From: Alteromonadaceae bacterium | GTDB taxonomy: Bacteria; Pseudomonadota; Gammaproteobacteria; Enterobacterales; Alteromonadaceae | Assembly (NCBI GenBank): GCA_002691625.1 | Contig: NZIK01000035.1 | Span: 8,809-52,397, forward strand | Direction of reading: 5' to 3' | Length of the DNA: 43,589 bases | Shown here: in pieces, positions 1-43,589 of the stretch | How the letters are laid out: each line of letters starts with the position of its first letter | How positions within the stretch are numbered: the first letter of the stretch is position 1 | Notes under the pieces: model-generated | What the model was told of the DNA's origin: nothing | Databases searched by the model: none | The model's input: only the letters and a program-made list of their open reading frames with translations | Made by a program: the position numbers and the translations under genes

Positions 1-99
1 ACCGATGATAAACGTTCACCTGAAGCGGTCGCAGACGCCGTTGCACAGCTAGGCATGACACCGGTATGGAAGGACTGGAGCCAGGCCTTTTCTGGCTGA
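1..99 (+). CDS. C-terminal end of an unidentified protein
   Basis: An open frame enters from the left edge and stops with TGA at 97-99, giving the last 32 residues of a protein. The tail contains a short alanine-rich helix-like stretch (EAVADAVAQLG) and ends WSQAFSG. Nothing diagnostic remains, so no function is assigned. About 150 bp separate it from the next gene on the same strand. Confidence 0.5.
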   Translation, partial: TDDKRSPEAVADAVAQLGMTPVWKDWSQAFSG

Positions 100-247
100 A
101 AGTGTCTAGGCTAATTCGTTGTACTGGAAGGTTTCTGGTAGGTACTTGGTTAAATTTGTATTACTATTTTAGGGTGTGATTTTTCTAGTAACATGATGGC
201 GGTTTTATCTTTGCGTTAGAGCAGTCAGACGAACAGTGCAAAGAGTA

Positions 248-1666
248 ATGGAAAAAATTACTGCAGTATTTAAACATTCGTTATTGGTATTAACCTGGCT
301 GGTGCTATGGCGTCTGTCGGTTTTTACTGAGTATGCTCCCCATGCCAGTATCTGGTTTCCGCCCGCTGGTTTTACGTTTACCTGTTTTCTGTTGCTCAGA
401 TGGCAGGCACTGCCTGCCATGTTTATTGCCTCTGTGTTGTCTACTGGTTGGGAAAGCCTGGTATTTAATGATCAGCGCTCGTTGGAACAGCTGCTGATTG
501 CCGGCAGTCATTTTGCCTTGCTGCATTGCCTGGTTTACGGCGTGAGTGCCAACTTGCTGCGCGGCTCGATTGACCGGATAAGCCATCATAATTTATACGC
601 GCCGGTGATGCGGTTTTTACTGACGGTGGCTACTGCCAGCCTGGTTATGGCAACCGCCGGCGTACTGTTATTGTTTGGCGGGCCACAACTGGAGTCGTTT
701 TTAGCCACCAGTCTGGCCTGGTGGATTGGCGATATGTCCGGGATCCTGGTGCTGGTACCAGTTTTTATCGGTATTGTGAATCGTATCTATCCGCGCCGGG
801 GATTGCTGTCTGCGCTCAACTTCCAGCCTAAAACCGAGAGTCGCTTTAGTTCTTTTGCCGGCAAGCTGGTACTTAGCTGGGTGCTGATGGTAGGGGTAGT
901 CGTACTGGCAGACTATTACCAGTCGTCGGAAATTGCCTGTCTGATTTTCTTTCTGACCCTGCCACAAATGTGGATCGTTTTTACCGAGTCGCCCATTCGG
1001 ATGGCTGTCAGTCTGGCTATACTCAGCTTCCTGCTGGCGCTGCTGGTAAGTATTTTAGGGGTTTCTGAACAGGCCTATATTTATCAGGTGGCTATCAATG
1101 TGATTGCCTGCAGTGCTTACTTTGCCATGTCTGTACCCGCGTTGGTGGCAGATAACCGCGAATTACATATTGAAGCCAAAACCGACTTCCTTACCAAAGC
1201 GGTTATGCGCCAGCATTTTATTGCGCTGACTGAACAACACCTTAAACAGGCTAAACGCTATGGTCACCAAACCTCGCTGTTGTTGTTCGACGTGGATAAA
1301 TTTAAACAAATCAACGACCGATTTGGCCATCTGGCTGGTGACGAAGTGCTTCGCGAGCTGGCCATCCTGGTACGCAGTAAAATTCGCAGCAGTGACATCT
1401 TCGGTCGCTTCGGCGGTGACGAATTTATGCTGCTGCTACCACAAACCTCCATAGAAAATGCGTTCTCAGTGGCTGAAGCGATTCGTCAGGGAATTGCAGA
1501 GCTTACTTTTTCAGAGCCCGAACTGACTGTGTCCTGTAGTTTTGGAGTTGCCAGGGTAGATGAATGTGAAGGCTTTCAGAAGGCGTTTGATGAAGCCGAC
1601 AGACAACTGCTAAAAGCTAAGCGCGAAGGGCGAAATCAGACAGCTCTGCGTTTCGCAGAGAACTAA
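248..1666 (+). CDS. MASE1-domain membrane diguanylate cyclase
   Basis: This protein should make cyclic di-GMP from two GTP at the inner membrane. The N-terminal ~285 residues form several hydrophobic segments and carry the MASE1-type stretch WFPPAGF near the start. The C-terminal ~170 residues are a GGDEF domain with an intact GGDEF active site at residues 389-393. An RSSD sequence at 380-383, exactly five residues upstream, matches the c-di-GMP inhibitory I-site, so product feedback is expected. A GTG at 236 is in frame, but the ATG at 248 follows an AAGAG stretch and begins a normal membrane N-terminus, so it is preferred. What the MASE1 domain senses cannot be told from sequence. Identification is firm; the start is less so. 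Confidence 0.9.
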   Translation: MEKITAVFKHSLLVLTWLVLWRLSVFTEYAPHASIWFPPAGFTFTCFLLLRWQALPAMFIASVLSTGWESLVFNDQRSLEQLLIAGSHFALLHCLVYGVSANLLRGSIDRISHHNLYAPVMRFLLTVATASLVMATAGVLLLFGGPQLESFLATSLAWWIGDMSGILVLVPVFIGIVNRIYPRRGLLSALNFQPKTESRFSSFAGKLVLSWVLMVGVVVLADYYQSSEIACLIFFLTLPQMWIVFTESPIRMAVSLAILSFLLALLVSILGVSEQAYIYQVAINVIACSAYFAMSVPALVADNRELHIEAKTDFLTKAVMRQHFIALTEQHLKQAKRYGHQTSLLLFDVDKFKQINDRFGHLAGDEVLRELAILVRSKIRSSDIFGRFGGDEFMLLLPQTSIENAFSVAEAIRQGIAELTFSEPELTVSCSFGVARVDECEGFQKAFDEADRQLLKAKREGRNQTALRFAEN

Positions 1667-1667
1667 A

Positions 1668-1698
1668 AAGCCCGGCTAGCATGACGCTAACCGGGCTT
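1668..1698 (-). terminator. Intrinsic terminator between convergent genes
   Basis: A 13-bp stem (AAGCCCGGCTAGC pairing with GCTAACCGGGCTT, one G-T wobble) encloses a 5-nt loop. Read on the minus strand it is followed by CTTTTTA, a good U-tract, so it should end the oligopeptidase B transcript. On the plus strand it may also stop the diguanylate cyclase message, although the T-run there is poor. Confidence 0.85.
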
Positions 1699-1716
1699 AT
1701 ACCATATATGGTATTA

Positions 1717-3885
1717 TTACAGTTCTATACCTGCCAGGTGGAAGAAAAAGGCATATTCCTTCGCCCGTTGCTCATAACGCTTGAAGCGACCTGAGGCACC
1801 GCCGTGACCGGCTTCCATATCGGTAATGAATAGCAGCAGATTGTCATCGGTTTTGTAATCCCGCAGTTTAGCTACCCACTTCATCGGTTCGAAGTACTGA
1901 ACCTGTGAATCATGCAAGCCAGTGGTGACAAACAGGTGCGGGTAATCCTGCTTTTTCACCTGATCGTAAGGTGAATAGGAAAGCATATACTCATATTCTT
2001 CTTTATTGGCCGGGTTACCCCACTCGGTGTATTCGCCGGTAGTCAGTGGAATACTGGCATCACTCATGGTGGTTACCACATCCACAAAGGGCACATGGGC
2101 GGCGATTGCGGTGTACAGTTCGGGAGCCATATTGGCCACAGCGCCCATTAATAAGCCACCGGCACTACCGCCTTCTGCAAATACGCGACTCGGGTCGGCA
2201 TAACCTTGTTCAATCAGCCCTTTAGTAACGTCAATAAAGTCGGTAAAGGTGTTCATTTTGTTGCCCATCTTACCGTCTTCATACCACTGGGTACCCAGCA
2301 TCTGGCTACCGCGGATATGGGCAATGGCAACGACAAAGCCCCGGTCCAGCATCGATAACCACGATGAAACGAAGGTAGGGTCCATGGTTGAACCATATGA
2401 GCCATAACCGTACTGGAACAGCGGGTTAGTACCGTCTTTTTTGAAGGTCGATTTTCGATAAACCAGTGAAACCGGTACTTTCTTACCATCGCGAGCAGTA
2501 GTCATCAGGCGTTCTGACTGGTAGTCAGCTGCGTTAAAGTCATCGCCAACCTTGTTTTGCTTTTTCAGTTCGCTTTGCAGCGTTTCTAAATTAATATCGA
2601 AGGTACTGGGCGGCGTGGTCAACGACGCGTAATAAATTCTGACAGTATTGGTGTCACTCTGGGTATTGCCGGTAAAACCTGCGGTATAAATCGGATCTTC
2701 GGTGGGGATGGTGCGCAGTGAACCGTCTTTCAGCGACATGGCTTCAAGGCGCAGATAGCCATTTTCCTTGGCTTTATATACCAGGTAGTCCTGCAAAACT
2801 TCGAGGCTGCTGATGTATATGTCAGGATTATGAGCTACCACTTCCTGCCAGGCGCTGCGGTCCTGGGTGCTTTCGGCTGCGACTTTCATAATGCGGTAAT
2901 TATCAGCCTGCCAGTTGGTTAACACATAATAGTCGTCGCCATGTTTTTCGACGGAATACTCATGGTCCGGCTCGATGGGATAAAATGGCGTTGGGGTGGC
3001 CTCTGCATTGTTGGCATCGATCAGCGTTACACCAGACATGTCGGTATTGCTATGGTTAATGAAGATAACTTCACCGTCTTTACTTTTCCCTAATGAAGTA
3101 TAGAAAGTGGTGTCGGTTTCTTCGTAAACCAATTCGTCATCGGCCTGATCAGTTCCCAGGGTGTGGCGGAAGACCTGCGAGCCCAGTAAGGTTTGCTTAT
3201 CACGCTTGATGTAATACAGCGTTTGGTTATCGTTAGCCCAGTAAACCTGGCCCGTGGTGTCGGTCAGGGTATCGGCATATAACTCACCGGTAGCAATGTT
3301 TTTCACGTATACCGTGTATAAGCGGCGACTGACTGTATCCACAGAGTAGGCCAGTAACTCATTATTCGGGCTGGCTTCAAAGGAGCCAATACTGAAATAG
3401 CTCTCGCCTTCGGCCATTTTATTGCCGTTGAGTAATACGGTTTCTTCACCGTCCGGTTGCTGTTTGCGAACATAAATCGGGTATTCGCCGTCGCCCACAT
3501 AATGCGTCTGGTACCAGTAGCCATTCTTTTTATAAGGTACAGAAGAGTCATCTTTTGGGATGCGGGCGATCATTTCCTCATAGAGGGTGTCGGTTTGTTT
3601 TTCGAGCGGCGCAAGTACGGCATCAGCGTAGCTGTTTTCTTTTTCCAGGTGCGAAAGCACCTCTGCATCAGTGCGGGAATCGTCGCGCATCCAGTAATAA
3701 TCATCTACCCGGGTATCACCGTGAGCAGTTAATTCATAGGATTCTTTTTTCGCCACCGGTGGGGCAATGGATGTCGATAAATTCATAGGTGTTGCGGGTT
3801 CTATTTGTTTTTCTGGCGTTTTGTCGTCGCTACACGCTGTAAGCAGCACGGTAGCAACAGACAGAGAAAGAAGCATTTTATTCAT
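1717..3885 (-). CDS. ptrB: Oligopeptidase B-like S9A serine peptidase, lipoprotein
   Basis: S9A family peptidase of the oligopeptidase B / prolyl oligopeptidase type, which cuts short peptides after basic residues. The 722 residues fit an N-terminal β-propeller followed by an α/β-hydrolase domain. The catalytic triad is visible: Ser574 in EGGSAGG, Asp659 in GLHDSQ and His694 in GHGGASG. The N-terminus is a lipoprotein signal (VLLTACSDD, lipidated Cys18), so the enzyme should sit in the envelope rather than the cytoplasm, where E. coli PtrB is found. The +2 residue is Ser, favouring the outer membrane. No good ribosome site precedes either ATG (3885 or 3876). Family call is strong; exact substrate preference is inferred. 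Confidence 0.9.
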   Translation of the reverse strand: MNKMLLSLSVATVLLTACSDDKTPEKQIEPATPMNLSTSIAPPVAKKESYELTAHGDTRVDDYYWMRDDSRTDAEVLSHLEKENSYADAVLAPLEKQTDTLYEEMIARIPKDDSSVPYKKNGYWYQTHYVGDGEYPIYVRKQQPDGEETVLLNGNKMAEGESYFSIGSFEASPNNELLAYSVDTVSRRLYTVYVKNIATGELYADTLTDTTGQVYWANDNQTLYYIKRDKQTLLGSQVFRHTLGTDQADDELVYEETDTTFYTSLGKSKDGEVIFINHSNTDMSGVTLIDANNAEATPTPFYPIEPDHEYSVEKHGDDYYVLTNWQADNYRIMKVAAESTQDRSAWQEVVAHNPDIYISSLEVLQDYLVYKAKENGYLRLEAMSLKDGSLRTIPTEDPIYTAGFTGNTQSDTNTVRIYYASLTTPPSTFDINLETLQSELKKQNKVGDDFNAADYQSERLMTTARDGKKVPVSLVYRKSTFKKDGTNPLFQYGYGSYGSTMDPTFVSSWLSMLDRGFVVAIAHIRGSQMLGTQWYEDGKMGNKMNTFTDFIDVTKGLIEQGYADPSRVFAEGGSAGGLLMGAVANMAPELYTAIAAHVPFVDVVTTMSDASIPLTTGEYTEWGNPANKEEYEYMLSYSPYDQVKKQDYPHLFVTTGLHDSQVQYFEPMKWVAKLRDYKTDDNLLLFITDMEAGHGGASGRFKRYEQRAKEYAFFFHLAGIEL

Positions 3886-4053
3886 AGTTTTAGGTGATTA
3901 CTGTCGTTGTTGTTATCTAAGAAAGATTAAGTTACCAGTGAATGTGAGTTATAAACAGGTTTTATAAGACGAAATAGCGGTTTATTTGGTTGCAAAGTAT
4001 TTCAGGCATAGTGAAAATCAAAGCCAGGATAGATAGCGACTTTATGGTTTGTG

Positions 4054-4809
4054 ATGGAAACACTGTTAACTGCCGGCATCCTCGACCTGTATACGGCGCT
4101 GGGACTCATTTTACTGGCTGGATTTACTTCATTTGTTACCGGCACCATGGGATTGGGCGGCGGCATGTTGTTGCTGGTGGTGATGGCATCCGTAATGCCC
4201 ATTGCTGCGTTAATTCCTGTGCATGGCCTGGTGCAGTTGGGCTCTAATGCCAGTCGCGCGGTGATGACTTTTAAATATCTCGACCGGGCGATGTTTAAGT
4301 ACTTTGCGTTAGGTACGATCCTGGGGGCGATAGCCGCCTCCTTCGTGGTAGTGCAACTGCCACTGGCGATTATCCAACTGGCCATCGCCGTCTTTTTACT
4401 GCTAATGGTGTGGGGGCTTAAACCCAGTCCGCGGGAGATGTCGCGCCCGGGCCGCATCATCGCCGGTGCGCTAACCACCTTTCTAAGCATGTTTGTAGGT
4501 GCCAGTGGCCCTATGGTAGCTTCGGTAGTATACCGTAACGGCTATAACAAAATGACCCATACCTCCACATTTGCTAACTGCATGACCTTTCAGCACAGTT
4601 TAAAAGCGGTGGTGTTTACCATGGTGGGGTTTTCGTTCTGGCAATGGTTGCCTCTGGTCGTGGCGATGATTGTCAGCGGTGCGATTGGCACCTGGCTAGG
4701 CCTGAAACTGCTAAATCGCATTCCGGCCGACAAGTTTAAACTGGCTTTTAAAATCATATTATCGGTGCTGGCGGTGCGCTTGTTGTATCAGGGGTTTATG
4801 AGCCTTTAA
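4054..4809 (+). CDS. TauE/SafE (TSUP) family permease
   Basis: A hydrophobic protein of about 251 residues with the TSUP-type N-terminal stretch FVTGTMGLGGGMLLL and roughly seven to eight membrane segments. Family members export sulfite, sulfonates or related sulfur oxyanions through the inner membrane. Its last 14 bp overlap the end of the convergent fisR gene, which ties it to the sulfide locus by position only. No sigma-54 promoter or TGACA/TGTCA palindrome was found upstream. GTG at 4051 is also in frame, but the adjacent ATG is preferred. Substrate is inferred from the family and the neighbourhood. Confidence 0.8.
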   Translation: METLLTAGILDLYTALGLILLAGFTSFVTGTMGLGGGMLLLVVMASVMPIAALIPVHGLVQLGSNASRAVMTFKYLDRAMFKYFALGTILGAIAASFVVVQLPLAIIQLAIAVFLLLMVWGLKPSPREMSRPGRIIAGALTTFLSMFVGASGPMVASVVYRNGYNKMTHTSTFANCMTFQHSLKAVVFTMVGFSFWQWLPLVVAMIVSGAIGTWLGLKLLNRIPADKFKLAFKIILSVLAVRLLYQGFMSL

Positions 4810-6103
4810 GTTTAATGTTGTAGCGCTGTAGCTTTCTGTATAGTGTGCGAGTACTTACATCAAGCTTATTGGCAAGCTCGTCGGGGCTGCCATCAAAGTG
4901 CTTACAGATTTTTTCCAGATACACTTGTTCGGCTTGTTCGAGCGGCATAATGTCTTCTGCTATGGCCTGTGTTTCAGTCGGGCCGACACCCAAGATCTGC
5001 GGCGGTAGGTCGCTTATCAGTATATCGTCATCGTTAGACATCAACGCGGCCTGCTCTACAATACTCTTGAGCTCGCGGATATTGCCCGGAAAGCTGTATT
5101 GCGACAGGGTTTGTAATGCCCGTTCGCTAAAGTGTTTATGACGATGTTCGCTACCAGCCAGAAAGTGCTTACACAACAGCGGAATATCTGATTTTCGTTC
5201 GCGTAATGCAGGCAGGTAAATCGGAAAGCCGGCTATACGAAAATACAAATCCTGACGAAACTCGCCTTTTTCGACCATGGCCAGCAGGTTTTTGTGGCTG
5301 GCACACACGAGGCGGAAGTCAGCCTTTTTCTGTTTTAAACCGCCAACCGGTCGGTAGCACTGGGTTTCCAGTAAGCGCAACAGTTTTACCTGCATATTGA
5401 GCGGCACGTCACCAATCTCGTCGAAGAACACGGTGCCGCCGTTGGCCACTTCTATCAGGCCCTTCTTACTGTTAGTTGCGCCGGTAAACGCGCCTTTTTC
5501 ATAGCCAAACAGCTCAGACTCAAACAGGCTCTCGTTTAATCCGGTACATTCAATCACCACAAAGGGTTTGTCTTTACGACGGCTCGATTGGTGAACGGCC
5601 TGGGCAACCAGTTCTTTACCTGCACCGGTTTCGCCTTGCAGTAATACGGCAATTTCCGACTGCGCGGCGCGGTTGATGCGGTTAAGCATTTGTTTAAAGT
5701 TGTCGGAGCCGCCAATCATTTTGTTCTTCTGCGAGTCGGCGGCTGCATAGCTAATGCGATCGAGTATTTCCAGGTAGCCAATGGTCATGCCATCTTCATC
5801 ACGCACCGGTTTCATCAGGATATCGCAGTAGGTTTTGCCTTCATTGGTGTTGTGAATGTGCACCACACTGCTGGGCCGGTTGGTTTTCTGACACTGCGCT
5901 AAAGGACACTCCTCACCATGCTTGTCGCAGGGAGCGTCGTTGCGATGGGATATCGCATAACAGGTGCTGTTACCAATGATAACTTCTGTATCGTAGGTTT
6001 CACGGTAAGCATCGTTAACCGCCTGAATAACGTAATCGTTGGTAATGAATATCGCTGGTTTATCAATGGCATTAATCATTGACTGAATGAGCGATGCGTT
6101 CAT
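4796..6103 (-). CDS. fisR: FisR-type sigma-54-dependent sulfide-responsive activator
   Basis: Bacterial enhancer-binding protein expected to activate sigma-54 promoters when polysulfide accumulates. An N-terminal PAS-like sensor (about 1-115) carries Cys48, Cys59 and Cys66. The spacing of 11 and 7 is that of Cys53/Cys64/Cys71 reported for Cupriavidus FisR. A further Cys71 follows. The AAA+ domain has Walker A GETGAGK (157-163), the sigma-54 contact loop GAFTGA (204-209) and Walker B VFFDE (225-229). A Fis-type helix-turn-helix closes the protein ([11 protein letters not shown]). The ATG at 6103 is chosen because AGGAGAAGG precedes it at good distance; a longer frame reaches 6166. It is divergent from sqr, with TGACA/TGTCA palindromes between them. 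Confidence 0.9.
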
Positions 6104-6119
6104 AACACCCTTCTCCTGA

Positions 6120-6133
6120 GACAAATATGACAG
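6120..6133. promoter_or_regulatory. Degenerate candidate FisR enhancer site
   Basis: GACAAATATGACAG shares its first nine bases with the site upstream of cydA (CTGACAAATATGTCAG), but its right arm is not the inverted repeat. It lies just 17 bp upstream of the fisR start and 32 bp, centre to centre, from the perfect palindrome at 6152. It could serve sqr activation, fisR autoregulation, or neither. Confidence 0.45.
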
Positions 6134-6151
6134 CTGAAAGCTGAGCTTGTT

Positions 6152-6165
6152 TGTCAAATTTGACA
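6152..6165. promoter_or_regulatory. Candidate FisR enhancer (UAS) for sqr
   Basis: TGTCAAATTTGACA is a perfect 14-bp palindrome. It lies about 90 bp upstream of the sqr -24 element, the normal distance for a sigma-54 enhancer, and is built from the same TGTCA/TGACA half-sites seen upstream of cydA. Assignment to FisR is inference from position and recurrence. Confidence 0.65.
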
Positions 6166-6252
6166 CAGCTCAATGTGCTGTACAAGCCGTTTAATCAATA
6201 AATATATTAAAAATCTAATATAAAACATCATCCTACTACGTTTACACCACAA

Positions 6253-6268
6253 TGGCACGAATATTGGT
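6253..6268 (+). promoter_or_regulatory. Sigma-54 promoter of the sqr operon
   Basis: TGGCACGAATATTGGT matches the -24/-12 consensus TGGCACG-N4-TTGCW at every defined position except one: the -12 GC reads GG. The 10-bp gap between the -24 GG and the -12 dinucleotide is exact. Transcription would start near 6280, leaving a leader of about 95 nt before sqr. Control by the divergent fisR is inferred. Confidence 0.75.
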
Positions 6269-6378
6269 AAACAACTTGTTAATAGAGCGACTCGTTAACA
6301 GAAAGACTTGTTCAACGGATTTGTTAGCGACCAGTGTGGCAGGACTAGCAGAGCCAATAACGATAAAAGAGAATGATT

Positions 6379-7662
6379 ATGGCAAAAATAGTGGTGTTAG
6401 GTGCAGGAACCGGTGGTATGCCAGCGGCGTATGAAGTAAAAGAAGCGCTGGGCGCGGGTCATGAAGTAATGGTGGTTAACGAACGGGAAGAGTTCAGGTT
6501 TGTACCTTCCAACCCCTGGGTTGCAGTGGGGTGGCGAGAAGCCGGTGCGGTGACTATGCCTATCGAAAAGTATCTGGCCAAAAAGAAAATTGCGTTTAAA
6601 TGCGCCCGGGTCGACAAGATTGATGCCGAGGCCAATCAACTGGTCACCGGCGAGGGTGAGATCATTGATTATGACTATCTGATTATTGCTACCGGTCCGC
6701 GTTTAGCCTTTGACCAAATCGAAGGGGCGGGCCCCGGTGGATTCACTCAGTCCGTTTGTACATTGGATCATGCTGAGCATTGCTATGCCGATTTTGAGAA
6801 GCTGGTGGCGAACCCTGGTCCGGTAGTGGTGGGTTCGTTTCAGGGGGCCAGTTGCTTTGGCCCGGCCTACGAATATGCCTTTATTCTGGATAAAGCGCTG
6901 CGCGACGCCAAGATTCGTCACAAAGTGCCCATGACGTTTGTGACCAGTGAACCTTATATCGGTCATTTGGGGCTGGGCGGCGTAGGCGACTCAAAATCAA
7001 TGCTCGAATCAGAACTGCGCAATCGCAACATCAAATGGATCTGTAACGCGCGGGTGGATAAGGTTGAAGAGGGCATGATGCACGTATCGGAGCTCAATCG
7101 AAAAGGCGAGGTGGAATTTACCTATGAGGAGCCTTTTAACCATTCCATGCTGATCCCCCCTTTTGGTGGAGTGCCGGCGGTGGCCAACGTGGAAGGGTTG
7201 TGTAATCCCAAGGGGTTTGTCATCACCGATGAATTCCAGCGTTCTTCTAAGTATCCTAATATCTTTTCGGGGGGGGTGTGCGTTGCCATCCCGCCGGTGG
7301 AAGCGACACCGGTACCCACCGGCACGCCCAAAACCGGCTATATGATTGAAACCATGATGACGGCCATTGCGCACAATATGAAATCCATCATTGTGGACGA
7401 TAAACCGCCTTCAACAAAAGGCACCTGGCATGCAATTTGTTTGGCTGATATGGGCGACACCGGTGCGGCGTTTGTGGCCATGCCGCAAATTCCGCCGCGA
7501 AACGTTACCTGGTTTAAAAAGGGTAAATGGGTGCATCTGGCGAAGATTGCCTTTGAAAAATATTTCATGCGTAAGATGAAAACCGGTACCAGCGAACCTG
7601 TATATGAGAAATACGTGTTGAAGGCACTGGGCATCGAAAGACTGGAGCAGGATGACAAATGA
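6379..7662 (+). CDS. sqr: Sulfide:quinone oxidoreductase
   Basis: Flavoprotein that oxidises hydrogen sulfide to a persulfide/polysulfide and passes electrons to the quinone pool at the inner membrane face. The FAD-binding motif VLGAGTGGMPAA starts the protein. The three redox cysteines are Cys127 (SVCTLDH), Cys159 (GASCFGP) and Cys354 (HAICLAD), close to the positions known in Rhodobacter capsulatus (127/159/353) and Acidithiobacillus ferrooxidans. Length of 427 residues is typical. An in-frame ATG at 6373 abuts the AAAAGAGA ribosome site, so the ATG at 6379 with 6-8 nt spacing is preferred. The stop overlaps the next gene by 4 bp (ATGA), indicating translational coupling. A sigma-54 promoter precedes it. 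Confidence 0.95.
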   Translation: MAKIVVLGAGTGGMPAAYEVKEALGAGHEVMVVNEREEFRFVPSNPWVAVGWREAGAVTMPIEKYLAKKKIAFKCARVDKIDAEANQLVTGEGEIIDYDYLIIATGPRLAFDQIEGAGPGGFTQSVCTLDHAEHCYADFEKLVANPGPVVVGSFQGASCFGPAYEYAFILDKALRDAKIRHKVPMTFVTSEPYIGHLGLGGVGDSKSMLESELRNRNIKWICNARVDKVEEGMMHVSELNRKGEVEFTYEEPFNHSMLIPPFGGVPAVANVEGLCNPKGFVITDEFQRSSKYPNIFSGGVCVAIPPVEATPVPTGTPKTGYMIETMMTAIAHNMKSIIVDDKPPSTKGTWHAICLADMGDTGAAFVAMPQIPPRNVTWFKKGKWVHLAKIAFEKYFMRKMKTGTSEPVYEKYVLKALGIERLEQDDK

Positions 7663-8231
7663 TCAGACTCACTAAGAAAACAGTGTTGATGGGGTGCTTA
7701 TTGCTCCCTCTGTCCGCTCAGGCCGGGCAGTTGAGCGAGGCAGAGTTTAAGGCACAGGCCAGGCAGAAGGCCATGCAACTGGGCAAAACGCTTAAACAAA
7801 ACCTGCAGCAGGCGGTAAAAGCCGGCGGGTTGCCTAATGGTGTGCAGGTGTGTAAGGACATCGCGCCGGCCATAGCGGCAGAACTCAGTACCGATGGCTG
7901 GCAGGTAGGGCGCACCGCGTTGAAAGTACGCAATCCGCAAAACCGCGCAGACAGCTGGGAGAAATCATCGCTGATGGCCATGGTTAAAGGGCTCGAAGAG
8001 GGGTTGGAGCCCGGCGCCCTGGCGACAGTTCACGTTGATGAAGCTGCCGGTACATACCGTTTTATGGCGCCTATTATAACCGGCGGCTTATGTCTCAACT
8101 GCCATGGCGCATCGCTGGCGGAACCTGTGAAGGAAGCCATTAAACAGCAATACCCTGATGATGAGGCAACCGGTTTTGCCGCGGGAGATTTACGCGGTGC
8201 TTTTACGGTGACTTATCAGGACGGAGAATAA
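7659..8231 (+). CDS. Periplasmic monohaem cytochrome, DUF3365 (Tll0287-like) family
   Basis: A signal peptide (hydrophobic to LPLSAQAG) leads into a ~170-residue domain with one haem c motif, CLNCH at 145-149, close to the C-terminus. The arrangement fits the DUF3365/Tll0287-like family, a PAS-like haem domain. The start overlaps the sqr stop by 4 bp, so it is almost certainly co-translated with sqr. Being periplasmic, it could accept electrons released during sulfur oxidation or sense redox state or a gas ligand; no direct evidence decides. Family call is good; function is unknown. Confidence 0.8.
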   Translation: MIRLTKKTVLMGCLLLPLSAQAGQLSEAEFKAQARQKAMQLGKTLKQNLQQAVKAGGLPNGVQVCKDIAPAIAAELSTDGWQVGRTALKVRNPQNRADSWEKSSLMAMVKGLEEGLEPGALATVHVDEAAGTYRFMAPIITGGLCLNCHGASLAEPVKEAIKQQYPDDEATGFAAGDLRGAFTVTYQDGE

Positions 8232-8232
8232 C

Positions 8233-8652
8233 ATGGCAAAGGGCTCTACTACCGCACTGCTGGTGACTCTATGCCTGATATGGCCGGCAACAAGTGCGCT
8301 GGCCGTTGATGAGCGTATGGCGGTAACGCTTAACGAGGAGCAAAAAACGTTTGTGCTCGGCCATATGCGCGACATGCTTGAAGCGCTCACCGATACCCAG
8401 CAGTTACTGCTGGAAGGCAAACGAGAGGAGTTGCGCCAGCGTATCGCGAACCTTCAATCCCGCGAGCAGGCGACTCGCCCCAAAGGCTTGGGTCAGCAAA
8501 TACCACCGGCATTTCGTGCTATGGCGCAAAGTATGCGGCCACACTGGCAGGCAATCCAAAACCCGGATCTAAGCGAGGAAGAAGTCCGTCAGCATGCAGT
8601 GGATTTAATGCGCGTGTGTAATGCCTGTCATCGCACTTTCTCTATTCAGTAA
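8233..8652 (+). CDS. Small periplasmic cytochrome c'-like monohaem protein
   Basis: A 139-residue secreted protein with a signal peptide ending near ATSALA and a helical body. Its single haem motif CNACH (129-133) is just six residues from the end. A four-helix bundle with a C-terminal haem site is the hallmark of cytochrome c'/c-556 proteins, which bind gases or carry electrons. It begins one base after the DUF3365 stop; GGAG at the end of that gene can act as its ribosome site. Third gene of the sqr operon. Its role with sulfide is inferred from position. Confidence 0.75.
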   Translation: MAKGSTTALLVTLCLIWPATSALAVDERMAVTLNEEQKTFVLGHMRDMLEALTDTQQLLLEGKREELRQRIANLQSREQATRPKGLGQQIPPAFRAMAQSMRPHWQAIQNPDLSEEEVRQHAVDLMRVCNACHRTFSIQ

Positions 8653-8678
8653 AGGCCTGTTCGGCACTTCTAATTCTG

Positions 8679-8697
8679 AGCGGGCAGAATGCCCGCT
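8679..8697 (+). terminator. GC-rich hairpin after the sqr operon
   Basis: AGCGGGCA and TGCCCGCT form a perfect 8-bp stem around a GAA loop, 27 bp after the cytochrome c' stop. No T-run follows, so it may be a weak terminator or a 3'-end stabiliser rather than a full intrinsic terminator. Confidence 0.55.
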
Positions 8698-8816
8698 GCC
8701 CTGACCCGGCACTCTCTAATATACTCAGACGACTCCCTTTTACAGTTAGTTGATGGCGATCAAAATGTAACCGCCGGTATTGCTGTATCTTCAAGCGACT
8801 TTTCTGATAACGACGC

Positions 8817-8852
8817 TTGTCAGTTCTGACAAACCACTGACAAATATGTCAG
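8817..8852. promoter_or_regulatory. Tandem candidate FisR enhancers for the cyd operon
   Basis: Two palindromes lie 20 bp apart centre to centre, about two helical turns. TTGTCAGTTCTGACAA (8817-8832) has perfect 7-bp arms. CTGACAAATATGTCAG (8837-8852) has perfect 6-bp arms around AATA. They sit about 95 bp upstream of the -24 element and share half-sites with the sqr upstream region. FisR binding is inferred. Confidence 0.7.
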
Positions 8853-8946
8853 CCAGGCGCCACGCTGCTTAGCAGATTTCCACCTGTCTAACTAATATAA
8901 TTTTATTAATTTAATAATATCAATTGGTTGGGTGTTTTGTTCCGGT

Positions 8947-8962
8947 TGGCGCAAGTTATGCA
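8947..8962 (+). promoter_or_regulatory. Sigma-54 promoter of the cyd operon
   Basis: TGGCGCAAGTTATGCA carries the invariant -24 GG and -12 GC with exact 10-bp spacing, and TGGC and TGCA flanks. Together with the tandem enhancers upstream it implies activator-dependent expression of the bd oxidase. The predicted start is near 8974. Confidence 0.8.
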
Positions 8963-9105
8963 GAGTGCAATTTATAAAGCGTAAAAAGTGCCTTGGCCTG
9001 TTGGCCTGTCAGGTAGCAATTATTTCAGACCTGCAGTATGGGTAATGCTGACCACGCTACAGGTAACACCCGGTTTAGTATTTAGAAACATCAAAGGAGA
9101 GTCCC

Positions 9106-10680
9106 ATGAGCGATACGTTGATAGAACTATCGCGGTTACAATTTGCTTTAACAGCAATGTTCCACTTTATCTTTGTTCCGCTGACTCTTGGTCTGACGTT
9201 CCTGTTGGCCATTATGGAGTCGGTCTATGTGATGACGGGTAAAGAAATCTACAAACAAATGACCCAGTTTTGGGGCAAGTTGTTTGGGATTAACTTTGCT
9301 ATTGGCGTTGCAACCGGATTAACGATGGAGTTCCAGTTTGGTATGAACTGGTCTTACTATTCTCACTACGTGGGCGACATTTTTGGCGCTCCGTTGGCCA
9401 TTGAAGGGTTAATGGCGTTCTTTTTAGAATCGACCTTCGTGGGGCTGTTTTTTTTCGGCTGGGACAAATTGTCTAAAGTGAAGCACTTAATGGCAACCTG
9501 GCTGGTGGCCATTGGCTCGAACTTCTCAGCGCTATGGATTTTGATTGCCAACGGCTGGATGCAGTACCCGGTGGGGGCAAGTTTCAATACCGAGTCAATG
9601 CGGATGGAAATGACCAGTTTCAGCGAAGTGATTTTTAACCCGGTAGCCCAGGTTAAATTTGTCCACACTGTCTCTGCAGGCTATGTCACCGGTGCCATCT
9701 TTGTACTGGCGATTTCCAGTTACTATCTGCTCAAGCATAAACATATTGCCTTTGCCCGTCGCTCCTTTGCGATTGCAGCCAGCTTCGGCTTAGCGGCTAC
9801 CCTGTCGGTAATTGTTTTAGGTGACGAAAGCGGTTACGAGCTCGGCGATGTGCAAAAAGTCAAACTGGCGGCTGTGGAAGCTGAGTACGAAACTCATCCG
9901 GCACCGGCTGCTTTTACCTTGTTCGGCATTCCTAATGATGAAGAAGAAAAAATGGACTTCGCTATTCAGATCCCGTGGGCCATGGGGATTATTGCTACCC
10001 GTTCACTGGATGAAGAAGTGATGGGGATCAAGGATCTCAAAGAGATTCACCGGGTGCGCATTTTGTCTGGCGTACAGGCACAGAAGCAGTTGGAGAAAGT
10101 GAAAGACGGCACAGCAACGCCAGCAGAACTCGAGATGTTTGAGCGCAACAAAGACGACTTAGGCTATGCGTTGTTGCTGGAACCTTTCACTGACAACATC
10201 ACTCAGCCTACACCAGAAGCGCTGGAAAAAGCGGTGGATTACAGTATCCCACCGGTAGCACCACTGTTTTACTCTTTCCGCCTGATGGTTGTTGCGGGCT
10301 TTTTGATGCTGGCGCTGTTTATCGCGGCATTCTATTACAGTACTAAGCACCGCATCACCCAGCCCCGCTGGTTGCTGAAAGCGGCGGTCTGGTCGCTGCC
10401 ATTACCGTGGATTGCCTGTGAAGCCGGTTGGTTTGTGGCCGAGTATGGCCGTCAGCCCTGGTCTATCGCCGAAGTGTTACCAGTACACACCGCGGTGTCT
10501 AACCTGTCTGTTTCAGACGTAGTGACTACGCTGGTGGCTTATACCCTGTTCTACGCAACCATGTTTGTGATTGGCTTCTATCTGATGAAGAAATACGCCA
10601 AGAAAGGGCCGGTTCCACCGGAAGATAATAACAAACTGGATGATGCTATTGGCCTGGGTACTCAAGGAGCAAACGCATGA
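9106..10680 (+). CDS. cydA: Cytochrome bd ubiquinol oxidase subunit I
   Basis: Catalytic subunit of the bd-type terminal oxidase, which oxidises quinol and reduces oxygen to water in the inner membrane. The N-terminal haem ligand is His20 in FHFIFVPLT. The proton/haem segment IEGLMAFFLESTFVGLF and the GRQPW signature are intact. The quinol loop carries the KxxAxE motif (KLAAVEAEYETH), and its insertion after that point makes it the long, E. coli-like form. 524 residues is normal. Start follows AAAGGAGAG. First gene of cydABX-DC. bd oxidases are known to resist sulfide, unlike haem-copper oxidases, which fits placement beside sqr under a sigma-54 promoter. Confidence 0.97.
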   Translation: MSDTLIELSRLQFALTAMFHFIFVPLTLGLTFLLAIMESVYVMTGKEIYKQMTQFWGKLFGINFAIGVATGLTMEFQFGMNWSYYSHYVGDIFGAPLAIEGLMAFFLESTFVGLFFFGWDKLSKVKHLMATWLVAIGSNFSALWILIANGWMQYPVGASFNTESMRMEMTSFSEVIFNPVAQVKFVHTVSAGYVTGAIFVLAISSYYLLKHKHIAFARRSFAIAASFGLAATLSVIVLGDESGYELGDVQKVKLAAVEAEYETHPAPAAFTLFGIPNDEEEKMDFAIQIPWAMGIIATRSLDEEVMGIKDLKEIHRVRILSGVQAQKQLEKVKDGTATPAELEMFERNKDDLGYALLLEPFTDNITQPTPEALEKAVDYSIPPVAPLFYSFRLMVVAGFLMLALFIAAFYYSTKHRITQPRWLLKAAVWSLPLPWIACEAGWFVAEYGRQPWSIAEVLPVHTAVSNLSVSDVVTTLVAYTLFYATMFVIGFYLMKKYAKKGPVPPEDNNKLDDAIGLGTQGANA

Positions 10681-11813
10681 TTGATTATGAAGTACTACGA
10701 GTAATTTGGTGGGTGCTGGTTGGCGTACTGCTGATTGGCTTTGCCATCACCGATGGATTTGATTTAGGGGTTGGCGCACTGCTCACCCTGATTGGTAAAA
10801 CCGACGATGAGCGCCGGGTAATGATCAACACGGTGGGTCCGCACTGGGACGGTAACCAGGTATGGTTTATCACCGCCGGGGGCGCTATTTTTGCGGCCTG
10901 GCCGATGATTTATGCCACCGCCTTCTCGGGCTTTTATCTGGCACTGGCGCTGGTGTTGATTGCCTTATGGATGCGGCCGCTGGGCTTTGATTTTCGCAGT
11001 AAATTAGAAGATAAGCGCTGGCGTACCAGTTGGGACTGGGCGCTATTCACTTCCGGTTTCGTGCCTGCGTTAATCTTTGGCGTGGCCTTTGGTAACCTGT
11101 TGTTGGGCGTACCGTTTGAGCTGGATGGCAATTTAAAAGCCACCTATACCGGTTCGTTCTTTGGTCTGCTTACGCCATTTGCACTGGTTGCGGGATTGGT
11201 TTCAGTTGCGATGATCCTCAATCATGGCGCTACCTGGCTGCAAATGAAGACCGATAGCTTTATTGAAGTGCGGGCACGGGCGGTCTCGGTTGTTCTGTCA
11301 CTGGTAACGGTGGTGCTGTTTATTCTGGCCGGTCTTTGGGTTGCCTTTGGTCTGGATGGTTTTGTCGTAACCTCTGCCGTGGATACACTGGCCACCTCCA
11401 ATCCACTTAAGAAAGACGTGGTGGTTGAAGCCGGTGCGTGGATGGCTAACTACAGCAAATATCCCTGGATGGTGGTGGCGCCGCTGTTAGGTATTGGTGC
11501 TGGCCTAGCGTGTGCCTTCTTTTCAAAAGCAGGTCGCGGTGGCTGGGCGTTTGTGAGCAGTGCGCTGATGATAACAGGTATTATTCTGACTGCGGGATTC
11601 TCGATGTTCCCATTCCTGATGCCAAGCACCACTATGCCGATGGCAAGTTTAACCATCTGGGATGCAACATCCAGTGAAATGACCCTGAGAATCATGTTTG
11701 TTGTAGCCTGTATCTTTGTGCCCATTATTCTGGGTTACACAGCATATAGTTTTTATGTAATGCGCGGTCGCATTAAAAACAGCGACTTAGACTCATCTCA
11801 CGCGATTTATTAA
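10677..11813 (+). CDS. cydB: Cytochrome bd ubiquinol oxidase subunit II
   Basis: Second structural subunit of the bd oxidase, 378 residues with about eight to nine membrane segments. Characteristic stretches are FAITDGFDLGVGAL near the start and the GPHWDGNQVWFITAGGAIFAAWP region (residues about 60-82). The start codon overlaps the cydA stop by 4 bp (ATGA). It pairs with CydA to form the dimeric core; CydX follows 12 bp later. Confidence 0.96.
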   Translation: MIDYEVLRVIWWVLVGVLLIGFAITDGFDLGVGALLTLIGKTDDERRVMINTVGPHWDGNQVWFITAGGAIFAAWPMIYATAFSGFYLALALVLIALWMRPLGFDFRSKLEDKRWRTSWDWALFTSGFVPALIFGVAFGNLLLGVPFELDGNLKATYTGSFFGLLTPFALVAGLVSVAMILNHGATWLQMKTDSFIEVRARAVSVVLSLVTVVLFILAGLWVAFGLDGFVVTSAVDTLATSNPLKKDVVVEAGAWMANYSKYPWMVVAPLLGIGAGLACAFFSKAGRGGWAFVSSALMITGIILTAGFSMFPFLMPSTTMPMASLTIWDATSSEMTLRIMFVVACIFVPIILGYTAYSFYVMRGRIKNSDLDSSHAIY

Positions 11814-11825
11814 GGAGAACAGAAC

Positions 11826-11945
11826 ATGTGGTATTTTACCTGGATATTAGGTGTGTTACTGGCTTGTTCATTTGGCATTATCAACGCCATGTGGTTAGAA
11901 TCGACTGAGAACTTGGATCGCCCCGAAGACCCAGAAGATCAGTAG
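11826..11945 (+). CDS. cydX: Cytochrome bd small subunit CydX
   Basis: A 39-residue single-span membrane peptide beginning MWYFTWILGVLLA and continuing to MWLE, then a polar acidic tail. This is the conserved CydX pattern (MWYFxWILG), and the peptide stabilises the haem-containing oxidase. The ribosome site AAGGAGAA lies 7-8 nt upstream. The TAG stop shares its last base with the GTG start of cydD. It is short enough to be missed by ordinary gene calling. Confidence 0.95.
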   Translation: MWYFTWILGVLLACSFGIINAMWLESTENLDRPEDPEDQ

Positions 11946-13573
11946 TGAAAGACAGTCAGTCCCTTCCACGGTGGTTTAACGCCACCGTCACTAAGCAGGG
12001 TGTTGCATCGCGCAGCACCTTGTTTTTATTAGTGGTCATAAAAACCACCCGGCTGTTGTGTTTAATTGCCGGCTACTGGTTGTTTGCCGCAATGATGCAC
12101 GACTGGGTAGTGTTGGCTCAGCAGCCGGATATGAGTGACTGGCTGGGGCTGGCGGCTGCGTTATTACTGGCCTGGCTACTGCAGGGCGATGCGTATCGTC
12201 GCACCTTACAGGCAAAATCCGATTTGCTTCGGGGCCTTGAAAAGCGCTTTGCCGAGCGTTTGGTGGCCGAGCAAACATCGTTAGTCAGCACCCATTCGGC
12301 CTACTTCTGGCAATCGGTATGGACCAGACACATCAGCGCGCTGGTTCACTGGCGCTATGACTATCAGGTGCAACAACACGTTGCGGTGCTTACGCCGTTT
12401 TTCGCGCTGCTGTTTATCCTGGTGGTTAACCCGGTGGTCGGTGGCAGCCTGCTAATCACGTTACCGCTTATTCCGCTGTTTATGATTTTGGTGGGTAAGG
12501 GCGCCGCGGCACTTCAGCGCAAACACTTTGTCGCCCTCACCCGCCTGGGCAGCCTGTTTGTTGATCGCCTCACCGCGTTAGGCCTACTGGCCACTTTTCG
12601 CACCCACCAGATAGAACAAAAGCTATTAAAACAAGCAAGTGACGACCTGAATGAACGCACCATGAAGGTAGTTGGCGTGGCGTTTTTATCCAATACCGTG
12701 TTGGATTTCTTTTCGACCATTGCCGTTGCCTTAATTGCGGTGTTCATTGGCTTTAGTTTATTGGGCGAGTTTTCGTTAGGCCCTGAGCTTACGCTGCATT
12801 CTGGCTTATGGTTGTTACTGACAGCGCCATTGCTGTTTTCTGAACTCAAAGCGCTGGGACAGTTTTATCACCAGAAGGCCGAAGCTGAAGCCGCGCGTGA
12901 CGCTGCCGGTGACTGGCTTGCGCCGCTGAATACCGGACAATTAGACGAACCGGCTAACGAACTGACCGAGCCGCAGCAGTTTAGCTTGCAACTGGCGGAT
13001 AACCTGCTTACCAGTCAGCTATTAACACTGCGGCCTGGTGACTGGGTGGCAGTTACCGGGCCGTCCGGTAGTGGTAAAACCCTGTTACTGGAAGCCCTCG
13101 CCGGCCAACGTATGGGGAACTACCGCTTGCCTTGTCGGGTAGCCATGCTCACTCAGCATCCGGTTTTGTTACCCGCCACGCTGCGGGAAAATCTCAATTA
13201 TCAACGCACTTTTACCACTGCCAGGCTGGAACAAGCGCTCAGTGAAGTCGAGCTTAGAGCATGGCTGGACTCGTTGCCGGCAGGGCTCGATACGCCCCTG
13301 GCTGAAGTGCCCGCGATCTCTGGTGGACAGGCTCAGCGCCTGGCACTGGCTCGCTTATTACTGTCTGACGCGTCGGTGTGGCTGCTCGATGAACCTACCG
13401 CGCATCTACCAGAAGCCCAGCATCATAGCCTAAGCCAGCTTATCCATACGCTGGGACAGGGGCGAACTATATTATGGGTTTCCCATAAGACGCTGCCGGA
13501 TGACTGGTTTAATCGAACCTGGCAGGTAGAAAACCGCAGGGTGCAGCAAACGCACGGGGAGGCAGTATCGTGA
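11945..13573 (+). CDS. cydD: ABC exporter subunit CydD, needed for cytochrome bd assembly
   Basis: One half of the heterodimeric CydDC exporter, which moves cysteine and glutathione to the periplasm and is required for mature bd oxidase. The ~330-residue membrane domain precedes an ATPase domain with Walker A GPSGSGKT, signature ISGGQAQRL and Walker B VWLLDEPT. It starts with GTG, overlapping the cydX stop by one base, and its own stop overlaps the cydC start. Export of thiols would also matter for glutathione persulfide handling in this locus; that link is inference. Confidence 0.92.
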   Translation: MKDSQSLPRWFNATVTKQGVASRSTLFLLVVIKTTRLLCLIAGYWLFAAMMHDWVVLAQQPDMSDWLGLAAALLLAWLLQGDAYRRTLQAKSDLLRGLEKRFAERLVAEQTSLVSTHSAYFWQSVWTRHISALVHWRYDYQVQQHVAVLTPFFALLFILVVNPVVGGSLLITLPLIPLFMILVGKGAAALQRKHFVALTRLGSLFVDRLTALGLLATFRTHQIEQKLLKQASDDLNERTMKVVGVAFLSNTVLDFFSTIAVALIAVFIGFSLLGEFSLGPELTLHSGLWLLLTAPLLFSELKALGQFYHQKAEAEAARDAAGDWLAPLNTGQLDEPANELTEPQQFSLQLADNLLTSQLLTLRPGDWVAVTGPSGSGKTLLLEALAGQRMGNYRLPCRVAMLTQHPVLLPATLRENLNYQRTFTTARLEQALSEVELRAWLDSLPAGLDTPLAEVPAISGGQAQRLALARLLLSDASVWLLDEPTAHLPEAQHHSLSQLIHTLGQGRTILWVSHKTLPDDWFNRTWQVENRRVQQTHGEAVS

Positions 13574-15081
13574 AAGCCTTTTTTACCGTGTTACTGGCAG
13601 TACTGCATGGCGGTGCCGGGCTGGCGATTTTAATTGTTTCTTCGTGGTTTATTGCCGCCTGCGCCGTAGCACCGGTGAATTTTAACTATATGCTGCCAGC
13701 GGTCGTTATCAGAGCCCTGGCGCTATTACGTATTGGTAGTGGTTATGCCCATATGTGGGTTGGTCACAAGCATTTACTGCAGCTCACCTCGTTACTACGG
13801 GTGCAATTATTCGAACGGCTCTTCGCCGCACAGATCCGCCAGCGCAGCGAAGAAGTCGAGGCGCTGGCCAGTCATACCGAGGCCATTGCTGCAGTATGGG
13901 TCGGCTGGGTATCTCAGCAGGCTTCTGCGGTACTGATGCTGGTGGTGAGCGCAGTAACGCTACTGGTACTGGATATCCCCTTTGCCGGCTGGACATTTGC
14001 GCTTGGCGTTATCTGGCTGATGATCATGGCGATACTGTGTGTGCAAGGGCTTACTTTAGCTAAGGTGCAGGTATTACAGGAGCACGAATTCAGGGAGCAA
14101 TCCGATGTGGTGCTCAGAAGTGTGGCCATCTGGCATTTAAAAACGGTAAAAGAGCAGTTAGCGCAGTTACCCTCCGCACAAACGCTGTGGCAGACTGAGA
14201 CCAGTCAGCAGCGGCTTACGTTGCAGAGTTCGTGGGTGTTTCAGGGTCTTGCCTGGGCGCTGATGCTGGTGATTTTTTATCTGGCTATTCATACTCAGCT
14301 TGAGGGAGAGGGTGGCAACCCGCTGTTGCTGGTGGTGCCCATGCTGTTGCTCAGCGCCGGTGACTGGCTGGGCCGTTCCTTTAATGGTCAGCCTGCGCTG
14401 AACCGGTATGTGCAGGGCAAACAGGCACTTAAAACACTACCGGTTGAGCCTCTGCAACTGACGGACGCCGTATCACTGTCTGACACGTTAAAACTGACAG
14501 ACTTTGGCTCTGTGAACCTACCCGAACAAAAAGTGACGGCGAAATTTGATGCCTGTGGTCTTTACCTGGTTGGCGGGCCAAGTGGTGCAGGCAAGTCCCA
14601 GTTACTGCAGGCCATCAGTGGGTTGGTCGACAGCCACGGACAGCGTCTTTGCGATGGTCATGCGCCAAGTGACGGCCTGATTGAAGGCTGGTTATATCTG
14701 GATCAGCAACCGTTAGTCCTGGCTGCCACACTCAGGCATAACCTGACTCTGGGGCGGGACTTTTCGGCAACGCAGCTTAATGACGTACTGGCCAAAGTCG
14801 GCCTTGCCCAGCTTAACGACCTGGGAGAGTGGCTCGGCCCTGGTGGCCGCGTATTATCTGGTGGCGAACGTAAGCGCCTGGGTATTGCGCGAGCAATGCT
14901 TATCCACTCACCGGTGTGGCTGCTGGATGAACCCTTTGAAGGGCTCGACGGCCAAGCGGTCAGTCAACTGGTGGCCTTGTTACAACAGGAAGCCGGTACG
15001 CGCCTGATTATCATTGCCAGCCACGTGTATCCGGCTGAGCTACAATGCAAAGACACGCTAATACTAAGTCCTCCTGGCTAA
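13570..15081 (+). CDS. cydC: ABC exporter subunit CydC
   Basis: Partner of CydD in the thiol exporter that supports cytochrome bd assembly. 503 residues: six expected membrane helices, then an ATPase domain with Walker A GGPSGAGKS, signature LSGGERKRL and Walker B VWLLDEPFEGL. GTG start at 13570 overlaps the cydD stop by 4 bp. Last gene of the cyd operon; the convergent ykgJ-like gene ends 5 bp downstream. Confidence 0.92.
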   Translation: MKAFFTVLLAVLHGGAGLAILIVSSWFIAACAVAPVNFNYMLPAVVIRALALLRIGSGYAHMWVGHKHLLQLTSLLRVQLFERLFAAQIRQRSEEVEALASHTEAIAAVWVGWVSQQASAVLMLVVSAVTLLVLDIPFAGWTFALGVIWLMIMAILCVQGLTLAKVQVLQEHEFREQSDVVLRSVAIWHLKTVKEQLAQLPSAQTLWQTETSQQRLTLQSSWVFQGLAWALMLVIFYLAIHTQLEGEGGNPLLLVVPMLLLSAGDWLGRSFNGQPALNRYVQGKQALKTLPVEPLQLTDAVSLSDTLKLTDFGSVNLPEQKVTAKFDACGLYLVGGPSGAGKSQLLQAISGLVDSHGQRLCDGHAPSDGLIEGWLYLDQQPLVLAATLRHNLTLGRDFSATQLNDVLAKVGLAQLNDLGEWLGPGGRVLSGGERKRLGIARAMLIHSPVWLLDEPFEGLDGQAVSQLVALLQQEAGTRLIIIASHVYPAELQCKDTLILSPPG

Positions 15082-15086
15082 CCTTA

Positions 15087-15413
15087 TCAGGCAACGCGGA
15101 TAGGGATCACATCGTCGGTGATCCCGTGCTTTAGCCGGGCTTTTAAACAATCGGCCGAACCAGCTTCAAATTCCCGACAGGTTGACGAGCGCTGTTCGTA
15201 AATACGGCAACTTACCTGTTTCCCTATTTCGCCTGTCAGGGCCACACTCCTTGGGTCAGGCTGATTAGTGCCTGCCATCGACACCAGATTTGGCGAAATT
15301 TTAGTCGTCAGTTCTGCCGGTACCGAACCACCGGCAAACGGGTCGGATTCCGCCCAGTAAAAAGACACCCGAAACGTGGCGCAACAGGCACCACAATCCA
15401 CACAAGACAACAT
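15087..15413 (-). CDS. YkgJ-family cysteine-cluster protein
   Basis: A 108-residue protein starting [14 protein letters not shown], the CxxCGxCC metal-binding signature of the YkgJ/Fe-S-cluster-containing family. Further cysteines ([15 protein letters not shown]) complete a probable zinc or iron-sulfur site. The function of these proteins is not established. ATG at 15413 follows GGAG at 10 nt and places the cysteine motif at the N-terminus as in relatives; a TTG-started extension to 15440 is unlikely. It lies convergent with cydC and divergent from the persulfide dioxygenase, so it interrupts the sulfide genes without sharing their promoters. Confidence 0.8.
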
Positions 15414-15651
15414 ACAAAAACTGCTCCACACACTGTGCAAAACAACCAGTGATTAGCTGGGTTTGCGAGCTAACGCATTAGGGTTGGGAAACGTCATTGT
15501 CTGAGCCGGCAGAGGGTACGAGCTCAACAACGTATTTGGCGAATTATGCCATTAAAATCAAAAAATCCTAAATAATATAAACATATATTAATCAATGGCT
15601 TGTGTTTTTTTGGCGTGATTGTAAGCCGTTCTGGATAGCGCCCTGGCCAGC

Positions 15652-15667
15652 TGGCAAAGCTTTTGCT
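15652..15667 (+). promoter_or_regulatory. Sigma-54 promoter of the persulfide dioxygenase operon
   Basis: TGGCAAAGCTTTTGCT has the -24 TGGCA and -12 TTTTGCT blocks with exact GG-N10-GC spacing. The predicted start near 15679 leaves a leader of about 35 nt. No palindrome is obvious within 150 bp upstream; the nearest matching site is inside the gene at 15863. Confidence 0.8.
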
Positions 15668-15713
15668 GTATCAAACTATAGACCTACTTTATTTTGATAC
15701 AGAGAGCTGGCAA

Positions 15714-16583
15714 ATGAGCAAAATTCAGATCACGCCATTTTTCCATGAGCCCACGTTTACCGTGACCTACGTGGTAACTGACCGTGCCACCAGCAGCTGC
15801 GCGATTATCGATCCGGTACTCGACTACGACGCCGCAGCCGGGCAAATCTCCCACGAGTTCGCTGACAAACTTGTCAATTACGTTGACAAAAATGGCTTAA
15901 CACTGGAATGGATCCTGGAAACTCACGCCCATGCCGATCACCTCACTGCTGCCCCTTACATCAAGGAAAAGCTCGGTGGGCTGATTGGTGTAGGCGACCA
16001 TATTCGCCGCGTACAATCCACGTTTAAAGCAATTTATAACCTGGAAAGCACATTTCTCACTGACGGCAGTCAGTTCGACCAGCTGTTTGTCGACGGGGAA
16101 GTGATTACGCTGGGGCACCTTGATATTGAAGTGCTGCACACGCCCGGTCACACCCCGGCCTGTGTGTCTTACTACATAGAAGATGCGGTGTTTGTGGGCG
16201 ATACCCTGTTTATGCCGGATTACGGTACGGCGCGCGCGGATTTTCCTAACGGCAGTGCACAAACCCTTTATCAGTCTATCCGTAAAATTCTGGCCTTGCC
16301 GGAGGCTACCCGGATGTTTGTAGGGCATGATTATAGGAGCCCGACTCGGGATCACTTCGCCTGGGAAACCTCGGTGATTGAGCAGCGTCGCAACAATATT
16401 CATGTAAAAGATGGCGTCAGCCAGGCCGATTTTGTGGCCATGCGGGAAGCCCGGGATGCCACATTGGCGGTGCCTAAACTGTTACTCCCTGCCATTCAGG
16501 TGAATGTCAGAGCGGGCCAGATGCCACCAGTAGAAGACAATGGCAAGTGCTACCTGAAAATTCCCCTGACGGTTAAGCCGTAG
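15714..16583 (+). CDS. pdo: Persulfide dioxygenase, metallo-β-lactamase fold (ETHE1/Blh-like)
   Basis: Mononuclear iron enzyme predicted to oxidise glutathione persulfide to sulfite and glutathione, the step after SQR. The metal motif is HAHADH (71-76), followed by HTPGHTPACV and GDTLFMPDYGTARADF, the pattern of ETHE1-type dioxygenases and Blh proteins. 289 residues. The frame is open back to 15663, but that would overlap the sigma-54 promoter, so ATG 15714 after AGAGAG is used. The TSUP gene follows at 2 bp. A glyoxalase II is the main alternative; the persulfide role is supported by sqr, fisR, the exporter and DUF442 nearby. Confidence 0.88.
   Translation: MSKIQITPFFHEPTFTVTYVVTDRATSSCAIIDPVLDYDAAAGQISHEFADKLVNYVDKNGLTLEWILETHAHADHLTAAPYIKEKLGGLIGVGDHIRRVQSTFKAIYNLESTFLTDGSQFDQLFVDGEVITLGHLDIEVLHTPGHTPACVSYYIEDAVFVGDTLFMPDYGTARADFPNGSAQTLYQSIRKILALPEATRMFVGHDYRSPTRDHFAWETSVIEQRRNNIHVKDGVSQADFVAMREARDATLAVPKLLLPAIQVNVRAGQMPPVEDNGKCYLKIPLTVKP
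15863..15876. promoter_or_regulatory. Candidate FisR site inside the persulfide dioxygenase gene
   Basis: TGACAAACTTGTCA has perfect 6-bp arms around AC and differs from the core of the cyd enhancer (TGACAAATATGTCA) at two central bases. A further half-site, TTGACA, follows within 15 bp. It is about 185 bp downstream of the predicted start of transcription. Sigma-54 enhancers can act from downstream, but chance occurrence within codons is possible. Confidence 0.4.
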
Positions 16584-16585
16584 CC

Positions 16586-17362
16586 ATGTTGCTTACCCTT
16601 ATCGGCGCCATTGTAATTGGCGTGAGTCTTGGCCTGCTCGGCTCTGGTGGTTCGATCCTCACCGTGCCGTTGTTGACCTATGTGGTTGAGCGCCCGCCTA
16701 AAGTGGCGATTGCTGAATCCCTGCTGATTGTGGGCGGTATTGCGCTGGCAGGCGTGTGGCGTCAACAACGGGCCGGTTTGGTGGCCTGGCAGAAAGTGGT
16801 CAGTTTTGGCTTGCCCAGTATGGTTGGTACCTATCTGGGCGCGCAACTTTCTCAGTACTTCAGTGGTCTGGCTCAGTTAGTGTTATTCGCCGTTATTATG
16901 TTGCTTGCCAGCCGTTTTATGCTTAAGCCCATTAGCGTTGCTGCCAGTAATGAGGTGTCTCTGGTAAAGCTCATTCCGGCGGCTGTGGTGGTGGGCATGA
17001 TTGCTGGCTTGGTCGGGGTTGGGGGGGGCTTCTTAATTGTGCCGGCACTGCTGGCGCTTGGTGGCGTAACTATGCGCCAGGCCGTGGGCACCAGTCTGGC
17101 AATCATTGTGATGCAGTCGATAGTGGGCTTTGGCAAATACGTGTATTTGTTCAGCCAGCTTGGAGAGCTGCCCTTCGACTTTCAGCTTATCGCGCTAATG
17201 GTGATTATCGGTGCAGCCGGTTCCTTGCTGGGCGCAAAGCTTGGCGGGCGTTTACCTCAGCAGCAGCTGAAAAAAGGCTTTGGCGTGATGTTGATTGTAA
17301 TGGGGAGCTTTATCTTTCTTTCTTCGCTATACACGCTTTATTTTGTGGAGGTATCGGTATGA
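16586..17362 (+). CDS. TauE/SafE (TSUP) family exporter, likely sulfite
   Basis: A 258-residue inner-membrane protein with the TSUP-type duplicated glycine-rich stretches GLLGSGGSILTVPLL near the N-terminus and GLVGVGGGFLIVPALL in the second half. The family exports sulfite and related anions. It starts 2 bp after the dioxygenase and overlaps the DUF442 gene by 4 bp. The same trio (MBL dioxygenase, TSUP, DUF442) is known from bigR operons. Export of the sulfite made by the dioxygenase is the simplest reading. Confidence 0.85.
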   Translation: MLLTLIGAIVIGVSLGLLGSGGSILTVPLLTYVVERPPKVAIAESLLIVGGIALAGVWRQQRAGLVAWQKVVSFGLPSMVGTYLGAQLSQYFSGLAQLVLFAVIMLLASRFMLKPISVAASNEVSLVKLIPAAVVVGMIAGLVGVGGGFLIVPALLALGGVTMRQAVGTSLAIIVMQSIVGFGKYVYLFSQLGELPFDFQLIALMVIIGAAGSLLGAKLGGRLPQQQLKKGFGVMLIVMGSFIFLSSLYTLYFVEVSV

Positions 17363-17802
17363 ATATTCGCACGATAAATCATCATTTTAGCGTTTCGGGA
17401 CCGTTAACCAAGGCCGATATTTATGCCCTTGCCGAAGCGGGTGTTACTACGCTGATTAACGGCCGCCCGGATTTTGAAGAGCCCAATCAGATCCCGGATG
17501 CCATGTTGCGCAACTGGGCAAGGGGAGCCAGTTTGGAATACTACTTTGTACCGGTAGTCAGTGGTAACTACAGTGAGCGGGATGTCGCCGAATTTGGTCG
17601 GATCCTGTTGGGCGCCGAAGGCCGGGTCCATGCCATTTGCCGAACCGGTACCCGGGTACTGCATTTATGGGCCCTTGCCCGATGGGCTCAGGGGCTTAGT
17701 CAGTACGAAATAAAGCAGGCCGGCGACCAGGCCGGTGTCGACCTTGATGGCGTGCTTCTGACCTATCAGAACAGTATTAGCCAGTCGCAGAAGTTGCACT
17801 GA
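17359..17802 (+). CDS. DUF442 / Blh N-terminal-type phosphatase-like protein
   Basis: A 147-residue cytoplasmic protein of the DUF442 (TIGR01244) family. The phosphatase-like loop HAICRTGTR holds Cys94 and Arg99. In other bacteria this domain is fused to the N-terminus of Blh persulfide dioxygenase; here it is a separate gene, split from the dioxygenase by the exporter. It may relay or hydrolyse sulfane sulfur, or act as a phosphatase; its activity is not established. ATG overlaps the TSUP stop by 4 bp. Last gene of the operon. Confidence 0.8.
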   Translation: MNIRTINHHFSVSGPLTKADIYALAEAGVTTLINGRPDFEEPNQIPDAMLRNWARGASLEYYFVPVVSGNYSERDVAEFGRILLGAEGRVHAICRTGTRVLHLWALARWAQGLSQYEIKQAGDQAGVDLDGVLLTYQNSISQSQKLH

Positions 17803-17906
17803 AAAAGCCAATTGAATCAGTGCTTTAATCTCTTATGGGGCAGATGTCCGATAGGCAGGCAGGGAATAATCTGGCATCTTGACTCCCTCTTACAGGGACT
17901 ATTGCT

Positions 17907-19115
17907 ATGTATTTTTACCGTGTTTTCGTGTTCTTAACCACCGCTATCATTCCGATACTGAGTGGCAGTTTCTCTACTCATCTTCAGGCTTCAGAGCTCG
18001 CTGATTTAGCGGCGCTACGCGCTCAAGCTCAAGAGCGCGTCGAGCAGAATTATTCCTCTGATTGGATGGCTCATCAGAGTTCGTCGCTGAGTCGCTGGCT
18101 CATCGGCGCGCCGACGTTGGAAGTCTCCGCGTTACAATCTAACCTGGCTACCGGCACCGATGAGATTGAAGTGCGACTCGGCATGCAAATCCAGCGGCCA
18201 GATAATCTGGATTTATTTGACCAGATGGAGCAAACCAATCAGGCCATCTTGGTTGCCCAAGAGCGCCAGCAGACGTTGCTGATCTCCGGTTTGTTAAGGC
18301 AGCGTGCCTGGGGCGCAGCCATGGCACGCCAGCAGGTCAACGCGTTGAGTGATAAGCAGGTATGGCTCACCCGGCTGGGCACTCAGTTAACCGAGCGATT
18401 TAACGCCGGAGAACTATCACGCTTAGCTTATTTGCAGTGGCAACAGCAGCAACTTGATGTGCAGCAGGCACTGGTTAGCGCCAAAGCGGAATTAGCCGGT
18501 GCAATGCGAGCCTATACCGAGCTTACCGGTGTGCAGACACTCCCTGCCAACATGGCAGAATCGGTCACCGCTAATATCGACAGCGCACTGAATAGTCACC
18601 CTGAATTGAAACTCCTGAGCTTGCAGAAGCAATATGCCGCAGCGGCTTATCAGTATGGCCGGCAAAGCCAGAGCAACTGGGATGTTGCGCTGGTGGCGAG
18701 GCGCTTACAAAGCGTGATGGGCGATGAAAATCAGATAGGTATCGCGGTAGGGATCCCGCTGGCCATTGAGATGCCTGCCAACCCGCAGAATTTACAGGCC
18801 TGGCAGCAAACCGATCTGGCCCTTTCACAAACTCTGATGAATCTGCAAATGACGTTGCAGCAGCAGCTCAGCACGAATATGACCAGCCTCGCATCGCTGG
18901 AAGAACAAATTGCCATTGGTGAACAGCAAGTCGCTATCGGCGAACAAATTGTTGAGCAATTGGAACGGTTAAAGCAGAGCAGCGAGTTGGAGCAAAGCAA
19001 CTGGCTGCAATCGTTGCTACAGCAGCGTGACCGCACCTATCAACTGGAACAACTCAAACTTTCTCAGCAACAACTTGTTGCACAACTTAATCAACTGGCA
19101 GGGCAAGTGCTATGA
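17907..19115 (+). CDS. TolC/CzcC-like outer-membrane efflux protein
   Basis: 402 residues with a signal peptide (hydrophobic residues about 5-25) and long glutamine- and leucine-rich helices, as in the coiled-coil barrels of the outer-membrane factor family. It is divergent from textbook TolC, and the call relies on helical pattern plus position: its stop overlaps the adaptor gene by 4 bp, and the RND pump follows. ATG at 17907 has ACAGGGA 8 nt upstream. It would form the outer-membrane channel of the tripartite pump. Confidence 0.75.
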   Translation: MYFYRVFVFLTTAIIPILSGSFSTHLQASELADLAALRAQAQERVEQNYSSDWMAHQSSSLSRWLIGAPTLEVSALQSNLATGTDEIEVRLGMQIQRPDNLDLFDQMEQTNQAILVAQERQQTLLISGLLRQRAWGAAMARQQVNALSDKQVWLTRLGTQLTERFNAGELSRLAYLQWQQQQLDVQQALVSAKAELAGAMRAYTELTGVQTLPANMAESVTANIDSALNSHPELKLLSLQKQYAAAAYQYGRQSQSNWDVALVARRLQSVMGDENQIGIAVGIPLAIEMPANPQNLQAWQQTDLALSQTLMNLQMTLQQQLSTNMTSLASLEEQIAIGEQQVAIGEQIVEQLERLKQSSELEQSNWLQSLLQQRDRTYQLEQLKLSQQQLVAQLNQLAGQVL

Positions 19116-20137
19116 AGTCATTTTTCTCTTTTCTTTTGTTAGTGCTGACAGTCTCTGCTGCTTCAGCGCAAGAACAGCGTATCCCCCTTGAATCGCTTGG
19201 TCGCCTGTCACTGAATTTTGCCGCACCACAGATTGTGCCTGCTGTGCCAACACCGGCAGTAAGCGGTGAGGTAAGCTACCTTCCAGGGAATGGCTATCAA
19301 CTGGTATTGCCGTTTAGGGTGTTGCAGCAGCAGTACCTGGTAGCGCCACAAGCCTTTGTGGAGGCTAACACTCCGCTGGTTAAACTGACCGGCAGCGAGG
19401 TTCATCATTTCTACGAAATGTTAAGAGCTCAAAAGGAGATTTACCGTCACGCAGAGCAGCGATACCAACAAAATCTGCCATTATTTAAAAGCAAGTCCAT
19501 AAATCAGCAATCCTGGCAGGCAATTACCGATCACTACTTTGCCAGTAAACTTGAGCTGGGCCACCTTGAACATGCCGAAGAGCTGTTACAGCTGGCAAAT
19601 GATGACGATTCGGCGTTACTCACTGCTCCCGTAGCCGGTGTGTTTATCCCGGCCGGTGAACAACTGGATACCGAAGCGTTTGTTTATGGTGAAGTGATTG
19701 AACAGAGCGCGTTACGCCTGAAAGTACAGCTGCCATCCCAGCTAGCCGATAAGGTATCGGCATTAACGGTGGGTACTTGTCATCTTGACGTTACCTATCG
19801 CGAACGTTTAAGCAGGGGGCTGGTCAGCCGGTTATGGAGCGCCCCGGTTACCGGCAATACTGAGTGTGCGCTACATTTTGCTGATGCGGTTATGGTGACA
19901 CCGGTCATCGAGCAGGCGGGCCTGGCTGTGCCTGCCTCAAGCGTTTATTTTTTTGAGGGCGAGTATTATGCCCTGGCTAAAGACGGGTTAGAGTTAGTGC
20001 CGGTGGCGGTAACCGTGCTGGGGCGTCACGATGGCCAACTGCTGATTGCCGATAGTAAACAGCTTAAGAATGCGCAGGTACTCACCTCGTCAGTGAGTGC
20101 GGTGCAAGGCATTTTACTGGGTTTGGGAGGCGAATAA
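19112..20137 (+). CDS. RND efflux periplasmic adaptor
   Basis: A 341-residue secreted protein (signal peptide ending VSAASAQ) of the membrane-fusion type. A central helical hairpin (about 100-165) is flanked by β-rich segments; TAPVAGVFIPAGEQL looks like a lipoyl-type half-domain. It links the inner-membrane pump to the outer-membrane channel. It overlaps the tolC-like gene by 4 bp and ends directly before the pump ATG (stop TAA at 20135-20137). No metal-binding His/Met cluster is evident, so the substrate remains open. Confidence 0.8.
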   Translation: MKSFFSFLLLVLTVSAASAQEQRIPLESLGRLSLNFAAPQIVPAVPTPAVSGEVSYLPGNGYQLVLPFRVLQQQYLVAPQAFVEANTPLVKLTGSEVHHFYEMLRAQKEIYRHAEQRYQQNLPLFKSKSINQQSWQAITDHYFASKLELGHLEHAEELLQLANDDDSALLTAPVAGVFIPAGEQLDTEAFVYGEVIEQSALRLKVQLPSQLADKVSALTVGTCHLDVTYRERLSRGLVSRLWSAPVTGNTECALHFADAVMVTPVIEQAGLAVPASSVYFFEGEYYALAKDGLELVPVAVTVLGRHDGQLLIADSKQLKNAQVLTSSVSAVQGILLGLGGE

Positions 20138-23100
20138 ATGATTGCCCGCTGGATCCAATTTTCCTTAAGTCAGCGAATTTTCGTGTTGGCGCTGTTTGCC
20201 GTAGCCCTGACAGCCGGGGTAAGTGCCTGGCTGAAATTGCCTGTAGATGCGTTTCCGGATATTTCCCCCACGCAAGTTAACGTGATTATTAAAGCGCCGG
20301 GCATGACCGCCGAAGAAATTGAGGCGCAAATTACCCAGCCACTGGAAACCGAGTTGCTGGGGATCCCCGATAAAGCAGTACTGCGCTCAACCACTAAATA
20401 CGCCATTACCTCTATTACCCTGGATTTTGTGGAGGGGACCGATATTTACTGGGCCCGGCAGCAGGTGGCGGAACGCCTGAATAATCTGTGGAGTGAATTA
20501 CCGCCCACGGTAGACGGTGGTATTGCACCAATGAGTACGCCGCTCAGCGAAATGTTTATGCTGACCCTGGAAAACCCCAATCTGTCACTCATGGAGCGCA
20601 AGCATTTACTGGACTGGCAGATACGGCCGGCGCTGCGCACTGTTGCCGGTGTGGCAGAGGTGAATGTGTTGGGTGGCTATACCAAAACTGTGCAGTTCAC
20701 TCCGGATGTACAGCGAATGAGTGCCCTGGGCCTGACATTGCCTGATGTGGCCGACGCGCTGACCAGATCGAATATTAATGGCAGCATCGGCCGCATAGAG
20801 GTGGGTAATGATACGCTAATTGTTCGAAGCGAGGGGCGTTTCACTCAGTTGGAAGACGTGGCTGAACGAGTGGTTGCCATTAAAGATGGTGGTGCCATTC
20901 GACTCGACGACATTGGCCGTTTGTCGGTAGGCAGCCTGGCCCGTTATGGCGGGGTCACTAAAGACGGTGAAGAAACCACCGAAGCGCTGATTGTCGCGCT
21001 AAAAAACAGTAATACCGCCGAGGTGGTGGAGTCAGTACAGGCAAAGCTTGCGCAAATTAAGCCCGGTTTACCTGCCGGCACCGAGGTAAACGTATTCTAT
21101 AACCGCAAAAACCTCATCGATACCGCGGTGGGAACCATCACCAGTGCGCTCGGACAGGCAATTGTGATTGTTGTAGTGCTACTGGCGGTGTTTCTTGGCC
21201 AGATTGGCGCGTCGTTTGTGGTGGCCTGTGTTATCCCGGTAGCGGTACTCATTACTTTTTATTTAATGAGCGTGACCAATCTTACCGCTAACCTCATGAG
21301 TCTGGGCGGTCTGGTAATTGCCATTGGCATGTTGGTGGATGCCTCGGTGGTCGTGGTGGAAAATATCGTTTCGCAGCTTTCCCGGGGAGTACCTTTGCCA
21401 AGGCTGCATGTGATTTATCGTTCGGCTAAAGCGGTTGCTACGCCGGTCATCGCCGGTACGCTGATTGTGCTGGTGGTCTTTACGCCTTTGCTAACCCTCA
21501 CCGGACTTGAAGGCAAATTGTTCAGCCCGGTGGCGATGACCATCATGTTTGCCATGGCCGTAGCGCTGGTAAGTGCCTTTACCATTATTCCGGTGCTGGC
21601 ATCGTTCTTTGTTCGTAAAGCGCCGCAGCAACTTCCGGGTTATTTGCAGGCATTACAAAACGGCTTTGAAAGCGCTTTGCGAAAAGCCATAGCGGTACCG
21701 AAAACTCTGTTCATTGCGATGGCGATAACCCTTGCCCTCACTGTGCTAGCCTTTACGCAGTTGGGCAAAACCTTTATGCCAACCCTGGATGAGGGCGACC
21801 TGATTGTGCAACTGGAAAAATCCCCCACACTTTCGCTAACGGCCTCCCTTGAGCTGGATAAGCAAATTGAAGAGGCGTTACTCGCCGAAGTTCCGGAGAT
21901 TAAGCAAATTGTGGCGCGCACCGGCTCGGACGAACTGGGGCTTGATCCCATGAGCCTTAACGAAACCGATGTGTTTATGCAGCTTGCCCCCACCGATGAA
22001 TGGCGCTTCGACACTAAGGCCGAACTGGCCAACGCAATACGTGATGTATTGAAGGGCTTCCCCGGTATTAACTACGGCTTCACCCAGCCCATTCAAATGC
22101 GCATATCCGAAATGCTTACTGGCAGTACCGGCATGGTAAGCATTAAAATTTTTGGTGATGACATTGCCCGCCTCACCGATGTGGCCAGTGAGGTTGCGAA
22201 AGTAACGGAAAGCGTGCAGGGCGCGCTCGACGTTAACAAAACGCTGATGGAAGGCGGCGACTATTTACGCATTAAGCCAAAAATGGATATCGCACTGAGA
22301 TTTGATATGTCGCTCACCGCATTGTCTGATTATTTACAAATGCAGGTGAACGGTGTGCAGGTTACCGACATCATTAACGGCCGCATCGTAACGCCGCTGA
22401 TGTTTTCTAATCAGCGTGAAGGCATTGCGGCAATAGGTAGCGATATTGAACTGGCTAACCTGCCAATCCAGCTGCCCGATGGCACCTTACTGGCTTTATC
22501 TCAGGTCGCAGAGCTTGAGCGGGTAGAAGGCCCTGCGGTGATTGAGCGGGAGGATGCCTTACGTTATGTGATGGTCAGTGCGAATGTGGAAAATCGTGAC
22601 CTGGCGTCTTTTGTTGAAGAAGTCGCTGCCGAGGTGAATAGCAGTGTGACTTTGCCTACCGGCTATACGGTAAGTTACGGTGGCGAGTTTGAAAATCAGA
22701 TCCGCGCGACCAATAACCTGCTGACTATCATTCCGCTGGTACTGGGCGTTATTCTGATTATCCTGTTTACCCAGCTTAAGGAGCTTAAGCTGGCGCTGCT
22801 GATTCTGGCCAATATCCCGTTTGCGTTGGTGGGGGGGGTGTTTGCTTTGTGGTTTACCGGTGAATACCTGTCGGTACCCGCTTCAGTTGGGTTTATAGCG
22901 CTACTCGGTGTGGCGGTACTCAATGGGGTGGTGATGCTGTCGCATTTTCAGCAGCTGGCAAAGCTGGCTGGTGATTTTAAAGAGCACATTATCCAGGGAG
23001 CGAAAGACCGCCTGCGGCCTATCCTGATGACCGCAACCACGGCTATTTTTGGTTTGATGCCGCTGGCTTTTGCTACCGGCCCGGGCTCTGAAATCCAAAA

Positions 23101-23206
23101 ACCACTGGCCATTGTGGTGATTGGCGGTCTGCTTTCCTCCACTCTGGTAACACTTATTATTCTGCCGATTCTGTATTTCACTCTGGAGCGTAAACATCAT
23201 GTCTGA
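20138..23206 (+). CDS. RND efflux pump, CzcA/CusA (heavy-metal) type
   Basis: Proton-driven inner-membrane pump of 1022 residues with the N-terminal signature LKLPVDAFPDISPTQVNV and the switch of two large periplasmic loops between membrane segments. The TM4 region reads AIGMLVDASVVVVENI, with the conserved Asp and Glu of heavy-metal RND pumps. The C-terminal half has the matching ALLGVAVLNGVVML stretch. Ribosome site GGGAGG precedes the ATG. Metal export (copper/silver or zinc/cobalt type) is likely from family resemblance, but the exact metal cannot be assigned. Confidence 0.88.
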   Translation: MIARWIQFSLSQRIFVLALFAVALTAGVSAWLKLPVDAFPDISPTQVNVIIKAPGMTAEEIEAQITQPLETELLGIPDKAVLRSTTKYAITSITLDFVEGTDIYWARQQVAERLNNLWSELPPTVDGGIAPMSTPLSEMFMLTLENPNLSLMERKHLLDWQIRPALRTVAGVAEVNVLGGYTKTVQFTPDVQRMSALGLTLPDVADALTRSNINGSIGRIEVGNDTLIVRSEGRFTQLEDVAERVVAIKDGGAIRLDDIGRLSVGSLARYGGVTKDGEETTEALIVALKNSNTAEVVESVQAKLAQIKPGLPAGTEVNVFYNRKNLIDTAVGTITSALGQAIVIVVVLLAVFLGQIGASFVVACVIPVAVLITFYLMSVTNLTANLMSLGGLVIAIGMLVDASVVVVENIVSQLSRGVPLPRLHVIYRSAKAVATPVIAGTLIVLVVFTPLLTLTGLEGKLFSPVAMTIMFAMAVALVSAFTIIPVLASFFVRKAPQQLPGYLQALQNGFESALRKAIAVPKTLFIAMAITLALTVLAFTQLGKTFMPTLDEGDLIVQLEKSPTLSLTASLELDKQIEEALLAEVPEIKQIVARTGSDELGLDPMSLNETDVFMQLAPTDEWRFDTKAELANAIRDVLKGFPGINYGFTQPIQMRISEMLTGSTGMVSIKIFGDDIARLTDVASEVAKVTESVQGALDVNKTLMEGGDYLRIKPKMDIALRFDMSLTALSDYLQMQVNGVQVTDIINGRIVTPLMFSNQREGIAAIGSDIELANLPIQLPDGTLLALSQVAELERVEGPAVIEREDALRYVMVSANVENRDLASFVEEVAAEVNSSVTLPTGYTVSYGGEFENQIRATNNLLTIIPLVLGVILIILFTQLKELKLALLILANIPFALVGGVFALWFTGEYLSVPASVGFIALLGVAVLNGVVMLSHFQQLAKLAGDFKEHIIQGAKDRLRPILMTATTAIFGLMPLAFATGPGSEIQKPLAIVVIGGLLSSTLVTLIILPILYFTLERKHHV

Positions 23207-23501
23207 ACAATGCATATTTAGCTGCTTTGTGGATCCTGAAACCGTCGATAACGTGGTGGATTGTTTATTGTGCCAGTCGTTTGTTGGCGGGTTTTCCATG
23301 CATGGTATTGAAGGCTACAGTAAGGAACATGCAAATTATTCGGTGAGTGAGCAGGTTGCCGGCCATCGGTCGGTGTGCCGCATTGATATTCGCCTGCAGC
23401 ATAAAGAGCTGGATAATTTAACGGCCGCCCTGGCGGCATTATCGTTACAGCATCGTATTCGCTACTGGGTTACACCGGTTATTGATAGCGGCATTATATA
23501 G
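23199..23501 (+). CDS. DUF3240 family protein linked to the RND pump
   Basis: A 100-residue soluble protein starting MSEQCIFSCFVDPETVDNVV, with the ferredoxin-like PII/CutA-type layout of DUF3240. Such genes regularly follow heavy-metal RND pumps. It overlaps the pump gene by 8 bp, so it is translationally coupled. Three cysteines in its first quarter and a later Cys-Arg segment could bind metal. A cytoplasmic metal sensor or pump modulator is plausible; no function is proven. Confidence 0.75.
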   Translation: MSEQCIFSCFVDPETVDNVVDCLLCQSFVGGFSMHGIEGYSKEHANYSVSEQVAGHRSVCRIDIRLQHKELDNLTAALAALSLQHRIRYWVTPVIDSGII

Positions 23502-23524
23502 TCAGGCCGCTAGTACTTAGACCT

Positions 23525-23536
23525 AAGCTTAAGCTT
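23525..23536. repeat. 12-bp palindrome between efflux and glycosyltransferase operons
   Basis: AAGCTTAAGCTT is a perfect palindrome made of two tandem AAGCTT units, framed by AGAC and GTCT in inverted orientation. It lies 24 bp after the DUF3240 stop and before the GT2 gene. It may be part of a hairpin or an operator; no T-run follows immediately. Confidence 0.4.
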
Positions 23537-23589
23537 GTCTTAATAAAACTCATGTAGCTTATTGTGAAAACAATAACATGTGGTGAGTT

Positions 23590-24315
23590 GTGAACGTTTC
23601 TTTTGTGATACCGGCAAAAAATGAACAGGGCAATATCCGGCCGTTGGTGGCTGAGATTACTCAGTATACGCCGCCAGACGTGGCGTTTGAAATCATCTAT
23701 GTGGATGATGGCAGTACGGATGGCACGCTCAGTGAAATACGTGAACTTGCAAACGAGTTGCCTGTTTGCCTGCGTGTGGTGCAGCATGAAAAATCTATGG
23801 GGCAGTCCACCGCCATCATGACCGGGGTTCGTTATGCTCGTTATGATTGGATTATCACGCTGGATGCCGATGGTCAGAACGATCCGGCGGATATCCCACG
23901 TTTTATTGAGGTCGCTGCGCGTCAGCCGATAGAAACGGATTTTTGTGTTGCCGGCTATCGTAAAAATCGTAAGGATACCGCCTGGAAGCGTTTTCAGTCG
24001 CGCATTGCTAATCGGGTACGCCAGCGTTTGTTGAATGATGAAACGCCCGATACCGGCTGCGGTTTAAAATTGATCCCGCGCAGCACGTTTTTATCTTTGC
24101 CTTACTTCGATCATATGCATCGTTTCCTGCCGGCGCTGGTAAAGCGCCTTGAAGGACGTGTTTTTGTGGTGGAAGTCAATCATCGCGACCGCCATTGTGG
24201 CACTTCTAATTACACCATGTTGAGTCGGCTCGGCGTGGGTATTGTGGATTTATTTGGTGTTATATGGTTACTTAGGCGGGCGAAATGCCCTCATCCTCAG
24301 GAAGTTACCGATTGA
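23590..24315 (+). CDS. Family 2 glycosyltransferase (dolichyl/polyprenyl-phosphate sugar synthase-like)
   Basis: 241 residues starting FVIPAKNEQGNIRPLV, with VDDGSTDGT (nucleotide-sugar binding) and TLDADGQNDPAD (metal-binding DxD-type motif), as in ArnC/DPM1-like enzymes that load a sugar on undecaprenyl phosphate. It lacks the C-terminal membrane helices of ArnC. GTG start with GGTGAG upstream. Its stop overlaps the next gene by one base; a GT39-type transferase follows two genes on. It likely makes the lipid-linked donor used by that transferase. Confidence 0.85.
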   Translation: MNVSFVIPAKNEQGNIRPLVAEITQYTPPDVAFEIIYVDDGSTDGTLSEIRELANELPVCLRVVQHEKSMGQSTAIMTGVRYARYDWIITLDADGQNDPADIPRFIEVAARQPIETDFCVAGYRKNRKDTAWKRFQSRIANRVRQRLLNDETPDTGCGLKLIPRSTFLSLPYFDHMHRFLPALVKRLEGRVFVVEVNHRDRHCGTSNYTMLSRLGVGIVDLFGVIWLLRRAKCPHPQEVTD

Positions 24316-25007
24316 TGCCTAAAACCAGTACTATGAATCGTTTGCAAGCGAGTATACGTGCGCTGTTAAAGCCGCTGATAGCCTGTCTGGTTATTGCCAG
24401 TTTGGTAAAAATGGCGAGCCTCGGTGAATACGCGGATCCGCAGGCTGTTGAACGGTGGCTTACCGCTCAGGGCATTCTTGGGTGGCCATTGCTTGTTGTA
24501 ACCGGCGTGTTGTTGATGCTGGTGGGGTTTCCTCGTCAGATAGTGGCTTTTATTGGTGGTGGCCTGCTGGGCGTGACAGCAGGCACGTTACTTTCCACCG
24601 CGATGGCAGCCATTGCCTGTGCAACGACTTTTATGATTTCCCGTTACTTTTTTCAGGCCTGGGTCAAGCGCCGCTTTCCCGGCGTGATCGCAAAACTCCA
24701 TCCGCTGCTTGCAGGAAAACCCTATACCGCGACCCTGGCAATAAGATTACTGCCTATTGGCAGTAATGCGCTCACCAATATTGTGGCGGGTGCCAGTACC
24801 ATTAAAGGCCGGGCTTTTGTCAGCGCATCGGCGTTGGGGTACGTGCCGCAGATGCTAACTTTCGCCCTTATGGGGCAGGGCATGGAACAGATGTCTTCGT
24901 GGCAGATCAGCGTTAGCCTGAGCTTACTGGTGTGTTCGGTGTTACTTGGCGCACACCTCTATCGCTGGTATCAGCAACAACCAGCCAGCTCTGTTTCAAC
25001 GCGCTAA
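24315..25007 (+). CDS. VTT-domain (DedA/TVP38-like) membrane protein
   Basis: A 230-residue inner-membrane protein with the VTT/SNARE-associated pattern: VGFPRQIVAFIGGGLLGVTAG in the first half and TLAIRLLPIGSNALTNIVAGAS in the second, matching the re-entrant loops of DedA/TMEM41-like proteins. Members act as lipid scramblases or flippases, some for undecaprenyl phosphate. Sitting between a GT2 and a GT39 gene, it may flip the lipid-linked sugar; that is inference. Start overlaps the GT2 stop by one base. Confidence 0.82.
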   Translation: MPKTSTMNRLQASIRALLKPLIACLVIASLVKMASLGEYADPQAVERWLTAQGILGWPLLVVTGVLLMLVGFPRQIVAFIGGGLLGVTAGTLLSTAMAAIACATTFMISRYFFQAWVKRRFPGVIAKLHPLLAGKPYTATLAIRLLPIGSNALTNIVAGASTIKGRAFVSASALGYVPQMLTFALMGQGMEQMSSWQISVSLSLLVCSVLLGAHLYRWYQQQPASSVSTR

Positions 25008-25013
25008 TTGACT

Positions 25014-26741
25014 ATGAATTTATTATTGCCTTCTGTCAGTCGCTATCAGCGCTCAGATTTAATCTGGCTCGGTTTACTGACCTTCTTACTGCTCGCTCTG
25101 GGTATTGGACTGCGGGCTCCCTGGCCTGCCGATGAACCCCGTTTTGCGTTAATTGCCAAAGACATGGTGGAAACGGGCCAATGGTTGTTTCCGATGCGAG
25201 GACATGAGCTGTATCCGGATAAACCGCCGTTATTTATGTGGTCTATCGCGATTTTTTACGCTCTTACCGGTTCGCTGTATGTCGCCTTTTTACTACCATC
25301 AGCCATCGCTGGCACAGTCACCGTGTTGGCGGTTTTTGATATATGCCGCCGCTTATGGGGGAGACGGGAAGCCTGGTGGGCGGCCGGATTATTGCTGGCC
25401 AGCGTGCAGTTTGTTCTGCAGGCGAAAAGCGCACAAATAGACGCCAGTGTATGTATGTGGGTGACGCTGGGCTGCTATGGCTTAATGCGGGCGACCCTTT
25501 GCCAGGAAGGGCATATTACCTGGTGGCTGGCAGGTTGTGTGGCGATGGGATTGGGCATCATGACCAAGGGGGTAGGTTTTTTAGCACTGTTGATGTTGCT
25601 GCCCTATGCTCTTGTATTGTGGCGTCAGACCCCGGTGAAAATCCTGCCAAAGCGCTATCACTGGGGATGGTGGGCAACAGGTGTACTGACCATGCTGATA
25701 ACATTGATGCTATGGCTACTGCCAATGCTACTGGCTGTGGATGGCAGGTTAGATCCGGCCTATAACGCTTATCGCGACAATATCCTGATGAAGCAGACAG
25801 TTACCCGCTACGCCAACTCCTGGCACCACATTAAGCCATTCTGGTACTTTCTGATAAACGTAGTGCCCTGGGCGTGGTTGCCGCTGGTGGCGTTATTACC
25901 CTGGCAATGGCCGCACTGGCGCAGCGCCTGGAGAAATAATGACGCCCGTATCATCATGCCACTGGGCTATGTACTGCTGGTACTGATGTTTTTCAGCATG
26001 AGTCCGGGTAAGCGTGGGGTTTATATCCTGCCGGCTTTACCAATGCTGGCGTTGGCCATGGCACCTTTTATGCCGCACATTGCTGACAAGAAATGGTTGT
26101 CCCGCACGTTATGGGGATTGCCTTTGCTGATTGGCAGCAGCTTTTTCATTTTAGGTGGATTGGGCTTGGTTGATACCGGGCCCGTTGCTAAACTTAATCA
26201 ACGCTATGAAGTGGATGGCAGTGGTCTGTTTCTGGCCACCGGGCTGGCGGTATTGGTAGCATTGTTCGCGGTGCGCCGCAGAGCAGGCTGGCAGGCCTGG
26301 GGTATCACCATGCTGGTGGTATGGTGCAGTTACAGTGTTGGATTTGCCAGCTTACTTAACCCAATTCGCACACCAGCCGGAGTATGGCAGGCAATCGATA
26401 GCAGCGTTCCTGCCAATCACGAAATAGCTCTGTTAGATACCGGTGAGCAGTTTATGCTATTTGCTCGCCGGCCAGTTGTGCACTTTGGTTATCATACGCC
26501 GCCCGAAGCCGAGATGTTTGCCGCGTGGCAGTGGCTAAAGATACATCCGGCAGGGCATTTGCTGCTACCTGCCAGTCGTGAATCTGCCTGTTTAGACCTG
26601 ACCAAAGGACACCCTGTAGGGCGGGCACACAGAGAGGATTGGTTACTTTTAGGGGCCGACGGGCTAAAAGCAGACTGCCCGTCAACTGATATCAAAGCGA
26701 CGACGTTTCGTTATGAGCCAATAAACCCGTTGATCAGATAG
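25014..26741 (+). CDS. ArnT-like family 39 glycosyltransferase
   Basis: About 575 residues with a dozen membrane segments. The first periplasmic loop holds APWPADEPRFALIAKDMV, the acidic motif of PMT/ArnT enzymes, followed by YPDKPPLFMW. These GT-C enzymes move a sugar from undecaprenyl phosphate to lipid A or another envelope acceptor in the periplasm. A TTG at 25008 is in frame immediately after the VTT stop, but ATG at 25014 is taken as start; no clear ribosome site helps decide. Sugar and acceptor are unknown; no arnB/arnA-type sugar-synthesis genes are nearby. Confidence 0.85.
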   Translation: MNLLLPSVSRYQRSDLIWLGLLTFLLLALGIGLRAPWPADEPRFALIAKDMVETGQWLFPMRGHELYPDKPPLFMWSIAIFYALTGSLYVAFLLPSAIAGTVTVLAVFDICRRLWGRREAWWAAGLLLASVQFVLQAKSAQIDASVCMWVTLGCYGLMRATLCQEGHITWWLAGCVAMGLGIMTKGVGFLALLMLLPYALVLWRQTPVKILPKRYHWGWWATGVLTMLITLMLWLLPMLLAVDGRLDPAYNAYRDNILMKQTVTRYANSWHHIKPFWYFLINVVPWAWLPLVALLPWQWPHWRSAWRNNDARIIMPLGYVLLVLMFFSMSPGKRGVYILPALPMLALAMAPFMPHIADKKWLSRTLWGLPLLIGSSFFILGGLGLVDTGPVAKLNQRYEVDGSGLFLATGLAVLVALFAVRRRAGWQAWGITMLVVWCSYSVGFASLLNPIRTPAGVWQAIDSSVPANHEIALLDTGEQFMLFARRPVVHFGYHTPPEAEMFAAWQWLKIHPAGHLLLPASRESACLDLTKGHPVGRAHREDWLLLGADGLKADCPSTDIKATTFRYEPINPLIR

Positions 26742-26799
26742 CCGGGTAATGGCTATGCTGATAGCTCACTAGATTTCAACCCGTTGCAGAGTTTCCAAT

Positions 26800-27753
26800 A
26801 TGAGCAAACATGGCCTGGGGCAGGGGCACCATCATCATTCTCACGCTCATGACCATGGTCACGAGCATCATCATGGTCATCACCACCATCATGATATCGC
26901 TGAAGACAGAATCAGCTGGGCGTTCTGGCTCAATTTCATTTTTACTATTATCGAGTTTATCGGCGGCTGGCTTACTAACAGTGTGGCGATCATGGCCGAT
27001 GCGGTACATGATCTGGGTGATTCCCTGTCGATAGGCCTTGCCTGGTATCTTAGTAAAGTGGGTAAGCGCGACGCTACCGAACAGTATTCCTATGGGTTTA
27101 AGCGCCTTAGTTTACTGGGCGCTTTAATTAATGGTTTGATCCTGGTCGTGGGGTCGGTATGGGTACTAACTGAAGCCATTCCACGGCTATGGTCACCTGA
27201 AATGCCAGTGACTGAGGGGATGATTGTGCTGGCCATTTTAGGCATTGCGGCAAACGGCTTCGCCGCTTATAAGCTGCACGGTGGAGACACCTTAAACGAG
27301 AAGGTGCTGAACTGGCATCTACTGGAAGATTTACTCGGCTGGGTGGCGGTGTTGATAGTCGCTATCGTGCTGCATTTTGTTGACTGGCCGATACTGGATC
27401 CATTGTTGTCGGTAGTTTTTACCTTGTTTATTCTGTTTAACGTGGTGAAGCACGTTATTCACACGGTGAAGCTATTTCTTCAGGTTAGTCCCGATGGTGA
27501 TAAACGCGCCGCCATTTTAGCTTCGTTAGAGGACATTGAGCATGTAAGTGCTTTGCATCACGTTCATTTCTGGTCACTGGATGGCGCCAGTCACGTGCTT
27601 ACTGCACACCTTGAACTGGATAAGCGAATCGATGTCACTGCCCTGATTGAATTAAAAGCCCGGGTCGCCAAAGCGCTTGAACCCTTTAACCTGGACCATA
27701 CCACCATAGAATTTGAAATGCCCGGAGAACATTGCAGGGATAACTTTAAGTAA
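26800..27753 (+). CDS. Cation diffusion facilitator (CzcD/ZitB-like zinc exporter)
   Basis: 317 residues with an N-terminal tail in which about half of residues 9-32 are histidine, a metal-gathering region typical of zinc exporters. Six membrane segments follow. Metal-site pairs appear as ADAVHDLGD in TM2 and HLLEDLLGW in TM5 (HxxxD), the zinc/cadmium pattern. A cytoplasmic C-terminal domain (HHVHFWSLDG, then HTTIEFE) completes the family layout. It lies 58 bp after the GT39 gene. Zinc efflux is the best call; it may complement the RND system upstream. Confidence 0.92.
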   Translation: MSKHGLGQGHHHHSHAHDHGHEHHHGHHHHHDIAEDRISWAFWLNFIFTIIEFIGGWLTNSVAIMADAVHDLGDSLSIGLAWYLSKVGKRDATEQYSYGFKRLSLLGALINGLILVVGSVWVLTEAIPRLWSPEMPVTEGMIVLAILGIAANGFAAYKLHGGDTLNEKVLNWHLLEDLLGWVAVLIVAIVLHFVDWPILDPLLSVVFTLFILFNVVKHVIHTVKLFLQVSPDGDKRAAILASLEDIEHVSALHHVHFWSLDGASHVLTAHLELDKRIDVTALIELKARVAKALEPFNLDHTTIEFEMPGEHCRDNFK

Positions 27754-27770
27754 TATAAGGCCCTGTAAAG

Positions 27771-27801
27771 GTGGCCGGGCCAAATAAATGGTTCCGGCCA
27801 C
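27771..27801. terminator. Hairpin between convergent CDF and GH3 genes
   Basis: TGGCCGG and CCGGCCA pair across a 15-nt spacer that itself can pair CCA with TGG. An outer CAGGGC/GCCCTG extension is separated by a bulge. No strong T-run follows on either strand, so it is a probable but weak bidirectional terminator. Confidence 0.5.
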
Positions 27802-27814
27802 AGGGCACACACAC

Positions 27815-30325
27815 TCAGGAGCCAGGGCAGACGACAGGCGTTTCTACCCGGGTAAAGCGGATATCTGACAGTTTAAACTCGGTGGCATCCTCGGCAGAGA
27901 GTGCCATTGGCACATATATTTCACGCAGATTAACGCCCTTATCAACAAAGCAGCTCAGTGGAATAGCTACGCTCTGCCAGTTGTTATCAGCAGTGGTAAA
28001 GTCGTCCAGAGCTAGTTCGGCTTCGCAACCATCACCACAAGACATGGATACGGTCATGCCGGTTGAAGCTGAACGCTGAATATCAAAGGCCAGTACACCT
28101 GTTGGTACCGCGTAATCGAGTAAATCTTCCGGAAACGGCGAGAAGAAGCGAATGCTGTCTTCGTTGCTGCCAAAGGCGATTTGCAGTGTATCTTCCTGTA
28201 CATGGCGGTCGGCAGTACGGATGCTAAGGGTATTAACACTCAGTACGTTACTATTCATTGCGCCTTGCTCGCCAGCGCTGGTAGCGATAAGTGACCACGG
28301 CTGTTGTACGCTCTGCTGGAAGATAACCGCATCGCCGGCGGCGTTGGCAGCGCTGTTCACAGACTCGTCGAGTTGCGGCAGATCGGCGTTTTCACCGTAA
28401 CTCAGGCCGTAGTCGTAGGCAAATAGCGATTGCTTACCATCACCTTTATTAACCGGGTTCTGGAATGGGTCGGCAGGCCATGAGAACGACAGTTTACCGT
28501 GCATAGGGTAGTTAACCGAGCCGTCTGGTTTGCTGAACAATACGTCGGCTACACCGCCGCCTTCTGAGCCAGGTAACCAGGCAACCACAAAGGCATCTGA
28601 TGCGTTTAGTTCTGGCGTAACCCACAGCGGCCGACCGGTAATAAATACCGATACTACCGGGATACCCTGTGCTTTAAGGGATTTCAGCAGCGCCAGGTCC
28701 TGCTTGTCACCACGCTGATACTCCACATTAGCGATATCACCGTTACCTTCGGCATAGGGTGTTTCGCCAAATACCACAATCGCTACATCCGGCTTTTCTG
28801 TGAAGCTGCCATCTACGCTTAATTCAGCCTCACCACCGGCGGCTTCAACAACTTGCTCAATGCCTGTGTATACAGAGGTAGCCCCCGGGAAATCATTGTT
28901 TTCATTACCGGTGCCTTGCCAGGTAATGGTCCAGCCACCGGATTGCTTGCCAATATTGTGCGCGCCGTCACCGGCGACGAGTACCCGGCTATTAGGCGCA
29001 AGCGGTAACAGTTGTTGGTTATTTTTAAGCATAACCAGTGATTTACGAACGGCTTCTCGGGCAATTTTGCGATGCGCGTCTGCACCGATAACCGACATAT
29101 CGCCAGACAGGCTGCGATTAGCTGGTGAAGGCAGGTCAAATAACCCAACCCGTAACTTCACCCTCAGTACCCGGCTAACGGCGTCATCAAGACGTGACAT
29201 AGAGATTTCGCCACTCTTCACCTGGGCAATAAGGTTTTCCATCAAAGGCTTCCAGGTTGGGGTAGGCGCCATGTAAACATCCAGGCCAGCCAGTAATGCC
29301 TGCGGGCAGTTGTCGTTAGTACAGCCTGGGATTTGGCCATGGCCGTTCCAGTCTCCTACCACAAATCCATCAAAGCCCATTTTATCTTTGAGAACATCAG
29401 TAAGTAAGTATTTGCTACCGTGTATTTTTTCTCCGTGCCAGCTATTAAAAGACGCCATTACGGATTGAGAACCGGCATTTAAGCCGTGCACGTAGCCTTG
29501 CGCATGGATGTCGAACAGCTCTTTTTCGCTGGCCAGGTTGTCACCCTGGTCATCGCCCTTATCGGTTCCGCCATCGCCAACAAAGTGTTTAACGGTGGAA
29601 ATGACATGCTGGTCGTCGATATTGCCGTCGCTGATATCCCCTTGCAGGCCGGTAACTATTGCGCGTGCATACTCTCCCACTATCGCGGGATCTTCGGAAT
29701 AGCTTTCGTACGTGCGACCCCAGCGGTCATCACGGACAACCGCAACGGTCGGAGCAAAAATCCAGTCTATACCGGTGGCGCGCACTTCTTTAGCGGTGGC
29801 GGTAGCTATTTCTTCAATCAACGCCGGATCGCGCATGGCACCCAGGCCAATGTTGTGCGGAAACAGTGTGGCACCAATTACGTTATTGTGGCCGTGCACC
29901 GCGTCGGTACCCCACATGGTGGGGATACTGCTGCCGTCGAGTGAGTCATCTATGGATGCCTGGTACATGGCTTCGGCCAGGTCGATCCATTCCTGCGGCG
30001 TAGCATGTTTGTTTGCACCTGGGAAAGAGCCGCCACCATTAAGGTAAGAACCAAAACCATAGCGACGCATGTCTTCTACCGTTACATCGCGGATCTCGGG
30101 TTGGATAAGCTGAGCGACTTTTTGCTCTACCGTCATATCGGCCAATAACGCTTCAACCTTGGCTTCAACTGCTTGATTATTACTGATAGGCGATTGAATT
30201 TGCGGCCAGTAATCCGGAACAGTTACGGTATTGGCAGACTGGCTGTCAGTTTCTGATGTGCTGCAAGCGGTTAACACTGCAACCCCAATGGCTGCTGCAG
30301 CCACTGACAAAGTAGTTGATTTCAT
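27815..30325 (-). CDS. GH3 β-glucosidase / exo-β-glucanase lipoprotein
   Basis: An 836-residue glycoside hydrolase family 3 enzyme. A lipoprotein signal (VAVLTACS, Cys21) anchors it in the envelope. The GH3 N-terminal domain has WGTDAVHGHNNV, the KH(F) substrate motif TVKHFVGDGG and the nucleophile Asp325 in VVGDWNGHG, where most relatives have SDW. The GH3 C domain follows, and the last ~150 residues resemble the extra β-sandwich of marine ExoP-type enzymes. ATG 30325 is chosen over a longer frame because CCGGAGAG precedes it. It would release glucose from β-glucans or oligosaccharides in the periplasm, feeding the divergent GH1 and symporter genes. Confidence 0.92.
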   Translation of the reverse strand: MKSTTLSVAAAAIGVAVLTACSTSETDSQSANTVTVPDYWPQIQSPISNNQAVEAKVEALLADMTVEQKVAQLIQPEIRDVTVEDMRRYGFGSYLNGGGSFPGANKHATPQEWIDLAEAMYQASIDDSLDGSSIPTMWGTDAVHGHNNVIGATLFPHNIGLGAMRDPALIEEIATATAKEVRATGIDWIFAPTVAVVRDDRWGRTYESYSEDPAIVGEYARAIVTGLQGDISDGNIDDQHVISTVKHFVGDGGTDKGDDQGDNLASEKELFDIHAQGYVHGLNAGSQSVMASFNSWHGEKIHGSKYLLTDVLKDKMGFDGFVVGDWNGHGQIPGCTNDNCPQALLAGLDVYMAPTPTWKPLMENLIAQVKSGEISMSRLDDAVSRVLRVKLRVGLFDLPSPANRSLSGDMSVIGADAHRKIAREAVRKSLVMLKNNQQLLPLAPNSRVLVAGDGAHNIGKQSGGWTITWQGTGNENNDFPGATSVYTGIEQVVEAAGGEAELSVDGSFTEKPDVAIVVFGETPYAEGNGDIANVEYQRGDKQDLALLKSLKAQGIPVVSVFITGRPLWVTPELNASDAFVVAWLPGSEGGGVADVLFSKPDGSVNYPMHGKLSFSWPADPFQNPVNKGDGKQSLFAYDYGLSYGENADLPQLDESVNSAANAAGDAVIFQQSVQQPWSLIATSAGEQGAMNSNVLSVNTLSIRTADRHVQEDTLQIAFGSNEDSIRFFSPFPEDLLDYAVPTGVLAFDIQRSASTGMTVSMSCGDGCEAELALDDFTTADNNWQSVAIPLSCFVDKGVNLREIYVPMALSAEDATEFKLSDIRFTRVETPVVCPGS

Positions 30326-30428
30326 GATTACTCTCCGGATTATAACCCCTGCGAATGCCAAAGCACTGCGAAACCAATGAACGAATGTTAATAATTTGTT
30401 GTGAGAGTATATGTATAAATTTTAAAAA

Positions 30429-30442
30429 TGCAAGCGCTTACA
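30429..30442. promoter_or_regulatory. LacI-family operator, GH3 side
   Basis: TGCAAGCGCTTACA fits the LacI/GalR-family pattern TGnAArCGnTTnCA with central CG. It lies about 100 bp upstream of the GH3 ATG on the minus strand. The obvious binder is the LacI-type protein encoded at 33676. Confidence 0.7.
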
Positions 30443-30585
30443 TTTTTGTGTGAGTAAATTGTTCGGGAAATGCTTTTCAGGAACAGTTAATTTGGTTAAA
30501 TAACCCGTATTGTCGAAAATAGTGGCCTGGCTTTGATTCATTAACCCTGATTAACGGTTGTTCCGCACAGTTGCTGATGATTTTA

Positions 30586-30599
30586 TGAAAGCGTTTACA
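30586..30599. promoter_or_regulatory. LacI-family operator, middle copy
   Basis: TGAAAGCGTTTACA is the second copy of the operator pattern, 157 bp from the first and 277 bp from the third. Distances of this size would allow DNA looping between copies. Confidence 0.65.
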
Positions 30600-30862
30600 T
30601 TTTTGTGGTTGCCACTTCTGCCAGCTGGCATACTCACTGCTGATACTGGCTGCTTGCTGCGTCGCCGCACATATTTCACAACGGATGCCGCCACAATAGG
30701 CCGTAATAGCGACTGGAATATAGAATATGGGGTTCATCCGTAATCTGTACTCTAACATTGCTGTGCCTGGAAACAATTACGATGAGTGTTGCAGTGACTA
30801 TCTTTATTCAGCGAGGGCGAGCCAATGCGGTGAATTGAAATGTAAATAACTTGTATAAAAAA

Positions 30863-30876
30863 TGAAGGCGCTTACA
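30863..30876. promoter_or_regulatory. LacI-family operator, GH1 side
   Basis: TGAAGGCGCTTACA matches the pattern with one departure (G for A at position five). It lies about 90 bp upstream of the GH1 start, where it could overlap that promoter. Confidence 0.65.
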
Positions 30877-30962
30877 ATTAGGGTCTGATTTTTGATGAGT
30901 CTATTCTGCAAGAGGTGGCTGTACGCTGACGGAAATCATTGCGTTAGGTACGTAAATGTAAG

Positions 30963-32297
30963 ATGAGTAAAGGTTTTTCAATCAAAAATGTGCTCGGTGA
31001 ACCGAACTTTACAATTGGAGTGGCTACGTCGTCGTTTCAGATCGAAGGGGCCAGCGAATTGCGAGAGCCCTGCATATGGGACACATTTTGCCAGGTACCC
31101 GGCGCAGTAAAGGATAACTCCGATGGCCGGATGGCCTGCGATCATTATCATTTGTGGCAGCAGGACATTGCGCTGATTGATGAGCTGGGTTTTGATGCCT
31201 ACCGGTTTTCCGTTTGTTGGCCAAGGATCATTTGTGCCGACGGCAGTGTTAATCAGGAAGGATTGGCTTTTTATCTTAAAATACTTGATGAACTTCAAAG
31301 GCGTGGCCTCAAGGCCTATGTGACGCTTTATCACTGGGAGTTGCCACAATTTCTGGAAGATAAGGGCGGCTGGCTTAACCGTGCTACAGCCTATGCATTT
31401 GCTGAATACAGCCGTATTGTAGCCACGGCATTTGGCAATAAAGTAAGTGCTTACACTACGCTTAATGAGCCTTATTGCAGTGCATTCCTTGGTTACGAAA
31501 TAGGCGTTCATGCGCCGGGTAAAATTGGTAAGCAATACGGTAAAAAGGCCGCTCATCACCTTCTGCTTGCTCATGGGCTCGCAATGCAGGTGCTTAATGA
31601 AGTCTGTCCGGCTATTCCAAGCGGCCTGGTACTTAATTTTACTACTTATTATCCGGCGACTGAAAGTGAGGCTGATAAGCAGGCTACCTTGCTGGCTAAA
31701 GCCCATTTTAACGACTGGTATGTGAGCCCTGCCTTAACGGGTAACTATCCACCGCTGCTGAACACATTACCCGAAGCTGAAAAGCCATTAATTGAGCCGG
31801 GTGACATGGAAATAATTGCCGCGCCCATGGCGTATCTTGGGGTTAACTATTATACCCGGGCTCTGGTGCAGGCCCGCCCCGGAGGCCACTTTGAGATCCT
31901 GCCGCCTGATGACAACGTACCAGTTACTGCTATGAATTGGGAAATTTATCCGCAAGGCTTGTGTGATTTACTGCTCCAGCTTCATAGTGAATATGATTTG
32001 CCGCCACTTTTTATTACCGAGAACGGTATGGCCGAAGATGATGTGGTACAAGATGGCCAGGTGCATGATAAAGTGCGGATAGATTATTTACAGGACCACA
32101 TGCAGGCTGTTGCTGAAGCAATGGAAAAAGGCGTGGATATCAGAGGTTATTTTGTGTGGAGTCTGTTGGATAATTTCGAATGGGCGGAAGGGTATCTTAA
32201 GCGGTTTGGCATTGTGCATGTGGATTTTGCAACCCAACAACGGTTACCTAAACAAAGTGCCCTGAAACTAAGTGAATGGCTTAAACAACGCCGCTAA
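30963..32297 (+). CDS. GH1 β-glucosidase
   Basis: A 444-residue family 1 glycoside hydrolase without a signal peptide, hence cytoplasmic. The acid/base Glu169 lies in TTLNEP and the nucleophile Glu353 in FITENG. The substrate-site stretches GVATSSFQIEGA and YHWELPQ are present. It would split imported cellobiose or other β-glucosides to glucose. First gene of a GH1 - symporter - lacI run, 24 bp before the transporter. Repression through the operator at 30863 is expected. Confidence 0.94.
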   Translation: MSKGFSIKNVLGEPNFTIGVATSSFQIEGASELREPCIWDTFCQVPGAVKDNSDGRMACDHYHLWQQDIALIDELGFDAYRFSVCWPRIICADGSVNQEGLAFYLKILDELQRRGLKAYVTLYHWELPQFLEDKGGWLNRATAYAFAEYSRIVATAFGNKVSAYTTLNEPYCSAFLGYEIGVHAPGKIGKQYGKKAAHHLLLAHGLAMQVLNEVCPAIPSGLVLNFTTYYPATESEADKQATLLAKAHFNDWYVSPALTGNYPPLLNTLPEAEKPLIEPGDMEIIAAPMAYLGVNYYTRALVQARPGGHFEILPPDDNVPVTAMNWEIYPQGLCDLLLQLHSEYDLPPLFITENGMAEDDVVQDGQVHDKVRIDYLQDHMQAVAEAMEKGVDIRGYFVWSLLDNFEWAEGYLKRFGIVHVDFATQQRLPKQSALKLSEWLKQRR

Positions 32298-32321
32298 ACT
32301 CCATAGCTGTCTGGACATATA

Positions 32322-33665
32322 ATGATTAGTGTAAAAGAAAAAGTTGCATACGGGCTTGGCGATACAGCAAGCAACTTTGTCTTTCAGACTGTCATTTTGT
32401 TTCTTACTTTCTACTACACCGATGTGGTTGGGCTCAATCCCGCAACCGTTGGCAGTATCTTTCTACTGGTACGATTGATTGATGCGGTAACCGATCCTTT
32501 GATGGGTTCCCTGGCAGATAAAACCCGCACCCGTTGGGGCGCTTACCGGCCCTATTTGCTGTGGATGGCTCTGCCATTTGCACTTATCAGCGTACTCGCC
32601 TTTACCACCCCCGACACGGATTACAACGGCAAACTGATTTACGCCATTGCCAGCTATGTGCTGTTAATGCTGATGTATACCGCGATCAATATCCCCTATT
32701 CCGCGCTAGGCGGTGTAATAACGGCAAGCCCACTGGAGCGGGTGTCGGTGCAGTCATATCGCTTTGTGTTTGCCATGCTGGGCGGACTTATTGTGTCGCT
32801 TTGCACGCTACCAATGGTGAATTGGTTTGGCGCCGGCAACGATGCGCGTGGCTATCAGCTCACGATGCTGACCATGGGAGTGGTTGGGATGGTGTTATTT
32901 CTTTTGTGTTTCGCCGGCACCAGAGAGAGAGTGTTACCGGCTGATGGGCCGCCCTCTCCGGTGCGGGAGCAGTTAAAGGCAGTATGGCATAACGACCAGT
33001 GCCGTGTTTTATGTATTGTCAGCATGGTACTGCTTACCGGAATCGTATTGCGCAATGCGCTGGCGATTTATTACGTGAAATATGTGCTGCAACGCCCCGA
33101 CGATGTCACGCTGTTTGTGTCGCTTGCGATGGTGGGTGGCATTCTGGGCGCAGCATCGGCTCATCTATTTACGCGACGCTGCGATAAGATACTGTTATAC
33201 AAAGTATTACAGCTTTCCTGTGCGGGATTATGTATTGCCAATTATTTCCTGCCTGCAACCATGTGGGTAGGGGCTTTGGTGATTCACTTTTTGTGGGGAT
33301 TCGTGCTGCAAATGACCTCGCCATTATTGTGGTCAAAAATGGGCGATGTGACCGATTACGGCGAGCTGCAAACAGGTACACGACTAACCGCAATGACCTT
33401 CTCCACCATAGTGTTTTTTATTAAATTAGGTATCGCCCTTGGCAGTGCTTTGGCGGGTTGGGCGCTGGCCTATTACGGCTACCAGGCAAACAATATTGAT
33501 GAGCGCGTAAGTCACGGTATAACTTTGTCTTTTTGTTTAATACCGGCTGCTATGTCTTTAGTGGTAGTGTTGTTGATGCGCTGGTATAAACTGGACAGCC
33601 AGCGAGTGGACAAGATTCATAACGCCCTTATAACAGCACGGCAACCCCAGCAGGAAAACGTATAG
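32322..33665 (+). CDS. GPH-family sugar:cation symporter
   Basis: A 447-residue major-facilitator-type carrier with about 12 membrane segments. The start VKEKVAYGLGDTASNFVFQT and the motif DAVTDPLMGSLADKTRTRWGAYRPYLL are characteristic of glycoside-pentoside-hexuronide symporters (MelB-like). It should import β-glucosides or cello-oligosaccharides with sodium or protons for GH1. It lies between GH1 and the LacI regulator, 10 bp before the latter, in one transcription unit. Confidence 0.9.
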   Translation: MISVKEKVAYGLGDTASNFVFQTVILFLTFYYTDVVGLNPATVGSIFLLVRLIDAVTDPLMGSLADKTRTRWGAYRPYLLWMALPFALISVLAFTTPDTDYNGKLIYAIASYVLLMLMYTAINIPYSALGGVITASPLERVSVQSYRFVFAMLGGLIVSLCTLPMVNWFGAGNDARGYQLTMLTMGVVGMVLFLLCFAGTRERVLPADGPPSPVREQLKAVWHNDQCRVLCIVSMVLLTGIVLRNALAIYYVKYVLQRPDDVTLFVSLAMVGGILGAASAHLFTRRCDKILLYKVLQLSCAGLCIANYFLPATMWVGALVIHFLWGFVLQMTSPLLWSKMGDVTDYGELQTGTRLTAMTFSTIVFFIKLGIALGSALAGWALAYYGYQANNIDERVSHGITLSFCLIPAAMSLVVVLLMRWYKLDSQRVDKIHNALITARQPQQENV

Positions 33666-33675
33666 CGAAGTTAAT

Positions 33676-34677
33676 ATGGTCACAATAAAACAAGTTAGCG
33701 AGAAAGCCGGTGTATCGTCTGCCACCGTCTCCAGGGTTATCAACAATACCGGCACGGTAAAAGAGAAAACCCGTGAACTGGTTATGACGGCCATGGCGGA
33801 GCTTGGTTACCGGCATAATGTTGTGGCAGCTTCACTGGCATCCAATAAAACTCATACCATTGGGTACGTTGTACCGGAACTGCATGGTTCTTTCTTTGGG
33901 GCGATGATGGGCGGTACTGAGCAGGCCTTACGGCAGGCCAAAAAACACATGCTGATTGCTACCGGCCACTCCGATGCACAGATTGAAAAAGAACAAATTG
34001 ATGCGTTGCTGAGCCGCCGTTGCGATGCTTTGATATTGCATGTGGAAGCCGTTAGTGACGAGTATCTGGTGAGCCTAGTCCATCAGGGCGTTGAATTAGT
34101 GGTGGTAAACCGCTTTATTGGAGAAATTGGCGATAATTGCATTAGTCTCGATAACGTCAAGGGTGGGTACCTTGCTTCTCGCCACCTCCTCGACATTGGC
34201 CACACGAAAATTGCCTATATTGCCGGGTCGCTGTTTAAAGCCGATGGTAAAAACCGTTTAACTGGTCACCAACAGGCCCTTGCAGACATGGGGGTTGAAT
34301 ATACTGACAAGCTTACTTACGAAGGCAACTTCCAGGCAAAATCTGGTACTGAGGGGATTCGAGCATTGGTTGCTCGCGGTGCAAAATTTACGGCGGTGGC
34401 CTGTGCAAACGATGAAATGGCCTCAGGCGCAATGATTGCGTTGCGCGAGCTTGGTCGCAGAGTGCCGGAAGACGTATCGGTGATCGGGTTTGATAACGTT
34501 GATTTTGCCAGCTACCTTTCGCCGGGGCTAACCACCATAGATTATCCGGTACAAAAAATCGGTAGTATGGCGGCTCACTGGGTGCTTGAGCGGGTATACG
34601 GTCATACCCGCCATGAATACCAGCATATTCTGAGCCCGCGACTGATCCTCAGAGGTACGACGAGCAGTCCTGAGTAG
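33676..34677 (+). CDS. LacI-family regulator of β-glucoside use
   Basis: 333 residues. The N-terminal helix-turn-helix reads [20 protein letters not shown], followed by the hinge region, then a periplasmic-binding-protein-like sugar sensor ending [21 protein letters not shown], standard for the family. It sits in the operon it probably controls, and three matching operators lie upstream of GH3 and GH1. A repressor released by a glucoside is the usual behaviour. The operator assignment is inference from motif and position. Confidence 0.92.
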
Positions 34678-34721
34678 TAAATCACTGGATTATTTTTAGC
34701 CAACTCTTAGAATCGCGCAAT

Positions 34722-34744
34722 ACCACCAGTAATGGTGGGGTTTT
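34722..34744 (+). terminator. Intrinsic terminator after the lacI gene
   Basis: CCACCA and TGGTGG form a 6-bp stem with a GTAA loop, followed by GGTTTT. It lies 45 bp after the lacI stop and separates the β-glucoside unit from the chemoreceptor genes. Confidence 0.75.
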
Positions 34745-34769
34745 AACGTTTACCTCAGGAGCCGATGAT

Positions 34770-35858
34770 TTGTTTGTATTTCGCACAACCCTTGAACAAG
34801 AGCAGGGAAAAGTCTCTGTTCTCAAAAGAGAAAACGCTCAGCTTGCGACACAGTTAGCAGCACTGGAAGAAGAGAACCGAGAACTCAGGGCACAACTCGC
34901 TGAAGCCGAAAACAAAGAATCTGATATGCCTGGTCTGACCGACAGTATGCTTGATTCGTTGAATCAGGTAGAAGGGATCCGTCAGACAGTACTCTCCTCA
35001 TTTGAAGATATCAGTGCGCAAACCGACAAAATTACCGAGAACCACCGCCTGTTTGCTGAATCCAGCGAATCTCTGAAGCAAATTGTAGCTGATATGAGTG
35101 GCCTGAATACCATGATGTCGGCCATGAGTGACAGCATTGAAGGGCTTTCCGAAACGGCCGACAACATCAATAAGTTTGTAACTACTATCACCAGTATTTC
35201 CGATCAGACTAACCTGCTGGCCCTGAACGCCGCCATCGAAGCTGCCCGTGCCGGAGATGCGGGACGCGGGTTTAGTGTGGTGGCAGATGAAGTACGCTCA
35301 CTGGCAAATGAAACCAATCAGTCGGCCAGTGAAGTCTCTGAGCTGGTAAAAAGTATCATTCAGTCTACCCAGGTGGCTGTTTCGTCTGTTGGGGAATTGC
35401 AAACCAATAATGGCAAGCTAGCCGACGGCATTAGTGCACTTAACAGCAATTATGCTGGCATGATTGAACATTGCGATGTGATGGAGAGCACCATACGCTC
35501 TGCCAGCCTGCAAACCTTTATTCAAACCGTAAAGCTCGATCACGTAGTATGGAAATCTGAGGTTTATTCAGTACTTACCGGGCGCTCTTGCAAATCTGAA
35601 CATGATTTTGCCGATCACACGAACTGCCGCCTGGGTAAATGGTATAGCAGCAACGCTGGTTCAGACATGGCAAAACTGGATGCTTTCAGACGTTTAGACA
35701 GGCCCCATGCGGCAGTACATAAAGCCGGTGTTAATGCTATCCGTGCTCACGCTGGCGGTAACCATGGTGAATGTGAACAGTTGCTCAAAGAGATGGAAGC
35801 TGCCAGCCAGGAAGTAACCACCTTACTGGATAATCTTTCCCACACCGCAAAACTCTAG
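34770..35858 (+). CDS. Soluble chemoreceptor with C-terminal CZB zinc-binding domain
   Basis: A 362-residue methyl-accepting chemotaxis protein without membrane segments. An N-terminal coiled coil (about 8-50) leads into the signalling domain with the hairpin tip [17 protein letters not shown]. The C-terminal ~110 residues are a CZB domain: [17 protein letters not shown] and HAAVHKAG supply the 3His/1Cys zinc site. CZB receptors can respond to zinc or hypochlorous acid. The only in-frame start at the right place is TTG 34770, with AGGAG 8 nt upstream; an ATG at 34765 is in another frame. A second receptor gene follows 224 bp later. Confidence 0.9.
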
Positions 35859-35867
35859 CCGTTTGCC

Positions 35868-35893
35868 GGAAGCGGCTCGCAGAGGGCCGCTCC
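35868..35893 (+). terminator. Hairpin after the CZB chemoreceptor gene
   Basis: GGAAGCGGC pairs with GCCGCTCC (one bulge) across a 9-nt loop, 10 bp after the stop. No clean T-run follows, so termination is likely weak. Confidence 0.5.
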
Positions 35894-36082
35894 GTTTACT
35901 ATCTTGTTGTTTTAATTCCAGTCCACCATAACTATTTTCGCCGCTTGTTTAGTGGTGGTTGTGTATTTAATGGTCTATTTTAAATGATAGAGGTGGTTGG
36001 GAGCCCTGCATTCGTCTTTATTTTTCACCTAGGGTAAACCCAGCTATTGGTTGTCAGGAGCAAGAAGGGAGCTTCGTTATCG

Positions 36083-37669
36083 ATGCGCAATAACCAGCCA
36101 GTCACACAAAAAGACTACAAATTTCCTGATCACTACCGGCTGATATCATCTACCGACAAGCGCGGCATTATCACCTACTGCAATGATGCCTTTGTGGAAG
36201 TGAGCGGTTTTGACAGGGAAGAACTGATCAACAAAAACCATAATCTTGTTCGTCATCCGGATATGCCGGAAGGCGTGTTCAAAGAAATGTGGCAAACCCT
36301 GCATGCCGGCCGAATCTGGATGGGGTTGGTAAAGAATCGGCGTAAAAATGGTGATCATTACTGGGTGTCGGCATTCGTTACGCCGGTTTACGAGAACAAT
36401 GACATTGTTGGCTATGAGTCGGTCAGGGTGCCAGCCCTAGATCACGAAGTTGCCCGCGCCACCTCGCGCTATGAGCGGATCCGTAATGGTCAGTCAGCGG
36501 CCAGGGCCAGCGAAATTTACCTTTATATGCTTAAAAAACTGAGTGTGTTCTGGGGTGCGGGTATCCCACTGCTTATTTTTATGGGCTTATTTGCCGGTTG
36601 GGTGCCTTCGGTGGTGACAGCTGCAGTGCTTATCATAATGGCGGTGTGGCAGCACTCCTTAAGTGAAAGGCGTTGGGAAGAGCTAATCAGCCTGAGTCCG
36701 GATTCCTACGACAGCGCCGTGGTATCGCAAACCTATTTTGATGATTTTGGGACATCGGCCAGAGCCAAGCTGGTGCTTGGTTGTGAACTTGCCCGCAGTC
36801 GTACAGCATTAACCCGTATAAAAGACGCGGCTTCGTCATTGGAGCATATTGCCAACACCACCCACGAACAGGCGGCTATTACGTCTACCGCAGTGGTGCA
36901 ACAAAATCAGGCGACTCAACAAATTGCTTCGGCAGTGACACAGATGTCCCAGTCTATTCAGGAAGTGGCAGGAAGGGGGGAACAAAACGCCGATACTGCC
37001 CGTTCTGCGGCGCGAAATGTGGAAACCGGAAACCAGACTGCGCAATCTGCCGCCGCAGCAATTGATGAGCTAAAAGGGGTGGTGGAAACTATTTCCGCTA
37101 CGGTCACCGAGCTCGACCAGAGCACCAGTGATATTGGTGAAGCGGCAAGCATTATCTCGTCGATTGCTGAGCAAACGAATTTGCTGGCGTTGAATGCTGC
37201 CATCGAAGCTGCCCGGGCCGGCGAGCAGGGGCGAGGATTTGCTGTGGTTGCCGACGAGGTGCGGGCCCTGGCCTCGAAAACCCGGGAATCCACAGACCGT
37301 ATCCACAACATTATTCAGGTACTGGCCACGCGTAGTGAGAGGGCGGTAAAAGTGTCGAAAAACGGCCTGGAGTCAGCTGAACGCGGCGCCGGTATTGTGC
37401 AGGACACCCGTCAGGCACTGTCTGATATCAATGTTGCGGTGCAGGGAATTTCTGAAATGACCATTGAAATGTCGGCTGCAGTCGAAGAACAAAGCGCTGT
37501 AGCTGAGCATATCAATCAGCAAATTGTTGAAATTGCCGACGGCGCTGCCGATACTCAACGCAGTTCAGAACGTTCACTGGAAGCCAGCGATCACCTGCAT
37601 AGCACCATCGCCGAGGTTAATGGTGTTATTAAGCGCTTCAACATAGAAAAAGAAATTGGCAACAAATAG
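36083..37669 (+). CDS. Aer-like PAS chemoreceptor
   Basis: A 528-residue energy/redox-type chemotaxis receptor. An N-terminal PAS domain (about 15-115; [38 protein letters not shown]) closely follows the FAD-binding PAS of Aer. Two adjacent membrane segments (about 160-200) form a hairpin, then a HAMP-like region and a signalling domain with [32 protein letters not shown]. Such receptors follow electron-transport state or oxygen. A frame reaches 36047 with TTG, but ATG 36083, preceded by GGGAG at a rather long distance, is preferred. FAD binding is inferred from resemblance. Confidence 0.9.
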
Positions 37670-37670
37670 C

Positions 37671-37707
37671 GCTACCAGGCTCAGTTATTATCGCTGAGTC
37701 TGGTAGC
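37671..37707. terminator. Bidirectional hairpin between chemoreceptor and yebG
   Basis: GCTACCAGGCTCAG pairs with CTGAGTCTGGTAGC over 14 positions with one G-T wobble and a 9-nt loop. It starts right after the chemoreceptor stop and lies 33 bp from the end of the convergent yebG gene. Confidence 0.7.
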
Positions 37708-37739
37708 ACTGCTATATCATTCCAGCGGCGTTTATTGCC

Positions 37740-38027
37740 CTAACCGTTGGCTTTCAGCTTTACCACCTCAGCGCTCTCGCTGGATAACAGCGTATCGGCA
37801 TCGGTGCCTTTGAGCAGCTTAGCCAGGTTGTCTTTATTTTTGGCCAGCATAATTGATAACTCTTCGGCCACCGCTTCGTCGAGCTTGATACCTTTTGCCT
37901 CAATGTAAACGGCGAGATTATCGGCTACATCGAGCATTTTATCGTATTGATCTGCTTCTTTTTTATCGGTAGTAACCAACTTTTCTACCCCTTTATGAGA
38001 CACCACATATTGTGTTGTGATAGCCAT
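37740..38027 (-). CDS. yebG: YebG-family SOS protein
   Basis: A 95-residue soluble protein starting MAITTQYVVSHKGVEKLVTTDKKEADQYDKMLD, the YebG family pattern. In E. coli yebG is induced by DNA damage through LexA, but its biochemical role is unclear. GGAG precedes the ATG. It shares a 92-bp divergent region, with a perfect LexA box, with umuD, so joint SOS control is expected. Confidence 0.85.
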   Translation of the reverse strand: MAITTQYVVSHKGVEKLVTTDKKEADQYDKMLDVADNLAVYIEAKGIKLDEAVAEELSIMLAKNKDNLAKLLKGTDADTLLSSESAEVVKLKANG

Positions 38028-38075
38028 TGTGTAACTCCGTTGTTGTGAAATTCCTTGTCACTGTATCGTAAAATA

Positions 38076-38091
38076 CTGTATAAATAAACAG
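38076..38091. promoter_or_regulatory. LexA box shared by yebG and umuDC
   Basis: CTGTATAAATAAACAG fits CTGT-N8-ACAG exactly, with the AT-rich centre of a strong SOS box. It lies 28 bp upstream of the umuD start and 49 bp upstream of the yebG start. A weaker look-alike (CTGTATCGTAAAATAC, 38061-38076) abuts it. Confidence 0.9.
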
Positions 38092-38119
38092 TATTTTTTA
38101 ATAGGTGGTAAACTTAACA

Positions 38120-38536
38120 ATGCTTCAGGTTATACCCGTTGCAGCGCAAGCTGGCATCAGTGGCTTCGAGTCGCCGGCGGCTGAATATAAACAGCTGGCG
38201 CTGGATCTCGACGAGCTACTGATAGAACATCCTACCGCAACGTTTATTGGTCAGGCTCAGGGCGACTCTATGACAGGCGTAGGCATATTCGACGGCGATC
38301 TGCTGATTGTCGATCGCGCGGCGCATCCCACTTCACTGGATGTGATTGTGGCCAATTTAAAAGGTAACTTTGTTTGTAAACTTTACGATCGTAAAGCACA
38401 GGTACTGCTATCTCCAGGCCTTGATGACAAGTCCTATGCGCTGGGTGATAGTGATTTGTTTGAGGTTGAAGGTATAGTAGTGCGTTCTGTGCGTATGCAT
38501 CGCTATGTCAGATGGTTAAGTCAATGTATGCGTTAG
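38120..38536 (+). CDS. umuD: UmuD-like SOS peptidase (S24) subunit of DNA polymerase V
   Basis: A 138-residue LexA-fold protein that cleaves itself on RecA filaments to give the active partner of UmuC. The catalytic dyad is Ser50 (GDSM) and Lys87; their 37-residue spacing equals Ser60/Lys97 of E. coli. By that alignment the scissile bond is Ser14-Gly15 (SGFESPAAEY), where E. coli has Cys-Gly; an Ala-Gly pair lies three residues earlier. Start ATG 38120 has AGGTGG at 11 nt; GTG 38105 has no ribosome site. It overlaps umuC by 13 bp or more. Confidence 0.92.
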   Translation: MLQVIPVAAQAGISGFESPAAEYKQLALDLDELLIEHPTATFIGQAQGDSMTGVGIFDGDLLIVDRAAHPTSLDVIVANLKGNFVCKLYDRKAQVLLSPGLDDKSYALGDSDLFEVEGIVVRSVRMHRYVRWLSQCMR

Positions 38537-39780
38537 TTGATGCTAATAGTTTTTATGCTTCGGCAGAAAAAGTCTTCGATCCGGCCATTCGTCAGCGACC
38601 GGTTGTTGTACTGACCAACAACGATGGGTGTATTTGTGCTCTTTGTGAGCACGCCAAGCAATTGGGCGTCGAAAAATTTGGCCCCTACTACAAGGTAAAA
38701 AAACTGCTGGCGCAGCACAATGCGGTGATTCGGTCTTCTAACTATGAACTTTACGATTACTTGTCGAATAAAATGATGCAGGTTGTAGGGCGGTACGCTC
38801 CTGACCAGCATATCTATTCCATAGACGAGTGCTTCTTATTTTTTGATAGCTGGCGGCCTGCTGAAAGCTGGCGTGCTTATGCTATGCGCATACAGAGTGA
38901 TGTGTGGCAGCAACTCAGATTGCCGGTAGGTGTTGGCTTAGGCGCAACGCCCACTCTGGCGAAGGTTGCCAGCTTTGCAGGTAAAAAGCTGGGCGATAAG
39001 TCTGGCATTGCCGTGCTCGATACGCCGGAAGCTTGTAGGCATGTGCTACTTCAAATGGATGTCCAAGATGTTTGGGGAGTGGGTAAACGCATAGCTGCCC
39101 GGTTGCGTGAGCAAGGTATAATAAACGCCTGGCAGCTGGCACAATTTGATCCTAAAGCGCTGCGTAAACAGTTTTCAGTAGAACTGGAGAGAACGGTAAG
39201 AGAGCTCAACGGTACCGTGTGTATAAAGTGGGATGAGGAAAGAGCGAAGAAGCAGCAAATATACTCAACGCGGGCGTTCGGGCAACCGGTTACCAGCGAA
39301 CAGTTTCTGCGTGAGAGCCTCTGCTGGCATGCTGAAAAAGTGGCTGAGAAATTACGCCGGCAGCAGAGTAAAGCCTGGCTACTCACTTTATTTACTCACG
39401 CCAATCCCTTTGCGGATACAGAACAATACCACAAGGCGATTCAGCATCGCTTTGCGCAGCCAACTAACGATACCAGAGCGCTGGTTCAGGCTGCGTCTAA
39501 TGCCAGTCACGCGCTCTATAAAGCCAATATCAAATTACACAAGTGTGGCGTTGGCGCGATAGAGATTATCGAAACTGCCCATGAGCAGAGCGATATGTTC
39601 GCCGAACTGGCCCACAACCCAAAACTCATGCAATGCATGGATGCCATAAACAGCCGCTACGGCAGTCAGACTATAGGCGCAGCCGCAAAAGGAATACACC
39701 CGGAATGGGGGATGAAAAGAGAACACCTGTCACCCCAATACACGACTAACTGGCGGCATTTGCCTAAGGTTGTGTGTTAG
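38524..39780 (+). CDS. umuC: UmuC-like Y-family translesion DNA polymerase
   Basis: About 418 residues beginning MYALVDANSFYASAEKVF, with the metal-binding Asp of the first motif, then VVLTNNDGCICALCEHAKQLGV and the catalytic YSIDECFLFF. The family pattern of palm/fingers, thumb and little finger is complete. With UmuD' it forms polymerase V for mutagenic bypass. ATG 38512 is also in frame; 38524 matches the usual family start and gives a 13-bp overlap with umuD. The 3' end overlaps the convergent peptide gene by 17 bp. Confidence 0.93.
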   Translation: MYALVDANSFYASAEKVFDPAIRQRPVVVLTNNDGCICALCEHAKQLGVEKFGPYYKVKKLLAQHNAVIRSSNYELYDYLSNKMMQVVGRYAPDQHIYSIDECFLFFDSWRPAESWRAYAMRIQSDVWQQLRLPVGVGLGATPTLAKVASFAGKKLGDKSGIAVLDTPEACRHVLLQMDVQDVWGVGKRIAARLREQGIINAWQLAQFDPKALRKQFSVELERTVRELNGTVCIKWDEERAKKQQIYSTRAFGQPVTSEQFLRESLCWHAEKVAEKLRRQQSKAWLLTLFTHANPFADTEQYHKAIQHRFAQPTNDTRALVQAASNASHALYKANIKLHKCGVGAIEIIETAHEQSDMFAELAHNPKLMQCMDAINSRYGSQTIGAAAKGIHPEWGMKREHLSPQYTTNWRHLPKVVC

Positions 39781-39946
39781 CAGAAATAACCAGGTCCAGG
39801 TCTGGTTTTTCTACTTTATCACTCAGGCCACAGGGTAATTTTTCTAAGCTACTCCAATTGGCAGGTAAAGCCGCGCCACCACCCTGTACCAAGAGACAGT
39901 CCTGTTCTGAAAGCTCGAAAATGGTTGGTTTTTGTACTATATTCAC
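39764..39946 (-). CDS. Putative double-glycine-leader secreted peptide (bacteriocin/RiPP-like precursor)
   Basis: A 60-residue peptide whose first 23 residues fit the leader of peptides cut and exported by C39-peptidase ABC transporters: FELSEQDCLLVQGG has Leu at -12, Ser at -11, an acidic residue at -8, Val at -4 and Gly-Gly at -2/-1. The predicted 37-residue core (starting GAALPANWSS) is acidic, has one Cys (39) and two internal prolines, and matches no family I recognise. The start is GTG, with GAGGA 7 nt upstream, which supports real translation. It is divergent from the large sensor gene, 70 bp away, and its 3' end overlaps umuC by 17 bp. No processing transporter or modifying enzyme is visible in the window. 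Confidence 0.6.
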   Translation of the reverse strand: MNIVQKPTIFELSEQDCLLVQGGGAALPANWSSLEKLPCGLSDKVEKPDLDLVISANTQP

Positions 39947-40016
39947 AATGAAGTCCTCGTTTGTTGTAGGGAGTTACATGAAGTAAATCTAGGGAAAGAG
40001 ACACGGAGATGGGCGA

Positions 40017-43000
40017 ATGTTTAGGACAAACAATCTTAAAATAAGGACTTGTTGTGGCGTTGTCTTTTTTTTGATCCTCTGGAGTTTCAATGCTTACCCT
40101 GTTGAGCCAGCTTGGGTCGGTAAAACGAAATTCAATGGTGACTCTAGTGGCGTAGTTCGCGCTATTATTACGCACGATAATCATCTGTATCTCGGCGCTG
40201 AGAACGGATTCCTAGACCTTGTTGGAGAAACCTCAACTTTCTATTCCCCTGAAAACTCGGTTCTGTCTGATGGTTATATATCTGATCTGACCTTAGATAA
40301 TGAAGGAAATATCTGGATCTCGCAGTTTGGCTCAGGTCTGTTCATCTTTAATCCTGAAGATCGGTCCTTAAGCACATTTCCTTTACCACCTGAACTCACA
40401 AAGTCGTCCTGGGCGGTAGCTGTCGCTAAGCCATTCCTGGGAATTAGTCTGATTAATCAGATTCTCATCCATAACACTGAAACGGGTTTGAATACCGTAA
40501 TAGATAGGAATCATAAGTCAGGCAGATTAAGACGAATCTACGGCGCTGAATATTTACCTGATATTGGTTTTGTATTTCCTGAGGCGGGCGGGCTTGTTGT
40601 TCACGAACCATTCTTAAACGAGACCTCTTATTTTTCTATCGATAAGTACTTTCCCATGCTTAGCTCGGTTACATCGGTTTCAGTGCACGACGGCCATCTG
40701 TTGGTTGGAGGCCAGGGAGGTGTTTACAAGTGGGATCTTGCCAGTACTGCAATTTATTATCCTTTTGCAGACCCGCGTTATAGCCTGAATGATGTCGACC
40801 AGATATTTGTGAGCTCTGCCGGGCAAATATGGATTGCGGCGACTGGTCTGTACTATTTAGACAAAGAAAATAATGTCATTTCAGAGCTAAAACAAGGACA
40901 GCCCAAATATGCGTTAGAACAAATCAAAACAATTGGTGCCATTTCGGAACTAGAGAACGGGACAATCATTGTTGGTTCGAGTCAACTCGGCCTGTTGACA
41001 ATCAACGCTAATGATAACGGGATAAAGTATCTTCACGAAACAGACTTTCCCTATCGAAAAGATATTGAGTGGTTGAAGTCCGTGACTAACTCATCTGCAT
41101 TAGTCGGGGCGTCTGACCAACAGTTTAAGCTTGATTTACTGAGTGGAAAACTGGTTGAGTCACCACTCTCTGACTTTAAATCAGCACCTATTGCTATACC
41201 CGATGGCTCACTATTCTCTACTGATAAATGTGTATTGATGAAAAGTGATGATGTTGATTTTGAAGTCGTTACACGTGTAACGGACCCCGAAAATATCTGT
41301 GGAAACCTTAAACCCATTGCTTTTCAGAATGCCGGTAATTTTTATGTTTACTACGAGGTTGAGTCGCATGCAGGTTTTGCTCAACTAAGCATGAATGAGT
41401 TAAAACATTACATGAATGCACCCAAGGGCATTCGGTTTATAAGTACCGAGAGAAATAATGCACTCGTAGTATTAGATAAGAAAAACAGGCTTTATTCAAT
41501 GGAAGAGCTGGGTGTTTGGATAAAACACGAAGCAGTCAATATGCAGAGATTCTTTGTTTATTGCATGTATTCACACCAAACAAATGACATCATTTATTTA
41601 TGTACGTCGGGAGGCGGCCTGAAGCAATATGATTTGTCTTCAAGACAGTTCAAAGATGCATTCACGGAGCTAAATCTGCCGCGTTTTATTCGCGATGGTT
41701 TTGTTGATGGGGACGGTCATCACTGGCTTGCGACAAATAAGGGACTGTTTTTTACAAACGAAGGGTCGGCTTACCAGTTTGATAGTAGTGATGGCGTTAT
41801 AGATACAGATTTTAATCATCAGGGGTTAATGCCCATTACTGATTCTCAGTTCGTGCTCGTTGGCGACCAGATGAGTTATCTTGTCGACACAGGTAAGTTG
41901 GTAGCATACGTCCAGGGGCGAAAAAAGTACGAGTCTGTTGCAAGTGTTGTCAGCCTTCAACTGATTAACGATGATACCAAGGTAACGACTTACCCGAAAA
42001 GTTTACTTTCTGAAAATATAGCCTCTGCCCCCGATGAAATGATTTTTGAATTTGCCTCGGCAGACTATGTTTACCCGCATTTGCACAAGCTTGAATACCG
42101 TCTTAAAGGGTTTCATGAAGACTGGCAGGAGTTGCCGGCTAATATGGGTACAGTGGCTTACTCAGGCCTGAGATTTGGCGCTTTCGATTTCCAGGTTCGG
42201 GTTGTGGATAGTAAAAGTCAGGCAGTACAGCCCATTAGTCGTTATCCTTTCAATATTGCCCGGCCCTGGTGGTTATCCTGGCAGGCATACTTACTGTATC
42301 TGGCGGTTTTAGCAATGACCATCTGGCTTGTAGTAGTACTGATAAAACGGCATATGGCCGAAAAAAGCCGGGTCTTGGCGGCGGTTATTGAGCAGAAGCA
42401 GTCGGCGTTACTGGAGAGCAACCGTTCAATTACCGAATTATTAAACAAAAAAGAAAAAATCTTCAGTAATCTTGCCAATGAAATAAAGACACCGGTAATG
42501 CAAATCTTAAATCCGCTCACAGAATTACGGGCAAAGCCATTAACAGCGGATATCCGGGGGAAGCTCGATCTGGTTTACGATAACGCGGGCCGCCTCAGAG
42601 TACTCACCGACCAACTTGCGGCGGTGGAGCGGATTGAACATATTAGCGGGCAGGTGCTGCAGCGATACAATATCGGCAATACATTAGCCTTCCTGGTTGA
42701 AACCTGGCGTCCGGAAGCCTTAAAAAAACAACTTATACTCAGCTGTGATTGTGAATTTAGAGCGCCAGTGTTGCTAATTCAGGACTCGCTTGAAGCGTTA
42801 CTCAACCATTTACTGATTAATGCAGTTTCTTATACTCAGCCTGGCGGACAAGTGCGCATTAAAGCAATACACCAGGCTGACAAGCTAGTGGTGTGCATTA
42901 AAGACAACGGCCCGGGAATGGACAAACCGCACCTGGAATTTGTTACATCCCGGTTTGCCAAGGGCTCCAATTATAATGGCAACACTAAGACTGGCATTGG

Positions 43001-43589
43001 CCTGAACCTCGCGAACGCACTGGCGCTGGCCAATGACGGCTGGTTAGAATTAAAAAGTGAACCGGGTATGGGTACAGAGGTTTCGGTGCATTTGCCTTTT
43101 AACCCTGCGCTGACAGTGGAAAATAGGGAAGCTCTTACCGTTGATGATGAAACACAGCGGCAGGTAGCAGAACAATCGGCTCTGTATAGGGAAAGCAATT
43201 TACCGGTAGTTCTCGTGATCGAACGTAGTCATGAGGCCTGCGAATATATCATTAATTTACTGGGCGAAAGCTTTAATTGTTACTCAACCCAAAGCGGTAC
43301 GCAGGCGCTGGAAATCATCCCCGTTTTGCAGCCTGATGTGATAGTCACTGAGTTAAACATTACCGATATTTCCGGTGTGATCTTTACTGAAAAGCTCAGG
43401 GAGAAGGATGTATTTGCAGATGTACCGGTAATGATACTCACTGCCGACAGTGATTACTCCTCAAAACTCAGTAGTTTTAAGGCGTCAGTCAATGACTACC
43501 TGGTTAAGCCGGTAGAACGTGAAGAACTGATATCAAGAATTGAAAGTAATCTCACCTACTCTCGGCTTGCCCATCGTCATAACGTTAGC
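40017..43589 (+). CDS. Propeller/Y_Y_Y hybrid sensor, probable pseudokinase (runs off window)
   Basis: The open frame covers 1191 codons and has no stop before the window edge. A signal segment (CCGVVFFLILWSFNAYP) precedes a ~700-residue periplasmic β-propeller with two-component-propeller repeats such as ISDLTLDNEGNIWISQFGSG. A Y_Y_Y-type domain follows (about 675-745; LEYRLKGFHEDWQELP), then a membrane helix (about 755-780). The kinase motif reads FSNLANEIKTPV, so the phosphoacceptor His is Asn821. The ATPase domain keeps its N and G boxes (HLLINAVSYT, DNGPGM, GIGLNL). The receiver has Glu1112 for the acceptor Asp and Glu-Arg (1069-1070) for the acidic pair, but keeps Lys1164. ATG 40017 has CGGAG 8 nt upstream. 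An AraC-type output may follow outside the window. The propeller half looks more AT-rich than neighbouring genes. Confidence 0.88.
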   Translation, partial: MFRTNNLKIRTCCGVVFFLILWSFNAYPVEPAWVGKTKFNGDSSGVVRAIITHDNHLYLGAENGFLDLVGETSTFYSPENSVLSDGYISDLTLDNEGNIWISQFGSGLFIFNPEDRSLSTFPLPPELTKSSWAVAVAKPFLGISLINQILIHNTETGLNTVIDRNHKSGRLRRIYGAEYLPDIGFVFPEAGGLVVHEPFLNETSYFSIDKYFPMLSSVTSVSVHDGHLLVGGQGGVYKWDLASTAIYYPFADPRYSLNDVDQIFVSSAGQIWIAATGLYYLDKENNVISELKQGQPKYALEQIKTIGAISELENGTIIVGSSQLGLLTINANDNGIKYLHETDFPYRKDIEWLKSVTNSSALVGASDQQFKLDLLSGKLVESPLSDFKSAPIAIPDGSLFSTDKCVLMKSDDVDFEVVTRVTDPENICGNLKPIAFQNAGNFYVYYEVESHAGFAQLSMNELKHYMNAPKGIRFISTERNNALVVLDKKNRLYSMEELGVWIKHEAVNMQRFFVYCMYSHQTNDIIYLCTSGGGLKQYDLSSRQFKDAFTELNLPRFIRDGFVDGDGHHWLATNKGLFFTNEGSAYQFDSSDGVIDTDFNHQGLMPITDSQFVLVGDQMSYLVDTGKLVAYVQGRKKYESVASVVSLQLINDDTKVTTYPKSLLSENIASAPDEMIFEFASADYVYPHLHKLEYRLKGFHEDWQELPANMGTVAYSGLRFGAFDFQVRVVDSKSQAVQPISRYPFNIARPWWLSWQAYLLYLAVLAMTIWLVVVLIKRHMAEKSRVLAAVIEQKQSALLESNRSITELLNKKEKIFSNLANEIKTPVMQILNPLTELRAKPLTADIRGKLDLVYDNAGRLRVLTDQLAAVERIEHISGQVLQRYNIGNTLAFLVETWRPEALKKQLILSCDCEFRAPVLLIQDSLEALLNHLLINAVSYTQPGGQVRIKAIHQADKLVVCIKDNGPGMDKPHLEFVTSRFAKGSNYNGNTKTGIGLNLANALALANDGWLELKSEPGMGTEVSVHLPFNPALTVENREALTVDDETQRQVAEQSALYRESNLPVVLVIERSHEACEYIINLLGESFNCYSTQSGTQALEIIPVLQPDVIVTELNITDISGVIFTEKLREKDVFADVPVMILTADSDYSSKLSSFKASVNDYLVKPVEREELISRIESNLTYSRLAHRHNVS

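Follow-up and report, generated by a model that had tools for sequence, protein, structure and literature searches.

In Alteromonas, a small GG-leader peptide gene is swapped between species together with the outer sensing half of the propeller sensor encoded divergently beside it, and this co-swap suggests a private cell-to-cell signal. We consider it probable that the peptide is exported, polymorphic and sensed by its own propeller, the two forming a peptide-receptor signalling pair, i.e., a pherotype system, in which we infer the peptide to be the ligand. The window analysed here, a stretch of 43,589 nucleotides, is part of an Alteromonas-lineage MAG that is 87% complete, and its contig stops inside the sensor. 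The whole locus is carried by another contig of this assembly (C15, also L004), which belongs to a second strain and is 92% identical.

The peptide gene and its divergent sensor

The peptide gene lies on the minus strand at 39764..39946. It encodes 60 residues from a GTG start, with leader codons at 39878-39946, core codons at 39767-39877 and the stop codon at 39764-39766, and its 3′ end overlaps that of a umuC-like gene by 17 bp. The leader sequence ends in ...ELSEQDCLLVQGG. A Shine-Dalgarno match, GAGGA (39954..39958, minus strand), precedes the start by 7 nt, which bears out the strong ribosome site described in an initial sequence-only reading of this DNA. We compared 40 peptide loci, consisting of 38 profile-found genomes of the genus, the second strain and Aestuariibacter sp. 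GS-14. The frame is open in all 40, with lengths of 50-65 aa and cores of 27-42 residues (37 in the window), so the broken frames in sensor-carrying relatives that would have spoken against the proposed peptide signalling or export system did not appear.

Pooled within-allele dN/dS, for which the pairs are not independent, is 0.21 for the leader and 0.33 for the core (0.17 for the propeller and 0.10 for the kinase part of the sensor), confirming protein-level constraint on the peptide codons. A Shine-Dalgarno match of at least 4 stands upstream of the peptide in 30 of the 40 loci, as compared to 6% of shuffles. Because these matches exceed the shuffles and dN/dS is below 1, the frame goes beyond chance: it is a real gene. 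Proline makes up 15% of the last 20 core residues versus 0.4% of the leaders, some of which end in AG or GS instead of GG. The window peptide has no family match in Pfam or NCBIfam, and a search of both with 22 peptide members returned stray single-member matches only, the best being Dmrt1 (0.00098) and LsbB (0.012).

A 70-bp divergent region (39947..40016, no strand assigned) separates the peptide start from the hybrid propeller sensor, which opens at 40017 on the plus strand, as the same reading had described, and is cut by the contig end (40017..43589, 1191 aa open). Its ectodomain consists of a propeller part (40101..42022, plus strand), placed by eye after the signal sequence and swapped with the peptide in clade A, followed by a Y_Y_Y domain (42069..42257, plus strand; match above cut-off, G000:C26:50877-51065). 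The HATPase_c domain at 42780..43103 (plus strand) was carried over from L004 residues 922-1029. The complete L004 sensor frame measures 1326 aa; its HATPase, receiver and AraC-type HTH domains score over the Pfam cut-offs, with HisKA (23.2 of 26.9 bits) and Y_Y_Y (26.0 of 26.6 bits) just under them. L004 has the BT4663-type one-chain layout of HisKA, HATPase, receiver and AraC HTH, the last lying past the window end.

The AlphaFold model of the ectodomain (pLDDT 87.9, pTM 0.83) returned 4a2l, 4a2m, 3v9f and 3ott as the best Foldseek matches, and profile searches of the ectodomain matched 4a2l, 3ott, 3va6 and 3v9f. Model and profile matches thus agree on a propeller ectodomain with Y_Y_Y, as in BT4663-type sensors. 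The model resembles the BT4663 and BT3049 ectodomains at a TM of 0.61-0.72 and that of BT4673 less closely (0.43). In this sensor class the ectodomain is periplasmic (4a2l title). The earlier remark that no polysaccharide genes adjoin the sensor holds for its immediate neighbourhood; about 5 kb off, however, there is a GH3/GH1/MFS/LacI-like cluster (27815-34677), named from our own reading of the translations.

Both phosphotransfer residues are indeed absent, as had been noted from the letters. An Asn codon (42477..42479, plus strand) replaces the phospho-acceptor His, the His box reading LANEIKTP, and a Glu codon (43350..43352, plus strand) replaces the phospho-acceptor Asp of the receiver. 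The alignment of 37 sensors, from which G010 was dropped because of a contig end, G021 because its sensor is frameshifted and G047 with its 1095 aa, has the His replaced in 16 (N in 8, S in 3, K in 2, Q in 2, A in 1), the receiver Asp changed to Glu in 11 and both residues replaced in 11. Since the His is kept in most clade B rows (16/21) and in most sister-genus sensors (12/16 by pattern; one has Ala and three have no pattern match, one of these being a 682-aa fragment), the double loss in the window subclade looks like a late event. With both residues replaced, this subclade cannot use the canonical His-Asp phosphorelay.

Pairing and export machinery across genomes

A partnership of peptide and sensor had originally been proposed from position alone. 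A profile built from 22 peptides matched in 38 of the 59 genus genomes searched, and a long divergent sensor frame lies beside 38 of the 40 peptide loci, the remaining two being G010, whose contig ends within the sensor, and G021, whose sensor is frameshifted. The propeller profile detected the sensor in 55 of the 59 genomes (E up to 1e-20). For the 17 sensor genomes without a profile-found peptide, a fixed rule recovered a diverged GG frame at the same position in 14 and inspection by eye in 15 (G028 added). Altogether, a GG-leader frame divergent to the sensor is present in 53 of the 55 sensor-bearing genus genomes (38 by profile, 15 by eye); in G002 and G051, neither the rule nor the eye found one beside the sensor.

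In a sample of the family comprising 295 genomes from 52 genera, the sensor occurs in 29 genomes and 6 genera (E up to 1e-25), and the peptide profile matches in 9 of the 295 genomes, all from its own genus. Of the 16 sensor genomes outside the genus, the rule finds a GG frame in 13 and inspection by eye in 14; these frames are spread over four of the five sister genera. No such frame was found beside the sensor in G069, a sister-genus genome, and none was seen in G074, whose contig starts only 288 bp before the sensor. A sample of 394 genomes of the order yielded 8 with the sensor (E up to 1e-20), every one of them a member of this family.

The fixed rule recovers 35 of the 38 known pairs; applied to the 242 other long frames of these loci, it is passed by 12 (Fisher p 1.2e-13). 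A GG frame stands beside only 1 of 31 outgroup hybrid sensors (42 of 58 loci obtained, 31 scorable) and 1 of 15 further Y_Y_Y sensors drawn from four of these genomes; the 15 come from 17 Y_Y_Y matches other than the sensor itself, with G017:C14 and G000:C67 left out. The gene on the outer side of the peptide varies, being umuC-like, an EamA-like transporter, a 147-aa gene or others (names by eye). The search of relatives for the peptide beside orthologous sensors, successful for 53 of 55 in the genus and 14 of 16 in the sister genera, therefore supports the partnership, all the more so with changing outer neighbours. Some matches were set aside: a single-sequence peptide search with an E limit of 1 hit 29 of the 59 genomes, of which 14 (own included) were taken as real before the profile search superseded the rest, a weak match in G055:C4 was rejected on reading, and a profile match in G001:C13 (9.6e-5) was dropped as it contains stops.

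The window genome (G000) has one C39 match, a 723-aa C39-ABC transporter accompanied by an HlyD adaptor; its start holds an AECG motif, which we take to be the catalytic Cys motif. The C39-ABC/HlyD machinery suggested as a check on the peptide is thus encoded in the genome, but unlinked, on another contig, and no linked C39/HlyD exporter was recognised among the L004 frames. Beside the exporter of the window genome, we found no GG peptide by pattern in L138-L143, nor on reading two gaps in L138. In 8 genomes (g10) exporter and pair share a contig, at a distance of roughly 14-45 kb; we did not use this proximity as evidence of linkage because, in the two loci read through (L268, L270), housekeeping-type genes separate the two and the exporter has its own small peptide. 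A C39 peptidase match is present in 58 of the 59 genomes of the genus and in all 16 sister genomes. G041 has the peptide-sensor pair but matches C39 only weakly, in a frame of 350 aa, and G002 has neither a C39 match nor a detected peptide.

The best inverted repeats in the divergent region proved no commoner than in shuffles (arm of at least 6 in 6/36 loci and 283/1800 shuffles), giving no sign of a shared operator there. A GCTC-N4-GAGC palindrome recurs only within part of clade B.

Exchange of peptide and propeller alleles

The swap was mapped by sliding identity, domain tables and base-level edges. In clade A the exchanged cassette corresponds to 39782..42022 of the window (no strand assigned), with coordinates placed relative to the sensor ATG and edges taken from L004/L053 and window/L051, and it comprises the peptide gene except its last codons, the intergenic region, the signal sequence and the propellers. 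For L004/L053, the left edge falls 2 nt beyond the stop codon of umuC and the right edge close to residue 669 of the sensor; on the AlphaFold model, the right edge adjoins a low-confidence linker before Y_Y_Y. DNA identity over flank, core, leader, intergenic region, propeller and Y_Y_Y onward, in this order, is 98.4, 48.0, 78.3, 56.3, 48.2 and 99.1% for L004 and L053, and 97.8, 47.0, 78.3, 53.5, 48.3 and 97.4% for the window and A. alba. Over three clade A pairs, the propeller is 48-49% identical as DNA, versus 97.6-98.4% for the flank and 96.9-99.1% from Y_Y_Y onward, and the swapped propellers are 35-37% identical as protein. The background identity between the window and four of the clade A swap genomes is about 90% over 19.5 kb.

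The isolates A. oceani and A. alba are 98.5% identical in umuC, 48.5% in the propeller, 90.4-92.5% from Y_Y_Y to the receiver and 86.6% in the HTH part. For the clade B isolates A. marina and A. abrolhosensis, the values in the order given above are 92.3, 51.7, 82.6, 39.7, 47.3 and 88.1%, with 92-99% identity beyond +2300. Because these isolate pairs also show the swap, we rejected MAG chimerism as its cause. The clade B swap pairs (A. marina/A. abrolhosensis and Alteromonas IB21/A. gracilis) are 41-52% identical in the peptide and 46-47% in the propeller; their low-identity block extends to about +2330/+2360, with an edge near the membrane helix (placed by eye), so in this clade Y_Y_Y travels with the propeller. 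Over the five swap pairs, DNA identity is 78-86% in the leader versus 41-52% in the core. Where both members have the same allele (window/L004 and G037/G049), identity stays at 92-97% in peptide and propeller.

The peptide and the sensing domain of its presumed receptor are thus co-exchanged as alleles, as seen between species with one genome per species, and this cassette swap is the decisive evidence for their pairing. Co-exchange alone does not prove contact between peptide and propeller, because the two starts lie about 70 bp apart and one recombination tract carries both.

Some further pairs were inspected. A. alba and UBA2620 show one short low-identity stretch (1910-2000), and the more distant pairs G001/G040 and G011/G042 have low identity across much of the locus, which makes them little informative. 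On the A. alba contig, umuC homology is lost about 1.3 kb upstream of the sensor, outside the swap.

For the 37 sensors, peptide classes were defined by motif, with 29 labelled and 8 unlabelled. The propeller tree requires 4 class changes, the fewest that five classes allow, as compared to 8 on the kinase tree. Propeller clades, taken from an earlier propeller tree, match the peptide class in 24 of 24 rows. On the kinase tree, 5 independent contrasts on starred branches are concordant and 0 discordant (sign test 0.0625). Kinase data reject the A1 class as a single clade (p 3.6e-8) and do not reject the B2 class as one (p 0.106). The partial rank correlation of core and propeller given the kinase is weak, 0.14 over 666 pairs, a value reached by 6 of 2000 permutations. 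A looser first motif coding, with 7 propeller and 12 kinase changes without the unclassed peptides and 11 and 16 with them, was replaced by this stricter one. The concordant contrasts, like the co-exchange and the genome-encoded exporter, add to the support for the partnership.

Proposed signalling and comparison with known systems

In the favoured model, the precursor would be cut at the GG motif and exported by the unlinked C39-peptidase ABC transporter and HlyD adaptor. The propellers of the sensor encoded divergently beside it would recognise the released core, which is Pro-rich towards its C terminus, and from there the signal may pass via Y_Y_Y and the membrane helix to the kinase-like, receiver-like and AraC parts; the domains themselves are observed, the direction of the signal is predicted. 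Since close relatives carry different peptide and propeller alleles on a shared signalling half, each allele group is expected to respond to its own peptide. In the window subclade, the AraC domain would likely be switched by a conformational change that may depend on ATP, and the targets probably include the shared divergent promoter region. With the ectodomain of this sensor class being periplasmic, a peptide sent past the outer membrane needs a way back to the sensor.

A different ligand, e.g., a polysaccharide fragment, could instead be what the sensor detects, switching on a bacteriocin- or microcin-like peptide, with peptide and propeller co-diversifying through arms-race and niche differences. 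The nearest matches of the ectodomain, namely the heparin sensor BT4663 and further hybrid sensors of Bacteroides, would suit this scenario, as would the fact that Gram-negative GG-leader peptides are often microcins (cf. PMC9746304). It does not readily account for a core whose divergence follows the propeller and not the signalling half, and no immunity-like gene was recognised by eye beside the peptide in the ORF lists, where small unknown frames might include one; we regard it as unlikely, though the strongest competitor.

The main caveat to the ligand model is linkage, and it is mainly because peptide and sensor are linked that we call the model probable and no more. The propeller might diversify for its own reasons, with the peptide a passenger in the exchanged DNA; the starts are close together, and low identity inside the block would presumably hinder recombination there. 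A passenger, however, is not expected beside one sensor lineage in five genera as the outer neighbours change, nor does this account fit a leader conserved across alleles in all five swap pairs next to a core that is not, or the peptide's own constraint (dN/dS), which makes hitchhiking improbable. Least probable of all is an unexported peptide acting as an intracellular or periplasmic accessory subunit or inhibitor of the sensor, its GG motif a relic: the unlinked exporter of the window genome, the leaders ending in AG or GS and the periplasmic sensor domain agree with this, but the GG-type leader pattern persists in 14 of 17 highly diverged peptides, C39 matches span the genus (weakly in G041) and all sister genomes, and G002, the sole genome without one, also has no detected peptide.

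The peptide-receptor reading has parallels in known systems. ComC has a GG leader, and ComD is a multi-helix membrane receptor that signals by functional His-Asp chemistry to a distinct response regulator. As in ComC-ComD, a GG-leader precursor gene here adjoins the gene of the presumed receptor. ComQXPA of Bacillus and ComC-ComD of streptococci share with this locus a variable peptide core and receptor N-terminal half, a conserved kinase half and distinct allele groups. ComX variability is highest at the C terminus, and the N-terminal domain of ComP is substantially variable, according to PMC4008528. ComP/ComA, as described there, is Gram-positive and consists of a multi-helix membrane receptor and a response regulator as two proteins, with the His-Asp chemistry intact; the presumed receptor here is, in contrast, a Gram-negative propeller hybrid, its ectodomain a propeller and not a multi-helix membrane domain, and no processing enzyme linked to the window locus was recognised. 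By analogy, the locus may work like the Gram-positive polymorphic pheromone-receptor loci; it falls outside those families because its receptor is a propeller hybrid.

BT4663 has a one-chain hybrid layout. BT4663-type hybrid systems of Bacteroides (4a2l, 3v9f, 3ott) share both this layout and the ectodomain fold with our sensor, and BT4663 senses heparin/heparan sulphate (4a2l title). Unlike there, a GG-leader peptide adjoins the sensor here, and the phospho-accepting His and Asp are lost in the window subclade (Asn and Glu in the window). RaxX of Xanthomonas, in turn, is made as a 60-residue precursor in a Gram-negative bacterium, like the window peptide, but it is tyrosine-sulphated and known through a rice receptor (PMC6637879). 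Class II microcins have the GG leader and C39/HlyD export (cf. PMC9746304), the latter predicted here, in common with this system, whereas the window genome has no linked exporter, no immunity gene was recognised in the ORF lists and a dedicated divergent sensor is found instead. Among the matches listed from the open PMC literature (titles and abstract starts), we found no description of a GG-peptide/propeller-sensor pairing.

At the level of the family, we lean, somewhat less firmly than for the pair itself, towards a Gram-negative pherotype system with many allele groups, in which exported Pro-rich peptides are read by propellers of a carbohydrate-sensor fold, alleles are exchanged among Alteromonas species on a common signalling half, and one subclade signals without phosphotransfer. 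Polymorphic peptide signalling with self/non-self groups is mainly known in Gram-positive bacteria. RaxX has a GG-type leader and a C39 exporter, and is not known to form a polymorphic pair with a bacterial receptor. The natural allele swaps are ready pairs for testing specificity. If the model is true, a major marine copiotroph genus would communicate in a peptide language private to it, and propeller hybrids, which are regarded as sugar sensors, could be peptide receptors.

Flank and intergenic region of the peptide gene

The gene for the 60-residue double-glycine leader peptide is directly adjoined by a umuDC-like pair (38105–39780, named by eye), with a 17-bp overlap between the 3' ends of umuC and the peptide gene. 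In A. alba strain 190 (L051:1–1800), unrelated sequence stands in place of the 5' part of umuC, approximately 1.3 kb upstream of the sensor, representing an insertion, a rearrangement or an assembly edge. In part of sensor clade B (L173–L196), the stretch between the peptide and sensor genes carries a recurrent GCTC-N4-GAGC palindrome; inverted repeats in the peptide–sensor intergenic regions showed no significance overall.

Strain composition of the assembly

Comparison of the whole window (1–43589) revealed that a second contig, C15 (locus L004), is a ~92% identical duplicate of its right part; the metagenome-assembled genome contains two strains. Beyond the sensor, C15 shares 98% identity with A. 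alba. A ~100-bp repeat at L004:18150–18248 was found again at many contig ends of these genomes and may have broken the assemblies.

Exporter surroundings

At L138, the exporter region of the window genome, a small LuxR-type HTH-like frame (~9000–9250, minus strand), recognized by eye, follows the C39-ABC gene and forms with it an HlyD/C39/LuxR-like set, for which no peptide of its own was recognized at this locus. Near the C39/HlyD exporter of sister genus g10, another peptide is encoded that differs from the sensor-linked one and ends in TTMAIGEEGGSFGNW or STLAIGEEGGGFWY (L268:2518–2703, L270:1280–1462 and L271); in L268 and L270, an unknown gene of ~310–340 aa lies beside it.

Loci with altered sensors

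The peptide frame is open in two genomes with altered sensors: G021 (L179), where the sensor is frameshifted, and G047 (L192), where it is shorter (1095 aa). Both genomes are possibly signal-only producers.
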